From Gammaproteobacteria bacterium (GTDB lineage: Bacteria > Pseudomonadota > Gammaproteobacteria > Burkholderiales > Thiobacillaceae), in the NCBI GenBank assembly GCA_018820765.1, contig JAHJNN010000012.1, positions 124,001 to 188,000 of the forward strand: 64,000 bases of DNA, in the 5' to 3' direction. Shown piece after piece: positions 1 to 64,000 of this stretch. Each line of letters opens with the position of its first letter. Positions within the stretch are counted from its first letter, which is position 1. The notes beneath the pieces are model-generated. The model was not told the origin of the DNA. It saw only the letters and a list, made by a program, of their open reading frames with translations, and made no database searches. Both the position numbers and the translations under genes were made by a program.

Positions 1-176
1 GGTGAGGTGCGAAACGCATGCAACCTGGCTTGAGGCTGCTTTTGCGAAGACAAGTTTCCTGTGATCGAACTTTACTTCCCGCCCGCCGATGTCGCACCGG
101 GATTTACTTGAGGCCCGGAACTTGGCGACAATCCTGCATCCAACCTTATACCGGCCCGCGGCCAGAGAATTGAAAA
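1..176. other. Leading non-coding or undecided stretch
   Basis: No gene can be supported here. Forward frame 1 is open only for ten codons before a stop at 31-33, so an upstream gene could end there, but there is too little to identify it. A minus-strand ATG at 17-19 could begin a leftward gene that leaves the window. The 5' flank of the next gene (about 120-176) has a weak promoter-like pair (ttggcg near 122, tatacc near 147) with non-ideal spacing. Confidence 0.3.
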
Positions 177-785
177 ATGATCGAGAACCAGGAACGTTTC
201 AGTCGTGCGATGGCGCTGTTCGATGCCGCCAATTCGGAAGATCCCAACCAGGACGAAGGCCAGCCGAAGGAGCTGCTGTACGGCAAGCATATGTCGGACA
301 TGATCGCCCGCTTTGCGCCGGACGCGTCCGAAGCGGCCCAGCTGGCGGTGCGCGCCCAGCACATCCAGCGCTGGAAAGTGCCGCGCAACACCTATCCGAT
401 GACGAAGGAAGGCTATCACGCGTGGCGCACCGGGCTGTATACCTTTCACGCAGACACCGCGGGCGAGCTGATGCGCGAGGCCGGCTACGACGACACGATG
501 ATCGAACGCGTCAAGAAGGCGGTGGGCAAGCGCGGCATCAAGAGCAATCCGGATACGCAGCTGTTGGAGGACATCGCCAACCTGGTCTTCATCGAGCATT
601 ACATGCTCGCGTTTGCCGGCAGCAAGCCCGACTACGATGAAGCGAAGTGGCTGGAAATCATCCGCAAGACGTGGAAGAAGATGTCGAAGAACGCCCAGGC
701 CTTTGCCCTGTCCGGCAAGCTCACGCTGCCTGAGCCGCTGGTGCCGCTGATCACCAAGGCGATCAGTCAGTCTTGGGCGTGTTAA
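177..785 (+). CDS. DUF4202 domain-containing protein
   Basis: A 202-residue protein of unknown function that matches the DUF4202 family along its length. Family-like features are the start FDAANSEDP (about residues 15-23), PKELLYGKHM near residue 36, the HIQRWKVPR segment with YPM about 65-75, and IRKTWKKMS near residue 160. Family members are usually about 185-200 residues. The ATG at 177 has only a weak purine-rich stretch (agaga) upstream. The last four codons and the stop lie inside the left end of an inverted-repeat element at 775, so the C-terminus (SWAC) is probably not ancestral. The gene converges on gloA with the repeat between them. The family call is firm; the biochemical role is unknown. 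Confidence 0.8.
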   Translation: MIENQERFSRAMALFDAANSEDPNQDEGQPKELLYGKHMSDMIARFAPDASEAAQLAVRAQHIQRWKVPRNTYPMTKEGYHAWRTGLYTFHADTAGELMREAGYDDTMIERVKKAVGKRGIKSNPDTQLLEDIANLVFIEHYMLAFAGSKPDYDEAKWLEIIRKTWKKMSKNAQAFALSGKLTLPEPLVPLITKAISQSWAC

Positions 786-1011
786 CACTAATTTCACGCC
801 CGCGACGAGGCCGATTCGGGATGCGGCTCGCGACAAAGGGGTGCGCCCGGCTGGATTGAAGCTTGGCCGGCCCGTCCCCCCGGGTTGCTGCGAGAAAGCG
901 CGTCTGCGGCGTTACGCCGCTTGGCAAGGGATGGCCCTTGCTGGCGCGACGCGCCTTGCATCCATCGCTTTCTCGCGGCAACGCGGACGCGAAATTAGTG
1001 TTAACACGCCC
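775..1011. mobile_element. MITE-like inverted-repeat element, copy 1
   Basis: A 237-bp element whose first 21 bases (775-795) are the exact reverse complement of its last 21 (991-1011); each end contains GTGTTAACAC. It encodes no transposase. Inside, 884-900 pairs with 966-982 (17 bp, one G-T wobble), with two small hairpins between. A related copy lies at 12894-13158. No target-site duplication is visible (CTT on the left, TAA on the right). It sits between the convergent DUF4202 gene and gloA, supplies the stop codon of the former and ends three bases short of the gloA stop. Confidence 0.75.
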
Positions 1012-1014
1012 TAA

Positions 1015-1428
1015 CTACTCTGCCCACTCCTTCACCCAGCCGGCCGTGCCCTTCTGGATGAATTCGATCGGATAGCCGTCCGGGTCCTCGATGAACGCAA
1101 TCACCGTCGTACCGTGCGACATCGGCCCGGCCGGGCGCAACACCTTGCCACCCTTTGCCACGACGGCATCACACGCGGCGTAGGCGTCGTCGACTTCGAG
1201 GGCGATGTGGCCGTAGCCACTGCCGACCTCGTATTTGTCCACGCCCCAGTTGTAGGTGAGCTCAAGCACGGCCGCCTTGTCTTCGCTGTCATAGCCGACG
1301 AAGGCGAGGGTGAACTTGCCGCCGGGATAATCCTTGCGGCGCAGCAGTCGCATCCCCAGGACGCTGGTGTAGAAATCGATCGAGCGATCCAGATCGCCAA
1401 CGCGCAACATGGTGTGCAGTATTCGCAT
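1015..1428 (-). CDS. gloA: Lactoylglutathione lyase (glyoxalase I)
   Basis: A 137-residue glyoxalase I, which isomerises the methylglyoxal-glutathione hemithioacetal to S-lactoylglutathione in the cytoplasm. The four metal ligands of the E. coli enzyme are at the same positions: His5 (MRILH), Glu56 (AVLEL), His74 (GYGH) and Glu122 (YPIEF), suggesting a Ni/Co-type enzyme. Length is normal for bacterial GloA. It is the last gene of the leftward glyQ operon, four bases after the M48-like gene, and its stop is three bases from the inverted-repeat element. Confidence 0.95.
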
Positions 1429-1432
1429 GATT

Positions 1433-2080
1433 TCAGACCTGAAAAAGCGTGGTACTCATTGTGCGCAATTCAGCGCGTCGTGCCAACGCATCGGGACACA
1501 GTTCGGCGACCTGCGCCCAGAAGCGCGGTGAATGGTCGAGGTGAACCAGGTGCGCCAGTTCGTGCGCGGCGACGTAGTCGATCAGCGCGAGCGGCGCCTG
1601 CACCAGCCGCCAGTTGAGGCGGATGTGGCCGCGCCGGGTGCAGCTTCCCCACTGGGTCTGCGCGTCGGACAGGGCGAAGCGGCTGGGCGCGCGCCCCAGT
1701 TTCTGCGCAATGCGCGCCAGCCGCCAGGCCAGCAGCCGTTCGGCGCGCTCCAGCAGCCAGGCGCGGATCAGGGCGCCGGCATCGGCATCCAGCGGGGCGT
1801 GGACGCGCAGGGTGTCACCGTGGCGCCGGATGTCGACGAACAGGGACGCCCGCAGGTCGAGCGAAAGCGTGCGCCCGAGATAGCGCACCGCGGCCAAGGA
1901 TTCAGCGGGGGAGTGCGGCACGCGGGCCTGCATGCGGCCCCAGGCGCGGCGCAGCCAGTCGTGCTGCTGCCGCACATAGCACTCGATTTCGGCACGCGGC
2001 GTCCAACTCGGCGCGTGGATGCGCACTTCGCAGGCGGTGACCGTCAGGCCCAGGGTGCGGCGGCGGCGCGAGCGCCGCAA
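1433..2080 (-). CDS. M48-like metallopeptidase (YgjP/DUF45 family)
   Basis: A zinc-dependent hydrolase-like protein of the YgjP/WLM type. The catalytic signature [16 protein letters not shown] lies near the C-terminus, in HExxH form with a downstream His. WGSC, typical of the family, lies about 30 residues before it. The TTG at 2080 is the only canonical start in the open frame, but family-like sequence ([12 protein letters not shown]) continues upstream to a CTG at 2111-2113 before an in-frame stop, so translation may begin at that CTG. The gene lies between plsC and gloA in one leftward operon. The substrate is not known from sequence. Confidence 0.8.
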
Positions 2081-2120
2081 CTGGTACGGGACGGCGGCGT
2101 CGCCGATCTGCAGGACGCCG

Positions 2121-2843
2121 CTATTGGTGTGCGGCAGCAGGGGGCAGCCTCGTCATTTCGGTTTCGATCCAGGCTTCCACTGCGCGGGTGATTTCGGCCG
2201 CACTCTTGCCGGTGGAGTCGATCGCCGGGCCGATGCGCACGGTGACGGTACCGGGGCGCTTGATGAAGGCGTTTTTCGGCCACACTTCGCCGGCGTTGTG
2301 CGCCACCGGCACGACGGGTGCGCCGGTTTCCGCCGCCAGCCAGCTGCCGCCGATGCCGTAGCGGCCTTTTTCACCGGGGGAAACGCGCGTGCCTTCGGGG
2401 AACACCAGCACCCAGAATCCCTGCGCAAGCTTGTCCCGGCCCTGTTTGACGATCTGCTTCAGCGCCTCGCGTCCGGCGCCACGGTCGATGGCGATGGGCG
2501 AGAGCATGCGGAATGCCCAGCCAAACAACGGAATGCTCAGCAGCTCCTGCTTGATCACCGGCGAGACGGGCGGAAACAGGAACAGAAACGCCACCGTCTC
2601 CCACGCCGACTGATGCTTGGCCAGGATGATGGCCGGCTGGCTCGGCAGGTGCTCGCGCCCCTCCACCACATAGCGGATGCCCAGCACCCAGCGCGCCAGC
2701 CAGATCACCGTGCGGTTGTAGCCGGTGATCAACTGGTAACGCACGTGCGCCGAAAAGGGGAAACTGAGTAAGGCAACTAGGCTGAAGAAGATCGTCAGCG
2801 TGGTCTGCAGGACCGCGAAAATCAGCGAACGGATCAAGCTCAT
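2121..2843 (-). CDS. plsC: 1-acyl-sn-glycerol-3-phosphate acyltransferase
   Basis: A 240-residue membrane-associated acyltransferase that makes phosphatidic acid from lysophosphatidic acid. An N-terminal hydrophobic segment (about residues 8-30) is followed by the acyltransferase block I in the form KHQSAWE (His77, Glu82; HX4E rather than the commoner HX4D) and the phosphate-binding block FPEGTR near residue 150. Its ATG overlaps the gmhB stop (ATGA), so translation is probably coupled. The glyQ-glyS-gmhB-plsC order is frequent in Betaproteobacteria. Confidence 0.92.
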   Translation of the reverse strand: MSLIRSLIFAVLQTTLTIFFSLVALLSFPFSAHVRYQLITGYNRTVIWLARWVLGIRYVVEGREHLPSQPAIILAKHQSAWETVAFLFLFPPVSPVIKQELLSIPLFGWAFRMLSPIAIDRGAGREALKQIVKQGRDKLAQGFWVLVFPEGTRVSPGEKGRYGIGGSWLAAETGAPVVPVAHNAGEVWPKNAFIKRPGTVTVRIGPAIDSTGKSAAEITRAVEAWIETEMTRLPPAAAHQ

Positions 2844-3382
2844 GCCGCGACCTTGAGCAGGTATTCGACGGCCTCGCTCAAATCGGCAAACACCGGCGTG
2901 TTTTCCGGCAACCCGCCCGCCGCCAGGGTTCTTTCACCCTTGCCGGTTTTGACCAGCAGCGGCTTGGCGCCCACGCTGGCCGCCGCCAGCAGGTCGCGCA
3001 GCGAATCGCCGACGGCAGGCACGTCGTTCAGGTCGTGCCCGTAGCGCGTGGCGATTTCGTCGAACAGCCCCGGTTTGGGCTTGCGGCAGCCGCAGTCCAT
3101 CTCAGCCGAATGCGGGCAATAAAACACCGCCTCGATGCGTCCGCCCGCCTGCGCCGCCGCCTTGTGCATCTTGGCGTGGATGGCATTCAGCGTCGCCATC
3201 TCGAACAGCCCGCGCGCCAGCCCCGACTGATTGGTCGCCACCACCACGCGCCAGCCCTCGCGCGTCAGCCGCGCAATCGCTTCCAGGCTGCCGGGGATGG
3301 GCTTCCATTCGTCCGGTGACTTGATGAACTGTTCGGAGCCGAAGTTGATGACGCCGTCGCGGTCGAGAATGATGAGTTTCAT
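2840..3382 (-). CDS. gmhB: D-glycero-beta-D-manno-heptose-1,7-bisphosphate 7-phosphatase
   Basis: A 180-residue HAD-family phosphatase that removes the 7-phosphate in ADP-heptose synthesis for LPS core. It has the HAD motif DRDGV (Asp7 nucleophile, Asp9), the ATNQSG motif near residue 50, and the GmhB zinc site Cys89, His91, Cys97, Cys99 in CPHSAEMDCGC, followed by RKPKPG. Length is typical. It lies 31 bases after glyS and overlaps plsC by four bases, linking LPS and phospholipid precursor genes to the glycyl-tRNA synthetase operon. Confidence 0.95.
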   Translation of the reverse strand: MKLIILDRDGVINFGSEQFIKSPDEWKPIPGSLEAIARLTREGWRVVVATNQSGLARGLFEMATLNAIHAKMHKAAAQAGGRIEAVFYCPHSAEMDCGCRKPKPGLFDEIATRYGHDLNDVPAVGDSLRDLLAAASVGAKPLLVKTGKGERTLAAGGLPENTPVFADLSEAVEYLLKVAA

Positions 3383-3413
3383 GGCTACACTCCTGCCGTT
3401 CCAAGGCTGAATA

Positions 3414-5570
3414 TTACGCCGCCAGTCGCGACAAGTCCGCCACGCGGTTCATCGTCCGGTGCAGCTGGTTCAGCAGCGCCAGCCGGTTGGCCTTGAGAGC
3501 GGGATCGTCGGCATTGACCATCACCTGGTCGAAGAAGGCGTCGACCGGCGTTTTCAGCGCAGCCAGCTTCTGCAGCGACGTCGTATAGTCGCCCGCGGCA
3601 AAGGCCGCGTCGGCTTGCGGCGCGATCAGGCCGATCGCAGCGAACAATTCGGACTCGGCCGCCTCGACGAAACGCGCCGGATCGGCCGTACCGCCGACTT
3701 CGCCATCGGCCTTTTTCAGAATATTGCCGACGCGCTTGTTGGCCGCAGCCAGACTGGGCGACTCCGGCAGCAACGCAAACTCCCGCACCGCGCGCAGGCG
3801 CTTGGCGATGTCATGCAGCGGCGGCAGGTTCGAGAACACCGCCGCAACGGCCTCGGCACCGAACACGGGCGTCAGCTGGTTGGCATTGCGTTCGTAAATG
3901 AACAGCTTGAGTTCTTCGGCCACGTTCCCGTCCAGCATGCCTGCAGGAAAAACCGACAGACTGAACGCGATCAGTTCTTCGAGGTTCAATGGTAGCTCCG
4001 CCTTGTCCAGGGCAAACACGGCCCCCAGTAGTTGGAAGGACTTGATGACGGAAAGTGCATGGCGGCGCAGCGCGAATGGATCCTTGTCGCCCGTCGGCTT
4101 GAGCCCGATCCCCCAGATGCCGACCAGGGTTTCCATCCGGTCGGCGATTTGCAGGACTTCGCTGATGAGGTTGGAGACCTCTTCGGTCTCGTCGCGGCGC
4201 ACCAGATACTGGTCCGCAATCGCCTGGGCGACACGCTCGTCTTCTCCGTCATGGCGCGCGTAGTAGCCGCCCATGATGCCCTGCAGTTCGGGGAATTCGC
4301 CCACCATATCGGTCAGCAAATCGGCTTTTGCAAGTTCTACGGCACGGTCCGCCAGGCCGGCATCCGCGCCGACTTTTCCGGCCACCCAGCGGGCAATGGC
4401 CCGGACGCGCTCAACGCGATCGCCCTGGCTGCCCAGCTTGTTGTGATACACCACCTTGGCCAGTCCCGGTACGCGCGAACCCATGGTCTTCTTGCGGTCC
4501 TGATCGAAGAAGAACTTGGCATCGGCCAGACGCGGGCGAACCACGCGTTCGTTGCCTTGAATCACGGCAGATGCATCGGCGGGCGAGATGTTGGAGACGA
4601 TGAGAAAACGGTTGGTCAGTTTGCCGGCTGAGTCCAGCAGCGGAAAATACTTCTGGTTCGCCTTCATGGTAAGAATCAGGCATTCCTGCGGCACTTCGAG
4701 GAAAGCTTCCTCGAACTGGCCGACCAGTACATTGGGGCGCTCGACCAACGCGGCAACTTCGTCCAGCAGGGCGTCGTCCTCGATCGGTTTCAGATCCAGC
4801 GGCGCGGCGGCAGCTTGCAACTGGCGCACGATTTCGGCGCGGCGCTCGGCAAAGCTCGCGATCACCGCGCCTTCGTCTTTCAATTGGCTGGCGTAGCTGT
4901 CTGCGCTTTGAATCACCACCGGGCTGACGCGCGCCTCGAAGCGATGGCCCTGCGTGTCACGCCCGGCCTGCAAGCCCAGCACGGAAACCGGCACGATGTC
5001 GGTGCCGTGCAAAGCGATCAAACTGTGAGCGGGACGCACGAAATTGACAGTTTCCCAGCCATCACCAGACGGGTTGGGATATGTCATCACCTTGGGGATG
5101 GGAAGTTTTCCAAGCGCATCTTCAAGTGCGCCCTCCAGACCCACCAGCAAACTCGTTCCCTTTGCCATTGAACGTAGAAATATGGCGTCAGCTTTACCGT
5201 CATTGGCAACATAGAGTTGATCAGGCCCATCTACAGCGTTCGGCCACAATTCGACCAAGTCTGCACGTCCAACCTTGGCAGCACTCTTCCGAAACGCTTC
5301 CGTAGGCTTTCCATCCGCATCCAGCGCGATGGAAACAGGCATCAGCTTTTTTTTAATTTCCTGATCAGGCGCTGTCGTAAAGACGTTGCAAATATGTACG
5401 GCCAAGCGACGAGGTGATGCAAACGAAGTCACTTTCCCGTCAGTCCCGGCCAGCCCCCTAGATTTGAGACCTTCATAAAGATGACTGGCAAAGCTTTCGC
5501 CCAGTTTCTTCAGTGCCTTCGGCGGAAGCTCCTCGATGAAGAGTTCGACGAGCAGATTCTGCTTACTCAT
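3414..5570 (-). CDS. glyS: Glycine--tRNA ligase beta subunit
   Basis: The 718-residue beta subunit of the alpha2beta2-type glycyl-tRNA synthetase. It begins with [15 protein letters not shown], the conserved N-terminus of bacterial GlyS, and contains [12 protein letters not shown] and [10 protein letters not shown] (catalytic and HD-like regions) before the C-terminal tRNA-binding part. The start ATG overlaps the glyQ stop as ATGA, so the two subunits are translationally coupled. Length is normal (about 690-720). Confidence 0.97.
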
Positions 5571-6490
5571 GCTGCCGCCTTCTTTGCCATGTCCGCTGTC
5601 ACTTCATCCGCCCATGCACGCGGTGCCATCGGGAAACCGAGCCGCGCGCGGCTGTCGAGATAGCTCTTCGCCACCGCCCGCGCCAGGTTGCGGATGCGTC
5701 CGATGTAGGCCGCGCGCTCGGTCACCGAAATCGCGCCGCGCGCGTCGAGCAGGTTGAAGGTGTGCGCGGCTTTCAGCACCTGTTCGTAGGCCGGCAGCGC
5801 GAGCTGCGCGGCCATCAGTTCCTGCGCCGTCTGCTCGTGCGCGGCAAACGCCGTCAACAGAAACGCGACGTCGCTGTGCTCAAAGTTGTAGGTCGATTGC
5901 TCGACCTCGTTCTGGTGATAGACATCGCGGTAGGTCAGCCCCTCGGTCCAGACGAGGTCGTACACGCTTTCCACGCCCTGCAGGTACATGGCCAGCCGCT
6001 CAAGGCCGTAGGTGATCTCTCCGGTGATCGGCTTGCAGTCGATGCCGCCGACCTGCTGGAAGTAGGTGAACTGGGTGACTTCCATGCCGTTCAGCCACAC
6101 TTCCCAGCCCAGCCCCCAGGCGCCGAGCGTGGGGTTTTCCCAGTCGTCCTCGACGAAACGCACGTCGTTCTTCTTCAGGTCGAAGCCCAGCGCCTCAAGT
6201 GAGCCGAGATACAGCTCCAGAATGTCGGCCGGCGCGGGTTTCAGTACCACCTGGAACTGGTAGTAGTGCTGCAGCCGGTTGGGGTTGTCGCCGTAGCGGC
6301 CGTCCTTGGGGCGGCGGCTCGGTTGCACGTAGGCGGCCTTCCACGGCTCGGGCCCGAGCGCACGCAGGAAGGTGGCGGTGTGCGAGGTGCCGGCGCCGAC
6401 TTCCATGTCGTAGGGCTGCAAGAGCGCGCAGCCGCGCTCGGCCCAGTAGCGTTGCAGGGTAAGGATGATGTCCTGAAAGGTGGGTTTCAC
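5567..6490 (-). CDS. glyQ: Glycine--tRNA ligase alpha subunit
   Basis: The 307-residue alpha (class II catalytic) subunit of glycyl-tRNA synthetase. It shows [18 protein letters not shown] at the N-terminus, [24 protein letters not shown] and the glycine-site region [13 protein letters not shown]. The start codon is GTG at 6488-6490 with no strong ribosome-binding site visible. It is the first gene of a leftward operon running to gloA. About 100 bases upstream (6491-6591) contain no gene and separate it from the same-strand molybdoenzyme gene. Confidence 0.97.
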
Positions 6491-6591
6491 GGCGGATTTG
6501 CAGCTTTTCGGGAAAGCCGCATTTTACCGTGCTTGGCGGGGGTTTCCAGGGAAGCGCCGAAAATCCCGGGGCTTATTGCATGCCGCGTGGA

Positions 6592-7362
6592 TCAGATACC
6601 GGCATACCACTCATAGCCGCGGTCTTCCCAGTAGCCGCCCTGGCCGCCCGCGATGTCGTCCAGCCGCTCCACCAGTTGGATCTGCATGATGTATTTGGCC
6701 ATCTTGTAGCCCAGCTGGCGCTCGACGCGCACGCGTATCGGCGCGCCGTTCTTGATGGGTAGCGGCGCATCGTTCAGCTCGTAGGCGAGCAGGGTTTGCG
6801 CGTGCCAGGCATCCTCCATGTCGATGCTTTCGTAGTAGCGCGTCCCCCGTGCGTCCATCGGGTCCGCGCAATAGAACACCACGTATCGTGCCGACGGCTG
6901 CGGCTGGACCTGTTCCAGCACGCGGCTCAATGGCACGCCTTTCCATTTGCCGATCGCGCTCCAGCCTTCCACGCAATCGTGGCGGGTGATCTGGGTGCGG
7001 CTGGGCAAGGCCCTCAGCTCGTCGAGCGAATAGGCGCGCGGCTGCGCCACCAGGCCGCCGACCTGTAGCCGGTAATCGGCAAATTGATGGGCGGCCATAG
7101 CCTGATAGCCCGGGTTGTCGGGGTTGCTGGTGCCATTGCTGCGAAAAAACGGCGACAGGTCCGCCTCGGTGAATTCCTGCGCCATGGCCTTGCGCGGCAG
7201 CAGCAGGCGCTGCGTGGCAAAGGTGAGTTTTTCGGCGCTGCCCAGCAGCTTGGTGAACCACGCACTTTGCGAGAGCTGGTCGCATCCGGACAGCACCAGC
7301 GCGCCGCCGGCCGCCAGCGCGCGCCGCAGGAAGCGACGGCGGCTGTTGTCCTGGCTAGGCAT
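6592..7362 (-). CDS. Tat-exported molybdopterin-dependent oxidoreductase (MsrP/sulfite-oxidase fold)
   Basis: A sulfite-oxidase-fold molybdoenzyme of 256 residues. The N-terminus has a twin-arginine motif (SRRRFLRR) followed by ALVLSGC, a lipobox with Cys27, so the mature protein may be a Tat-exported lipoprotein. RHDCVEGW carries the likely molybdenum-ligating Cys, as in YedY/MsrP. The ATG at 7362 is preferred because GAGGGGA lies six bases before it; a GTG at 7368 is the alternative. It overlaps the cytochrome b gene upstream by eight bases, so the two are probably an enzyme and its quinol-linked electron donor or acceptor, analogous to MsrPQ. At 256 residues it is shorter than E. coli MsrP; the substrate is not evident. 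Confidence 0.8.
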   Translation of the reverse strand: MPSQDNSRRRFLRRALAAGGALVLSGCDQLSQSAWFTKLLGSAEKLTFATQRLLLPRKAMAQEFTEADLSPFFRSNGTSNPDNPGYQAMAAHQFADYRLQVGGLVAQPRAYSLDELRALPSRTQITRHDCVEGWSAIGKWKGVPLSRVLEQVQPQPSARYVVFYCADPMDARGTRYYESIDMEDAWHAQTLLAYELNDAPLPIKNGAPIRVRVERQLGYKMAKYIMQIQLVERLDDIAGGQGGYWEDRGYEWYAGI

Positions 7363-8194
7363 CCTCACTCCCCTCGGTCCGGTAACGGCCCGTGATCATC
7401 GAACGCAGGTTGTTCCAGAAGCCGCTGATGACGACTTCGAACAGGTGGATGAAAACAAATCCCACCAGCAGCCACGCCACCACAAAGTGAATCGTGCGTG
7501 CCGACTGGCGGCCGCCGAACACATCGATCCAGCCCGGAAACAGCGCATTCAACCCCGGCGACATGGCCCAGCCCAGCAGAATCACCAGCGGAAACAAGAC
7601 AAATATCACGCCGAGATACGTGAGTTTTTGCAGGATGTTGTAGTGCCGGGCGGCTTCACCCGCGTTCCGCAGCAGCAGGTGATCCTTGATGGATTGCCCG
7701 ATCGAACGCCAGTCGGCCCGGGTGGGCATGAGATCGCGCGCCAGATGGCGGCTTGCCAGCGTGTAGGCGATATAGGCGAAGCCGTTGATGACCAGCACCC
7801 AGGCAAAAAAGAAATGCCAGCGCCGCCCCATCGCAAGCCATTGCTGACTGGGCAAGGTGATCCACGCGGGGAAACCGCGCTGGACCGGCTGGCCGTCCAT
7901 GCCGGCCGACAGCCCGAGCACGCCGGTGGTGTTGAATTCATGTCCGAAAACACGCGTGACGCCCATCGGATTGCCCTGGGCATCCATGCGTGCATCCATT
8001 TGCAGAATCGGCGGACGGCCGCTGTAGGAGGACTTCCCCCAGTTCAGTGCAGGGTAGGCATTGAAGATCTGTAGCCCGCTCATCAGCAGCAGAATAAAAG
8101 CGAGCACGTTGATCCAGTGCATGAGGCGGACGGGCCAGGTGTGCCGCAGGTACCCGGTGGTCTGAACACGTGTGGCCGCATCATGTGGTGGCAT
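7355..8194 (-). CDS. Membrane cytochrome b (b561/DsbD-type b-heme subunit)
   Basis: A four-helix b-type cytochrome of about 279 residues, the likely membrane anchor for the adjacent molybdoenzyme. Membrane segments carry candidate haem-ligating histidines: LMHWINVLAFILLL near the N-terminus, WHFFFAWVLVIN, the helix starting near HYNILQKLTYLG, and TIHFVVAWLLVGFVFIH near the C-terminus. The second ATG (8194) is chosen because GGGGG lies six bases before it, whereas at the ATG at 8200 that purine run would touch the start codon. An open frame continues to 8353 but is not family-like. It overlaps the molybdoenzyme gene, indicating one transcript. Confidence 0.82.
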   Translation of the reverse strand: MPPHDAATRVQTTGYLRHTWPVRLMHWINVLAFILLLMSGLQIFNAYPALNWGKSSYSGRPPILQMDARMDAQGNPMGVTRVFGHEFNTTGVLGLSAGMDGQPVQRGFPAWITLPSQQWLAMGRRWHFFFAWVLVINGFAYIAYTLASRHLARDLMPTRADWRSIGQSIKDHLLLRNAGEAARHYNILQKLTYLGVIFVLFPLVILLGWAMSPGLNALFPGWIDVFGGRQSARTIHFVVAWLLVGFVFIHLFEVVISGFWNNLRSMITGRYRTEGSEDA

Positions 8195-8276
8195 TGTCAT
8201 CCCCCGGCGGACGCGGGTTTGTGATTTTTTACACCATAGGTGACAAGCCGGAAAAACCCAAGCCAGAAAGCAAGGC

Positions 8277-8295
8277 GCAGGCCATTTTGGCCTGC
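8277..8295. other. Short perfect hairpin after the ABC-F gene
   Basis: GCAGGCCA and TGGCCTGC form an eight-bp stem with a three-base loop, seven bases past the ABC-F stop. No T-run follows on either strand, so it is weak as an intrinsic terminator. It may protect the 3' end or assist termination. Confidence 0.35.
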
Positions 8296-8301
8296 CCCGA
8301 C

Positions 8302-10260
8302 TCAAGCGTGCGCGGCCTCCAGCGCTTCGATTTCCTCCAACAACGCCAGCCAACGCTCCTCCTCCCGCGCCAGCTCGTCATTGACATGCTGCAGCTGATT
8401 GCCGGCCGCCGTGATGTCCTCAACCGACAAGGTCCCCGCCAACCGCGCCTCGAGCGCAGCCTTCTCCGCATGCAGCGCCGCCAGACTCTGGTCGAGCTTC
8501 TCCAGCGACTGCTTCAACGGCTTGAGCTTGCTGGAGGGCGCGGCGCGCTTGACCGCCACCGGCGCAGGTGCCGGCTTGGGCGCTTCAGCCAGCTTGCCGG
8601 CTTCCTTCAGGCTTTCCCGTACGCGCTTGCCCTCCTCCAGCAGATAGCGCTGGTAATCGTCCAGATCGCCGTCGAACGGCTCGACGCCGCCGCGCGTGAC
8701 CAGCCAGAACTCGTCGCACACCGAACGCAGCAGGGCGCGGTCGTGGCTGACCAGCATGAGCGTGCCTTCGAATTCGTTGAGCGCCATCGCCAGCGCTTCG
8801 CGGGTGGCCAGATCGAGGTGGTTGGTCGGTTCGTCCAGCAGCAAGAGGTTGGGACGCTGCCACACGATCATGCACAGCACCAGCCGCGCCTTTTCGCCGC
8901 CGCTCATGGTGCCGACGGCCTGCTTGACCATATCGCCGCTGAAGTTGAAGGTGCCGAGGAAGTTGCGCAGGTCCTGCTCGCGGCTGCTGAACTGGCCGGC
9001 GCCGCCATTTGCAATCGTGTCGCGGGCGAGCCGGATCATGTGTTCCAGCGGGGTATCCAGGGGGCGCAGCACGTCGAGTTCCTGCTGGGCGAAGTAGCCG
9101 ATGTTGAGACCCTTGCCTTCGGTCACGGCGCCGGCGACCACCGGCAGGGTGCGCGCGACGGTTTTCACCAGCGTCGATTTGCCCTGGCCGTTGGCGCCGA
9201 GGATGCCGATGCGCTGCCCGGCAAATACGGATTTGCTGACGTGCTGCACGATCACCGTCGGCGGGGTGCCGGGTGGCGCATCGGGGGGCGGCGGGTAGCC
9301 GAAGCTGGCGTCGTCGATCGTCAGCATGGGGTTGGGCAGGTTGAGCGGCTCCTTGAATTCGAAAGTGAAGTCCGCGCTCGCCAGCATCGGCGCCAGCTTT
9401 TCCATGCGATCCAGCGCCTTGACCCGGCTTTGCGCCTGCTTGGCCTTACTGGCCTTGGCCTTGAAGCGGTTGATGAATTCCTGCAGGTGGGCGATTTTGT
9501 CCTGCTGGCGCGAGTACGCCGCCTGCTGAAGCGCCATCTGTTCGGCGCGCATGTCCTCGAAGGTGCTGTAGTTGCCGCCATAACGGGTGAGCTGGCCGTT
9601 TTCGATATGGATGGTGACATTGGTCACCGCATCGAGAAACTCGCGGTCATGGCTGATCACCAGCATGGTGCCGGGATATTTCTTCAGCCAGGCTTCCAGC
9701 CACACCAGCGCGTCCAGATCCAGATGGTTGGTGGGCTCGTCGAGCAGCAGCAGGTCCGACGGACACATCAGCGCGCGCGCAAGCTGCAGTCGCATGCGCC
9801 AGCCGCCGGAAAAGCTGTTCACAGGTTGATTGAGCTCGCGCACCTGGAAACCCAGCCCAAGGATCAGCGCCTGCGCACGCGACTGTGCGTCATGCGCGCC
9901 GGCGTCATGCAGCGCCATGTAGGCGTGCGCCATCCGCTCGCCGTCGTCGCTCGCCTCGGCGGCGGCCACCTCGGCCTGCGCCGCCGCCAGCAGGGTGTCG
10001 CCGGCGATGACGAAGTCGGTCGCGCTCTCGGACGTTTCCGGCATGTCCTGCGCCACCTGCGCCATGCGCCACTGCGAAGGAATGGAAAAGTCGCCCTTAT
10101 CCTCGTGCAAGGTGCCGTTGAGGAGTGCGAACAGGCTGGACTTGCCGGCGCCGTTGCGCCCGACCAGACCGACCTTTTCGCCGGGGTTGATCGACACCGA
10201 GGCGTTGTCGAGCAGGACCTTGGCGCTACGCCGCAGGCTGAGATTCTTGAGGATGATCAT
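8302..10260 (-). CDS. ABC-F family ATP-binding protein (YheS-like)
   Basis: A 652-residue soluble tandem ABC ATPase of the ABC-F class, which acts on ribosomes rather than in transport. It has two Walker A motifs (GRNGAGKSS, GANGQGKST), two signature motifs (SFSGGWRMRLQLAR, TMSGGEKARLVL), two Walker B/D-loop motifs (LLLLDEPTNHLDL) and no membrane segments. The start MIILKNLSLRR at 10260 matches the family; upstream in-frame sequence is not family-like. A C-terminal charged coiled coil (about residues 560-652) follows the second ATPase domain. The size and C-terminal tail fit YheS better than Uup or EttA. Confidence 0.9.
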   Translation of the reverse strand: MIILKNLSLRRSAKVLLDNASVSINPGEKVGLVGRNGAGKSSLFALLNGTLHEDKGDFSIPSQWRMAQVAQDMPETSESATDFVIAGDTLLAAAQAEVAAAEASDDGERMAHAYMALHDAGAHDAQSRAQALILGLGFQVRELNQPVNSFSGGWRMRLQLARALMCPSDLLLLDEPTNHLDLDALVWLEAWLKKYPGTMLVISHDREFLDAVTNVTIHIENGQLTRYGGNYSTFEDMRAEQMALQQAAYSRQQDKIAHLQEFINRFKAKASKAKQAQSRVKALDRMEKLAPMLASADFTFEFKEPLNLPNPMLTIDDASFGYPPPPDAPPGTPPTVIVQHVSKSVFAGQRIGILGANGQGKSTLVKTVARTLPVVAGAVTEGKGLNIGYFAQQELDVLRPLDTPLEHMIRLARDTIANGGAGQFSSREQDLRNFLGTFNFSGDMVKQAVGTMSGGEKARLVLCMIVWQRPNLLLLDEPTNHLDLATREALAMALNEFEGTLMLVSHDRALLRSVCDEFWLVTRGGVEPFDGDLDDYQRYLLEEGKRVRESLKEAGKLAEAPKPAPAPVAVKRAAPSSKLKPLKQSLEKLDQSLAALHAEKAALEARLAGTLSVEDITAAGNQLQHVNDELAREEERWLALLEEIEALEAAHA

Positions 10261-10484
10261 GCAAAAGATGCGGCGCGCAGGACACGCCCCGCCCAAATCG
10301 TAAAGCCGGATTCTACCCTGTCGCCTTCTCCCCGCCCGTTTGGCGTGACGGTTGTTTGCCAGTTCGACACGGGATGACGGTTTTCCGTCAACCCATGCCA
10401 CCGCGCCCGCCGGGGCACGCCAACCTGCCATCGCAACATATTGTTTTAGCGGTTGTTTTTTTATCGCCCCCGGAACGGGCCGTG

Positions 10485-10500
10485 TGGCACAGGCGTTGCA
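10485..10500 (+). promoter_or_regulatory. Consensus sigma-54 (-24/-12) promoter
   Basis: The 16 bases TGGCACAGGCGTTGCA match TGGCACRNNNNTTGCW at every fixed position, with the -24 GG at 10486-10487 and -12 GC at 10498-10499. The expected start of transcription is near 10511, leaving a leader of about 25 bases that contains AAGGAG (10524-10529) and the ATG at 10536. It lies in the 275-bp gap after the divergent ABC-F gene. No enhancer-binding-protein gene is adjacent. Confidence 0.75.
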
Positions 10501-10535
10501 AGTATTCAGGCAAGCACCCCACCAAGGAGATCATT

Positions 10536-10688
10536 ATGAAACTGCAATTCGGCCAAAACCAACTGGTTCTCGAACTCAGCGACTCGCCCTTTGCGTGGTT
10601 TCACGGCGAAACCGAACGCATGAGCCTCACCAGCCTGTCGCTCCTGTTCGTGCAATTCTCCCTGTTCGCCCGCCAGCCGGCTGCCTGA
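10536..10688 (+). CDS. Small protein A of a tandem paralogous pair
   Basis: A 50-residue ORF of unrecognised family. AAGGAG lies six bases before the ATG, and a consensus sigma-54 promoter lies 36 bases further up. Residues 10-41 align without gaps to residues 9-40 of the next ORF with 15 of 32 identities (shared LS-SP, F-G-T-RM, S-LLF and final F), which argues that both are translated. The C-terminal part is hydrophobic (about residues 30-45), so membrane association is possible. Function is unknown and no known family is recognised. Confidence 0.6.
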   Translation: MKLQFGQNQLVLELSDSPFAWFHGETERMSLTSLSLLFVQFSLFARQPAA

Positions 10689-10855
10689 TGCAACTGGGTC
10701 GAGCCACGAACGTGAGCATCAGCCTCTCCCGCTCGCCGCTGGGTTTCTTCAGCGGCAGTACCTGCCGAATGACGATGTTCAGCCTGACGCTGCTGTTCAT
10801 CGAGTTCCGGGTCATGCAGCAGACGCCTCCGCTACACGCGCCCAAGCTGGACTGA
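10688..10855 (+). CDS. Small protein B of a tandem paralogous pair
   Basis: A 55-residue ORF whose ATG overlaps the stop of the preceding small gene (TGATG), with no own ribosome-binding site, so it is probably translated by coupling. It is a diverged copy of the preceding ORF: the shared pattern is LS-x-SP, then F-x-G-x-T-x-RM and SL-x-LLF ending in F. It has one Cys (Cys26) absent from its partner. It ends two bases from the convergent histidine kinase stop. Function is unknown. Confidence 0.58.
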   Translation: MQLGRATNVSISLSRSPLGFFSGSTCRMTMFSLTLLFIEFRVMQQTPPLHAPKLD

Positions 10856-10856
10856 T

Positions 10857-12143
10857 CTAGCGGGGCAATTCCAGGACGGCCTCCAGGCCGCCCGCAGTTC
10901 GATTCCTGAGCGTAACCCTGCAGCCGTTCGTTTCCGCCAGCTGGCGCACGATCGCCAGCCCCAGCCCGGTTCCCCCCGTGGCCTGCGAGCGCGACCCCTC
11001 CAGCCGGTAAAACGGCCTGAACACTTTTTCCAGTTGATCCTCCGGGATGCCGACGCCGGCATCGCGAACGATCACCCGCGCCCGTTTGTCTCCGCATTCC
11101 AGAGCGAGTTCGACCGGCGCCCCGCCGCCGTAGCGCTGGGCGTTCTGCACCAGATTGGACACGATCTGCCGCACCGCCAGCCGACCGGCCTCGACCTCGC
11201 AGGGGGCGGCACCCGGCCACGGCAGATTGGTGTCGGCCGCCACCTCTTCCAGCAATCCGGCAAGATCGAAGCGCGTCTTCTGCTCCGGCTGGGTGGTGCG
11301 CGCCAGTTCAAGATAGCCGGTAATCAGCTTGTTCATGTCGGCCAGATCGGCCACCGCACGGTCGATCCGGGCCGGGCTCGGAGCGTCGCGCAGCATTTCC
11401 AGATGGAGCTGCAGGCGCGTCATCGGCGTGCGCAGGTCGTGCGAAATCCCTGCCAGCAGGGTGGTGCGGTTGTCCAGCAATGCGCGCACTTCGGCCGCCA
11501 TGGTGTTGAAGCGGCGGGCCAGTTCGGCAAGCTCGGCGGGGCCGGTTTCCGGCAAGGGCTCGGGCAGTTCGCCCGCACCCACCTGGCGCGCGGCCTGTGC
11601 GGCACGCGCCAGCGGCACGGTCAGGCGGCGCACCAGAAACAGCGCCGTCAGCAGGCCGAGCAAGGTGCCCAGCACGACTACCGCGATGGCCGCCAGCGGC
11701 AGCTTGACGGCATAGCGGTCGGGGAAAAAGCCGACCCGCAGCGCGTGCCCCCCCACCGGAATGTCCAGCCACACCGCCGCCGACTCCGGCACCCCGCGCA
11801 ATACGATCTGCTCGCCCACCCGGCGGCTCAATGCCGTCTCGATCTGCTTGCGAAAGGCGAAGCGTGGCGCCGCCGCGGTGGCGCCGACGTCGATCGTGGT
11901 CAGGCGCAAGCCGTGGCGGCGCGCCAGTTCGCGCTCGAATGCCGCGCGCGTCTCGGGCGGCAGCTCCACCCAGGTCTGCGCCGACAGCACGATCAGGCCG
12001 GCCAGATCGTCGGCCGAGCGCTCCGCCACCGGCACGATCAGGGTGCGCGTCACCACCCAGAACGCCGCCACCTGGAACACGATGAAGGCCAGCGCCAGCG
12101 TCAGCGCAGTGCGGGCGAACAGCGAGCGTGGGAAGTGTTTCAC
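10857..12143 (-). CDS. Sensor histidine kinase (EnvZ-like)
   Basis: A 428-residue inner-membrane sensor kinase. Two membrane helices (about residues 11-33 and 149-171) enclose a periplasmic domain of about 115 residues. A HAMP domain (about 171-223), the H-box AGISHDLRTPMTRL with phospho-acceptor His235, an N-box with NLVQNAQRYGGG, and glycine boxes (DAGVGIPED, GTGLGLAI) follow. Its start overlaps the response-regulator stop as ATGA. The H-box and lone HAMP architecture are EnvZ-like. The signal sensed is not apparent. Confidence 0.92.
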   Translation of the reverse strand: MKHFPRSLFARTALTLALAFIVFQVAAFWVVTRTLIVPVAERSADDLAGLIVLSAQTWVELPPETRAAFERELARRHGLRLTTIDVGATAAAPRFAFRKQIETALSRRVGEQIVLRGVPESAAVWLDIPVGGHALRVGFFPDRYAVKLPLAAIAVVVLGTLLGLLTALFLVRRLTVPLARAAQAARQVGAGELPEPLPETGPAELAELARRFNTMAAEVRALLDNRTTLLAGISHDLRTPMTRLQLHLEMLRDAPSPARIDRAVADLADMNKLITGYLELARTTQPEQKTRFDLAGLLEEVAADTNLPWPGAAPCEVEAGRLAVRQIVSNLVQNAQRYGGGAPVELALECGDKRARVIVRDAGVGIPEDQLEKVFRPFYRLEGSRSQATGGTGLGLAIVRQLAETNGCRVTLRNRTAGGLEAVLELPR

Positions 12144-12853
12144 CCTTTGCCCTGCGGCACGAACAGATAGCCCTGGCCGCGCTGGGTGCGGATGTAGGCG
12201 GGGTTGGCCGGGTCGGCCTCGATTTTCTTGCGCAGGCGGTTCACCCTCACGTCGATGCTGCGGTCGAACGGGTCGCGTTCGAAGCCGCGCAACTGGTCCA
12301 TCAGCCAGTCGCGCGACAACGCGCGGTTGGCGTGGGTGACAAAGATTTCAAGCAGTTCGTATTCGCCGCCGGTGAGCGTGATTTCGGCGCCGTCGCGGGA
12401 GAGCGTGCGGGCGTCGAGATTGACGCTGAACGGGCCGAAACGGACCTGCCGTACGGCTTCGGCCGCGGCCGGTGCGGCCGCCCCGCCCTGCCGCCGCAGC
12501 ACCGCGCGGATGCGCGCCAGCAGCTCGCGCGGGTTGAAGGGCTTGGGCAGGTAGTCATCGGCGCCGACTTCGAGGCCGATGATGCGGTCGATGTCCTCGC
12601 CCTTGGCCGACAGCATGATGATGGGCGGGAAGCCCGGCTGCGCGCGCAGGCGGCGGGCGACCGAGAGGCCGTCCTCGCCCGGCATCATCCAGTCGAGCAC
12701 CAGCAGCTCGGGCAGCCGCGCGGCGAGCAGGCTGTCCAGCGCGATGGCGTCTTCGGCGGTCTCGACCGCGTAGCCCTGGCTCGTCAGGTATTCGGCCACC
12801 AGCTCGCGGATGCCGGGGTCGTCGTCGGTGACATAGATGGTGTCTTTTTCCAT
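12140..12853 (-). CDS. OmpR-family response regulator
   Basis: A 237-residue two-domain regulator. The receiver domain has the acidic cluster YVTDDDPG, phospho-acceptor Asp54 (LVLDWMMPG) and the conserved Lys in YLPKPFN. The winged-helix DNA-binding domain ends with DVRVNRLRKKIE and RGQGYLFV, typical of OmpR. The start is the ATG at 12851-12853; the frame stays open to 13108 only because it runs through the inverted-repeat element. It is co-transcribed with the kinase downstream and faces away from the three exported-protein genes, which may be its targets. Confidence 0.93.
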   Translation of the reverse strand: MEKDTIYVTDDDPGIRELVAEYLTSQGYAVETAEDAIALDSLLAARLPELLVLDWMMPGEDGLSVARRLRAQPGFPPIIMLSAKGEDIDRIIGLEVGADDYLPKPFNPRELLARIRAVLRRQGGAAAPAAAEAVRQVRFGPFSVNLDARTLSRDGAEITLTGGEYELLEIFVTHANRALSRDWLMDQLRGFERDPFDRSIDVRVNRLRKKIEADPANPAYIRTQRGQGYLFVPQGKG

Positions 12854-12893
12854 GCGGCAACTATAGCAGCGGGGCGACCCCCGCTTTACCCTA

Positions 12894-13158
12894 GGGCGTG
12901 TTAACACTAATTTCGCGTCCGCGACGAGGCCAATTCGAGATGCAGCCCGCGAAGCGAGACGCGCCGCAGTGTCATTTACTGCAAGCGGCACGCGACAAAG
13001 GGATGCGCTCGAATTGGCCCGTCCCTTCGGGTTGCCACGAGAAAGCGCGTCTGCGGCGTTGCGCCGCTTGGCAAGGGACAGCCCTTGCCGGCATGACGCG
13101 CCTTGCATCCATCGCTTTCTCGTGGCAACGCGGACGCGAAATTAGTGTTAACACACCC
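12894..13158. mobile_element. MITE-like inverted-repeat element, copy 2
   Basis: A 265-bp relative of the element at 775-1011, bounded by 21-base inverted ends (12894-12914 and 13138-13158, one mismatch), each containing GTGTTAACAC. The internal arms 13031-13047 and 13113-13129 pair perfectly over 17 bp, and an extra pair (12928-12939 with 13008-13019, 12 bp) lies in the left half. It is about 28 bp longer than copy 1, mostly from extra sequence near 12955-12990. No transposase is encoded and no target duplication is visible. It fills most of the 417-bp gap between the response-regulator gene and the exported-protein genes. Confidence 0.75.
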
Positions 13159-13160
13159 CA

Positions 13161-13176
13161 GTTACACACTGTTACA
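13161..13176 (+). promoter_or_regulatory. GTTACA direct repeat, candidate response-regulator operator
   Basis: GTTACA-N4-GTTACA: two exact hexamers with a ten-base period, the arrangement bound by tandem OmpR-family dimers and resembling the box described for RstA-type regulators. It lies about 95 bases before the first exported-protein gene and two bases outside the right end of the repeat element. Binding by the adjacent regulator is an inference. Confidence 0.45.
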
Positions 13177-13270
13177 AAATCACCGGTGCGCGAAACAGTG
13201 CGCTTACTTTCCTCAACCACACTGCGAAGCGTGGAAGCCAGACAAGGCGGCCACGGAAATGGAGACGACG

Positions 13271-13558
13271 ATGAACACACGACACACCTGGATTTTCGGA
13301 CTGGCAACGCTGGGACTGGCACTAGCCGCCCCGGTTCAGGCTGCGCCCGATTTCATGGAGGATGCGTTCATCGTGGCCAAGCGCGATCGCGCCGACGACG
13401 TTCGCGATGACCGGCGCGAAACCCGCAAGGACGACCGCCGCGCCACCAGGCGCGAAGCCGAGCGCGAGGAACCGCGGGGATACGGCTACGGCTACGGCTA
13501 CGAGCGTCGCCAGCAGCATCGATATGAAGACGAGGACCGCCCCCGCGGTCGTCGCTAA
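13271..13558 (+). CDS. Small exported Arg/Asp-rich protein
   Basis: A 95-residue protein of unrecognised family. It has a Sec signal peptide with likely cleavage after VQA (about residue 24). The mature part is very hydrophilic: repeated DDRRETRKDDRR-like charge blocks, a GYGYGYGY run near residue 72, and an Arg/Asp-rich tail, so it is probably disordered. GGAG lies about seven bases before the ATG at 13271; an upstream ATG at 13259 overlaps that site and is less likely. It heads a co-directional trio of small exported-protein genes. Confidence 0.65.
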   Translation: MNTRHTWIFGLATLGLALAAPVQAAPDFMEDAFIVAKRDRADDVRDDRRETRKDDRRATRREAEREEPRGYGYGYGYERRQQHRYEDEDRPRGRR

Positions 13559-13587
13559 TCCGATTTGAAACCACGAGGAGAGTAAGC

Positions 13588-14163
13588 ATGAATGCACGCA
13601 CCCTGAACATCACCCTGATTGCCGCCCTGCTTGCCGCCAGCGGCGCAGCGCAGGCCGGCCATGGCGGCGACGGCTTCACCACCCGCGCCAGGGTGCTGGC
13701 CAGCACGCCGATCTACGAGACGATCAACGAGCCGCGCCGCGAATGCTGGACCGAAACCGTCGGCCACGAAACCCGCAGCACTCGCGATGGCAACAGCACC
13801 GGCAGCGCGATTATCGGCGCCATCGCCGGCGGCCTGATCGGCTCCACGGTCGGCAAGGGTGACGGCAAGGTGGCCGCCGCCGCGGTGGGCGCCGCCACCG
13901 GCGCGGTGGTGGGCGACCGCTGGAACGACGGCGGCACCCGCTACGAATCGCGCCCGCAGCAGGTGGAACGCTGCCGCACCCATGATGACTTCCGCCAGGT
14001 CGTCACCGGCTACGATGTGCGCTATCGCTTCCAGGACCGCGAATACAGCACCCATCTGCCTTACGACCCGGGCAAGTGGCTGACCCTGAATGTGAGTTTC
14101 ACGGTGGCGAACGATCCGCGCGGCGAGCGCTGGAACAGCGGCCACAACAAATGGAAGGACTGA
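13588..14163 (+). CDS. Glycine-zipper 2TM-domain envelope protein
   Basis: A 191-residue exported protein with a signal peptide (cleavage near AQA-GHGG, residue 23) and a glycine-zipper segment of the Rick_17kDa type: GSAIIGAIAGGLIGSTVG followed by AAAVGAATGAVVGD (about residues 70-110). The C-terminal half contains two Cys and a YDVRYRFQDREYSTHLPYDPG segment seen in 17-kDa surface-antigen relatives. There is no lipobox, so it is probably periplasmic or outer-membrane associated. GGAG precedes the ATG at 13588. It is the middle gene of the exported trio. Confidence 0.82.
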   Translation: MNARTLNITLIAALLAASGAAQAGHGGDGFTTRARVLASTPIYETINEPRRECWTETVGHETRSTRDGNSTGSAIIGAIAGGLIGSTVGKGDGKVAAAAVGAATGAVVGDRWNDGGTRYESRPQQVERCRTHDDFRQVVTGYDVRYRFQDREYSTHLPYDPGKWLTLNVSFTVANDPRGERWNSGHNKWKD

Positions 14164-14208
14164 CGCTCGCCCGAGCGCAGCCGCTCCCGATCTGAAAGGA
14201 GACCTACC

Positions 14209-14550
14209 ATGTTACGCACCCTGCTCATTGCAACCGCCCTGCTGACCGCCTCCGGCACCGCTCTCGCCCACGGCGGCGAAAGATACGGCCGCGTGGTCGA
14301 GGTCGAACCCTACTTCGCCATCTCGTTCGGCACGCCTTACCACGACGGCTTCCGCGTGTTGGTCGAGTCTGGCGGCTCCCGCTACTGGACGCACACTTCG
14401 TACTATCCCAGCCATACCATCGTGCTGCCGCCTCCCCATCGGGTGAGACATGTGCATCATGTCCGCGATTACGGACGTGGCTGGGATGATCGTCACGATG
14501 ACTGGGACGATCATGGCCGCCGCGGGCACCGCCGCCACGGTCGTGACTAG
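14209..14550 (+). CDS. Small exported His-rich protein
   Basis: A 113-residue protein of unrecognised family. A signal peptide (cleavage near ALA-HGG, residue 20) precedes a compact region with paired Tyr/Ser residues and a C-terminal tail rich in His, Asp and Arg (from about residue 80: HVHHV, DDRHDDWDDHG). The tail could bind divalent metal ions; that is an inference. AAGGAG lies upstream of the ATG at 14209. It is the third gene of the trio beside the two-component system and converges on kup. Confidence 0.65.
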   Translation: MLRTLLIATALLTASGTALAHGGERYGRVVEVEPYFAISFGTPYHDGFRVLVESGGSRYWTHTSYYPSHTIVLPPPHRVRHVHHVRDYGRGWDDRHDDWDDHGRRGHRRHGRD

Positions 14551-14568
14551 GCGGTGATTTTTAGCGCC

Positions 14569-16449
14569 TCATATTTCCACCCGCGAACCAAGTTCGATTA
14601 CCCGGTTTGCGGGCAGATTGAAGTATTCCACCGCGTTGCCGGCGTTGTGCGACAGCCAGCGGAATAGTTTTTCGCGCCACGCAGGCAGGCCGCTGTCGAC
14701 GGCCGGGCTGGACACGACAGTTTCGCGGCTCAGGAAATATGAGGTCTGCATCGGCTCGAATGCCAGGCCGAACTGCGGCCCCAGTCCTTCAAGGGCGGCG
14801 GGCACGTCGGGGCGATTCTTGAAACCAAAGGTCAACGTGACCGCATAGGCATCGTTGCCCAGCGGCTCAATCCGCATCCGGTCTGCGAACGGCACCCACG
14901 GTTCGGCCTTGATCCTGACGGTGAGAAACACCAGCCGTTCATGCAGCACACGGTTGTGATTCAGGTTGTGCAACAGCGAATGCGGAACGGTATGCGCGCT
15001 GGCGTTGAGGAACACCGCGGTCCCCGGTACGCGTGTCGGCGGATACGCCATCAGGCTGGCGAGGAAATCCGTTAGCGGAATGTCCGAGACGCCGACGCGC
15101 GCCAGCAGGCTGCGCCGCCCCTGCATCCACGTCAGCATGACAATGAAGACCATGCTGCCCAAGGCCAGCGGGAACCAGCCGCCTTCGACGATTTTCAGCA
15201 GGCTGGATGAAAAGAAGGCGGCGTCGACCAGCAGGAATATGCCGGTCGCCGCGAGACTACCCGGCAGGCCATAACCCCAGCCATGATGAATGACATAAAA
15301 GGTGAGCAGGGTCGTCACCAGCATGGTGCCGGTGACGGCCAGACCGTACGCGGCGGCAAGCTCGCCCGACTCGCCAAAGCCGGCAACCACCGCCACCACC
15401 AGCACGAACAGCAGCCAGTTGACGACCGGGATATAGATTTGCCCATACGCCCTGGACGAGGTCTGCACCACCTGCATGCGTGGCAGGTAGCCCAGCTGGA
15501 TGGCCTGGCGCGTGAGCGAGAACGCGCCGGTGATCGTGGCCTGGGAGGCGATCACGGTGGCGGCAGTGGCCAGCAGCACCATGGGGTAGAGCGCCCACGT
15601 GGGATAGAGCAGGAAGAAGGGGCTGCTCACGGCAGCGGGCACGCGCAACAACAGCGCACCCTGCCCCAGATAATTCAGCACCAGCGCGGGAAACACCAGG
15701 CCGAACCAGGCCAGCCGGATCGGCGTGCGGCCGAAATGCCCCATGTCGGCATACAGCGTCTCGGCGCCGGTAAAGGCCAGCAGCACGGCCCCCAACACCG
15801 CGAACGACGCAAAACCGTGCTGGGTGACAAACCACCACGCGTGCTGCGGATGCAGCGCACCCAGCACCTGGGGATGCTGGGCAATCTGGTACACGCCGCC
15901 GGCCGCCAGCGCGGCGAACCATGCCAGCGCAATCGGCCCGAACCAGGCACCCACGCTGGCCGTGCCGTGCTGCTGCACGAGGAACAGCCCCGTGAGCACG
16001 CCGATCGCAAGCGGTACCACATAGGGCTCGAACACATGGGTGCCGACCGACAGGCCTTCGACCGCCGACAGCACCGAAATCGCCGGCGTCAGCACCGCAT
16101 CGCCGTAGAACAGGGCTGCGCCCGCCATACCTGCCAACACCACCGTGCGCAGCGCGCGCGGCCGCTGCGCCACCGCCTGTCTTGCCAGCGCAAGCAGGGC
16201 CATGATGCCGCCCTCACCGTGGTTATCCGCACGCAGCACCAGCAACACATACTTCAGCGACACCACCAGCATCAGCGCCCAGAAAATCGCCGACGCCGCA
16301 CCGAGCACGGTTTCCGAACCGGCGGCAATGCCGTGGGCCGGGTTCAGGGTTTCCTTCAGGGCATAGAGGGGGCTGGTTCCGATGTCGCCGTAGACGATAC
16401 CGAGCGCAGCGAGAGTCAGCGCCGAGCGGCTGTGTGAGCGTGATTCCAT
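14569..16449 (-). CDS. kup: Low-affinity potassium transport protein Kup
   Basis: A 626-residue K+/H+ symporter of the inner membrane, close to the usual length of about 620. The N-terminus ALGIVYGDIGTSPLYALKE is the hallmark Kup motif. Twelve hydrophobic segments follow, including GDAVLTPAISVLSAVEG and SQATITGAFSLTRQA, then a cytoplasmic C-terminal domain (from about residue 440) ending VIELGSRVEI. It is a single-gene unit between the convergent exported-protein trio and fpr. Confidence 0.96.
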   Translation of the reverse strand: MESRSHSRSALTLAALGIVYGDIGTSPLYALKETLNPAHGIAAGSETVLGAASAIFWALMLVVSLKYVLLVLRADNHGEGGIMALLALARQAVAQRPRALRTVVLAGMAGAALFYGDAVLTPAISVLSAVEGLSVGTHVFEPYVVPLAIGVLTGLFLVQQHGTASVGAWFGPIALAWFAALAAGGVYQIAQHPQVLGALHPQHAWWFVTQHGFASFAVLGAVLLAFTGAETLYADMGHFGRTPIRLAWFGLVFPALVLNYLGQGALLLRVPAAVSSPFFLLYPTWALYPMVLLATAATVIASQATITGAFSLTRQAIQLGYLPRMQVVQTSSRAYGQIYIPVVNWLLFVLVVAVVAGFGESGELAAAYGLAVTGTMLVTTLLTFYVIHHGWGYGLPGSLAATGIFLLVDAAFFSSSLLKIVEGGWFPLALGSMVFIVMLTWMQGRRSLLARVGVSDIPLTDFLASLMAYPPTRVPGTAVFLNASAHTVPHSLLHNLNHNRVLHERLVFLTVRIKAEPWVPFADRMRIEPLGNDAYAVTLTFGFKNRPDVPAALEGLGPQFGLAFEPMQTSYFLSRETVVSSPAVDSGLPAWREKLFRWLSHNAGNAVEYFNLPANRVIELGSRVEI

Positions 16450-16482
16450 GAAGCCGGGGCAACATCTGGAACGGAGGGCGGA

Positions 16483-17229
16483 TTATTCATGGTGCACGAC
16501 AAACGCGACCTCGGTGGTGAAATTGCCGACGCCGCGATGGCTGGTCGACGTCCAGCCGGCATCCTTGAGAGTATGGGCCAGCTCACGCGTCATCGCCGGG
16601 TTGCCGCAGATCATCACGCGATCGTGTTCGGGATCGGGCGCAGGCAGGCCGAGACGTTGCGACAGCATGCCGGAGCGGAACAGGTCGCTGCCGCGTTCGG
16701 TCGTGGGAAACGACTCGCGCGTCACCGTCGGCACGTAATACAGCTGGGCGTTGTTCAGCGCCTCGATCTCGGCACGGTAGGCCAGTTCGGCCACCATGCG
16801 CACCGAATGCACCAGCACCACGTGTTCATAGCGCGCATAGAGCGCGGGGTCGCGGATCAGGCTCATGAACGGCGCCAGCCCGGTTCCGGTGGCCAGCATG
16901 TAGAGCGTGCGTCCCGGCAGCACGTGATTGAGCGTGAGCGTGCCGGTGGGCTTGTTGTTGACCCACACGCTGTCGCCGGGACGGATATGCACCAACTGGC
17001 TGGTGAGCGGGCCATCCGGCACATGGATGCTGAGGAATTCAAGATAGTCGCGATCGGCGGTGGAGACGATGGAATACGCGCGCGCCACCAGCTTGCCCTC
17101 GCGCTTCAGGCCGATGGTGACGAATTCGCCGTTTTCAAACGCAAAACCCTGCGGCCGGCTGAGCCTGAAGCTGAAGGTCTTGTCCGACCACGGACGGACC
17201 GACTGCACCGTTTGTTCACTGTAAGGCAT
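16483..17229 (-). CDS. fpr: Ferredoxin--NADP reductase
   Basis: A 248-residue FAD enzyme that moves electrons between NADPH and ferredoxin or flavodoxin. The FAD-binding motif RAYSIVST is near residue 50 and the NADP-binding region includes GTGLAPFMSLIRD. The CGNPAMTREL motif and a short C-terminal tail (VAFVVHHE) are of the bacterial Fpr type rather than the plant type. It stands about 110 bases after rtcB on the same strand; the gap 17230-17341 shows nothing notable. Confidence 0.93.
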   Translation of the reverse strand: MPYSEQTVQSVRPWSDKTFSFRLSRPQGFAFENGEFVTIGLKREGKLVARAYSIVSTADRDYLEFLSIHVPDGPLTSQLVHIRPGDSVWVNNKPTGTLTLNHVLPGRTLYMLATGTGLAPFMSLIRDPALYARYEHVVLVHSVRMVAELAYRAEIEALNNAQLYYVPTVTRESFPTTERGSDLFRSGMLSQRLGLPAPDPEHDRVMICGNPAMTRELAHTLKDAGWTSTSHRGVGNFTTEVAFVVHHE

Positions 17230-17341
17230 GGCTCACTCCGTTTTCCTGATCGCTGCCGCATGAGGCATTCCAGCCATTCGACGGTGAGGACAGAAGGCAG
17301 TTCCAGCCCGCGCGGCACGTCCCCACCCCGAGGTCGACGAT

Positions 17342-18772
17342 TCATCCCTTGATGCAAGCCAGCGGCTTCAGCTTCGCCACCTTGCGTGCCAGTCCGGCCC
17401 GCTCGGCCACCTCCACCACGGCGCTGACGTCCTTGTAGGCACCGGGCGCCTCTTCCGCGACGCCGCGCAGCGAGGGACTGCGGATCAGGATGCCCTGGCC
17501 GGCAAGCTCGTCCACCAGCGCGCGGCCGCGCCACTGCCGGGTGGCCTGATGTCGGCTCATGGCACGCCCGGCGCCGTGGCAGGCGGAGCTGAAAGCGCGC
17601 GACATGCCGGCCTCGGTGCCGACCAGGATATAGGACGCCGTGCCCATGCTGCCGCCGATCAGCACCGGCTGACCGATGTCGCGCAGCTCATTGGGCAGCG
17701 CCGGATGGCCGGGGCCGAAGGCGCGCGTCGCGCCCTTGCGATGCACGTAGAGGTCGCGCGACGTGCCGTCCACCGTATGCCACTCCTGCTTGCAGGTGTT
17801 GTGCGACACGTCGTAGATCAGGGAGAGATGCGACCCCGGCAGCATCTCGGCAAACACCTCGCGGGTGAGGTGGGTAATGACCTGGCGGTTGGCCAGGGCG
17901 CAGTTGATCCCCGCGCGCATGGCGCCGAGGTAGGACTGGCCGAGCGGAGAGTTGATCGGCGCGCAGGCCAGTTCGCGGTCGGGCAGTTCGATGCCGTGGC
18001 CGGGCGCGGCGACCACCATCTGCCTGAGAAATTCGGTGCCGATCTGGTGCCCCAGCCCGCGCGAGCCGCAATGGATGCTGACCACCACCTCGCCCAGGCG
18101 CAGGCGGAAGCGGTCGGCCGCCTTGCTGTCATGGATTTCGACGATTTCCTGCAGTTCGAGGTAATGGTTGCCGGAGCCCAGCGTACCAATCTCGTCGCGC
18201 TGGCGGCGCTTGGCGTGTTCGGACACCTGGTCCGGCTCGGCGCCGGCCATGCAGCCGTGCTCCTCGATGCGATCGAGGTCGGCCGCGCTGCCGTAGCCGC
18301 GCTCGACCGCCCAGCGCGCGCCGCCGCGCAGCATCGCGTCCATTTCGTCCAGCCCCAAGCGCAGCTCGCCGGTGCTGCCCACCCCGGCCGGAATGTGCGC
18401 GAACAGGCGGTCGGCGAGCCGTTCCTTGAGCGGGGCGATCGCAGCGGCCGTCAGTCCGGTGTGCAGGGTGCGCACGCCGCAGGAGATGTCGAATCCCACC
18501 CCGCCGGCCGACACCACCCCGCCTGCGTCGGCATCGAACGCCGCCACCCCGCCGATCGGAAAGCCGTAGCCCCAGTGCGCATCGGGCATGGCGTAGGCCG
18601 CCGCGACGATACCCGGCAGAGTGGCGACGTTGGTGAGCTGCTCGAAGACCTTTTCGTCCATTTCGCGGATCAAGGCCTGATCCGCATAGATCACCGCCGG
18701 CACGCGCATTCTCCCGAACGGCGCGACGCGCCATTCGACTTCCGATACCTGCTCGAATTGATCAAGCTTCAT
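17342..18772 (-). CDS. rtcB: RNA-splicing ligase RtcB
   Basis: A 476-residue GTP- and Mn-dependent RNA ligase that joins 2',3'-cyclic phosphate and 5'-OH ends in tRNA splicing or repair. Every metal and guanylation motif is present: DISCGVR, GSGNHYLE, HCGSRGLGHQIG, YDVSHNTCK and SSCHGAGRAMSR, whose His is the GMP-accepting residue in known RtcB. The start is taken at MKLDQFEQ (18772). It lies 48 bases after a gene whose product carries archease, the factor that activates RtcB, on the same strand. No rtcA or rtcR is adjacent, unlike in E. coli. Confidence 0.96.
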   Translation of the reverse strand: MKLDQFEQVSEVEWRVAPFGRMRVPAVIYADQALIREMDEKVFEQLTNVATLPGIVAAAYAMPDAHWGYGFPIGGVAAFDADAGGVVSAGGVGFDISCGVRTLHTGLTAAAIAPLKERLADRLFAHIPAGVGSTGELRLGLDEMDAMLRGGARWAVERGYGSAADLDRIEEHGCMAGAEPDQVSEHAKRRQRDEIGTLGSGNHYLELQEIVEIHDSKAADRFRLRLGEVVVSIHCGSRGLGHQIGTEFLRQMVVAAPGHGIELPDRELACAPINSPLGQSYLGAMRAGINCALANRQVITHLTREVFAEMLPGSHLSLIYDVSHNTCKQEWHTVDGTSRDLYVHRKGATRAFGPGHPALPNELRDIGQPVLIGGSMGTASYILVGTEAGMSRAFSSACHGAGRAMSRHQATRQWRGRALVDELAGQGILIRSPSLRGVAEEAPGAYKDVSAVVEVAERAGLARKVAKLKPLACIKG

Positions 18773-18820
18773 CCTGCAACCCTCAGCTGGACGCACCCAA
18801 GACTGAGGTTTCTCAGGATT

Positions 18821-20449
18821 TCACACGTCCACCACGCACTGGGCCAGCCACTGCCCGGACCCGGTCCTCGCCACCTTGAGTTCAGTATAGGTGGCGCCCT
18901 TGATTTCAACGGCGAGCTGGTGCTTCCGCCGATCGACCGCCTCGCCCCAGGCGGTGGCGTGCAGGCGCGGCCCATCCAACGCAACGTCGAAACGGCCGAA
19001 CAGCATGTGGCGCGCCGCCATTTCCAGGATCAGCGCATTGAGCCAGTCGACCAGCAGCAGTTCGTTGTCCGGCGCCTCGCAGCGGATGTCCACCGCCTGC
19101 GCCGCCGCCACCGAGGCCGGGTCGGTCACCACCGCGGTCATCGCCAGCGCCGCCTGCTCGAAGGCGGCGGCCAGAGTGGGGCCGATGCCGCGCACGCCCA
19201 TGTCGGCCTGATGCGGAAAATGTGCCCAAGAGGGTTCGCCGCGATCGCGCCACGCCGCCACCAATTGCGCCCGTGCCTGGAAGATCGCTTCCCGGATCCG
19301 CGCAGGATCGGCCGTGCGCGCCACCGCGGCGGCGTCGATCGTCTGCGCCGCCTGCAGCGCCTGCCGCAGGTAGGCCGGCGCGGGAAAAGGCTTGCCCTCG
19401 TAGCCGGGCCGGCCGCGGAAATCGCATTCGCAGGCCTGCAGAAATTCCTCGAAACGATCCGGGCGGCGGAAGGCGTCGACGCGCTCCAGTAGTTCGACGA
19501 GCGTGCCGGGGCGCAATTCCAGCGCGCGCTGGACGTTGCCGTGGTCGCGTGCCACCGCGACGGCAAGGTCGCGGCAGTCGGCGGGCACCCGGATGCGTTC
19601 GCAGAGCGTGCGCACCAGCTCGACGCTTTTGGCTTCGTGGCCGTGATGTTTCGGCCACAGCTCGGGCGGGGTGACGCCCTTGCCGAGGTCGTGCGTCAAG
19701 GCCGCAAAGCGCACCGGCAGGCTCAGGCCCTGCCGCGCCGCCCAGTCGATCACGAGCATGACATGGACGCCGGTATCGACTTCGGGATGGTGCTCGGGCG
19801 GCTGCGGCACGCCGAACAGACGGTCGATTTCGGGAAACAGCCGCGCCAGCGCGCCGCAGTCGCGCAGCACCTGGAACATGCGCGAGGGCTGTTTGTCCAT
19901 CAGGCCGCGCGCGACTTCCTGCCACACGCGTTCGGGCACCAGCGCGTCGACTTCGCCGCTGTCCACGATCTGCCGCATCAGCGCATGGGTTTCCGGAGCC
20001 ACGGAAAATTCGGTGAAGCGGGCGGCGAAGCGCGCCACCCGGAGGATGCGCACCGGGTCTTCGGCGAAGGCGTCGCTGACGTGGCGGAAGGTTTTGGCGG
20101 CGAGGTCGCGCTGGCCACCGTAGGGGTCGACCAGCGCGCCGGCCTCGTCCTCGGCCATCGCGTTGATGGTGAGGTCGCGCCGCAGCAAATCCTCTTCCAG
20201 CGTGACCTCGGGCGTGGCGTACACGGTGAAGCCCTTGTAGCCGTGCCCGGATTTGCGTTCGGTGCGCGCGAGTGCATATTCCGCGTGGGTTTGCGGGTGG
20301 AGAAAAACCGGGAAATCCTTGCCGACCGGCTGGTAGCCCAGCGCAACCATCTCGTCGGGAGTGGCGCCGACCACGACATGGTCGCGGTCGGCCACCGGCA
20401 GGCCCAGCAACCGGTCACGCACTGCGCCGCCCACGATGTAGGTTTTCAT
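18821..20449 (-). CDS. cca: CCA tRNA nucleotidyltransferase fused to archease
   Basis: A 542-residue two-part protein. Residues 1 to about 395 are an E. coli-type multifunctional Cca: GGAVRD, the metal site DRD ([10 protein letters not shown]), [22 protein letters not shown] and an HD domain (ALTHDLGKG). Residues 408-542 are a full archease domain: [11 protein letters not shown] near the start, [23 protein letters not shown] and the terminal [10 protein letters not shown]; Asp416 and Asp541 match known archease metal positions. Cca is usually about 400-415 residues. The frame is continuous. It is 15 bases after an NDUFA9-like gene and 48 before rtcB, so CCA repair, archease and RtcB ligase are probably expressed together. 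Confidence 0.92.
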
Positions 20450-20464
20450 GGCGGCACGGCAGGG

Positions 20465-21502
20465 TTAACGGTGGGCGCCTTCGCGATAGCCCTCGTATCG
20501 CGCGCGCGGCGTGCCGGCCCGCAGATATTCAGGGGCGACGGCTTCGAGCGCCGCCGGCTGGAAATCGAACACCGACGGCCAGCCGCCGCTGCAGACATTG
20601 TCCGTGCTCATGGCGTAGAAGTTGTCGCGCGTCATCAGTTTCTTGCCGGGCTTGAATTCCAGCGCCCAGGCCTGGAAATACGACAGCCATTTGCCCAGCG
20701 GAACGATGCTGCGCCGCTTGCCGATGACCTCGCCGACGTAGGTCACCAGTTCCTGCAGGGTGTAGATCCGAGGGCCGCACAGGTCGTAGGTCTGGCCATA
20801 GGTCGCCGTGTTGTCGAGGCTGTCGGCATAGGCGCGCGCGACGTCCTCGACGTACACCGGGGCGAAGCGTGCGCCGGCGTTGGCAAGCGGCAGCACCGGG
20901 AACAGCTTCAGCAGGCGGGCAAACATCGACAGGAAGGAATCGCCGCGTCCGAAGATCACCGACGGGCGGAAGAGGGTGACCTTGAGGCCGTAGCCGTGGA
21001 TGAACTTGGGTCCGTTGAGATACCAGTTTTCGTGCTCGATGTGCGCTCTTCCGGCCTCGCGTACCAGTGCCTCGCCGATGCCCTTGGAGCGCTGGTAGGC
21101 CGAGCGCGAGTTGGGATCGGCACCGAGCGCGCTCATGTGCAGCAGGCGGTGCACGCCCGCCTCGCCCATGGCGTGGACGACCTTGCGCGGCAGTTCGACG
21201 TGGACTTTCTGGAAGTCGCCGCGGCGGGCGCTCGGCAGATCGATGCGGCCGACCTTGCTTTCGTGCAGGATGCCGACCAGGTTGATGACGGCATCCATGC
21301 CGCGAAAGTGGCGGATGAGCTCCTGCTGGTCGTGCACGTCGGCCTCGATCACTTCCACCGTCGGCAGCAGGATCAGTTCCTTGGCCATTTCGCGGCGACG
21401 GGACAGCACGCGCACCTGGAGGCCGCGCACGGCGAGCAGGCTGACGAGATGGGTGCCGACAAAGCCGGACCCGCCGAGAATGCAGATGCGTTCAATCTTC
21501 AT
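20465..21502 (-). CDS. NDUFA9-like NAD(P)-binding SDR protein
   Basis: A 345-residue atypical short-chain dehydrogenase of the complex I NDUFA9 / NAD-dependent epimerase group. The N-terminal Rossmann motif is CILGGSGFVGTHLV. Further features are NLVGIL, HMSALGAD with YQRSKGIGE at about residues 125-140, and the NDUFA9-type FRPSVIFGRGD. It could be a reductase, an epimerase-like enzyme or a respiratory-complex factor; the sequence does not decide. It begins the leftward group with cca-archease and rtcB, 15 bases before cca. Confidence 0.85.
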   Translation of the reverse strand: MKIERICILGGSGFVGTHLVSLLAVRGLQVRVLSRRREMAKELILLPTVEVIEADVHDQQELIRHFRGMDAVINLVGILHESKVGRIDLPSARRGDFQKVHVELPRKVVHAMGEAGVHRLLHMSALGADPNSRSAYQRSKGIGEALVREAGRAHIEHENWYLNGPKFIHGYGLKVTLFRPSVIFGRGDSFLSMFARLLKLFPVLPLANAGARFAPVYVEDVARAYADSLDNTATYGQTYDLCGPRIYTLQELVTYVGEVIGKRRSIVPLGKWLSYFQAWALEFKPGKKLMTRDNFYAMSTDNVCSGGWPSVFDFQPAALEAVAPEYLRAGTPRARYEGYREGAHR

Positions 21503-21574
21503 GATGTGATTCGTTTCGGTATATAAGGCGTCTCTGATTTTAGCCTGAATGTCCCGTGAAATGACGCCTTCGGG

Positions 21575-23530
21575 CTAGTCGCCCGTCGGCTCGGCCTCCT
21601 GGCCGGCGTCCGCATCGGGCGCGGAATCTGCCGGCGTTTTGCGCGGCGGCACCGTGCCGAGCCGGTCTTTCAGCAGCACCGAAGGCTGGCCGAAGCGTGC
21701 GGCGTAATACATGGCGTTGCTCATCACTTTCTTGACGTAGTCGCGCGTTTCGGTGAACGGGATCGATTCGATGTAGACCGCGGCTTCCATCGGGCCGCTG
21801 TCGCGCCAGCGCTGCGCGCGGCCTGGTCCGGCATTGTAGGCGGCGGTAGCGAGCACCGGCGAATCGTCCAGGCTGGTTTGCACGTGCTTCAGGTAAAACG
21901 CACCGAACTGGATGTTTTTGGCCGGGTCCTGCATGTCCTTCGGATTGAAGCGCTTGATGCCCAGACGCCGCGCGATCCAGCGCGCCGTGGCCGGCATGAT
22001 CTGCATCAGTCCCGACGCGCCGGCGCCGGAACGCGCGACGTTGATGAAACGGCTTTCCTGCCGCATCAGGCCGAACACCCAGGCTTCATCGATCTGATTC
22101 TCACGCGCGGCCTGCTGCGCCAGTTCACGGTAAGGCGCCAGAAAACGCAGTTCGAAATCATGCAGTTCGCGGGTGCGTTCGGCGGTGTTGATGGCGCGGT
22201 CATACCATTCCATACGCCGCGCCAGTTCGGCGGCCGCCAGCAACTGCGGGTCGGAAAACGTCTGGATCACCCAGTTCCACTCCTGGCTGGCGTCGCTGCG
22301 CAAGCCGAGTTCGTACAAGGCCTGCGCACGCAGGATGCCGGGGTGGCGTGCAATCGCAGCGATGTCGTCGCCGCCCATCTTGATATTGATGGCCGGCGCC
22401 TGCACCACCGGGCCGAGCTCTTCCTGCGCCAACTGGCCGTAGTAATGGTGCTCGCGCGACAGCGCCAGAAACAGCGGATTGGCTGCGGCACGCCGGCCGC
22501 CGGCCTGCAGGGCCCGCGCACGCCAGTAGAGCCAGACGGGCTGCTCGCGGGTCGCTTCGCCCATGCCGTCGATCGCACGCTGTACGGCTTGCCAGTCGCC
22601 TGCGCGCAGCGCCACGCGCGCCCACCATTCGCGCTGAAAATCGTTGCTTGCCGCTGCCCGTTGGAACCAGGCCAAGGCCTGCGGCTCATGCCGTCGCGCC
22701 GCCCAGGTGGCAAGGTGTGCCCAGGCCCGGCCCAGTTCCTCCGGGCTGAACTGGGCTGCCCGCTTGAGCAATGCCTGCTCGGCCTGGCCGGTGTCGCGCC
22801 TGGCCAGCTGGTCGAGCGCATAGAGCGCGATTTCACGGTCGCCGCGCTGGCCCGGATCCAGGCGGGACCCGCCCAGCACACGCGCAGGATCGCGGCTGGC
22901 CTGATCGAGCAGCGTCGCGGCAGGCCGCTGCACTTCGGGCAGGGCATTGGCCACGACCCGGGCGACGTTCGGGTTGCCCGCTTCCAGCGCCAGCCGCAGG
23001 CGGCGCCAGACGTCTTCCTCGCGGATCAGTCCGGCGTCCATCAACTGCATGAACAGGGGCGAACAGGCACTCGGCATGTCGCGCCCGGTGAACCACAGGG
23101 CCACCGCCTCGCGCTGACGGCTGCGGTCGCCCAGTGCCCATTCGGCGCGGTAGGCATAGCACTGATGGGCCGCATCGGGCCTGACCAGGCGCGGATATTC
23201 GGCCAGATAGGCCGGCCAGGCTTCACGGACGCCGAGCGACTTCAGCCAGTCGGCGCGCAGCGACTCGGCCATGCGGCTGCCGGGATGGCGCGCCAGAAAA
23301 TCGGCAATGCGAGCATCCTCGGTGCGGCTCGTCAACATCAGACGCCAGTATTCGACATAGGGAGACAGCACGTGATCGGCCGGCACGCCGCGCGCGGCCT
23401 GTTCCAGCGTGGCCAGCTTGCGCGCGGCAAACGCCTGCTGCGCCCGCAGCACGGCCGCGTCTCCCGGTGCGGCCCACACCGGCGCTGCAGCCAGCACCCC
23501 CAGCACAAAAAGCACAATCGTTCGAAACAT
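21575..23530 (-). CDS. slt: Soluble lytic murein transglycosylase
   Basis: A 651-residue periplasmic lytic transglycosylase of the Slt70 type. A signal peptide (cleavage near PVWAAPG, residue 21) precedes a long alpha-helical U/L-domain and a C-terminal SLT domain. The catalytic Glu is in RQESRFINVARSGAGASGLMQ; LMQIMPATA and AAYNAGPGRAQRW follow. A Pro/Asp-rich tail of about 35 residues after residue 615 is probably disordered. It lies after ilvA, with a hairpin between them. Confidence 0.94.
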   Translation of the reverse strand: MFRTIVLFVLGVLAAAPVWAAPGDAAVLRAQQAFAARKLATLEQAARGVPADHVLSPYVEYWRLMLTSRTEDARIADFLARHPGSRMAESLRADWLKSLGVREAWPAYLAEYPRLVRPDAAHQCYAYRAEWALGDRSRQREAVALWFTGRDMPSACSPLFMQLMDAGLIREEDVWRRLRLALEAGNPNVARVVANALPEVQRPAATLLDQASRDPARVLGGSRLDPGQRGDREIALYALDQLARRDTGQAEQALLKRAAQFSPEELGRAWAHLATWAARRHEPQALAWFQRAAASNDFQREWWARVALRAGDWQAVQRAIDGMGEATREQPVWLYWRARALQAGGRRAAANPLFLALSREHHYYGQLAQEELGPVVQAPAINIKMGGDDIAAIARHPGILRAQALYELGLRSDASQEWNWVIQTFSDPQLLAAAELARRMEWYDRAINTAERTRELHDFELRFLAPYRELAQQAARENQIDEAWVFGLMRQESRFINVARSGAGASGLMQIMPATARWIARRLGIKRFNPKDMQDPAKNIQFGAFYLKHVQTSLDDSPVLATAAYNAGPGRAQRWRDSGPMEAAVYIESIPFTETRDYVKKVMSNAMYYAARFGQPSVLLKDRLGTVPPRKTPADSAPDADAGQEAEPTGD

Positions 23531-23570
23531 GGTGCGAGGTTAACATGCCGCCGCAGTGCGCCGCGTGAGC

Positions 23571-23596
23571 GAAAACGCGTGCCTTCAGGCACGCGT
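23571..23596 (-). terminator. Intrinsic terminator after ilvA
   Basis: On the minus strand ACGCGTGCC-TGAA-GGCACGCGT forms a perfect nine-bp stem with a four-base loop, extended by a short T-run (TTTTCG) at 23571-23575. It lies about 60 bases past the ilvA stop and before the slt start, so it fits transcription termination of ilvA. Confidence 0.65.
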
Positions 23597-23656
23597 CACG
23601 CGGGTCGACTGCTGGCGTTTTAAGGGTCCGGTTGGGCCTGGCTCGGCGCGCCGCCC

Positions 23657-25174
23657 CTAGGCGAGAAACAGCTTGTACGCCGGATTGCGGGATTCGTCCC
23701 AGTAGCGGTAGCCCAGCCCATCCAGGAATGTCTGGAAGCTGGGCTTTTCCTTTTCCGGAACCTGGATGCCGACCAGCACGCGGCCGTAGTCCGCGCCGTG
23801 GTTGCGGTAGTGGAACAGGCTGATGTTCCAGCCGCGGCTCATGCTCTGCAGGAACTGCATCAGGGCGCCGGGGCGTTCGGGGAACTCGAAGCGGTACAAG
23901 ACTTCGTTGACCGCATCGGGGGCGCGTCCGCCGACCAGATGGCGGACATGCAGCTTGGCCATTTCATTGTCGGTGAGGTCGATCGCCTCGAGTCCGTGGC
24001 GATGCAGCAGTTCGACCACGCGCGCGCTCTCGCCCGCACCCGGCACTGACAGGCCGACAAACACGCGCGCGATTTTGGGATCCGAGTAGCGGTAGTTGAA
24101 TTCGGTGATGTTGCGCGCGCCCAGGAGGCCGCAAAAGGTCTTGAAGCTGCCCGGCGTCTCGGGGATGGTGACGGCCAGCACGGCTTCGCGCTTTTCGCCC
24201 AGTTCGGCCCGCTCCGCGATGTAGCGCAGACGGTCGAAGTTCATGTTGGCGCCGGAGGCCACCGCGACCAGCGTCTTGCCCTTGAGCTTGTCGCCGGCGA
24301 TGGCCGCCTTCATCCCGGCGATCGACAAGGCGCCGGCCGGTTCCAGGATCGAACGGGTGTCCTCGAACACGTCCTTGATCGCCGCGCAGATGGCGTCGTT
24401 GTTGACGCGGATGATCTCGTCGACATACAGCTGCGCGAGCCGGAAGGTTTCCTTGCCGACCGTTTTCACCGCCACGCCGTCGGCGAAAATGCCCACGCGC
24501 GGCAGCGTGATGCGCTTCCCCTTGCACAGCGAGCGCGCCATCGCGTCGGCATCCTCGGGTTCGACGCCGACGATCCTGATGTCCGGGCGCAGCCGCTTGA
24601 TGTAGGCCGCCATGCCGGCGATCAGCCCGCCGCCGCCGACCGGGACGTAGACCGAGTGGATCGGGCCGGGATGCTGGCGCAAGAGTTCCATCGCCACCGT
24701 GCCCTGCCCGGCGATGACATCGGGGTCGTCGTAGGGGTGGACGAAGGTCGCCTTCGCCTCCTTGGCCAACTGGGTGGCGTGGGCGCAGGCCTCGTCGTAA
24801 TTGTCGCCGTGCAGGATCACCTGCGCCCCGCGCGCCGCCACCGCGTCGACCTTGATTTTGGGCGTGGTCGCCGGCATTACGATGATGGCCGTCACACCGA
24901 GTTTTTGCGCCGCCAGCGCCACCCCCTGCGCGTGGTTGCCGGCCGACGCCGCCACCACGCCGCGCGCCAGCTGAGCCGCCGTCAGCTTGGCCATCTTGTT
25001 GTAGGCGCCGCGGCACTTGAAGGAAAATACCGGCTGCAGATCTTCGCGCTTGAGCAGGATCTGGTTGTTGAGGCGGCGCGACAAATTGTGGGCGACGTCG
25101 AGCGGCGACTCCACCGCCACGTCGTAGACGCGCGAGGTGAGGATGCGTTCGAGGTAATCGTCAGGTGGACTCAT
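23657..25174 (-). CDS. ilvA: Threonine ammonia-lyase, biosynthetic
   Basis: A 505-residue PLP enzyme that deaminates threonine to 2-oxobutanoate, the first step of isoleucine synthesis. The PLP lysine is in FSFKCRGAYNKM near residue 55; the phosphate cup is SAGNHAQGVA and the glycine loop VPVGGGGLIAG. Two ACT-like regulatory domains fill the C-terminal part (about residues 330-505), as in the allosterically inhibited E. coli IlvA. Length is typical. It is transcribed away from rpiA. Confidence 0.95.
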   Translation of the reverse strand: MSPPDDYLERILTSRVYDVAVESPLDVAHNLSRRLNNQILLKREDLQPVFSFKCRGAYNKMAKLTAAQLARGVVAASAGNHAQGVALAAQKLGVTAIIVMPATTPKIKVDAVAARGAQVILHGDNYDEACAHATQLAKEAKATFVHPYDDPDVIAGQGTVAMELLRQHPGPIHSVYVPVGGGGLIAGMAAYIKRLRPDIRIVGVEPEDADAMARSLCKGKRITLPRVGIFADGVAVKTVGKETFRLAQLYVDEIIRVNNDAICAAIKDVFEDTRSILEPAGALSIAGMKAAIAGDKLKGKTLVAVASGANMNFDRLRYIAERAELGEKREAVLAVTIPETPGSFKTFCGLLGARNITEFNYRYSDPKIARVFVGLSVPGAGESARVVELLHRHGLEAIDLTDNEMAKLHVRHLVGGRAPDAVNEVLYRFEFPERPGALMQFLQSMSRGWNISLFHYRNHGADYGRVLVGIQVPEKEKPSFQTFLDGLGYRYWDESRNPAYKLFLA

Positions 25175-25254
25175 GGCGGCAGCGGGTGGGTGGTTTGTAA
25201 AAAGGGGGCGATGCCGCTATCTTAGCGGGCTGCATCCAAATCGACGAAAACATC

Positions 25255-25911
25255 ATGACTCAAGATGAAATGAAGCAAGCCGTGGCACGTGCCGCGGTGG
25301 ATTATGCCCGTGGCGGCATCATCGGGGTAGGCACCGGGTCGACTGCCAACTACTTCATCGACGCACTGGCCGAGGTCAAGGGCCGCATCGACGGCGCGGT
25401 GGCCAGCTCGGAAGCCACCGCCGCCCGCCTGAAAAGCCATGGCATCCAGGTACTGGATCTCAACAGCGTGGGCGAACTCGAAATCTACGTCGACGGCGCC
25501 GACGAAATCACCGAGCACTTTGCCATGATCAAGGGCGGCGGCGGCGCGCTGACGCGCGAGAAGATCGTCGCCGCGTGCAGCAAGCAGTTCATCTGCATCG
25601 CCGACGAGAGCAAGCTGGTCGGCGTGCTGGGGACTTTTCCGCTGCCGGTCGAGGTGATTCCGATGGCGCGCTCCTACGTCGCGCGCGAACTGGTGAAGCT
25701 GGGCGGCCAGCCGCGTCTGCGGGAAGGCTTCACCACCGACAACGGCAACCTCATTCTCGACGTGCACGGTCTTTCCATCGTCGATCCGGTGTCGCTGGAA
25801 ACCGCAATCAATCACATCGTCGGCGTGGTCACCAATGGCCTGTTTGCGCGGCGCGGCGCCGACGTGCTGCTGCTCGGCACCGAGTCAGGGGTCAAGACCT
25901 ACAAGAAGTAA
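25255..25911 (+). CDS. rpiA: Ribose-5-phosphate isomerase A
   Basis: A 218-residue enzyme that interconverts ribose 5-phosphate and ribulose 5-phosphate in the pentose phosphate and Calvin pathways. The substrate loop [11 protein letters not shown] is near residue 22, VDGADE at about 82-87, and the catalytic [12 protein letters not shown] after it. Length matches RpiA (about 219). It ends one base before the convergent yacG stop, with no terminator hairpin in between. Confidence 0.96.
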
Positions 25912-26115
25912 TCACTGCGTCGGCGGGACGTCGGACTCGTCCTCGGGGTCCTGCTCCACGACGGGCACGCGATATTTTTCGGTGGCCCACTGCCCCAGGT
26001 CGATCAGCTTGCAGCGTTCGCTGCAAAACGGCCGCCAGCGATTCTCCACGGTCCAGGCCACAGCCGCACCGCATATCGGGCAGCTCACGACAGGGGGCTT
26101 GGCGGCGGATTTCAC
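25912..26115 (-). CDS. yacG: DNA gyrase inhibitor YacG
   Basis: A 67-residue zinc-finger protein. The zinc-binding cysteines are in CPIC and CSERC, with [19 protein letters not shown] typical of YacG and an acidic C-terminal tail. The start is the GTG at 26113-26115, which overlaps the zapD stop (GTGA). In known systems YacG binds GyrB and blocks gyrase. It is the last gene of the pilB-pilC-pilD-coaE-zapD-yacG row, as in many proteobacteria. Confidence 0.92.
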
Positions 26116-26867
26116 AGGGTGCAAAAGGTCAGTTCGAAATCGATCGGCAGGTCGGTGCAACTGCGGATCGCCGACGGCGCCGCCTGGACGAAGCGGATGT
26201 TGAGCATGTATTTGTTGGCCGAAATTTCCGGCACGCACGGCAGGTCGCCGGCCAGGCTCACCCGGATCAGCTGCGGATTGCGTGATTCGAGCATGCGCTG
26301 GTAATTGCCGTTGTTCGCATGCTGCAATTCGGGACGGCCGCTGTCGCGCAGCAGGCCCAGCACGATTTCGACCGCAGCACGGATCGACGAAAAGGGTGCC
26401 AGCCAGCTTTTCAACTGGCTTTCACGCGCATCGGCCGGCTTGTGCAGCCAGTAATGGTAGGACGGCAGGTCGAACTCGCACATGCCGCCCGGGATGGCTG
26501 CGCGCTGCTTGATGGCCATCAGCCAGTCGTCTTCGCGCAGGTGTTGCCCCACCTTGCCGGGCAGTTGATAAATGCCGTGGTGCGCGGCCTCGATCGCTGC
26601 CAGCACCTGTTCCAGCGTCTCGCCTTCTACATGCGGATTGCCGCGCAACGCGGTCAATACGGATTTTTGCCGGTCCAGTTCCTGCAGCAAGTCGGACTTG
26701 AGATCGGCGCGCGCGGCCACTTCAGCCAATTCGAAGAGCGACAGCAAGGCCGCATGATGGGCGTGCGGGTCGGGCGATGCGGCATGGGCATCGAAGCGGT
26801 CGAACAGGTCTTCCAGCCGCAGCAGGGTGCGGATGCGTTCGCTTAGAGGATATTCGTAATAGATCAC
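26112..26867 (-). CDS. zapD: Cell division protein ZapD
   Basis: A 251-residue cytoplasmic FtsZ-bundling protein. The N-terminus [21 protein letters not shown] and the central region with [11 protein letters not shown] match the ZapD (DUF1342) family, as does the length. The start codon is GTG at 26865-26867. It is followed by yacG with a four-base overlap and preceded by coaE across 52 bases, a standard gammaproteobacterial and betaproteobacterial neighbourhood. Confidence 0.94.
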
Positions 26868-26919
26868 GCAGCAACGCGTTTATCGGAATGAGGCGATTGT
26901 CACCTATTCATGCGGAAAA

Positions 26920-27528
26920 TCAAGGCGATGGCCTGGTAGAAAACGCCAGGTAACGCCGGTGAAGCGTTGCGACCTCGGACCGCAAGGCCTCGGGAGAGGC
27001 CGTGTTGACGATCACGTCGTCCGCTGCCGCCAGGCGTTCGGCACGCGTGGCTTGCGCGGCGAGAATGGCGTTCACTTCATCCGGCGCCAGCCCGCTGCGC
27101 GCCATGACCCGCGCAATCTGCAGCGCTTCGGGGCAATCGACGACCAGCACGCGGCTCAGCACGTCGCGGTAGCTTCCGGTTTCCACCAGCAGGGGAATCA
27201 CGATGAGCGCATAGGGCGCCGTCAGCGCGGTGAGCGCCTGCCCGACCGCCTGGTGGATGCGCGGATGCAGGAGGGCTTCAAGCTGATGCCGGGCCGCGGC
27301 GTCGGCGAACACCCGGCGCCGCAGCGCGGCGCGGTCCAGCGTGCCATCCGGCTGCATCACCGTTTCGCCAAAGGCCGTGCGGATCGCGTCCAGCGCTTCG
27401 CTGCCGGGCTCGGTCAGCTGGCGCGCAATGACATCCGTGTCGATCACCGGCACGCCAAGGGCGGCGAAGCACTCGGCAACGGTCGACTTGCCGGAACCGA
27501 TGCCGCCGGTAAGCCCGACCGCGAACAT
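26920..27528 (-). CDS. coaE: Dephospho-CoA kinase
   Basis: A 202-residue P-loop kinase for the last step of coenzyme A synthesis. The Walker A motif is GLTGGIGSGKST near residue 7; DTDVIARQL (about residues 31-39) and IPLLVET are conserved substrate and lid regions. The start overlaps the pilD stop by one base (TGATG). Length is typical (about 200-206). Confidence 0.96.
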   Translation of the reverse strand: MFAVGLTGGIGSGKSTVAECFAALGVPVIDTDVIARQLTEPGSEALDAIRTAFGETVMQPDGTLDRAALRRRVFADAAARHQLEALLHPRIHQAVGQALTALTAPYALIVIPLLVETGSYRDVLSRVLVVDCPEALQIARVMARSGLAPDEVNAILAAQATRAERLAAADDVIVNTASPEALRSEVATLHRRYLAFSTRPSP

Positions 27529-28379
27529 CAGAATTGCGCGAGGTAGGCCTGGGTCAGCTCGGCGCCGAAGAACAGCGCCACCAGCCCGCCGCCGGCCAGA
27601 TACGGCCCGAACGGAATCGGTACGCGCCGGTCATGCTTGACCAGCACGATCATTGCGATGCCGATCGCCGCGCCGACCACGGAAGAAAGCAACAGGGTGA
27701 CGGGCAGCAGCTGCCAGCCGAGCCAGGCACCGATGGCGCCCAGCAGCTTGAAGTCGCCGTAGCCCATCCCCTCCTTGCCGGTGACGAGCTTGAACAGCCA
27801 GTACACCGACCACAGCACCCCATAGCCGGCGATGGCGCCGACGACGGCGTCCGGCAGGCTGGCGAAATGTCCGCCCAAGTTGAACAGCAGCCCCAGCCAC
27901 ACCAGCGGCAGGGTCAGACTGTCCGGCAGCAGCGTGGTATCGAGGTCGATGAAGGCCAGTGCGATCAGCGCCCACACCAGCAGCAGCGCGCCCAGCGTCT
28001 GCACGCTCAGCCCCCATTTCCACGCCGCCACCGCCGACAGCAGTGCGGTGAGCAGTTCCACCAGCGGATAGCGGGCGCTGATCGGCGTGCGGCAGGCTGA
28101 GCAGCGCCCGCGCAGCCACAGCCACGACAGCAGCGGAATGTTTTCCAGCGCAGTGATCTGATGTCCGCATTGCGGGCAGGCCGAACGCGGCGCCCACAGG
28201 TCATAGCGTGGGGATTCGGCCACCGGCTCGCCACGCAGTTCGGCACACTGCGCATGCCATTCCGCCTCCATCATCTTGGGCAGGCGATGGATGGCGACGT
28301 TGAGAAAGCTGCCGATCAGCAGGCTGAATAAAAAAACCAGCCCGGTGAAGAGGGCTGGTTCAGTGTGCAGGAGTTCCAT
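27528..28379 (-). CDS. pilD: Prepilin peptidase PilD
   Basis: A 283-residue aspartyl membrane protease that cleaves and N-methylates type IV prepilins. The cytoplasmic N-terminal loop has two zinc pairs, CPQC and CSAC. The catalytic aspartates are in DLDTTLLPD and GYGDFKLLG. About eight membrane helices are evident. It overlaps pilC and coaE by one to three bases, forming a pilBCD-coaE transcript. Confidence 0.96.
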   Translation of the reverse strand: MELLHTEPALFTGLVFLFSLLIGSFLNVAIHRLPKMMEAEWHAQCAELRGEPVAESPRYDLWAPRSACPQCGHQITALENIPLLSWLWLRGRCSACRTPISARYPLVELLTALLSAVAAWKWGLSVQTLGALLLVWALIALAFIDLDTTLLPDSLTLPLVWLGLLFNLGGHFASLPDAVVGAIAGYGVLWSVYWLFKLVTGKEGMGYGDFKLLGAIGAWLGWQLLPVTLLLSSVVGAAIGIAMIVLVKHDRRVPIPFGPYLAGGGLVALFFGAELTQAYLAQF

Positions 28380-29599
28380 CAGACGACAGAACCCATCTTG
28401 AAGATCGGCAGGTACATGGCGATCACCATGCCGCCGATCAGCGTGCCCAGCACCACCATGATGATCGGCTCCATCAGGCTCGACAATGCCTCGACGGCGT
28501 CATCCACTTCCGCCTCGTAAAAGTCTGCCACCTTGCCAAGCATGGAGTCGAGCGCGCCGGACTCCTCGCCGATGGCGGCCATTTGCAACACCATGTTGGG
28601 GAAACGTCCCGAGTTCTGCATGGCCTGCGTAAGCGCCGTGCCGGTCGACACCTCGTTACGTATTTTGTGGGTGGCCTCGACGAACACCTGGTTGCCGGAT
28701 GCGCCACCCACCGAGTCCAGCGCCTCGACCAGCGGAACCCCGGCCGCGAACATGGTGGCCAGCGTGCGGGTCCAGCGCGCAATGGTGGCCTTTTCGATCA
28801 CCGGGCCAAAAATCGGCAGCTTGAGCATGACTCGGTCCATGAACATCTGCACCTTGCGCGAGCGCTTCCAGGCTTGCAGCAAGGCGTAGATGCCGCCGCC
28901 GACGGCGCCGAAAATCGCCCACCACCATTCGACGAAAAAGTCCGAAATCGCCATCACCACCAGAGTCGGGGCCGGCAGGTCGGCGCCGAAGCTGCTGAAC
29001 AGGTCCTTGAACGCCGGAATCACGAAAATCATGATGACGGCGGTGATGATGAAGGCCACCACGATGATGGAAACGGGGTAGAACAATGCCGACTTGATCT
29101 TGCCCTTGATGGCGAGGATTTTTTCCTTGTACACCGCCAGCCGTTCGAGCACGCCTTCCAGGATGCCGGCCGCTTCGCCCGCGCCCACCAGGTTGCAGAA
29201 CAGCGCATCGAAATAAAGCGGGTGGCGTCCGAATGACTGGGTGAGGCTGCTGCCCTTTTCGATATCGGCCTTGATTTCCAGCAGCAGGCGCTGCATCGAC
29301 GGGTTGGAATGCCCGCGCGCGACGATTTCGAACGACTGCAGCAGCGGCACCCCGGCTTTCATCATGGTCGCCAGTTGCCGCGTAAACAGGGTGACGTCCT
29401 TGTCGGTGATGCGCTTGGCACTGCTGAAAAGCGAGCTCTGTTTCTTGACCTTGGTGACGGTAATCCCCTGCTTGCGCAGCTGGGAATTGACCACGGCCTC
29501 GCCGGCGGCCTGCAACTGGCCCTTGACCTTCTTGCCGCGCTTGTCCATCCCCTCCCACAGGAAGGTGGCATCCTTGACTGCTTTTGCCGCTGTAGCCAT
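28379..29599 (-). CDS. pilC: Type IV pilus inner-membrane platform protein PilC
   Basis: A 406-residue platform protein for the type IV pilus. Two GspF-type domains (about residues 70-195 and 275-400) have FTRQLATMMKAGVPLLQS and WTRTLATMFAAGVPLVEAL as their repeated starts; membrane helices are near 175-205, 225-250 and at the C-terminus. It lies 11 bases after pilB and touches pilD, a complete pilBCD set. Confidence 0.96.
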   Translation of the reverse strand: MATAAKAVKDATFLWEGMDKRGKKVKGQLQAAGEAVVNSQLRKQGITVTKVKKQSSLFSSAKRITDKDVTLFTRQLATMMKAGVPLLQSFEIVARGHSNPSMQRLLLEIKADIEKGSSLTQSFGRHPLYFDALFCNLVGAGEAAGILEGVLERLAVYKEKILAIKGKIKSALFYPVSIIVVAFIITAVIMIFVIPAFKDLFSSFGADLPAPTLVVMAISDFFVEWWWAIFGAVGGGIYALLQAWKRSRKVQMFMDRVMLKLPIFGPVIEKATIARWTRTLATMFAAGVPLVEALDSVGGASGNQVFVEATHKIRNEVSTGTALTQAMQNSGRFPNMVLQMAAIGEESGALDSMLGKVADFYEAEVDDAVEALSSLMEPIIMVVLGTLIGGMVIAMYLPIFKMGSVV

Positions 29600-29610
29600 C
29601 TAAACGATCC

Positions 29611-31329
<1,719 letters not shown>

Positions 31330-31416
31330 AGCTCGGTTCCTGATCCAGCGTCAATGATCGGCCGCATCGGCACACGTCAGACAGGGCGATCAATGGCCTT
31401 AACGGCGATTTTTCGA

Positions 31417-32715
31417 CTAAATTGAGGCGTTCCCGGACACGTCGTTATCGGATTCCGGCAGATAGATGCGCGCCATTTTGACGGCGCGGTCCTGCGTCTG
31501 CACGATTTCCACCGGCACGTCGCCCAGCTTGAGGCTCACGCCCGCCTCGGGAATGTCCTCGAATTGCTCCAGCAGCAGGCCGTTCAGGGTCTTCGGGCCG
31601 TCCAGCGGCAGCGACAGGCCCAGCTTGCGGTTCAGGTGGCGGAGCAGGACGGTGCCCTCGGCCAGCCAGCTGCCGTCTTCCTCGCGCCGCAGATAGCCCG
31701 TGTCCGAAGGTGCCTGGGTGGTGAATTCGCCGACCATTTCTTCCAGCAGGTCTTCCAGCGTCACCAGGCCCTGCAGTTCGCCGTATTCATCGACCACCAG
31801 CGCCAGCCGCCGCCGGCTGCTCTGGAAGTTGCGCAACTGGGTGAACAGCGGCGTGCCCGCCGGAACGAAATACGGCTCCTCCAGGTTCTCTTTCAGGGTA
31901 TCGGGATCGAGTTCCTCGCCGGTCAGCGCATGCAGCACCCGGCGCACATGCAGCACGCCGAGCAGGTTGTCGGCCGAGCCCGCGTGCACCACGAGGCGGG
32001 TGTGGTGGCTGGTGGATATCTGCTGACGCAGGCGCTCCGGGTCGTCCTCGATGTCGATCGCTTCGATCTGGTTGCGCGGCGTCATCACGTCGTCGACGGT
32101 GATGTCCTCCAGTTCCAGCAGATTCACCAGAATCCGGTGGTGCTCGCGCGGCAGCACCCCGGACGACTCCAGCACGATGGTCCGCAACTCCTCCAGTCCG
32201 AGGCGGCTGCCGTGGCCCGGCTCGGGCGGCTTGATCCGCAACAGCCGCAGGATGGCCTGCACGAACAGGTTGACGAACCAGACCACCGGATACGCCAGTT
32301 TGAGCATCGGTGTCAGCGCATACGCGGCCGGATAGGCCACCCGCTCCGGGTAGGACGCGCCGAGCACCTTGGGCGTGACCTCGCTGAACACCAGGATCAG
32401 GAAAGTCAGCAGCAAGGTTGCCAGCGACAGCGCGACGTCCGACTCCCCGAACAGGCGGATCGAAATGATCGTTGCCAGCGTCGCTGCCGCGATATTGACC
32501 AGATTGTTGCCGAGCAGGATCACCCCCAGCAGCTTGTCGGTCTGGTTCAGCAGCGACAGGGTCAGGATCGCACCGCGGTGGCCGGTTTCGGCGGCATGGC
32601 GCAGCCGGTAGCGGTTGATCGCCATCATGGCGGTTTCGGACGCCGAAAAGCAGGCCGAAAGAAACAGCAAGCCTGCGAGCAGGCCGAACAGGGTACTGAT
32701 GGACAGGGTTTCCAA
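31417..32715 (-). CDS. CNNM/CBS-domain protein (CorB/HlyC-CorC family)
   Basis: A 432-residue membrane protein with an N-terminal DUF21/CNNM domain of four hydrophobic segments (residues 5-180; CFSASETAMMA), a CBS pair (about 205-335; VDDVMTPRNQIEAID) and a C-terminal CorC/HlyC domain (about 345-425). Relatives are E. coli YfjD/CorB, linked to Mg/Co efflux. Its position next to ypjD and ffh matches the E. coli ffh-ypjD-yfjD arrangement. The transported ion is not decided by the sequence. Confidence 0.9.
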   Translation of the reverse strand: METLSISTLFGLLAGLLFLSACFSASETAMMAINRYRLRHAAETGHRGAILTLSLLNQTDKLLGVILLGNNLVNIAAATLATIISIRLFGESDVALSLATLLLTFLILVFSEVTPKVLGASYPERVAYPAAYALTPMLKLAYPVVWFVNLFVQAILRLLRIKPPEPGHGSRLGLEELRTIVLESSGVLPREHHRILVNLLELEDITVDDVMTPRNQIEAIDIEDDPERLRQQISTSHHTRLVVHAGSADNLLGVLHVRRVLHALTGEELDPDTLKENLEEPYFVPAGTPLFTQLRNFQSSRRRLALVVDEYGELQGLVTLEDLLEEMVGEFTTQAPSDTGYLRREEDGSWLAEGTVLLRHLNRKLGLSLPLDGPKTLNGLLLEQFEDIPEAGVSLKLGDVPVEIVQTQDRAVKMARIYLPESDNDVSGNASI

Positions 32716-32762
32716 AGACGATTCCTGAGAAGGCGGATCAAGCGCTCCGGCAGGCGGACACG

Positions 32763-33548
32763 TCAGCGCCCAAGCAGCACTTCCAGAACGAACTGGGTGC
32801 CCAGATAGGCCAGCAGCAGCAATGTGAAGCCGGTGATCGTCCAGACCAGCGCCGTGCGTCCGCGCCAGCCGCGAAAATGCCGCCCCGCCAGCAGGCCACC
32901 GAACACCAGCCAGGACAGGAGGGCCAATATGACCTTGTGGGTAAACTGCAGCGGCGTGCCGAACAGCTCTTCCGAGAAGAACACCCCGCTGAACACCGCC
33001 AGCGTCAACAGCGCAAAGCCGGCGCCGATGGTCTTGAACAGCATGGCCTCAAGGGTCAGCAAGGGCGGTGCGCCATTCTGCAAATGCGCGCCGCGATGCA
33101 GCTGCTTTTCCAGCATCGTCATCATCACCGCATGCAGCGCCGCCACCGCCAGCAGGCCATAGGCTAGAAAAGACACCACCAGATGCGCGCGCAGGGCCAG
33201 CGCCTGCGAGTTGGAGATGATGTGGGTATCGGTAAAAAACGCCATGACCAACACGGACAGTGCCGCCAGCCCGCTCACCCAAGACTGCAGGCGCAACAGG
33301 GGCGCCCCGTGGCTGGACAGCCAGTAGGTCAGCGCAGTCAGCCATAAAATCGTCGACAGGGAATTGCCGAATCCCAACCGGATGTCGCCCTGCCCCAGCA
33401 CCGACTGATAAATCAGCGCGCCGTGCGCCAGCAGGGCCAGCGGCAGCAGCCAGCGCACCGATGCGGCGGGCGGGGTGCGCTGCAGGCGCCAGGCCACCCA
33501 GCCATAGAGGGCGCTCACGCACAAAGTAACCAGCAATAACGGAGACAT
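32763..33548 (-). CDS. ypjD: Inner membrane protein YpjD (CcsA-like)
   Basis: A 261-residue protein with about eight membrane helices related to the CcsA/CcmC cytochrome c assembly fold; HLVVSFLAYGLLAVAALHAVMM and FTHKVILALLSWLVFGGLLAGRH contain the family histidines. The WWD haem-handling signature is not obvious. It is divergent from ffh, with a 70-bp gap in which the start codons face away, as in E. coli. A role in cytochrome assembly is possible but unproven. Confidence 0.85.
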   Translation of the reverse strand: MSPLLLVTLCVSALYGWVAWRLQRTPPAASVRWLLPLALLAHGALIYQSVLGQGDIRLGFGNSLSTILWLTALTYWLSSHGAPLLRLQSWVSGLAALSVLVMAFFTDTHIISNSQALALRAHLVVSFLAYGLLAVAALHAVMMTMLEKQLHRGAHLQNGAPPLLTLEAMLFKTIGAGFALLTLAVFSGVFFSEELFGTPLQFTHKVILALLSWLVFGGLLAGRHFRGWRGRTALVWTITGFTLLLLAYLGTQFVLEVLLGR

Positions 33549-33618
33549 TCGTTAAAATGCAAATCTGAATTCAGCGAGCCTCATTATCCATGCCGCCCCC
33601 AGCGGCAACAAGGAAGCC

Positions 33619-34962
33619 ATGTTAGATAATCTCAGCGGACGCCTCGCCGGCGTCGTCAAATCCCTGCGCGGGCAGGCGCGCATCACCGAAGCCAACGTGC
33701 AGGACACGCTGCGCCAGGTGCGCCTGGCCCTGCTCGAAGCCGACGTCGCCCTGCCGGTCGTCAAGGACTTCATCGAAGCGGTCAAGACCCGCGCGCTGGG
33801 TCAGGAAGTGCTCACCAGCCTTTCGCCGGGCCAGGCCCTGATCGGCATCGTTCACGAGGAGCTCACCCGTCTGATGGGGGGCGAGAACGCCGATCTCAAC
33901 CTGGCCGCCACCCCGCCCGCCGTCATTTTGATGGCCGGTCTGCAAGGTTCGGGCAAGACCACCACCAGCGGCAAGCTCGCGCTCTTGCTGAAAAACCGCA
34001 AAAAAAAGGTCCTGCTCGCCTCCGCCGACGTCTACCGTCCCGCCGCCATCGACCAGCTTCGGCAGCTCGCCACCCAGCTCGACGTCAGCTTTTTCGAGGC
34101 AGGCGACGAGCGCGATCCGCTGAAGATCGCGCAGGCGGCGCAGGATCACGCACGCAAGCAGTTCTATGACGTGCTGATCGTCGACACCGCCGGCCGCCTG
34201 GCGATCGACGAGGCGATGATGAATGAGATCACGGCGCTGCACGCCGCGGTCAAGCCGGTCGAAACCCTGTTCGTGGTCGACGCCATGCAGGGCCAGGACG
34301 CCATCAACGTCGCCAAGGCATTCAACGAGGCATTGCCGCTCACCGGCGTGGTGCTGACCAAGCTCGATGGCGACGCCCGCGGCGGCGCCGCGCTGTCGGT
34401 GCGCCACATCACCGGCAAGCCGCTCAAGTTCATCGGCGTCGGCGAAAAGCCCACCGGGCTGGAAGCCTTCCACCCCGAGCGCATGGCGCAGCGCATCCTC
34501 GGCATGGGCGACGTACTCTCGCTGATCGAGCAGGCGCAAAGCTCGGTCGACATGGCCGAGGCCAAGAAGCTCGCCGACAAGGTCAAGAAAGGCAAGGACT
34601 TCGACCTTGAGGATTTCAAGGCGCAAATCCAGCAGATGCGGAAAATGGGCGGCCTCTCCGCCCTGATGGACAAGCTGCCCGGCGCCGGCCAGATGAACAT
34701 GCCGGCGGGCGCCGACGACAAGGCGGTCAACCGGGTGGAAGGCATCATCAACAGCATGACCCCGCTGGAACGCCGCAAGCCCGACATCATCAAGGCCAGC
34801 CGCAAGCGCCGCATCGCCGCCGGCGCGGGAGTACAGGTGCAGGACGTCAACAAGCTGCTGAACCAGTTCGAGCAGGCGCAGAAGATGATGAAAATGATGG
34901 GCAAGGGCGGCCTCGGGAAGATGATGCGCGGCATGAAGGGGATGATGCCGGGAATGCGCTGA
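33619..34962 (+). CDS. ffh: Signal recognition particle protein Ffh
   Basis: A 447-residue SRP54 GTPase for co-translational targeting of inner-membrane proteins. Order: N domain; G domain with GLQGSGKTTTSGKLA, DTAGRLAIDE and TKLDGDARGGAAL; then a C-terminal M domain rich in Met (QAQKMMKMMGKG, MMRGMKGMMPGMR). Length is typical (about 450). It is on the same strand as rpsP, 74 bases upstream of it. Confidence 0.97.
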   Translation: MLDNLSGRLAGVVKSLRGQARITEANVQDTLRQVRLALLEADVALPVVKDFIEAVKTRALGQEVLTSLSPGQALIGIVHEELTRLMGGENADLNLAATPPAVILMAGLQGSGKTTTSGKLALLLKNRKKKVLLASADVYRPAAIDQLRQLATQLDVSFFEAGDERDPLKIAQAAQDHARKQFYDVLIVDTAGRLAIDEAMMNEITALHAAVKPVETLFVVDAMQGQDAINVAKAFNEALPLTGVVLTKLDGDARGGAALSVRHITGKPLKFIGVGEKPTGLEAFHPERMAQRILGMGDVLSLIEQAQSSVDMAEAKKLADKVKKGKDFDLEDFKAQIQQMRKMGGLSALMDKLPGAGQMNMPAGADDKAVNRVEGIINSMTPLERRKPDIIKASRKRRIAAGAGVQVQDVNKLLNQFEQAQKMMKMMGKGGLGKMMRGMKGMMPGMR

Positions 34963-34972
34963 TCCGGCGCTA

Positions 34973-35001
34973 CTGGCAAACCGGGGTTTTTTGGGTATAA
35001 T
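34973..35001 (+). promoter_or_regulatory. Sigma-70 promoter for rpsP operon
   Basis: A perfect -10 box TATAAT at 34996-35001 lies 17 bases after CTGGCA (34973-34978), a fair -35. The position, about 35 bases before the rpsP ATG, fits the rpsP-rimM-trmD-rplS transcript. Confidence 0.6.
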
Positions 35002-35036
35002 TCGCAGTTTTCTCCGTTTACCCGGTGGGTTAAATC

Positions 35037-35294
35037 ATGGTCGTTATTCGTCTTTCGCGCGGCGGCGCCAAAAACCGTCCCTTCTACAACGTGGTGGTGG
35101 CCGATTCGCGCTGCCGTCGTGACGGCCGCTTCATCGAGCGCGTCGGTTTCTACAATCCGGTGGCCTCCGAAGGCGCAGAAGCGCTGCGTCTGGATCAGGA
35201 GCGCATCGGCTACTGGGTGAGCAACGGTGCGCAGCTGTCCGACACCGTCGCCCGCCTGGTCAAGAAGAACACGCCTGCTGCCGCTGCTGTGTGA
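35037..35294 (+). CDS. rpsP: 30S ribosomal protein S16
   Basis: An 85-residue S16: [20 protein letters not shown] and [14 protein letters not shown] are the conserved N-terminus, and the C-terminal region keeps [16 protein letters not shown]. It opens the rpsP-rimM-trmD-rplS operon, overlapping rimM by four bases (GTGTGA). Confidence 0.97.
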
Positions 35295-35797
35295 GTCAGC
35301 CGGGCGACTGGGTCGTGATGGGGCGCATCGCCGCCCCGTTCGGCATCAAGGGCTGGGTCAAGGTCCAGCCCTATACCGAGGACCCGGGCACGCTGATGGA
35401 TTTTGAATCCTGGCGTGTCGGACGCGGTGAGCAACAGACGCATTACAGCGTCGAAGCCGTCCAGGACCACGGCAAGGCCCTGGTCGCCAAACTGGCGGGC
35501 ATCGACGGCCGCGACGCGGCGTTTGCCCTGCGCGGACAGGAAATCTCGGTGGCGAAGAGTGATTTGCCGCCGCCGGAAGAAAACGAGTTTTACTGGTCGG
35601 ACCTGATCGGTCTAAAAGTCGTCAACCGCCAAGGCATCGAGTTGGGCAAGGTGGACAGCCTGATGGAAAGCGGTGCGAACGATCTGCTGGTGGTCAAAGG
35701 CGCACGCGAGCACCTGATTCCCTTCATCGCGGCCTTTGTCGGCAAGGTGGATGTGGCGGGCGGAACGATCGAGGTGGACTGGGGCGACGATTATTGA
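35291..35797 (+). CDS. rimM: Ribosome maturation factor RimM
   Basis: A 168-residue factor for assembly of the 30S head. The N-terminal domain has [15 protein letters not shown] and the C-terminal PRC-barrel has [11 protein letters not shown] and LIPFIAAFV. The start is the GTG at 35291, overlapping the rpsP stop. Length is typical. Confidence 0.95.
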
Positions 35798-35808
35798 AGG
35801 AGGGGCGT

Positions 35809-36531
35809 GTGCGGTTTGATGCGGTCACGCTCTTCCCCGAGATGTTCGATGCCGTGCTGGATTACGGCATCACGCGGCGGGCGCTGGATCGCGGGCTGTA
35901 TCGGTTCAAATCGTGGAATCCGCGCGATTTCACCGACGATCCGCACCGCACGGTGGACGACCGGCCCTACGGCGGCGGCCCCGGGATGCTGATGCTGGCC
36001 GAACCGCTGGACCGCACGCTGAACGCGGTGCAGCAGGATCTGGCGAGCGAGAATCTGACGCCGTGGGTGGTGCACTTTTCGCCCCGCGGCCGCCCGCTGA
36101 CGCAGCAGCGGGTGATGGAATTGAAGGAAATCGCGCTCGATCAAAAGCGTGCGCTTGTGCTGCTGTGCGGGCGCTACGAAGGCATCGACGAACGGCTGTT
36201 GCAGCGCCGCGTCGACGAGGAAATCTCGCTCGGCGACTTCGTGCTGTCGGGCGGCGAACTGCCGGCACTGGCGCTGATGGATGCGATCATCCGGCAACTG
36301 CCGGGGGCGCTCAACGATGCCGAATCGGCCGTGCAGGATTCGTTCAGCCACGGGCTGCTCGACTGCCCGCACTACACGCGGCCCGAGGTGTGGCAGGGCA
36401 TGGCGGTGCCGGAGGTGCTGAAAAGCGGCAACCACGCGGCGATTGCCAAGTGGCGGCACGAAGAAAGCCGGCGGCTGACCGCCGCGCTGCGGCCTGATCT
36501 GCTGGAACAGGCGCAACAGCAAAAAGATTGA
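35809..36531 (+). CDS. trmD: tRNA (guanine-N1)-methyltransferase
   Basis: A 240-residue SPOUT-family enzyme that methylates G37 next to the anticodon. [12 protein letters not shown] begins the family domain, [13 protein letters not shown] and [12 protein letters not shown] form the SAM knot, and [10 protein letters not shown] follows. The GTG at 35809 is chosen over a TTG at 35794 because AAGGAGG (35797-35803) lies just before it. Cotranscribed with rimM and rplS. Confidence 0.95.
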
Positions 36532-36557
36532 CCGGCTTGCCTTGTCAGGCAAACCGG
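36532..36557. other. Hairpin between trmD and rplS
   Basis: The stem CCGGCTTGCCT / AGGCAAACCGG (one mismatch) with a TGTC loop lies directly after the trmD stop in a 129-bp leader before rplS. No T-run follows. It could attenuate or stabilise the rplS leader. Confidence 0.4.
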
Positions 36558-36660
36558 AAATGAGCGGCGCTGTGGTTAAAACAAACCCCGGGGCCAATAT
36601 GAAACGGCGTGACGTCCACCCTTTTGGGTATACCTCTCCCGCCAGGTGCAAGGAAACATC

Positions 36661-37044
36661 ATGAACATCATCGAGCAACTCGAACAGGAAGAAATCGCCC
36701 GCCTGGGCAAAACCCTCCCCGACTTCGCCCCCGGCGACACCATCGTCGTCCAGGTGAAAGTGAAGGAAGGCAACCGCGAGCGTCTGCAGGCTTATGAAGG
36801 CGTGGTCATCGCCAAGCGCAACCGCGGCCTCAACTCCGCCTTCACCGTGCGCAAGATCTCGGCCGGCGAAGGTGTCGAGCGTACCTTCCAGACCTACTCG
36901 CCGCTGGTCGCTAGCGTCGAAGTCAAGCGCCGCGGCGACGTCCGCCGCGCCAAGCTGTACTACCTGCGCGAGCGTTCCGGCAAGTCCGCCCGCATCAAGG
37001 AAAAGCTGCCCGCCCGCAAGGCCAAGGCTGCCGTTGCCGAATAA
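36661..37044 (+). CDS. rplS: 50S ribosomal protein L19
   Basis: A 127-residue L19. [16 protein letters not shown] is the normal N-terminus, and [19 protein letters not shown] and [14 protein letters not shown] are conserved. The ATG at 36661 has AAGGAA upstream. It is the last gene of the rpsP operon and is followed by a strong terminator. Confidence 0.97.
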
Positions 37045-37065
37045 GCAGTCTTCCTGCCGCAACGC

Positions 37066-37099
37066 AAAACGCCCGCTTCATGCGGGCGTTTTTGTTTTT
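37066..37099 (+). terminator. Intrinsic terminator after rplS
   Basis: AAAACGCCCGC and GCGGGCGTTTT form a stem with a TTCAT loop, followed by a T-rich run (TTTTTGTTTTT). It ends the rpsP-rimM-trmD-rplS transcript about 20 bases before ogt. Confidence 0.85.
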
Positions 37100-37118
37100 C
37101 TGGGCGCTAAAATGAAGC

Positions 37119-37625
37119 ATGCTGATCTACGATGCCATTCTGGATGCTCCGCCCTGCCGCCTCGGCGCGGCCTTCACCGGCGACGCGCTGACCCGGCTGG
37201 ACTTCCTGCCCGTCGACACGCCCGTTTCCGGGCAGATGGACATGCGTGCCCGTCATCTGGCGGCTGAACTCGACGCCTATTGGAGTGATCCCGCGCATGC
37301 GTTCGACCTGCTGTTCGTGCCGGCGGGCACGCCGTTCCAGCTGCGGATATGGCACGCGCTGATGGCGATTCCGGCCGGGCAGCCGACCACCTATGGCGCG
37401 CTGGCCAAGGGGCTTGGCACCGCGCCACGCGCGGTGGGACAAGCCTGCGGCGCGAATCCCCTGCCCATCCTCATCCCCTGCCACCGCGTTCTGGCCGCCA
37501 ACGGGCTGGGCGGCTTCATGCACGCCTCCAGCGGCATGCCGCTGAATGTGAAAACCTGGCTGCTGGCGCATGAACATGCCCCCTCCCCAACCCTCCCCCG
37601 CTTGCGGGAGAGGGGGCAAGCGTAA
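37119..37625 (+). CDS. ogt: Methylated-DNA--protein-cysteine methyltransferase
   Basis: A 168-residue suicide repair protein for O6-alkylguanine. The acceptor Cys is in LIPCHRVLAANG; a DNA-binding helix (TTYGALAKGLG) precedes it. The last 17 residues (APSPTLPRLRERGQA) come from a palindromic repeat inserted in the 3' end, so the native C-terminus ended near NVKTWLLAHE. The stop overlaps the xerD start (TAATG). Confidence 0.9.
   Translation: MLIYDAILDAPPCRLGAAFTGDALTRLDFLPVDTPVSGQMDMRARHLAAELDAYWSDPAHAFDLLFVPAGTPFQLRIWHALMAIPAGQPTTYGALAKGLGTAPRAVGQACGANPLPILIPCHRVLAANGLGGFMHASSGMPLNVKTWLLAHEHAPSPTLPRLRERGQA
37579..37617. repeat. Interspersed palindromic repeat in the 3' end of ogt
   Basis: A C-rich half and its reverse complement (CCCTCCCCCGC and GCGGGAGAGGG around 37591-37614, one mismatch) form a hairpin preceded by CCCCCTCCCCAA. 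The pattern resembles dispersed CCCTCCCC repeats common in proteobacterial genomes. It lies inside the last ogt codons. Confidence 0.55.
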
Positions 37626-38524
37626 TGCCCAAATCGATTAACGGCCTGATTGACCGGTTCTGCGATCACCTGTGGCTGGAAGACGGGCTGGCCGACCTGA
37701 CGCTGGCGGCGTACCGGCGCGACCTGAAGACCTTCGGCGCCTGGCTGGAGAAGGAACGCGCACACGGCCTGGATGCCGCCGTCGCGGGCGACATCGAAGC
37801 CTACCTGGCGTGGCGCTTCGCCCATCGCGCGCAGCCGCGCAGCGCGGCCCGCTACACCTCGGCGCTGAAGCGCTTCTATCGATACCTGCTGCGCGAGAAT
37901 CTGATCGCCTTTGATCCCACGCTCAACCTCGACAGCCCCAAGCTGCCGCGCTCGCTTCCCAAGACGCTGACCGAGGCCGACGTCGAACGTCTGCTCGGCA
38001 GCGCCGACACCCATACCCCGCTGGGCTTGCGCGACCGCGCGATGCTGGAAACGCTGTATGCCACGGGCCTGCGGGTGTCGGAACTGGTGGGGCTGAAATT
38101 GACTGCGCTCAATATCAACGATGGCGTGCTGCGCGTGACCGGCAAGGGCAACAAGGACCGGCTGGTGCCGCTGGGCGAGGAAGCGGTGCTGTGGCTCAGG
38201 CGCTATCTGGCGGAGGCGCGGCCGCTGCTGCTGGACAAGAACCTCTCCGACGCGGTGTTCGTCACCGCGCGCGGCGCCGGCATGACGCGGCAGGCGTTCT
38301 GGTATCTCATCAAGCGGCGTGCCCTGGCCGCCGGCATCACCCGCCCGCTGTCGCCGCACACGCTGCGCCACGCCTTCGCCACCCACCTGTTGAATCATGG
38401 CGCCGATCTGCGCGTGGTGCAGATGCTGCTCGGCCACAGCGACATTTCCACCACCCAGATCTACACCCACGTGGCGAGAGAACGGATGAAGCAGCTGCAT
38501 GCGCAGCATCACCCGCGCGGCTGA
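37625..38524 (+). CDS. xerD: Site-specific tyrosine recombinase XerD
   Basis: A 299-residue recombinase that resolves chromosome dimers at dif. The core-binding N-terminal domain (IDRFCDHLWLEDGLADLTLAAYRRDL) is of XerD type. The catalytic set is present: Arg in GLRVSEL, HTLRHAFATH, LGHSDISTTQ and the nucleophile Tyr in IYTHV. Its ATG overlaps the ogt stop. It converges on the aspartoacylase-like gene with three bases between. Confidence 0.95.
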   Translation: MPKSINGLIDRFCDHLWLEDGLADLTLAAYRRDLKTFGAWLEKERAHGLDAAVAGDIEAYLAWRFAHRAQPRSAARYTSALKRFYRYLLRENLIAFDPTLNLDSPKLPRSLPKTLTEADVERLLGSADTHTPLGLRDRAMLETLYATGLRVSELVGLKLTALNINDGVLRVTGKGNKDRLVPLGEEAVLWLRRYLAEARPLLLDKNLSDAVFVTARGAGMTRQAFWYLIKRRALAAGITRPLSPHTLRHAFATHLLNHGADLRVVQMLLGHSDISTTQIYTHVARERMKQLHAQHHPRG

Positions 38525-38527
38525 TCC

Positions 38528-39484
38528 TCACACCCGCGTGCTGGGTTTCGCCAGATAAAACCACTCCTGCCCTGGCTGCGCATTGGGGTTGGGGAACACG
38601 ATGTAGCCATCGCGTTCAGCCATCAGCGGAGTGCCGTCGTGGCGCGTGCCGATGAGTTCACCGGCACTCACGCGATCGAAGCTGGCCCAGACGCGCGCAA
38701 AGTGATCGTCTGCGTGGACACGGTCGATGACCTGGTACAGGCGCAGCGCCTCCGTTCCGGTCACCGTTGCCGGCGCGGGCGCGGCGGTCAGCCCCAGGTG
38801 GGCCAGCGCATTGTGAATGGCGCGGTAGGCCACGTCAGGCGCGGCCGGATCATTGTGCTGGCCGCATTCGAGGGTGAGCGCGATGCCGCCCTGCGCACGC
38901 ATGTATTCGGTCGTTCCCACGCCGTAATGCACGTCGGCCTCGCGTGCCGACACGCCCGCCGCCAGCCGGCGTGCGACGCCGGCAGCATAGGTGTCGAGCC
39001 AGCCATCGACGAAGCGGTGCACGCCCAGACGCAGCGCCAGCGTGGTCTCCTCGGCTGCGCGGGCAAACGGCTCCAGCGTGCCACGGTTGTCTTCCGGTCC
39101 CAGCATGATGAAGGGCCCGCCCGCGGTATGGAAGGAGTGCAGGTCGAGCAGCGCGTCGTGCTGCGCCAAGAGCGGACACAGCCAGTTGGCGATGCGGTCC
39201 TCGAATTCGGCTGGTGTGTCGGTGGGCACCAGATTGCGGTTGAGGTTGCGGTCGCCCATGCGCTGGTGGCGCGCATAGGCCAGCGGGTTGGTGACGGGGA
39301 CAAACGTGACGCTGCCAGCGACGACGCCCAACTGGCCCGATTCGATCTCGCCGACCACGCTGCGAATCGCCTGGGTGCCGCAGGTTTCGTTGCCGTGCAC
39401 CGCGCCCAGCACGATGAGGCGCGCGCCAGGGGTCAGACCGGTGAAGGTCACGGACTGGAAATGCAGGGACTCGAATTCGCTCAT
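38528..39484 (-). CDS. Succinylglutamate desuccinylase/aspartoacylase family protein
   Basis: A 318-residue zinc carboxypeptidase-like (M14-fold) hydrolase. Zinc ligands are in GAVHGNETCG (HxxE) and the DLHSFHTAGG segment; LECGQHND follows. The start is taken at MSEFESLH, 39484, overlapping the stop of the tauE-like gene (ATGA). The sequence places it in the AstE/AspA superfamily but not in a defined subfamily, so the acyl substrate is open. Confidence 0.8.
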   Translation of the reverse strand: MSEFESLHFQSVTFTGLTPGARLIVLGAVHGNETCGTQAIRSVVGEIESGQLGVVAGSVTFVPVTNPLAYARHQRMGDRNLNRNLVPTDTPAEFEDRIANWLCPLLAQHDALLDLHSFHTAGGPFIMLGPEDNRGTLEPFARAAEETTLALRLGVHRFVDGWLDTYAAGVARRLAAGVSAREADVHYGVGTTEYMRAQGGIALTLECGQHNDPAAPDVAYRAIHNALAHLGLTAAPAPATVTGTEALRLYQVIDRVHADDHFARVWASFDRVSAGELIGTRHDGTPLMAERDGYIVFPNPNAQPGQEWFYLAKPSTRV

Positions 39485-40233
39485 ACGCTCATGGCCTTGA
39501 ACAGCAACGACACGCTCGACACCAGCAACAATACGCCGACCAGCCGCGTCATCTGCAGCGGGGTCAGGCCGACATGCACGCGCCCGCCCAGATAGAGCGC
39601 GCCCAGAATAAGCGGCAACGCGGCGAAATAGGCGATCCACACCTGGCTCGTCATCAGCAGGCCGGCCACCAGAAAGCTGGCGATGCGCGTGACGCCCTCT
39701 GTAAAAAATAGCGCCGAAAACGTGGCGCGCAAATCGCTTTTGTCGTGGATGCGGTGGGTCAGATAAATCACATACGGCGGCCCGCCGGTGCCGAACAGCG
39801 CCCCCACGGTGCCGCCGGTGAGCGAGGCCGGCACTGCCCAGCCGCGCGAGATGGGCTTGTCGCTACGGATGTTGAGGATGCTGCGCACGGCGAAAACAAA
39901 CACGAATGCGGCCAGCGCCATCAGCATGGGTTCGGGCGGCAGCCTGACCAGCAGGCTGGTGCCCAGCACCACGCCGACAACCCCGAAAGGAATCAGTACG
40001 CCGACTTCGCTCCAGCGCACGCGCTTGAAGTTGAAGCCGCCGATCACAATCGATGCCGTGAAGTCCAACAGCAGAATCAGCGGCACCACAAATTTCAGCG
40101 GCAGAAACAGCGCCAGCAAAGGCACCGAAATCAGCCCCGAGCCAAAGCCGGTGATGCCGCGAATGAAATACGCCGCCAGCAGAATGGCCGCCGCGCTTGC
40201 AACATGGCCGGCGGCGATCTGCTCGAGGCTCAC
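39481..40233 (-). CDS. TSUP family sulfite/sulfonate exporter-like protein (TauE/SafE)
   Basis: A 250-residue membrane protein with about eight hydrophobic segments and the TauE/SafE family pattern (YFIRGITGFGSGLISVPLL near the start; GGTVGALFGTGGPPYVIYL in the middle). Family members move sulfite or organosulfur anions. The start is the GTG at 40231-40233, overlapping the folB stop (GTGA). The folB-tauE-like-aspartoacylase overlap suggests one transcript. Confidence 0.85.
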   Translation of the reverse strand: MSLEQIAAGHVASAAAILLAAYFIRGITGFGSGLISVPLLALFLPLKFVVPLILLLDFTASIVIGGFNFKRVRWSEVGVLIPFGVVGVVLGTSLLVRLPPEPMLMALAAFVFVFAVRSILNIRSDKPISRGWAVPASLTGGTVGALFGTGGPPYVIYLTHRIHDKSDLRATFSALFFTEGVTRIASFLVAGLLMTSQVWIAYFAALPLILGALYLGGRVHVGLTPLQMTRLVGVLLLVSSVSLLFKAMSV

Positions 40234-40592
40234 AGGCGCGCGCCGCGCTCGATGGTGATGCCGAGCTCCTTGATGCCTGGCACGATGGCAAACTTGGTGA
40301 CCGACACCTTCACCCACGGCGCGCCGAATTCATCGCGCACGATGGCCGCCACATGCTCGGCCACCGACTCGACCAGGGTGATCGGCTGCGGGGCATTGTG
40401 CAGGTAGTCCTTCACCCGCATGGCCACCGCGCCGTAGTCGATGGTGTCGGCCACATTGTCGGTGCCGCCGGCCTTGCTGTCGGGCAGGCCGATTTCGAGA
40501 TCGAGTCGCACCGGCTGTGGTACTTTGCGTTCCCACTCGTATATGCCGATAATCAGTTCGAGACGAAAGTCCCGCAAAAATAAGATATCCAT
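40230..40592 (-). CDS. folB: Dihydroneopterin aldolase
   Basis: A 120-residue enzyme that converts 7,8-dihydroneopterin to 6-hydroxymethyl-dihydropterin in folate synthesis. Family residues: LRLELIIGIYEWER-type N-terminus, DTIDYGAVAMRV, and ESVAEHVAAIV. The start is at MDILFLRDF (40592). It is divergent from plsY (62-bp gap) and begins the folB operon. Confidence 0.92.
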   Translation of the reverse strand: MDILFLRDFRLELIIGIYEWERKVPQPVRLDLEIGLPDSKAGGTDNVADTIDYGAVAMRVKDYLHNAPQPITLVESVAEHVAAIVRDEFGAPWVKVSVTKFAIVPGIKELGITIERGARL

Positions 40593-40654
40593 TACTTTAA
40601 TTATCCACGGCACGGCCCGATGGACTTAACCCAAACCCGCCATTTTACTGACTT

Positions 40655-41257
40655 ATGACCTCGCTGTTGTTTATTGCTGCTGCCTACCTGTTGGGCTCCT
40701 TGTCGTTTGCCGTGATCGTCAGCCGCGCCATGCGCCTGCCCGATCCGCGCAGCTTCGGCTCGGGCAATCCGGGCGCCACCAACGTCCTGCGCACCGGGCG
40801 CAAGGCCGCCGCCGCGCTGACCCTGCTTGGCGACGCGCTGAAAGGCTGGGTGGCGGTGGTGCTGGCGCGCGCGCTGGCACCGCAATTCGGTTTGGCCGAA
40901 GACATCGTCCTGTTGTGCGCGCTGGCGGTGTTCATCGGCCACCTGTTCCCGGTGTTCTTCCGCTTTCAGGGCGGCAAGGGGGTGGCCACCGCGCTTGGCG
41001 TGCTGGTCGGCCTCGATCCCTGGCTCGGGCTGGCGTGCCTGGCCACCTGGCTGTTCATGGCCAGGGTCTTCCGCATTTCCTCGCTCGCCGCGCTGACCAC
41101 CGCCGTGCTCGCCCCGGCCTATGCCGGGCTGCTGATGGGCTGGGGCAATACGGCGATTGCCGTGCTGGTGATCGCGCTGCTGCTGGTCTATCGTCACAAG
41201 AGCAACCTCGTCAAACTGGTATCCGGCCAGGAAGACCGCATCGACGCCCGCAATTAA
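40655..41257 (+). CDS. plsY: Glycerol-3-phosphate acyltransferase PlsY
   Basis: A 200-residue inner-membrane enzyme transferring acyl groups from acyl phosphate to glycerol 3-phosphate. The family motifs GSGNPGATNVLR (about residues 35-46), GLLxD-like LLGDALKG and FRFQGGKGVATALGV are present, with about five membrane helices. The folB/plsY divergence is usual for this family. Confidence 0.95.
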   Translation: MTSLLFIAAAYLLGSLSFAVIVSRAMRLPDPRSFGSGNPGATNVLRTGRKAAAALTLLGDALKGWVAVVLARALAPQFGLAEDIVLLCALAVFIGHLFPVFFRFQGGKGVATALGVLVGLDPWLGLACLATWLFMARVFRISSLAALTTAVLAPAYAGLLMGWGNTAIAVLVIALLLVYRHKSNLVKLVSGQEDRIDARN

Positions 41258-41272
41258 CGCAGCCCACCTGAC

Positions 41273-42073
41273 ATGGCCCTGTTCGACAAAACCATCGATC
41301 ATGCAAAGGAAAGCCTCGCCGAAGTATCGCGCGAGGCGATCGACCACGCGGGCGAGCGTCTGGCGAATGTAGTGAAGGTCGGCGTGTCGCAGGCCGGCAC
41401 GGAATTGAAGGATGTCATCTGGCAGGCCAGCCAGGAAATCGACGCCAAGCTCGACAAGATTTCCGACGAACTGCACGAACAGCGGCAGTTCACCAAGGAC
41501 GACGTACGCGAACTGGTCGATTACGCCGGGGAAAAACTCGGCACGCTGATGGACGAACGCATCGTCCACGCCAAAGCGGAATTCTCGTCGCTGGTGCAGG
41601 AAAAAGTCGAATACTTCAAACGTGAGATCGACAGTTTCTTCATCGAGCGGCAGCGCGACCTCGCCCGCGAACGGCGGCGCCTGTTCATCAACGTCGCGAT
41701 CGCGGTGCTGGCCTCGCTGTCGCTGGGCTTCGTGTCCTGGCTGTACCACCAGTATCTCGGCGGCGGACTCGACGTGTTCGCCATCTTCCGCATCGTGTTC
41801 GCCTCGCTGGTCGGGGGCTATGCCGCCTACCTCGCGGTGAAATTGCTGCGCCGCTGGCTGTCGATGTCGGAGCACAAGAAGGACACGCTGTTCCTGGTCA
41901 GCCGTTACTGGGGCGTATTGCGGCCGGAAAGCATTTTCGGCACGGTCATTCTCGTGTGCCTGATGGCGGTGCTGGTGGGGTTTTTACTGTTCCCCGAACA
42001 GATCGCGCACCTCACCGGCAGCGAAAAATGGCTGAAGGCCTTGCGCGAGGCCTACCCGATGCTACGGCAATAA
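41273..42073 (+). CDS. Coiled-coil membrane protein of unknown function
   Basis: A 266-residue protein whose N-terminal 135 residues are charged and predicted to be helical coiled coil (repeated ASQEIDAKLDKISDELHEQ-type heptads), followed by three or four hydrophobic segments (about residues 140-163, 170-195, 220-245). No known domain is recognised. It starts 15 bases after plsY and ends two bases from the convergent tsaD stop. A scaffold or membrane-tether role is only a guess. Confidence 0.65.
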   Translation: MALFDKTIDHAKESLAEVSREAIDHAGERLANVVKVGVSQAGTELKDVIWQASQEIDAKLDKISDELHEQRQFTKDDVRELVDYAGEKLGTLMDERIVHAKAEFSSLVQEKVEYFKREIDSFFIERQRDLARERRRLFINVAIAVLASLSLGFVSWLYHQYLGGGLDVFAIFRIVFASLVGGYAAYLAVKLLRRWLSMSEHKKDTLFLVSRYWGVLRPESIFGTVILVCLMAVLVGFLLFPEQIAHLTGSEKWLKALREAYPMLRQ

Positions 42074-42074
42074 T

Positions 42075-43079
42075 TCAAACCGCGTCGAGCGTCGCCAGTT
42101 CCCAGCGCGGCTTGACCGCGAACGTCAGATCCGCATTGGCATGCGCCAGTCGCTGCGCACCGGCGTAGGCGATCATCGCACCATTGTCGGTGCAGAACTC
42201 CAGCCGCGGGTAAAACACCTCGATGCCGCGCGCGGCCGCTTCGCGCGTGAGCCGCTCGCGCAAGTGCGTGTTGGCGCCCACTCCGCCGGCGACCACCAGC
42301 CGACTTGAGCCGCTGTGCGCACAGGCGGCCAGGCTTTTGCTCGCCAGCACATCCACCGCGGCGGCCTGAAATGCGGCCGCGATATCCGCTGCGTGTTCCA
42401 GCCCCTGCTTGCGCACCAGCGTCAGCACCGCGGTCTTCAGCCCGGAGAAGCTGAAATCGAAATCACCGGAATTGAGCATCGGCCGCGGCAAACTGAAATG
42501 GCTGGCGTCACCGCTTGCCGCCAGTTTCGACAGCGCCGGGCCGCCCGGATAGCCCAGCCCCAAGAGCTGGGCCGTCTTGTCGAAAGCCTCGCCCGCGGCG
42601 TCGTCCAGCGTTTCGCCCAGCAGGGTGTAGCGCCCGACGCCCGACACCAGCATCAACTGCGTATGTCCGCCCGACACCAGCAAGGCGACAAACGGGAATT
42701 CCGGCGGCGTATCGGAAATCAGCGGCGACAGCATGTGGCCTTCCAGATGGTGCACACCGACCGCAGGGATACCCAGCGCATACGCCAACGCGCGCGCCAT
42801 CCCCGCCCCCACCAGCAAGGCGCCGGCAAGCCCCGGCCCCTGCGTGTAGGCAATGCCGTCGAGGTCCGCAAGTGTGCGGCCACTCTCGCTCAATACCTGG
42901 CGGGTCAAAGGCAACACCCGCCGGATATGGTCGCGCGACGCCAGCTCCGGCACCACCCCGCCATAGTCGTTGTGCATCGCAATCTGCGAATACAGCGCGT
43001 GCGCCAGCAGGCCGTGCGCGCTGTCATACAGCGCGACACCGGTTTCATCGCAGGAGGATTCGACGCCTAGCACCAGCAT
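42075..43079 (-). CDS. tsaD: tRNA N6-adenosine threonylcarbamoyltransferase
   Basis: A 334-residue Kae1/TsaD ATPase that adds the threonylcarbamoyl group to A37 (t6A). [13 protein letters not shown] begins the protein; HHLEGHMLS carries the metal histidines, and LVSGGHTQL and ATNDGAM-type [12 protein letters not shown] follow. The ATG at 43077-43079 is preferred to a TTG at 43085. It is divergent from the aryl-polyene cluster, the 110 bases between holding its promoter region. Confidence 0.96.
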
Positions 43080-43188
43080 AATCAAATGAAGCAGACCCAG
43101 AGCCTCGCATGATAACGCGGTCCGGCATTAGGCCGACGCCGATGCGGGAGTTAAACTGCGCGCCAAGAAAAATCCAGGCCATACCAAT

Positions 43189-44271
43189 ATGACGCCGCGC
43201 TTCACCCCTCCCCGAACCGCGCTGGAAGCCCAGGCTGCAGCCCTCAAGCTGGCCTTTGGTCCGGTCGTGTTCCAGTGTGTTCGAATCGCCTGGAAAACAG
43301 GCCTGCTGTCGAGCCTGGAGCATTCGGAGGGGCTGGACGTCGGCGCGCTCGCCGCGCGCCATGAACTCTCCGAATACGCCATCAGCGTGCTGCTGGAAAG
43401 CTGTCTGAGCGCACAAGTCGTCGCCTTCGAGGACGAAAAATACAGCCTGACCAAGGTCGGCTACTTCGTGCTGCATGACCCGATGTCGAAAATCAATTTC
43501 GATTTCATGCATGACGTGTGCTACCCCGGACTCCACATGCTCGAGGAAAGCCTGCGCCAGGAAAAACCGCTGGGCCTGAAAACGCTAGGGGAATGGCCGA
43601 CACTTTACGAGGGGCTGACGCAATTTCCGGAACCCGCCAAAACTTCCTGGTACGCCTTCGATCACCTGTATTCCGATTCGGCGTTTTCCAGCCTTTTGCC
43701 GCTGGTTTTCAGCTCGGCACCGCAACGTCTGATGGACATTGGCGCCAACACCGGCAAGTGGACACGCCACTGCCTCAATCATGCGCCTGAGGTACATGTC
43801 ACCCTGGTGGATCTGCCTCGCCAGCTGGAAATCGCACGCAACAATCTTGAAGAGGCCGGCTTGGGCGCGCGCGCGCACTACGCGCCGATGGATATTCTCG
43901 ACGAAAACGCGTCGTTCCCCCCTAATCAGGACGTGATCTGGATGAGCCAGTTCCTGAGCTGTTTTTCGATGGAGCACATCCGCAGCATTTTCCGCCGCGC
44001 ACGCGCCGCGCTTGCGCCAGATGGCCGCATCCATGTGCTCGATACCTTCTGGGACCGGCAACAGCATGAGATTTCAGCGTTTTGCCTGATCAATTCCTCG
44101 CCCTACTTCACCGCAATCGCCAGCGGCAACAGCAAAATGTATCGATCCCAGGATTACATCCGCTGCGCCAACGCCGAGGGGCTGAGCCTGATCGACATAC
44201 GCGATGGCTTTGGCATCTGCCACACCCTGCTGACGTTTGAAGCCGGGCCCGCCCCGCAGTTGCCAGCCTGA
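43189..44271 (+). CDS. SAM-dependent methyltransferase, aryl-polyene-cluster type
   Basis: A 360-residue class I methyltransferase. An N-terminal winged-helix/dimerisation region (about residues 15-100, ARHELSEYAISVLLES) is followed by the SAM motif LMDIGANTGKWT near residue 183 and VDLPRQLEIARNN. O-methyltransferases of this build methylate the aryl head group of aryl polyenes in related clusters. It heads a co-directional series of biosynthetic genes; its ATG is 110 bases from the divergent tsaD. Confidence 0.82.
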   Translation: MTPRFTPPRTALEAQAAALKLAFGPVVFQCVRIAWKTGLLSSLEHSEGLDVGALAARHELSEYAISVLLESCLSAQVVAFEDEKYSLTKVGYFVLHDPMSKINFDFMHDVCYPGLHMLEESLRQEKPLGLKTLGEWPTLYEGLTQFPEPAKTSWYAFDHLYSDSAFSSLLPLVFSSAPQRLMDIGANTGKWTRHCLNHAPEVHVTLVDLPRQLEIARNNLEEAGLGARAHYAPMDILDENASFPPNQDVIWMSQFLSCFSMEHIRSIFRRARAALAPDGRIHVLDTFWDRQQHEISAFCLINSSPYFTAIASGNSKMYRSQDYIRCANAEGLSLIDIRDGFGICHTLLTFEAGPAPQLPA

Positions 44272-44355
44272 GGGCATTTAATTAGACTGCTGCGGCGGAG
44301 CAACCGACAATAACCAACTACATACCATTCCACATTACCCAGGGGAGTCAACATC

Positions 44356-44742
44356 ATGAAATTCCGTTCATCGCTCGTTCTTGCAGGTATCGTTCTCGCC
44401 ATGCTGGGCGGCTGCCGCAGCGCCGGCATCTACAACGTCAGTGCTGCACCCGTCGTCGCCAACAAAGCCGTGTCCATGGACGATGTGCAAAAAGCCATCA
44501 TCAGAGCCGGTGCTGGCCTGGGCTGGCAAATGAAGCCGGTGGAGCCCGGCCTGATTGTGGGCACGCTGACGCTGCGCACCCACATGGCCATGGTCAATGT
44601 CAAATATGACACCAAGACCTACAGCATCACTTACAAGGACAGCAGCAACCTGGATTACACCGGCGACAGCATCCACAAGAACTACAACGGCTGGGTTACC
44701 AACCTCGATCGCGGCATCCAGTCCCAGCTGAGCAATCTGTAG
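44356..44742 (+). CDS. Putative lipoprotein
   Basis: A 128-residue protein with a lipoprotein signal (LAMLGGC, Cys20). The rest is polar with no recognised domain except a beta-rich stretch (MVNVKYDTKTYSITYKDSS). AGGGGA lies upstream of the ATG. It stands between the methyltransferase and the second lipoprotein of the cluster and may be an accessory of the pathway or unrelated. Confidence 0.65.
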   Translation: MKFRSSLVLAGIVLAMLGGCRSAGIYNVSAAPVVANKAVSMDDVQKAIIRAGAGLGWQMKPVEPGLIVGTLTLRTHMAMVNVKYDTKTYSITYKDSSNLDYTGDSIHKNYNGWVTNLDRGIQSQLSNL

Positions 44743-44841
44743 ACCGGTCTTACCAACTTCCTGCCGGTGCAGCCTTGGCTGCACCGACAGTGTCTGTATG
44801 ACAATAGATTCTGTTGTTGGCGCACTTCTCAAGGTGACACC

Positions 44842-45387
44842 ATGATCAACCTGTGGACCCGCATATATCTGGGGTGCTTGGCGGGTACGTTTGCATTGCT
44901 TTCTGGTTGTGCCGACACGCATCAACTCGCCCGGGCCGCTGGCAAAGGTCTGACATCCACCCAGCAGACATCGGCCTATGTCGGTCTGCCTCAGGATGGT
45001 CGTCTTGGCCATATTACGTATCCCGGCTCCGGGGCGCTTACCGCGCAAGCAGTCGCTGTTGCCTTCTCACCCTACTTTGGAAAGGTCACTGTCGGGATGA
45101 AAACCGAGGACTTTGCTGGCGCGCAACAAACAGCCAAAGCAGGGGAACATACGCACTTGCTCTACCTTGATATCTTGCACTGGGAAGACCGCGCAACCGA
45201 GTGGTCCGGCCGGCCCGACCAAGCAGCAGTCAAAGTCTCGATTATCGATACGAACACCGGTGAGACACTCGATAGTGCGGTGGTCAGCGGCAAAAGTGGC
45301 CTGGCGACTTTTGGTGGCGACCGTCCCGAGCACTTGTTACCCAAACCGCTGGCAGATTACGCCGCAACACTTTTTCGACCACGATGA
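44842..45387 (+). CDS. Putative DUF4823-like lipoprotein
   Basis: A 181-residue protein with a lipoprotein signal (ALLSGC, Cys23). The mature part has a pattern (GSGALTAQAVAVAFSPYFGKVTV, YLDILHWEDRATEWSG) like DUF4823 outer-membrane or periplasmic lipoproteins; that assignment is tentative. AAGGTGAC precedes the ATG at 44842. GC is visibly lower than in its neighbours, which hints at separate origin. It overlaps the ACP gene (ATGA). Confidence 0.6.
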   Translation: MINLWTRIYLGCLAGTFALLSGCADTHQLARAAGKGLTSTQQTSAYVGLPQDGRLGHITYPGSGALTAQAVAVAFSPYFGKVTVGMKTEDFAGAQQTAKAGEHTHLLYLDILHWEDRATEWSGRPDQAAVKVSIIDTNTGETLDSAVVSGKSGLATFGGDRPEHLLPKPLADYAATLFRPR

Positions 45388-45656
45388 TTGAATCCAAAAC
45401 CCAATTGGAGCAGGCTGTAGCCGACCTGCTCGTCACCACGCTCAACCTGGAAACCCAGGCTGACGATATCGATCCGGTCGCCCCCCTGTTCGGCGACGCC
45501 GGTCTCGGGCTGGATTCGATCGACATGCTGGAACTCTCGCTGGGCGTGTCGAAACAGTACGGTTTTCAGTTGCGTTCGGATGCTGCCGACAATGTGCAGA
45601 TTTTTGCTTCCTTGCGCGCGCTCTGCCAGCACATAGACAAAAACTGCGTGCGCTGA
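45384..45656 (+). CDS. Acyl carrier protein (aryl polyene)
   Basis: A 90-residue ACP. The phosphopantetheine serine is Ser45 in GLDSIDMLE, and the helical flanks and acidic surface are typical. It carries the growing polyene in type II aryl-polyene synthesis (ApeE/ApeF-type). Only one ACP is visible in this cluster, whereas several characterised clusters have two. Overlaps both neighbours by one to four bases. Confidence 0.88.
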   Translation: MIESKTQLEQAVADLLVTTLNLETQADDIDPVAPLFGDAGLGLDSIDMLELSLGVSKQYGFQLRSDAADNVQIFASLRALCQHIDKNCVR

Positions 45657-46135
45657 TGATCGGCTGGAAAGCCTGGGGGTCGGCACTGCTGGTGTTGGTA
45701 GGCTATCCGCTTGCCAGCCGTTATGCCCTCAGCCAGGGGTGGAGCAGTGCTTGGCTCGCCACCCTGCTTCCCGTACTGGTTTATTGCGTCCTGCTGGTTT
45801 TCTTCGCTCGCACACTGCGGCCAGGACGCATTCCCATGATCAGTCGATTTGCCCGGATGGAGCAGGGCGAGCTCAGCGAGGAATTGCACACCTACACGCG
45901 CCGCCTGACGGTCATCTGGTGTGTGTTTTTTGCCGGCATGGCCGGACTCGCGCTGGCACTTGCGGCCTGGGCGCCCTTGCAGGTCTGGTACCTGCACACG
46001 TTCTTTTTCAGCTACCTGCTGATCGCCCTGCTCTTTCTCGGTGAGTACCTGTATCGCCGCTGGCGCTATCCACACTACCGCCATGCCAGCCCATGGGCAC
46101 TCCTGCGCAACATACGCAGTCACGGCTTGCGTTGA
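45656..46135 (+). CDS. COG4648-type membrane protein
   Basis: A 159-residue inner-membrane protein with four hydrophobic segments (about residues 5-20, 28-50, 83-105, 110-133) and a conserved loop FARMEQGELSEELHTYTRR. Proteins of this group are found in aryl-polyene clusters, with no defined activity. Its start overlaps the ACP stop (TGATG). Confidence 0.75.
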   Translation: MIGWKAWGSALLVLVGYPLASRYALSQGWSSAWLATLLPVLVYCVLLVFFARTLRPGRIPMISRFARMEQGELSEELHTYTRRLTVIWCVFFAGMAGLALALAAWAPLQVWYLHTFFFSYLLIALLFLGEYLYRRWRYPHYRHASPWALLRNIRSHGLR

Positions 46136-46145
46136 GCCTTGCCCG

Positions 46146-47444
46146 ATGTTGCCCCTGTTCCCCCGGCACCACGCGCACCAAACGGTCTATGCGGATGCGC
46201 AACACAGCCTGGATCGCACCGCCTTCATGCGCGCCGCACATGCGCTGGCACAACGTCTGCCGTCTCAGACGCATTGCCTGAATCTTTGCGACGACCGGCT
46301 GTTTTTCATGCTGGGCTTTTGCGCCGCGCTGCTGCGCGGGCAATGCACCCTGCTGCCCGCCAGCCGCACCGAATCCAGTTTGGCGGATATCGCCCGGCGG
46401 CACCCCCGCATCACTGCGCTGTGCGATGACCCAGAAGCGTTTACCGGACTCTCCTGCCTTCACCTCGATGCGTCGTTACTGCTGGCCACGCCACAGCTGA
46501 CCGATGAGGGCATCCCGCCCGCAACCCTGGCTGCCGAGCTATATACCTCGGGAAGCACCGGCGCCCCGCAGGCCCACCGCAAAACCTGGGACATGCTGGT
46601 CCAGGGCGCGCAACAGTTGGCTGCCGAACTGAACTTTGGAGGCACCCTGCTGGGCAGCGTACCGTCGCAGCACATGTTCGGGCTGGAAAGCACCATCCTG
46701 CTGCCCATGCAAGCCGGGCTCACGCTGGCGGGCAGCTGCCCCCTGCTGCCGCAGGATATTCACACCGCCATGCAGCGCCTACCGTCCCCGCTATGGTGGG
46801 CGACGACCCCGCTGCATCTGCGTGCCTGCGTGCAAAGCGGTTTGAGATTCCCGAAACTGGCGGGCATCGTCTGTGCCACGCAAACCCTTGCGCCCGATCT
46901 GGCGCGTGCTGCCGAAGCCTGCTTTCAGGCGCCCCTGCATGAAATTTACGGCTGCACCGAAGCGGGGGCCATCGCCACTCGGCGCCCTGCACAGGGCGTC
47001 GAGTGGCGGCCGCTGCCCGATTGGGATATGACCCGCCGCGGGGAACACATCTGGATCAGCGGCACGCGCAGCCCACAGGCATTTTGTCTGCCCGACCATA
47101 TCGAACTGCTGCCTGATGGGCGCTTCCTGCTACAGGGCCGCCATGCCAGCCTGATCAAGGTGGGGGGCAAGCGGATGCATCTGGACGCACTGAATCAAAT
47201 CCTGCTGTCGGTGCCCGGCGTCGAAGACGGTGTGTTCTTCCAGCCGGCCGAAGGGGGGCGCCTGACCGCACTGGTGGTGGCGGCCGACCCCAACCCGGCC
47301 GCCTTGACGGCGGCGCTGCGCAAACAGCTTGACCCGGTTTTTCTGCCGCGTCCGATACACTGGGTGTCCTCGCTGCCGCGCAATGCCGTGGGTAAATTGC
47401 CGCTGCACGCGCTGCAGCACTTGGTGGACGAACTTTCCCGATGA
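46146..47444 (+). CDS. AMP-dependent acyl-ACP ligase
   Basis: A 432-residue adenylate-forming enzyme of the ApeH kind that charges the ACP with an aryl or cinnamoyl-type starter. The ATP loop is LYTSGSTGAPQAHRKTW (about residues 135-151), GCTEAGAIATRRP is the A5 region, and KVGGKRMHLDALNQILL the C-terminal hinge. The ATG at 46146 is chosen; an open frame continues upstream across the COG4648 gene but is not family-like. Confidence 0.84.
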   Translation: MLPLFPRHHAHQTVYADAQHSLDRTAFMRAAHALAQRLPSQTHCLNLCDDRLFFMLGFCAALLRGQCTLLPASRTESSLADIARRHPRITALCDDPEAFTGLSCLHLDASLLLATPQLTDEGIPPATLAAELYTSGSTGAPQAHRKTWDMLVQGAQQLAAELNFGGTLLGSVPSQHMFGLESTILLPMQAGLTLAGSCPLLPQDIHTAMQRLPSPLWWATTPLHLRACVQSGLRFPKLAGIVCATQTLAPDLARAAEACFQAPLHEIYGCTEAGAIATRRPAQGVEWRPLPDWDMTRRGEHIWISGTRSPQAFCLPDHIELLPDGRFLLQGRHASLIKVGGKRMHLDALNQILLSVPGVEDGVFFQPAEGGRLTALVVAADPNPAALTAALRKQLDPVFLPRPIHWVSSLPRNAVGKLPLHALQHLVDELSR

Positions 47445-47749
47445 CGACGCCCTTTGAATTCGCCGGACGCATTTCGGCCGACCACCCCGCGTTGCCCGGC
47501 CACTTCCCCGGCTATCCCATCACGCCGGGCGTGGTGCTGCTCAACCAGGTGGCCCAGGCCTGCGCACACTGGCAACCCGGCGCCCGCATCACGGCCTGGC
47601 CGCTGGTCAAATTCGTCTCGCCCCTGCTGCCGGAAGAGGCCTTTGCCATCCGCCTGACCGGTGCCACGCCGGGCACTGCCCGCTTCACCCTCCACGTTGA
47701 CGTCCGCCTGGTCGCCAGCGGCCAGTTCACGTTTACGTTCGACGCATGA
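47441..47749 (+). CDS. 3-hydroxyacyl-ACP dehydratase (ApeI-like hotdog)
   Basis: A 102-residue hotdog-fold dehydratase. The FabZ-like helix-turn is DHPALPGHFPGYPITPGVVL (catalytic His in HFPG). It overlaps the ligase by four bases. It dehydrates the 3-hydroxy intermediate in polyene elongation, together with the second dehydratase at 53507. Confidence 0.85.
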   Translation: MTTPFEFAGRISADHPALPGHFPGYPITPGVVLLNQVAQACAHWQPGARITAWPLVKFVSPLLPEEAFAIRLTGATPGTARFTLHVDVRLVASGQFTFTFDA

Positions 47750-48642
47750 GCGACGAATGGGCCTCCCGTCCGGAACGCAGCACGCTGTGGGTGATGCAGC
47801 TGTATGCGTGGGTTTCCCTGCACGCCGGACGCGCGGCAGGCCGTCTGTTCCTGCCCGCCATTTGCCTGTATTTCCTGCTGTTTGCGCGGCAGGCGCGGCA
47901 GGCCTCGACCGACTATCTGACACGCATCCTGGGGCGACGGCCGGGCTGGTGGGCGCGTTACCGCCATTTCTTCCATTTCGCCAGCGTCGTCCATGACCGC
48001 TTGTTTCTCAGCGCAGGAGAGCTCGACCGTTTCGACTTTGGCGTCGAAGGCGAAGCCCATGTCCGCGGCGCCCTGGCCAAGGGACGCGGCCTCATCCTGC
48101 TCGGTGCCCATTTCGGCAGCTTCGAAGTATTGCGTGCCGGGTTGGCGACGCGCGAGGCGCTGCCGCCCCTGAATATCCTGATGTACCTCGATAACGCCGC
48201 CAACAGCAACCGCATTTTTGCCAACGCCCGCAAGCAGGGGGTCAGCATCATTCCCCTCGGCCGCCCGGATTCGCTGCTGCGCGCCATGGAATGTCTGCAA
48301 CGCGGCGAGATGCTCGGCATGCTGGGCGACCGCACGCTGGGCCAGGATAAAATCGTCCGCGTGCCATTTCTCGGTGAACCGGCCGCCTTTCCGCAGGCAC
48401 CCTGGCTGCTGGCCAGCCTGTCGCAGGCGCCGGTGGTGCTGTTCTTCGGCGCGTACGAGGGGGGCAATCGCTATGCGATCCGCTTCGAGGGTTTTGCCGA
48501 CAGCATCCATCTGCCGCGCGGCCAGCGCAGCGAACAGTGTGCGGCCTATGCCGCGCGCTATGCTGAACGCCTGGAAGCGCAATGCCGTCACTCGCCCAAC
48601 AACTGGTTCAATTTTTATGCCTTCTGGCAAATCTCTGATTAA
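47746..48642 (+). CDS. Lipid A-type acyltransferase (HtrB/LpxL family)
   Basis: A 298-residue membrane-associated acyltransferase. An N-terminal hydrophobic segment (about residues 32-47) is followed by LLGAHFGSFEVLRA with the HX4E motif, and GDRTLGQDKIVRVPFLG. Homologues in aryl-polyene clusters probably attach the polyene to a lipid. It overlaps the LolA-like gene by 26 bases. Confidence 0.85.
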   Translation: MSDEWASRPERSTLWVMQLYAWVSLHAGRAAGRLFLPAICLYFLLFARQARQASTDYLTRILGRRPGWWARYRHFFHFASVVHDRLFLSAGELDRFDFGVEGEAHVRGALAKGRGLILLGAHFGSFEVLRAGLATREALPPLNILMYLDNAANSNRIFANARKQGVSIIPLGRPDSLLRAMECLQRGEMLGMLGDRTLGQDKIVRVPFLGEPAAFPQAPWLLASLSQAPVVLFFGAYEGGNRYAIRFEGFADSIHLPRGQRSEQCAAYAARYAERLEAQCRHSPNNWFNFYAFWQISD

Positions 48643-49210
48643 CGTCGGATTGCGCCTGCTCGGTCTCGGCCTGTTCTGCGCCAGTCCGCTGCTGGCGGCC
48701 GCAGACTGGGGGCTGCCGCTGCTCATGTCCGGCTTTGCCGCCGTTGAGGAAAGCCGTGCGCGTTTCCAGGAAGAAAAACACCTGGCCATGCTGACTGAGC
48801 CGTTGATGTTGTCCGGCACGCTGCGCTATGTGCGCCCTGATCGGATCGAAAAACACATCACCCAACCCTACGCCGAATCCCTGCGCATCGACCGCGATCG
48901 CCTGGAATGGGAAAGCCAGGGACGCACCCGCATCCTGTCGCTGCGCAGCCAGCCGCAAATCTGGGCGCTGGCAGAAAGCCTGCGCGCCACCCTGGCAGGC
49001 GATTTGCCCGCCTTGCAGCGCCACTACGCGGTCAAGCTGCAAGGCACGCGCACGCAGTGGACCATCACGCTGGAGCCCCGCTACGACAGCCTCGCCCAGT
49101 TCATCGAACAGATTCGCCTGCAGGGTCGCGACAACCAGTTGCGCGAGGTCGAGATCATCGAGGCCAGCGGCGACCGTTCGCTCATGCGCATCGAGGAGAT
49201 CCCCAACTGA
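48617..49210 (+). CDS. LolA-like outer-membrane lipoprotein carrier protein
   Basis: A 197-residue periplasmic protein with a signal peptide (MPSGKSLINVGLRLLG..., cleavage near AAA, residue 28) and a LolA-like beta domain starting near LMSGFAAVEESRARFQEEK. It probably carries the lipid-linked polyene across the periplasm. The ATG at 48617 lies inside the acyltransferase gene; no better start is seen before the signal peptide. Confidence 0.78.
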   Translation: MPSGKSLINVGLRLLGLGLFCASPLLAAADWGLPLLMSGFAAVEESRARFQEEKHLAMLTEPLMLSGTLRYVRPDRIEKHITQPYAESLRIDRDRLEWESQGRTRILSLRSQPQIWALAESLRATLAGDLPALQRHYAVKLQGTRTQWTITLEPRYDSLAQFIEQIRLQGRDNQLREVEIIEASGDRSLMRIEEIPN

Positions 49211-49221
49211 AGCCCGCCGCA

Positions 49222-51510
49222 ATGCGCCTGGTGTGGTTCGCCGTCCTGCTGCTGAGCGTGGTGCAGCTGGCGCGCACGCCGATCAATCTGGATCTCAGCG
49301 GATTCCTGCCCAGCCATGCCCAGCCCACCCAGCGCCTGCTGATCGACCAGATGCGGGATGGCGTGGGCGGGCGGCTTGTTCTGCTGGCGATTAGCGGCGA
49401 CACGACCGAGAACCGCGCCCGCCTCAGTCAGCAACTTGCGGCCCGTATGCAACAGGGGGACCACTTCAGCCTGGTCGCCAACGGGGCGCCGCTGCCGCCA
49501 GAACAACTCGAATGGCTGATGCAACGGCGTTACCTGCTGACGCCCGGGCTGAGCGCGCAATCCTTCAGCGCGGCCGGTCTGCGGCAGGCGCTGGAGGCGG
49601 ACCTGCGGCTCCTCGCCTCGCCGTTGGGCGGCATGATTCAGGCCTGGCTGCCACGCGATCCGAGTGGCGCCATGCTGATGCTGTTGCAGTCGCTGGCGGG
49701 GCAGAATCCGCCTGTCAGCCAACACGGCGTGTGGTTTTCCCACGATGGCAAGCGAGCCCTGCTGCTGGCCTACAGCCAGGCGCCGGGGATGGACGCGCGG
49801 GCGCAGGAGCGCGCCCTGGCCAGCATCCGGGCGGATTTTTCCGCCAACCTCCGCGCCGACGACGGCAGCGTCAGCCCGGCGCAATTGCAGTTGAGCGGGG
49901 CGCCCGTGTTTGCCGCCGATGCCCGCCAGCAAATCGAGCGCGCCGCGCAGCGCACCACCGGTTTATCCGTACTGCTGGTTACGCTGATCCTATGGCTGGC
50001 GTATCGCGCCTGGAAACCGGTTGCCTACAGCCTCATTCCGCTGCTGACTGGCCTGCTGGTCGGTGCGGCTGCGGTCGGCGCCTGGTTCGGCTCGATTCAC
50101 GGCATCACGCTGGCATTCGGCGCCATTCTCATTGGTGAAGCGGTGGACTATCCGGCTTATCTGTATACCCACCGCAGCGCCGGCGAGACGCTCACGACCA
50201 CCGCCTGGCGCATCCGCCATGCTCTGCGGCTGGCCATGCTGACCACCGCGCTGGGCGCGCTGTTCATGCTGCTGTCAGACCTGGAAGGCCTGCGCCAGCT
50301 GGGCCTGCTCGCCGCCGCCGGCGCCGTCGCGGCCGGGCTGACGACGCGCTGGGTATTGCCCTCACTCGATCCGGGCGTCTACCGCCTGCCGCGCCTGCCG
50401 GCCTGGCCGCGCCCGCCGCGTTGGTTGGCGCTGCTGTTGTTGGCGGGGGCCATGGTCGCGCTGGTGCGCGCCGATCTGGTCTGGGACGACGATCTGGCGC
50501 ATCTTTCCCCGACCCCGCCCGCGGCGCTGGAACAGGATCGCCTCCTGCGCGGCGAACTCGGCGCACCGGATACGCGCTTTCTGCTGACCTTCACTGCGCC
50601 GACCGCCGAAGCGGCCCTGGCCCTGAGCGAACAGCACCAGCCCTGGCTGGAAAGTCTGGTTCGGGACGGCACCATCACCGGCTACGCGCTGGCGGCGCAA
50701 TCCCTGCCCAGTCAGACCGCGCAACAGGCCCGGCGCGCCGCCCTGCCGGATCCCGCCACCGCCCGCCGCGATCTGGATCTGGCTTTAGAGGGGCTACCTT
50801 TCCGGCCCGGCAGCTTTGCGCCGTTTTTGCGCGACATCGAACACAGCCGCAGCTTGCCGCTGATCCAGCGGACCGATCTGGACGGCACCCCCTGGGCCAC
50901 CCGCGTCGATGCCTTGCTTGTCCCCGGGCAGGGCCATTGGATCGCACTGGCGCCCCTGTCCGGGGTCTCCCAGGCGGCTCGCCTGACCACTGCAATCGAC
51001 CAGCATCGCGCGCCGGGCGTTGCGCTGCTGGACATCAAGGGCGACACCGAAACACTGTTGCGCAACGCACGAAAACAGGCCCTGCTGCTGATGCTGGCGG
51101 GCATCGCCATGATTGCCCTGCTGCTCGGAATCGGGCTTGGCAGCGTCGGCACCGTGGTCAGAACGCTGTTGCCGGTGCTGGCTGCCATGCTGACCTCCAC
51201 CGCCACGCTATTGGCACTGGGCATCCGCCTGAACCTGTTTCACCTGATTTCGCTGTTGCTGGTACTGGGCATCGGAATGAACTACGCCTTGTTCTTCCAG
51301 CGCCGTGCCGAGAACGGGGAAGCTGCCCAGCGCGCGGGCCTGGCAGTGGGTTTGTGCGGCCTGACCAGCCTGGCGGCCTTTTCCTGCCTGGCGCTCACGT
51401 CCATTCCCGTATTGCATGCGATCGGCTTGACCGTGCTGCTTGGCACGCTGTTTTCGTTGTTTTACGCCGCCGTCTGGCGCCCCGATGTCGCGCCGAACAA
51501 TCCCGGTTAA
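49222..51510 (+). CDS. MMPL/RND-type exporter
   Basis: A 762-residue inner-membrane transporter with 12 predicted helices in two blocks of one plus five, separated by large periplasmic domains (about residues 30-250 and 405-600). FGAILIGEAVDYPAYLYTHR and LVLGIGMNYALFFQRR are the twin membrane motifs of MMPL proteins. Such proteins export the lipid-linked polyene in aryl-polyene clusters. The ATG at 49222 follows the LolA-like gene closely, 11 bases after its stop. Confidence 0.85.
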   Translation: MRLVWFAVLLLSVVQLARTPINLDLSGFLPSHAQPTQRLLIDQMRDGVGGRLVLLAISGDTTENRARLSQQLAARMQQGDHFSLVANGAPLPPEQLEWLMQRRYLLTPGLSAQSFSAAGLRQALEADLRLLASPLGGMIQAWLPRDPSGAMLMLLQSLAGQNPPVSQHGVWFSHDGKRALLLAYSQAPGMDARAQERALASIRADFSANLRADDGSVSPAQLQLSGAPVFAADARQQIERAAQRTTGLSVLLVTLILWLAYRAWKPVAYSLIPLLTGLLVGAAAVGAWFGSIHGITLAFGAILIGEAVDYPAYLYTHRSAGETLTTTAWRIRHALRLAMLTTALGALFMLLSDLEGLRQLGLLAAAGAVAAGLTTRWVLPSLDPGVYRLPRLPAWPRPPRWLALLLLAGAMVALVRADLVWDDDLAHLSPTPPAALEQDRLLRGELGAPDTRFLLTFTAPTAEAALALSEQHQPWLESLVRDGTITGYALAAQSLPSQTAQQARRAALPDPATARRDLDLALEGLPFRPGSFAPFLRDIEHSRSLPLIQRTDLDGTPWATRVDALLVPGQGHWIALAPLSGVSQAARLTTAIDQHRAPGVALLDIKGDTETLLRNARKQALLLMLAGIAMIALLLGIGLGSVGTVVRTLLPVLAAMLTSTATLLALGIRLNLFHLISLLLVLGIGMNYALFFQRRAENGEAAQRAGLAVGLCGLTSLAAFSCLALTSIPVLHAIGLTVLLGTLFSLFYAAVWRPDVAPNNPG

Positions 51511-51555
51511 AATTCGCCCCTTTTTTGCGCATACGCCCACTTGGTATTTGGCTTC

Positions 51556-52734
51556 GTGAATCCGCTCCCCATTACCGCACTCGCCACCGCCAGCCCGCTC
51601 GGGCTGGGGCTGGACGCTGCGCTGTCCGCGCTGCGGCAGGGGAAAAGCGGTTTGCGTCCGAATGATTTTGCGGATGGCGTGCTGCCCACCTGGATCGGCC
51701 GTGTCGGCGACATCGAGGCGTGCCCACTGCCCGCATCCCTGGAAGCCTACGACTGCCGCAATAACCGCCTGGCGCATCTGGGTCTGGAGCAGGACGGATT
51801 TCGCGCCGCGGTGGCGCGCGCCCGGCAGCGCTGGGGCGGTGCCCGCATCGGCGTCTTTCTCGGCACCACGACTTCGGGCATTCTCGCCACCGAGCAGGCC
51901 TACCGGGCGCACGACTCGGACGGCGCCCTGCCGGCGAGCTTCGATTACGCCCACACCCACAGCCTGTATTCCGTCACCGATTACGTCCGCACCAGCCTGC
52001 AGTTGGCCGGCCCGGCCTACAGCATTTCCACCGCCTGCTCGTCCAGCGCCAAGGTGTTTGCCGCGGCCAGCCGCATGATCGCCGCCGGCGTATGCGATGC
52101 GGCGGTGGTCGGCGGGGTCGACAGCCTGTGCCATTCCATCCTGTACGGCTTCAATTCGCTGGCCTTGCTGTCCAGCCAGCCCTGCCGCCCCTGGGATGCG
52201 CAGCGCGACGGCCTCAGCCTCGGCGAAGCCGCCGGTTTCGCGCTGCTGGAGCGCGAGGCCGAAAGCGACATCGCCTTGCTGGGCTATGGCGAAAGTGCCG
52301 ACGCCTACCATATGTCCTCCCCGCATCCGGCGGGCGCAGGGGCGCTGCTCGCCATGCGCGCAGCCCTGCAGCATGCCGGACTCGACCCGCAGGCGATCGA
52401 CTATGTGAACCTGCATGGCACCGCCAGCCCGGCCAATGACCGCGCCGAAGATCAGGCCGTCAGCCAGCTTTTCGGCACGGAAATCGCCTGCAGCTCGACC
52501 AAGGGGCACACCGGCCACACCCTGGGAGCGGCCGGCATCACCGAAGCCATCCTGTGCGCGCTGACCCTGCGCTCGGGCATTGCCCCCGCCACCCTGCATC
52601 AGCGCCAGGCCGACCCGGCCCTGCGCTGCCGGGTGCTGACCCAGGCAAAGCCCTTGCATCCGCAGCGTGTCATGAGCAACTCGTTCGGGTTTGGCGGCGA
52701 CAACTGCGCGCTGGTTCTGGGGCGCACGCCATAA
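51556..52734 (+). CDS. Beta-ketoacyl-ACP synthase (ApeO/FabF-like)
   Basis: A 392-residue ketosynthase. The catalytic triad is Cys161 (STACSSSAK), His287 (LHGTASPAND) and His321 with Lys316 (STKGHTGHTLGAAG). The GTG at 51556 gives the usual N-terminus MNPLPITALATASPLG; a TTG at 51541 is an alternative. It is the only complete KS in the cluster and is paired with the chain-length factor that follows. Confidence 0.9.
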   Translation: MNPLPITALATASPLGLGLDAALSALRQGKSGLRPNDFADGVLPTWIGRVGDIEACPLPASLEAYDCRNNRLAHLGLEQDGFRAAVARARQRWGGARIGVFLGTTTSGILATEQAYRAHDSDGALPASFDYAHTHSLYSVTDYVRTSLQLAGPAYSISTACSSSAKVFAAASRMIAAGVCDAAVVGGVDSLCHSILYGFNSLALLSSQPCRPWDAQRDGLSLGEAAGFALLEREAESDIALLGYGESADAYHMSSPHPAGAGALLAMRAALQHAGLDPQAIDYVNLHGTASPANDRAEDQAVSQLFGTEIACSSTKGHTGHTLGAAGITEAILCALTLRSGIAPATLHQRQADPALRCRVLTQAKPLHPQRVMSNSFGFGGDNCALVLGRTP

Positions 52735-53519
52735 TGCGCGTCGCCGTACACGGCATCGGCCTGTATGCGCCGGGCCTGCCGAACTGGCAGGCTGCGCTGC
52801 CCGTGCTGCGCGGCGAGCAAGCCTGGTATGCAGCGCAGCTTCCGGCAGTCACCCTGCCGCTGCCATCCGCCGAGCGCCGTCGCACCTCGGCCTGCGCGCG
52901 CGCCGCCTGGGCGGTTGCCGAGCAGGCGCTTGCGGCCTCCGGCTTCGACGCGCACGAGGTGAATACCGTATTTGTCTCCAGCGGTGGCGATGGCGCCATC
53001 CTGCATCAACTGTGCCTGGCGCTGGCGAGCCCGGATCGCGCAGTGTCGCCCACCCATTTCCATAATTCGGTGCACAACGCGCCGGCCGGCTATTACGGCA
53101 TTGCGCATGCTAGCCACGCCGCGTCCACCAGCCTGTGTAACCACGCCGCGCCCTTCGCCGCCGGCTTGCTGGAAGCCGCGGTCCAGGTCGTCACCGAGAA
53201 CCGCCCCGTGCTTTTGGTCGGATTCGACCTGGTCGCGCCCTTCCCGCTCGCACCGCTGTGGCCGGCGCAGCAGGACTTTGCGGCCGCGCTGTTGCTGGCG
53301 CCTCCCGGCCGGTCGGATGCGCTTGCGCACTGGCGCGTCGCACCGACTGCCGCCGCGGGCGCGCCTGCGGCTGATCCAGATTGGCTGCTGCAATTCGCCC
53401 GCGCCAATCCCGTCGCACAGAGCCTGCCCCTGCTGGCGGCGCTGGCAGCCGGAACATCGGCACTGCGCCGCCTGCCTTACCTTGACGGCCTGTCGCTGGA
53501 GGTTGAGTGCGCACACTGA
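52734..53519 (+). CDS. Beta-ketoacyl synthase-like chain length factor
   Basis: A 261-residue KS-like protein of the chain-length-factor type (beta-ketoacyl synthase N-terminal family). It has FHNSVHNAPAGYYGIA and SLCNHAAPFAAGL but lacks a complete KS triad, and it is much shorter than an active ketosynthase. In aryl-polyene systems the KS/CLF heterodimer sets polyene length. The start ATG (52734) overlaps the KS stop (TAATG). Confidence 0.85.
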   Translation: MRVAVHGIGLYAPGLPNWQAALPVLRGEQAWYAAQLPAVTLPLPSAERRRTSACARAAWAVAEQALAASGFDAHEVNTVFVSSGGDGAILHQLCLALASPDRAVSPTHFHNSVHNAPAGYYGIAHASHAASTSLCNHAAPFAAGLLEAAVQVVTENRPVLLVGFDLVAPFPLAPLWPAQQDFAAALLLAPPGRSDALAHWRVAPTAAAGAPAADPDWLLQFARANPVAQSLPLLAALAAGTSALRRLPYLDGLSLEVECAH

Positions 53520-53947
53520 CCGCCCCCGACATCGCCCGCCTGCTGCCGCACAGCGGCAACATGGTGCTGCTCGACGCCGTGCTCAAACACGATGCCGACA
53601 CGATTCACTGTGTGGCGCACCGTCATCACGCCATCGACAATCCTTTGCGGATGGCCGGCAGGCTGCCCGCCTGGTGCGGGCTGGAATATGCCGCGCAGGC
53701 CATGGCCGTCCACCAGGGCCTTTGTGCAGGCAGCGATGTGCCGCCCGCGCGCGGTTTTCTGGCGGTGGCGCGCGACGTGACGCTGACGCCGACCGATCTC
53801 GACGGGCTGCCGGGAGAACTGCATATCCATGCCGAAAAGCTCATCGCCGAAAGCGGGCGCTCGATGTACCAATTCCAGCTGAGCAGCCAGGGGCACACGC
53901 TGCTCAGCGGCCGGGTCGCGGTCGTGCTGCAGGGGGCGGCCGAATGA
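53507..53947 (+). CDS. 3-hydroxyacyl-ACP dehydratase (ApeP-like)
   Basis: A 146-residue hotdog protein. The start is GTG at 53507, overlapping the CLF gene by 13 bases. LLPHSGNMVLLDAVL and GLEYAAQAMAVHQGL are the conserved dehydratase segments. It works with the first dehydratase and the reductase that follows to build the conjugated chain. Confidence 0.85.
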   Translation: MRTLTAPDIARLLPHSGNMVLLDAVLKHDADTIHCVAHRHHAIDNPLRMAGRLPAWCGLEYAAQAMAVHQGLCAGSDVPPARGFLAVARDVTLTPTDLDGLPGELHIHAEKLIAESGRSMYQFQLSSQGHTLLSGRVAVVLQGAAE

Positions 53948-54663
53948 AGCGCGCCCTCGTCACCGGCGGCAGCGGCGCCATCGGTTCGGCCATATGCCGC
54001 CGTCTGGCGTCCTGTGGCCACCATGTCATCATCCATGCCCACCGTCACCCCGAACGCGCGTCCGCGCTGGCGGACGATATCCGCACGGCTGGCGGCAGTG
54101 CGGAAACCCTCTGTTTCGACGTCCGTGACGCCGACCACTGCCGGTCCGTGCTGGAACAAAACCTGACGCTGGGCCCCGTGCAAATCCTGGTCAACAATGC
54201 GGGCTGCCACGACGACGCGCCGCTGGCCGGGATGCGGGCGGAACAATGGCACGACGTCATCGACACTTCGCTGCACGGATTTTTCAACGTGAGCCAACCT
54301 TTGCTGCTGCCCATGATGGCCACCCGCTGGGGACGCATCATCAATCTGTCGTCGGTTGCGGCCCAACTGGGCAACCGGGGGCAGGCGAACTATGCCGCCG
54401 CCAAGGCCGGGCTGCACGGCGCCAGCAAGTCGCTGGCGCTCGAACTGGCCACGCGCGGCATCACCGTCAATGTCGTCGCCCCCGGCATCATCGGGTCCGG
54501 CATGACCGACGGGGTCTTCGACCCAGACACGATCAAGCGACTGGTGCCGATGAAGCGCGCCGGCACCCCGGACGAAGTGGCCGCGCTGGTGGCCTTCCTC
54601 GCCTCCGACGAGGCAGCCTATCTCACCGGCCAGATCATCGGCCTGAATGGGGGTATGGCATGA
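53944..54663 (+). CDS. 3-oxoacyl-ACP reductase (ApeQ/FabG-like)
   Basis: A 239-residue SDR. The NADPH motif is TGGSGAIGSA (about residues 7-16), NNAG near residue 82, and the catalytic Ser-Tyr-Lys lies in LSSVAAQLGNRGQANYAAAKAG. It reduces the 3-keto intermediate during polyene elongation. ATG overlaps the dehydratase stop; the ATGA at the other end overlaps the glycosyltransferase. Confidence 0.9.
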   Translation: MKRALVTGGSGAIGSAICRRLASCGHHVIIHAHRHPERASALADDIRTAGGSAETLCFDVRDADHCRSVLEQNLTLGPVQILVNNAGCHDDAPLAGMRAEQWHDVIDTSLHGFFNVSQPLLLPMMATRWGRIINLSSVAAQLGNRGQANYAAAKAGLHGASKSLALELATRGITVNVVAPGIIGSGMTDGVFDPDTIKRLVPMKRAGTPDEVAALVAFLASDEAAYLTGQIIGLNGGMA

Positions 54664-55463
54664 ACCCGGCGGCCGGAACCCGCACCATGGCACTGGTCAT
54701 CCCCGCCTACAACGAAGCGGCGAGCCTGCGGCAGGTTGCCGAGGCGGCCTTGGCGCAGCACGCGTGGGTCATCATTGTCGACGACGGCTCGACCGACGCC
54801 ACCTCGCAATGCGTCGCCGGTTTGCCGCTCACCCTGCTGCGTCTGGCCATCAACCAAGGCAAGGCCGCTGCCCTGTTGCACGGCATGAAACACGCCCTGC
54901 AACACGGGGCCACCGCGGTCATGACCATGGACGCAGACGGACAGCATCGGGCGGAGGACATCCCCCGGTTGCTTGAGGCAAGCCAGGCCCATCCCGATCG
55001 TCTGATCATCGGCTCCCGCCTGCACGACCGCCGCCAGTTCCCAACCCGCCGCTACCTGGCCAATCGTTTCGCCAATTTCTGGGTTGCCTGGGCAGCGGGC
55101 TATCCGCTCAGCGACAGCCAGTCCGGCTTCCGCGTCTATCCCGGGAACCTGTTGCGCGCCTATCTGGCGGCCAGCCGAACCACCCATGGCTTTGTCTTCG
55201 AAAGCGAAATCATCATTGAAGCCGGGCGCCGGGGTTGCGCTCCCCTGGCGGTAGCCGTCCCGGCCATCTATGTCGCCAGCGCCCGCAAAAGCCACTTCAG
55301 GCCGGTTCTGGACATTGCCCGAATCACCCGCATGGTCGCCCTGAAACTGTTGCAGCGCGGGCTTTGCCCCCTATGTTTGTGGCGCAGCCTGCGCGCCCCG
55401 CAAACCCATCCGACCAGCCACAATTGCGACCTCGGTAACCCCCGTTCTGCTGACCTGCTTTGA
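54660..55463 (+). CDS. Family 2 glycosyltransferase
   Basis: A 267-residue GT-A-fold transferase: VIPAYNEAASL, VDDGSTD (about residues 40-46) and MDADGQHRAED. The C-terminal part has a hydrophobic segment but no clear polytopic membrane region. It is the last gene of the cluster and could attach a sugar to the lipid-linked polyene; this is inferred from position. Its stop precedes the rpsU promoter by only a few bases. Confidence 0.82.
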   Translation: MNPAAGTRTMALVIPAYNEAASLRQVAEAALAQHAWVIIVDDGSTDATSQCVAGLPLTLLRLAINQGKAAALLHGMKHALQHGATAVMTMDADGQHRAEDIPRLLEASQAHPDRLIIGSRLHDRRQFPTRRYLANRFANFWVAWAAGYPLSDSQSGFRVYPGNLLRAYLAASRTTHGFVFESEIIIEAGRRGCAPLAVAVPAIYVASARKSHFRPVLDIARITRMVALKLLQRGLCPLCLWRSLRAPQTHPTSHNCDLGNPRSADLL

Positions 55464-55486
55464 ATTGGCTTAGGCTCTGTTATACT
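55459..55486 (+). promoter_or_regulatory. Sigma-70 promoter for rpsU
   Basis: TATACT (-10, 55481-55486) and TTTGAA (-35, 55459-55464) with 16 bases between. The -35 overlaps the end of the glycosyltransferase gene. It sits about 35 bases before the rpsU ATG at 55522. Confidence 0.45.
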
Positions 55487-55521
55487 TAACGTTTTTCGTC
55501 TTCCTTGGAAGCTCTGTTCAT

Positions 55522-55734
55522 ATGCCTCACGTCAAAGTCAAAGAAAACGAGCCGTTCGATGTCGCCCTGCGTCGCTTCAAGCGCTCCATCGAAAAAGTCG
55601 GTCTGTTGACCGAACTGCGCGCCCGCGAGTTCTACGAAAAGCCCACCGCCGAGCGCAAGCGCAAGCTCGCTGCTGCGGTCAAGCGCCAGAGCAAGCGCCT
55701 GCGCGGCCAGCAACTCCCCCCCAAGATGTATTGA
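55522..55734 (+). CDS. rpsU: 30S ribosomal protein S21
   Basis: A 70-residue S21: [20 protein letters not shown] and [20 protein letters not shown] are conserved, including the basic C-terminal part. It starts the macromolecular synthesis operon rpsU-yqeY-dnaG-rpoD; the ATG has a weak purine tract upstream. Confidence 0.96.
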
Positions 55735-55776
55735 TTCTGCCCTTCGGCAGAATCTACATACCCACGTCCGCCCGGC

Positions 55777-56238
55777 ATGTCGCTCAAGCTCCGTATCACT
55801 GACGACATGAAGGCGGCGATGCGTGCCAGGGAAACGGCGCGCCTCGGGACGATTCGCCTGCTTCTGGCTGCGATCAAGCAGAAAGAAGTCGACGAACGGA
55901 TCGAGCTGGACGATGCGGCGCTGGGTGATCCCATAATCGGCAGCATCGTCGAAAAACTCATCAAGCAGCGCAAGGATTCGATCAGCCAGTTCCAGGCTGC
56001 CGGCCGGGACGATCTGGTGGCGGCGGAACAGGCCGAACTCGTCGTGCTGCAGGCCTATCTGCCCGAGCAGCTCTCCGCTGCCGAAGTCGAAGCTGCGGTC
56101 GCCGCGGCGATTGCCGAGTCCGGCGCATCCAGTGCCAAGGACATGGGCAAGGTCATGGGCCTATTGAAGCCGCGCCTCGCCGGCCGTGCCGACATGGGCC
56201 AAGTGTCCTCGCTGATCAAGGCCCGCCTCGCGGGCTGA
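55777..56238 (+). CDS. yqeY: GatB/YqeY domain-containing protein
   Basis: A 153-residue YqeY family protein. LRITDDMKAAMRARETARLGTIRLL at the start and QLSAAEVEAAVAAAIAESG near the C-terminus match the family. Related domains occur at the end of GatB, and a tRNA-related function is suspected but unproven. It lies between rpsU and dnaG, as in many betaproteobacteria. Confidence 0.93.
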   Translation: MSLKLRITDDMKAAMRARETARLGTIRLLLAAIKQKEVDERIELDDAALGDPIIGSIVEKLIKQRKDSISQFQAAGRDDLVAAEQAELVVLQAYLPEQLSAAEVEAAVAAAIAESGASSAKDMGKVMGLLKPRLAGRADMGQVSSLIKARLAG

Positions 56239-56277
56239 TCCCACCCGGCACCCGCCGGGGTTTATCATGCGGCCATC

Positions 56278-57972
56278 ATGATCCCGCGCGATTTCATCGA
56301 CACCCTGCTCGCCCGCGCCGACATCGTCGACGTCATCGACCGCCGTGTGCCGCTGAAGAAAGCTGGCCAGAACTACCAGGCCTGCTGCCCTTTTCACAGC
56401 GAAAAAACCCCCTCCTTCACCGTCAGCCCGACCAAGCAGTTCTACCACTGCTTCGGCTGCGGCGCGCACGGCACCGCGCTCGGCTTCCTGATGGAATACG
56501 AGCATATGAGCTTTCCCGACGCAGTCGGGGCGCTGGCCCAGGATGTCGGCCTCGCGGTTCCGGAATCCGGCGAGCCTGACCGCCCCAAGCCGCCGCCCGC
56601 GCTGTGGGACGCGTTGGAACAGGCCGCGCAGTTCTACAAGAAACAACTGAAGCAGACGCCGCGCGCGATCGACTATCTGAAAAAACGCGGGCTGACCGGC
56701 GCCATCGCCGCCCGCTACGGCATCGGCTACGCACCCGACGGCTCGCCGCTGAAGCAGGTCTTCTCCGATTACACGGCGGATGCGCTGGCCGCGTCGGGAC
56801 TGGTCATCGACGGTGACCGCGGACGCTACGACCGCTTCCGCGACCGCATCATGTTCCCGATCCGCAACATCAAGGGCCAGATCGTCGGCTTTGGTGGCCG
56901 GATACTCGACCAGGGCGAACCCAAGTACCTCAATTCGCCGGAAACCCCGCTGTTTCACAAGGGCTCCGAGCTGTACGGCCTGTTCGAGGCGCGCGCGGCG
57001 ATCAAGGCGGCAGGGCGCACCATCGTGGTCGAAGGCTACATGGACGTGGTGGCGCTGGCGCAGCATGGGGTGGAATTTGCGGTGGCCGCGCTGGGCACCG
57101 CCACCACGCCGATCCACGCGCGCACCCTGCTGCGCCACACCGATCGCCTGGTCTTCGCCTTCGACGGCGACAACGCCGGCCGCAAGGCCGCCTGGCGCGC
57201 GCTGGAAAACACGCTGGAAGCGCTGCAGGACGGCAAGGAAGTCAGCTTCCTGTTTCTGCCCGAGGGCGAAGACCCCGACAGTTATATCCGCAGCCACGGC
57301 CAGGCGGCTTTCCTGCAACTGCTGGACACCGACACCGTGCCGCTGTCGGCGTTTCTGGTGCGCGAACTGGCGCGCGGGCGCAAGCTCGACAGCCAAGAGG
57401 GCCGCGCCGCGCTGATCAAGGACGCCAAGCCGCTGCTGGAAAAGATCGCCGCGCCCCTGCTGGCCAGCCTGATTCGGCGGCAAATCGCCGAACTGGCGCA
57501 TTTGCAGGCCGACGAGCTCGGCCTTGTGGGCATCCGGCCCAACGTCGTCCGCCGTGCCCCGCCGCGTCCGCAACGCCGCCCGGCGCCCTCGCGCGTGCGC
57601 AGCCTGGCTCGTACGCTGCTGATGAATCCGCAGCGTGTCGCCGAAGTCGACCCCTGCTGGCTGGACGTGAATGACCCGCTGAGCAGCCACATGGGCGAAC
57701 TGATGGCCTGGCTGCGCGAGGTCGACCAGCTCAGCCTGCCCGCCCTCGCCGAGGCGGCGCGCGGCAGCGAACTGGAACCCCTGATCGATGAACTGATGAC
57801 GGATTTGCTCGACAAAGACGATAGATGGGACTGGAACGCGGAATTCGATGGTGCCGTCAAACAGCTGCGTGACGACTGGCAGCGCCGGCGCTGGCAGGAA
57901 CTGGCCGCACGGCCGCTGAACAGCCTGAGTGCCAGCGAACGTCAGGAACTGACCGAACTGGCACGGTCCTAG
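56278..57972 (+). CDS. dnaG: DNA primase
   Basis: A 564-residue primase for replication. The zinc-binding domain (CPFH..., CFGC at about residues 39-63), the TOPRIM core with EGYMDVVALAQ and FDGDNAGRKAA, and a C-terminal helicase-binding domain (about 440-564) are all present. Length is a little below E. coli DnaG (581) and normal for the group. Confidence 0.97.
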   Translation: MIPRDFIDTLLARADIVDVIDRRVPLKKAGQNYQACCPFHSEKTPSFTVSPTKQFYHCFGCGAHGTALGFLMEYEHMSFPDAVGALAQDVGLAVPESGEPDRPKPPPALWDALEQAAQFYKKQLKQTPRAIDYLKKRGLTGAIAARYGIGYAPDGSPLKQVFSDYTADALAASGLVIDGDRGRYDRFRDRIMFPIRNIKGQIVGFGGRILDQGEPKYLNSPETPLFHKGSELYGLFEARAAIKAAGRTIVVEGYMDVVALAQHGVEFAVAALGTATTPIHARTLLRHTDRLVFAFDGDNAGRKAAWRALENTLEALQDGKEVSFLFLPEGEDPDSYIRSHGQAAFLQLLDTDTVPLSAFLVRELARGRKLDSQEGRAALIKDAKPLLEKIAAPLLASLIRRQIAELAHLQADELGLVGIRPNVVRRAPPRPQRRPAPSRVRSLARTLLMNPQRVAEVDPCWLDVNDPLSSHMGELMAWLREVDQLSLPALAEAARGSELEPLIDELMTDLLDKDDRWDWNAEFDGAVKQLRDDWQRRRWQELAARPLNSLSASERQELTELARS

Positions 57973-57987
57973 CTTGCTAGAAACGGC

Positions 57988-58015
57988 AAGACAAACCCCT
58001 TATTTACGGTATAAT
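57988..58015 (+). promoter_or_regulatory. Internal promoter for rpoD
   Basis: A perfect -10 box TATAAT (58010-58015) with a poor -35 (AAGACA at 57988-57993) and 16 bases between. It lies in the 113-bp dnaG-rpoD gap and could drive rpoD separately. Confidence 0.45.
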
Positions 58016-58085
58016 TGCCGGTTTTTGAACGATTTTTTCTGCCCGCGGGGTTTGCGCAGGGCGGAACCTGAGCGGAGAAAAGCCT

Positions 58086-60005
<1,920 letters not shown>

Positions 60006-60010
60006 GCGCC

Positions 60011-60042
60011 CTGCCCCGCCCTCGGCGGGGCAGTTCCGTTTT
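60011..60042 (+). terminator. Intrinsic terminator after rpoD
   Basis: CTGCCCCGCC / GGCGGGGCAG form a perfect ten-bp stem with a CTC loop (60011-60033), followed by TTCCGTTTT. It ends the rpoD transcript directly before the tRNA. Confidence 0.75.
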
Positions 60043-60043
60043 A

Positions 60044-60120
<77 letters not shown>

Positions 60121-60174
60121 AACACCAAACATCGCCGATAATCACCACCTCATAAAAACAAAGGGGAGAATCTG

Positions 60175-60759
60175 ATGGAAGGGGAAGCCAGAAAGCCCGG
60201 CGAACGCCGTTTGCAAATCCTGCAAACGCTGGCCGCAATGCTGCAGGAGCCGCAAGCCGAGAAAATCACCACGGCGGCCCTGGCGGCGCGCGTGGGCGTG
60301 TCGGAGGCCGCGCTGTACCGCCACTTCTCCAGCAAGGCGCAGATGTATGAGGGTCTGATCGAGTTCATCGAGCAGACGCTGTTCGGGCTGATCGCCCGCA
60401 TCACCGCCGACACTCCGTCTCCGGCCGCCCAGGTCGAGGCCATTCTCAACGTGCTCCTGAATTTTGCGGCGAAGAATCCGGGAATGACGCGGGTGCTGAT
60501 CGGGGATGCACTGGTGCACGAGAACGAACGCCTGCAAAAGCGCATCAATCAGATTCACGACCGCATCGAAGCGCAGTTGCGGCAATGCCTGCGGCTGGCG
60601 GGCGACAAGCAGTCCGAGCTCAGCGCGCCGCTGGCCAACCTGCTGCAATGCGTGGTGGTGGGACGCTGGCACCAGTTCGCCAAGAGCGGCTTCACCCGCG
60701 CGCCGGGCGGCGATATCGATCTTCTGCTGTCACGCCTGCTCGACGCCCACCCGGTCTAG
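60175..60759 (+). CDS. slmA: Nucleoid occlusion factor SlmA
   Basis: A 194-residue TetR-family protein that blocks FtsZ ring assembly over the nucleoid. The N-terminal HTH is ITTAALAARVGVSEAALYRHF; the rest matches SlmA, not a metabolic TetR regulator. AAGGGGAGA lies upstream of the ATG at 60175. Its last 30 bases overlap the 3' end of the convergent moeB gene. Confidence 0.92.
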   Translation: MEGEARKPGERRLQILQTLAAMLQEPQAEKITTAALAARVGVSEAALYRHFSSKAQMYEGLIEFIEQTLFGLIARITADTPSPAAQVEAILNVLLNFAAKNPGMTRVLIGDALVHENERLQKRINQIHDRIEAQLRQCLRLAGDKQSELSAPLANLLQCVVVGRWHQFAKSGFTRAPGGDIDLLLSRLLDAHPV

Positions 60760-61515
60760 CGCCTGCTGCGCGCACACCAGACAGGCGGGGTCGCGCGGCA
60801 CCCGCATGACGCGCGCCTCGGCGCGCAGGCCATCCCACAACAGCAGCCGGCCGATCAGCGGCTCGCCTGCCCCGGCCAGATATTTCAGCGCTTCCAGCGC
60901 CTGCATCGCCCCGATGACGCCGACCAGCGGCGAAATCACCCCGGCTTCGGCGCAACGCAATTCGGGCTCGTCCGCGTGGTCGGGAAACAGACAGTGGTAG
61001 CAGGGGCTGGATGGCTGGCGCGAATCGAAGACCGCCAATTGCCCTGAAAATCCGATCGCGGCGCCCGACACCAAAGGCTTTCCCAGCAAGACGCAGGCGC
61101 GGTTGACCGCATGCCGGGTGGCAAAGTTGTCCGACGCATCGACCACCAGATCGACCGCCGCCACCGCCTTGTGCAAGGCCGCATCGGCCAGCGCCTGACC
61201 GATCGGCCGCACGTCGATTTCGGGGTTGATGGCGCGCACACTGCGCGCAAGGGAAGCCGCCTTGTTCTCGCCGATCGCCGCCGTGGCGTGGCCGATCTGG
61301 CGCTGCAGATTAGTGAGATCGACCGTGTCGCCGTCCGCCAGCACCAGCCGGCCGACCCCCGCCGCGCCCAGATACAGGGCTACCGGACAGCCCAGCCCGC
61401 CGGCGCCCACGATCAGGACCGCGGCGTCGCAGATGCGCGCCTGCCCGTCCACGCCGATTTGCGGCAGCAGAATGTGCCGGCTGTAGCGCAGCAGCAGGTC
61501 GTCGGTCAGTTCCAT
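60730..61515 (-). CDS. moeB: Molybdopterin-synthase adenylyltransferase
   Basis: A 261-residue MoeB/ThiF E1-like enzyme that adenylates the C-terminus of MoaD for molybdopterin synthesis. ATP-binding GAGGLGCPVA (about residues 37-46), VVDASDNF and zinc pairs CYHC and CLVC are present. It lacks a C-terminal rhodanese domain. A MoaD or ThiS partner is not in the window, so ThiF-type function is not excluded. It would serve the molybdoenzyme at 6592. Confidence 0.9.
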   Translation of the reverse strand: MELTDDLLLRYSRHILLPQIGVDGQARICDAAVLIVGAGGLGCPVALYLGAAGVGRLVLADGDTVDLTNLQRQIGHATAAIGENKAASLARSVRAINPEIDVRPIGQALADAALHKAVAAVDLVVDASDNFATRHAVNRACVLLGKPLVSGAAIGFSGQLAVFDSRQPSSPCYHCLFPDHADEPELRCAEAGVISPLVGVIGAMQALEALKYLAGAGEPLIGRLLLWDGLRAEARVMRVPRDPACLVCAQQALDRVGVEQA

Positions 61516-61528
61516 GGGGACGCGCGGG

Positions 61529-61924
61529 CTATTTGTAGCCGCGCCATTCTTCCGGCGTGTCGTCGCGGTCGCCGTGCAGATGGCGCTCGTAGACCTTCAT
61601 GAAGGCTTGCTGAGATTTGATGTCCGGCTCGTTGGCCGCGACATTGCGGCGCTGCACGCTCTCGCAGAAATAGGCCAGCGCGCGCCTGAGTTTGCTCATG
61701 AGGCTGTTGTCGAGATGGAAGCCCTGGCTTGCAAGCGCCATTTCGAGGCCCTCCAGGGTGTATTCGCAAATGTGGTAGCGCACCAGCAAACGGTTGCCGT
61801 CCGGACCCACGGTGACCACCAGGCCGTCCAGTCCTTCGAGCAAAATCCGCGCACGCTCCACCTGTCCCTCAGGCAAGCTGTGGAAAACGATTTCGCGGTC
61901 TTTTTCGAGGTCACAGGGTCGCAT
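61529..61924 (-). CDS. Conserved hypothetical protein
   Basis: A 131-residue protein of unrecognised family. It has a beta-alpha-beta start (VERARILLEGLDGLVVTVGPDG, then LLVRYHICEYTLEGLEMAL), resembling a small ferredoxin-like or heavy-metal-associated fold without the CxxC, and a charged C-terminal half ending HLHGDRDDTPEEWRGYK. It starts 13 bases upstream of moeB, so it is probably co-transcribed. Function is unknown. Confidence 0.7.
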   Translation of the reverse strand: MRPCDLEKDREIVFHSLPEGQVERARILLEGLDGLVVTVGPDGNRLLVRYHICEYTLEGLEMALASQGFHLDNSLMSKLRRALAYFCESVQRRNVAANEPDIKSQQAFMKVYERHLHGDRDDTPEEWRGYK

Positions 61925-61952
61925 GACACACCGGTCCGACAGAATGTTCTTC

Positions 61953-61958
61953 AGTATA
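61953..61958 (-). promoter_or_regulatory. -10 element before the 61529-61924 gene
   Basis: TATACT on the minus strand at 61958-61953, about 30 bases before the ATG at 61924. The -35 region falls within the hairpin at 61959-61988 and has no clear match. Confidence 0.35.
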
Positions 61959-61988
61959 GCGCTGCCGCCCGGCGGGTGGCGGCAGCGC
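61959..61988. terminator. Hairpin after ctpA
   Basis: GCGCTGCCGCC and GGCGGCAGCGC form a perfect 11-bp stem with an eight-base loop, 11 bases past the ctpA stop. There is no T-run on the minus strand, so it may be a weak terminator or a transcript-stabilising structure before the hypothetical gene. Confidence 0.45.
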
Positions 61989-61999
61989 GGTCCATTCGG

Positions 62000-63415
62000 T
62001 CAACGGCCCTGGAAAATCTGCAGGCCCTTCAGCAGGTTCAGCGCCTGGTTCACCTGGAAATCGTTCTTCGACACGATTTCACCCGGCTCCAGCGCCGCGG
62101 GCTTCTTGTCCTTGCCGTCCCGGCCCGGCTTGTCCGCCGGCGGCGCCTTGTTGACATCGCTCGGCTTGCTGAGCGGCGGGGTGTCCTCGCCGTTGGGGTT
62201 GCTCAGGTGCTTGTCGAGATCCGCCTCGCGGATGCCCATGCCCTCATCCTCCGACGGCATGGTCGGGTCTTCCACCACGATGTCCGGCTCGATGCCCTTG
62301 GCCTGGATGGAGCGCCCGCTCGGCGTAAAGTAGCGCGCGGTGGTGAGCTTGATTGCGGTGCCGTTGCCGATCGGCAGAATGGTCTGCACCGAGCCCTTGC
62401 CGAAGGTGCGGGTCCCCATGACGACCGCGCGCTTGTGATACTGCAGCGCGCCCGCCACGATTTCGGAGGCCGAGGCCGAACCGCTGTTGACCAGCACCAC
62501 CATCGGCACCTGCTTCACGCCCTCGGGAATGTTTTTCAGATAATCGAGCTGCATCGGACGCAGATAATGTTCGCGGCTGGCGTTCAGGCGCATCTTGGCA
62601 TCTTCGGTGCGGCCTTCGGTATACACCACCAGGCTGTCGGGCTTGACGAAGGCTGCCGTCACCGCGACCGCGCCATTGAGCAGACCGCCCGGATCGTTGC
62701 GCAGATCTAGTATCAGGCCCCGGAGCGGCGCCTTGTTGTCCTTGTAGAGCTTGTTCAAGGCTTCGGCCAGCAACTCGCCGGTGTGTTCCTGGAACTGCGT
62801 CACGCGCACGTAGCCGTAGCCGCTTTCCAGCAGCTTGAATTTGACGCTGCGGATCTTGATGACCGCACGGGTCAGGGTCAGCACGATGGGCTTATCGACG
62901 CCCTTGCGCGCGATGGTGAGTTTGATGTTCGAGCCCGGCTTGCCGCGCATCCGCTTCACCGCATCGTTCAGGGTCATGCCCTTCACCGGGGTGTCGTCGA
63001 GCTTGATGATCAGGTCGCCGGGCTTGACCCCGGCCTTGAAGGCAGGCGTGTCCTCGATCGGTGAGACCACCTTGACGAAGCCGTCTTCCATGCCGACCTC
63101 GATGCCGAGGCCGCCGAATTCGCCCTGGGTGCCGACCTGCAGGTCCTTGAATCCTTCGACATCCAGATAGGCGGAATGGGGATCGAGCCCGGTCAGCATG
63201 CCGTTGATCGCTTCGGTGATGAGCTTCTTGTCCTCGACCGGCTCGACGTAATCGCTCTTGATGCGGGCGAACACATCGGTGAAGGCGCGCAACTCCTCGA
63301 CCGGCAGCGCGGTTTGCGCGTCCTTGTCGGCGATCGCCGACAGGTTGAGGGTCAACGCCGCGCCAGCCAGCACGCCAGCCAGGCCGACGACCATGAATTT
63401 CGCCTTTTGTGTCAT
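62000..63415 (-). CDS. ctpA: Carboxyl-terminal processing protease (S41)
   Basis: A 471-residue periplasmic S41 protease. An N-terminal signal anchor (about residues 5-27) precedes a PDZ domain (about 95-175, LGIEVGMEDGFVKVV) and the protease core with the catalytic Ser in VNSGSASASEIVAGAL and Lys in GTRTFGKGSVQT. The C-terminal region contains a Pro/Lys-rich linker (about residues 405-445). It is one base after envC, a common pairing. Confidence 0.95.
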   Translation of the reverse strand: MTQKAKFMVVGLAGVLAGAALTLNLSAIADKDAQTALPVEELRAFTDVFARIKSDYVEPVEDKKLITEAINGMLTGLDPHSAYLDVEGFKDLQVGTQGEFGGLGIEVGMEDGFVKVVSPIEDTPAFKAGVKPGDLIIKLDDTPVKGMTLNDAVKRMRGKPGSNIKLTIARKGVDKPIVLTLTRAVIKIRSVKFKLLESGYGYVRVTQFQEHTGELLAEALNKLYKDNKAPLRGLILDLRNDPGGLLNGAVAVTAAFVKPDSLVVYTEGRTEDAKMRLNASREHYLRPMQLDYLKNIPEGVKQVPMVVLVNSGSASASEIVAGALQYHKRAVVMGTRTFGKGSVQTILPIGNGTAIKLTTARYFTPSGRSIQAKGIEPDIVVEDPTMPSEDEGMGIREADLDKHLSNPNGEDTPPLSKPSDVNKAPPADKPGRDGKDKKPAALEPGEIVSKNDFQVNQALNLLKGLQIFQGR

Positions 63416-63416
63416 C

Positions 63417-64000
63417 TCACTTCACCCACAGGAGGGGATTAACAGGACGGCTTTGGTGCCGCATTTCAAAATACAGGCCTGGATCGGGCTGGCCGCCGCT
63501 GTTGCCGACCGCCGCGATGGCGTCGCCGGGCTGGACCCGTTCACCCACCTGTTTATACAGACTTTCATTATTGCTGTACAGGCTCATATACCCTTCACCA
63601 TGGTCAACAATGATCAGGTTGCCAAAACCGCGCAGCCACTCGGAAAACACCACCTGGCCGGCGGCAATCGCCTTCACCGCCGTACCCTGCGCCGCACGGA
63701 TGAACAGGCCTTTCCAGCTCACGCCGCCGCCTTCTCTCGGAGCGCCGAAATGATTCATCAGTTCCCCGGCGACCGGCAACCGCAATGCGCCTTTCAATCG
63801 TGAAAAAGGCCGATCGGAGCGAAAAGCCACCGGCGTATCCGTGTTGACGGCCACCGGGCGGCGCGGCCCGCCTGCCGCATCTTTTGCTGCCGCCCGCTTT
63901 TGTTGCGCTTTGCGGGCGGCCGCCTCGCGCGCCGCCTGCTGTGCCATCAGCCGGTTCAGGCGCTGCACCAGCTGCGTCAGGCTGCGCTCGTCGCGCTTCA
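63417..64000 (-). CDS. envC: Murein hydrolase activator EnvC-like protein (partial)
   Basis: The C-terminal part (about 195 codons) of an EnvC-type protein; the N-terminal coiled coil continues past 64000. The visible part begins with a charged helical stretch (QLVQRLNRLMAQQAAREAAARKAQQ-type) and ends in a LytM/M23 domain from about FSRLKGALRLPVAGEL. The M23 zinc site is degenerate: the HxH position reads LYFEM, as expected of an amidase activator rather than an active peptidase. It is one base before ctpA. Confidence 0.88.
   Translation of the reverse strand, partial: KRDERSLTQLVQRLNRLMAQQAAREAAARKAQQKRAAAKDAAGGPRRPVAVNTDTPVAFRSDRPFSRLKGALRLPVAGELMNHFGAPREGGGVSWKGLFIRAAQGTAVKAIAAGQVVFSEWLRGFGNLIIVDHGEGYMSLYSNNESLYKQVGERVQPGDAIAAVGNSGGQPDPGLYFEMRHQSRPVNPLLWVK

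Follow-up and report, generated by a model that had tools for sequence, protein, structure and literature searches.

A CCA-adding enzyme fused to archease lies beside rtcB in a Thiobacillus-like genus

In the 64,000-nucleotide stretch of DNA analyzed here (the window), a complete E. coli-type CCA-adding enzyme (Cca) and a complete archease are joined in one polypeptide, and this fusion is confirmed. The observed domain content, gene order, conservation, purifying selection and co-absence with rtcB are the basis for our main reading, that the product is probably a bifunctional RNA-repair protein whose Cca half acts on tRNA 3' ends and whose archease half activates the neighboring RtcB. Both the bifunctionality and the activation of RtcB by a fused archease are likely. 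All of the component families are known, and as far as our searches reach, the architecture is a new combination within the open-access literature searched. In the parts of that literature available to us, no description of a Cca-archease fusion was found, in agreement with the initial annotation, which did not know it as a described system.

Results

One open reading frame encodes a complete Cca and a complete archease

The fusion gene, its domains and its neighbors in the window are as follows.

20465..21502, minus strand: NAD-dependent epimerase-like gene, upstream of cca with a 15-nt gap; a conserved neighbor
18821..20449, minus strand: Cca-archease fusion gene, 542 aa, an open frame recognized by Pfam and NCBIfam and one of 14 distinct proteins of the genus so built
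20090..20443, minus strand: Cca nucleotidyltransferase head domain, residues 3-120 (PF01743, PolyA_pol)
19820..20008, minus strand: PolyA_pol RNA-binding domain, residues 148-210 (PF12627, PolyA_pol_RNAbd)
19523..19768, minus strand: HD domain, residues 228-309, with H253-D254 (PF01966)
19229..19243, minus strand: linker or junction, about residues 403-407, variable in length and in frame in all fusions
18824..19228, minus strand: archease domain, residues 408-542, ending at the protein C-terminus (VVDV) (PF01951; alignment to 4n2p)
17342..18772, minus strand: rtcB, 476 aa (PF01139, 7.4e-169; match to 1uc2, 2e-153)
16483..17229, minus strand: ferredoxin-NADP-reductase-like gene, next after rtcB, named by its FAD- and NAD-binding domains

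The fusion gene starts with ATG and reads through 542 uninterrupted codons in a single frame. The initial annotation had placed a complete archease domain (residues 408-542) behind a full E. coli-type Cca in one frame; Pfam and NCBIfam agree with that description, and its coordinates are right. The NCBIfam model NF008137 (multifunctional CCA addition/repair protein) scores 652.6 bits against a cut-off of 451 and covers residues 1-402, and PolyA_pol has an E-value of 2.9e-17 for the whole fusion protein. The head domain contains VGGAVRD at residue 6 and D21-R-D23, which we take to be catalytic after E. coli-type Cca. The GG-VRD, DxD and HD motifs are all kept in the 13 full-length fusions, every one of which also contains HDLGKG. 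At the other end of the protein, the domain search proposed by the annotation returned a complete C-terminal match, as the Archease profile is aligned from 1 to 136 of its 136 positions (131.5 bits against a cut-off of 25, E-value 3.3e-38).

A structure prediction of the fusion that used 24 sequences (mean pLDDT 88.2, pTM 0.70) has two confident domains joined flexibly, with residues 405-414 below a pLDDT of 50, as expected of a flexible stretch. When this model was used in Foldseek, the matches among the best 50 were tRNA nucleotidyltransferases, related poly(A) polymerases and archeases, with 4n2p at rank 28 and three human archease entries lower. The window genome contains two PolyA_pol proteins, one of them the fusion. 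Judged by its sequence and profile score, the second appears to be PcnB-like, and the fusion is therefore the sole Cca found in this genome. Its archease domain is likewise the only archease found there.

The archease half keeps residues that Pyrococcus archease needs to activate RtcB

The metal ligands of archease are two aspartates and the C-terminal carboxylate (PMC3973293). The same paper reports that GTP-dependent activation of RtcB by P. horikoshii archease is drastically reduced by D12A, D141A or loss of I142 and severely reduced by changes to His9 or Lys117, and that a change to Glu8 affects the use of ATP and not that of GTP. In the alignment with 4n2p, His9, Asp12, Lys117, Asp141 and Ile142 correspond to H413, D416, K517, D541 and V542 of the fusion. 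None of the five varies among the 13 full-length fusions. Glu8 aligns with Pro412. In the human complex, D51, D178 and the C-terminal carboxyl group of I179 bind the archease metal (PMC10944509). All 14 fusions end in VDV with a free C-terminal carboxylate. Because the last residue is a metal ligand, archease suits the C-terminal position in a fusion, joined at its own N-terminal side; an extension at its C-terminus should upset the metal site. This suggests a structural rule by which archease would be fused at its N-terminal side only.

Purifying selection acts on the archease part, whose median dN/dS is 0.186 and median dS 0.60; the median dN/dS of the Cca part is 0.147 (pairwise NG86, 78 pairs from 13 genes). 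For residues 391-407, the median dN/dS is 0.408 with a range of 0.11-2.87 (72 usable pairs). When the archease part was compared with plasmids, three records matched at 29-56% identity, each annotated simply as archease; no match was found in the phage records searched.

rtcB follows the fusion gene

In the 1uc2 alignment, the RtcB encoded in the window is close to Pyrococcus RtcB, and its H399 aligns with Pyrococcus His404, presumably the histidine that is guanylylated. It is the only RtcB found in the window genome. The annotation had located rtcB 48 bases after the fusion gene on the same strand, and these coordinates proved right: rtcB lies downstream with a gap of 48 nt when it is counted from the ATG at 18772. 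The longest open reading frame starts at a GTG at 18796, which would shorten the gap to 24 nt; with the ATG as start, the RtcB proteins of relatives align from residue 1. The spacing suggests that the fusion gene and rtcB may be co-transcribed.

There is no match to PF01137 (RtcA) in the window genome, and the RtcA route for turning 3'-phosphate ends back into cyclic phosphates would therefore be missing. PF01137 matches occur in 9 of the 56 genomes of the genus, and co-occurrence with RtcA is uninformative. The sole tRNA gene in the window, read by eye, encodes its own CCA, in keeping with Cca acting in repair, as far as a single gene goes. A scan for tRNA genes in the loci of 17 relatives found them in one locus only.

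The fusion occurs in 14 genomes of one genus, always with rtcB

A family search found archease in 52 of 117 genomes, and in the Thiobacillus-like genus of the window it is present in 27 of 56. Classed from their DNA, these 27 comprise 14 with cca and archease fused in frame, 12 in which the two genes lie apart on the same strand and one with no cca nearby. The 14 fusions are distinct proteins (that of L124 is truncated at the edge of its contig), two of them come from single-contig assemblies (G346 and G351), and rtcB adjoins each, 1-48 nt downstream; the fusion is therefore no assembly artifact. The annotation had called for a survey of relatives for the fusion and its adjacency to rtcB, and had named a C-terminal extension without rtcB as the case that would count against it; such a case was found in 0 of the 14 fusion-bearing genomes. 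Among the best 80 loci of a contig search against named records, at least seven have the fusion (L031-L036 and L059), including Thiobacillus sp. and Thiobacillus denitrificans MAGs, from which we call the genus Thiobacillus-like. As each is identical to one of the 14, these were counted once.

RtcB is present in 30 of the 56 genomes. All 27 genomes with archease have a canonical RtcB that is 74-100% identical to that of the window, and its gene begins 0-48 nt after archease in every one. The 29 genomes without archease comprise 26 without RtcB, one with a canonical rtcB at a contig end and two with a distant RtcB. The canonical gene (G382, 90% identical) runs off the contig end where archease would lie, and the distant proteins (G388, L145 3087-4250; G358, L146 3110-4348) have an identity of ∼31% and no archease. 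Thus, archease is absent from the genomes of the genus that lack a canonical rtcB. In G358, a PF01137 (RtcA) match lies ∼2 kb from the distant RtcB on the same contig.

Among loci L037-L061 from the named records, 17 that are Thiobacillus-like lack both archease and rtcB within the stretch examined. In 11 of these, the gene right after cca is the reductase gene found behind rtcB in the window; two are on short contigs and four have no reductase match. Because cca and the reductase gene adjoin directly in 11 of the 17, archease and rtcB seem to be gained and lost together, as one block, at the cca site. A weakly resolved Cca tree (SH-aLRT supports from a quick search) places Ccas that have no archease next to fused Ccas (L058 with L059, support 91; L037, L039 and L061 with L034 and L121, support 82). 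In the one genus member with no cca nearby, the archease and rtcB genes (L147 3179-5039 in G371, also L130; 66 and 74% identity) belong to another lineage and group with family f25. There is no cca match in the 7 kb around the pair in L130, and this pair is probably a separate acquisition.

Fused and separated forms

In the 12 separated genomes, the archease match lies 578-687 nt beyond the cca stop. A lipoprotein-like gene of ∼138 aa fills this gap in the loci read and was matched at that place in all 12 (76-100% identity, 100% being the query itself). Two examples are listed below.

L038 6355-6774: lipoprotein-like gene between cca and archease
L113 977-1393: lipoprotein-like gene between cca and archease

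A Pfam scan of two of the lipoprotein-like proteins gave no significant match. Remoter homologs are found elsewhere in some fused genomes, for example at G000:C15:22051-22461 (55%). In one separated-gene genome (L060 5001-6188, with the same protein end in L129 and G364), cca seems frameshifted past residue 336, which could be an assembly error.

The unfused Ccas that were read (17 of them) end at 403-410 aa, the point at which the fused Ccas run on into archease. Locus L014 contains a tight unfused pair, with 14 nt from the cca stop to the archease match. Because 12 genomes of the genus keep the two proteins separate, a covalent link between Cca and archease is not required.

The order of events was approached with an archease plus RtcB tree of 30 rows, rooted on four family f15 genomes that have no cca nearby. 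Its first branch is a fused gene (L036), with supports of 99/96 on the branch that joins the other 25 rows of the genus; the remaining order is largely unresolved. Across 200 bootstrap trees, the fused genes form one clade in 0% and the separated ones in 2%, and the AU test rejects neither clade (fused, p = 0.063; separated, p = 0.207). Our first guess, a separated ancestor from which the lipoprotein-like gene was deleted, is disfavored since a fused gene branches first. We favor, without regarding the matter as settled, an order in which fusion came first and an inserted gene later separated the two halves.

The survey of the phylum

Archease was found in 56 of 300 genomes sampled from the order, 81 of 369 from the class and 9 of 398 from the phylum; these samples overlap and are confined to the phylum of the window. 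We examined 120 regions (all 55 non-window matches from the order, 60 of the 84 from the class and five others) and read six more class loci with shorter flanks. BLAST detected archease in 118 of the 120, the exceptions being one divergent match and one stretch that did not reach archease. In 108 of the 118, rtcB is directly downstream of archease; four have it at another place or spacing, four have none in the stretch and two are at a contig edge. A cca gene is upstream of archease in five of the 118, 18 of which extended 4 kb or less upstream: a genus member (L165) and four genomes (G135, G206, G236 and G295) that represent a single genus of another family, f50. None of the f50 loci is fused, judging by the frames read in two of them and by the archease frames of just 39 and 64 aa in the others, where the archease matches are partial.

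Twelve long frames (at least 325 aa) around archease outside the genus were considered as further fusions and rejected, as no Cca match was present in these stretches (G080, G334, G248, G020, G217, G553, G539, G619, G469, G442, G415 and G817). Upstream of archease, these frames resemble, by eye, out-of-frame or antisense translation of G+C-rich DNA. In the samples of order, class and phylum, we saw no Cca-archease fusion beyond the one genus, and the fusion is known here from that genus only.

Discussion

A proposed role in RNA repair

In the mechanism that we favor, the N-terminal Cca half would restore tRNA 3' CCA ends, and its HD domain would probably strip 2',3'-cyclic phosphates at those ends, an activity with which CCA-adding enzymes that have a working HD domain are credited in PMC10673834 (citing E. 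coli work). The C-terminal archease half would dock into the active site of RtcB, a separate product of the neighboring gene, and promote its guanylylation, and the charged RtcB would then join 2',3'-cyclic-phosphate and 5'-OH RNA ends. PMC10944509 describes archease as reaching into the RtcB active site and promoting GMP loading while it excludes RNA, and concludes that archease and RNA binding are mutually exclusive on human RTCB. Because archease charges RtcB and the Cca HD domain removes cyclic phosphates, the fusion would join two RNA-end activities and leave the ligase apart. Given the mutual exclusion concluded for human RTCB, a single docked complex is unlikely to carry out CCA repair and sealing at once. 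The tether may instead serve co-expression and the nearness of activator and tRNA rather than form an obligatory machine. The earlier proposal that one protein unites end repair and ligation therefore stands in part. The fusion and the adjacency of rtcB are confirmed, but the polypeptide carries the activator of the ligase and not the ligase, and both the 12 separated genomes and the exclusion of RNA by archease (PMC10944509) weigh against it.

We infer from the identity of the fusion partner that broken tRNA would be the main substrate. In Salmonella, tRNA halves that end in cyclic phosphates elicit a response of the rtcBA operon, and fragments rise slightly in one background when rtcB is absent (PMC7790460); tRNA is accordingly the first candidate to consider. 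The same paper called the substrates of bacterial RtcB unknown in 2020. The operon may plausibly serve in tRNA repair, and an activator fused to a tRNA-acting enzyme across many species of one genus suggests that tRNA is a substrate of RtcB.

Alternative explanations

The fusion would be merely apparent if an internal start yielded a separate archease. Most of the fusion genes (12 of 14) do have in-frame start-type codons near the joint, chiefly GTG. However, the common GTG is a valine codon of the Cca tail that is mostly shared with unfused Ccas, an ATG occurs within the 25 codons upstream of the archease tryptophan in just one of the 14, and two have no ATG, GTG or TTG in that interval, so we regard an internal start as very improbable. 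A more serious contender, to which we give somewhat less than an even chance, is that the fusion is a by-product of operon packing, in which a head-to-tail cca-archease pair lost the cca stop, archease came to be translated as an extension of cca, the halves act as they do when alone and the tether is idle. The unfused Ccas stop at the fusion point, L014 still has the tight unfused pair, the linker is short and variable with a median dN/dS of 0.41 and a wide range, 12 genomes have separated genes and the fusion was seen in one genus only. Selection on archease alone would also keep the frame intact, once archease lacked its own start codon. Yet the fused state is not a passing one, since the fused genes are well diverged (archease dS 0.60) and one of them branches first in the archease plus RtcB tree, and the occurrence of adjacent cca and archease genes in another family is a hint that the link is real.

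At the other extreme stands a coupled machine, in which Cca holds the tRNA while the tethered archease recharges RtcB alongside, sealing is followed by CCA repair and the RNA is handed off. A tRNA-acting enzyme is indeed joined to the ligase activator at its RtcB-docking end. The last helix of Cca in the predicted model stops at residue 402, 14 residues before the metal ligand D416, so that Cca would sit near the mouth of the RtcB active site when archease docks. The equivalent aspartate of human archease is residue 51, and added length is thus tolerated there on that side. The gene order is kept in the genus and found in one other genus. Against this are the relatives with separate proteins, the lack of a conserved linker sequence and the exclusion of RNA by archease on human RTCB (PMC10944509), by which any hand-off would need to be sequential; we consider such a machine doubtful. 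The more specific proposal of tethered repair, that Cca captures a cleaved tRNA, the archease tail keeps RtcB guanylylated on site and Cca then restores the end, which would make RtcB a dedicated tRNA-repair ligase, is in our view unlikely. Finally, the archease half might be a chaperone or specificity factor for Cca and not mainly an activator of RtcB; the precedent is Pyrococcus abyssi archease, which has such a role for a tRNA m5C methyltransferase (cited in PMC4275035 and PMC3973293). We consider this most improbable: 29 of the 56 genomes have no archease, many of the named relatives listed have a standalone Cca, archease was not found where canonical RtcB is absent and the residues kept are the ones needed for RtcB activation. 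Our preferred reading thus remains the bifunctional RNA-repair protein, and the near relatives with tethered and untethered forms provide a natural construct for comparison.

Relation to known systems

Like known archeases (PF01951; P. horikoshii 4n2p, human 8odo and 8odp), the fusion has a full domain with the metal-site residues, a free C-terminus and rtcB beside it; it differs by the ∼400 residues of Cca in front. Like E. coli-type Cca (NF008137), it has head, RNA-binding and HD domains at full length and scores over the cut-off; it differs by the archease that follows the region spanned by the model. The window resembles the archease-rtcB operon (the "tRNA splicing operon" of PMC3973293) in having archease directly upstream of an archease-type rtcB on one strand, whereas cca is here part of the cluster and fused to archease. 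In the RtcR-controlled rtcBA operon of E. coli and Salmonella (PMC7790460), RtcB is tied to broken tRNA, as it may be in the window; the window genome, in contrast, has archease and cca and no RtcA that was found. Jumbo-phage repair sets include RtcB and CCA-adding enzymes (PMC7824862); the word archease is absent from the main text of that paper.

Additional archease loci

Several loci met in the survey differ from the usual arrangement. In the single-contig genome G217 (L143 2060-3560), both archease and rtcB show signs of decay: the archease match reaches only to about residue 98, and the gene then passes out of frame into an rtcB that is missing approximately its first 90 residues and its end. 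In G619 (L150 1107-2950), the order is reversed, with rtcB directly upstream of archease. Three class genomes contain a second, divergent archease-like match (E-values of 6e-17 to 8e-22) at the following positions.

G468:C2:1285-1704: second archease-like match
G491:C18:40979-41392: second archease-like match
G691:C57:437-853: second archease-like match
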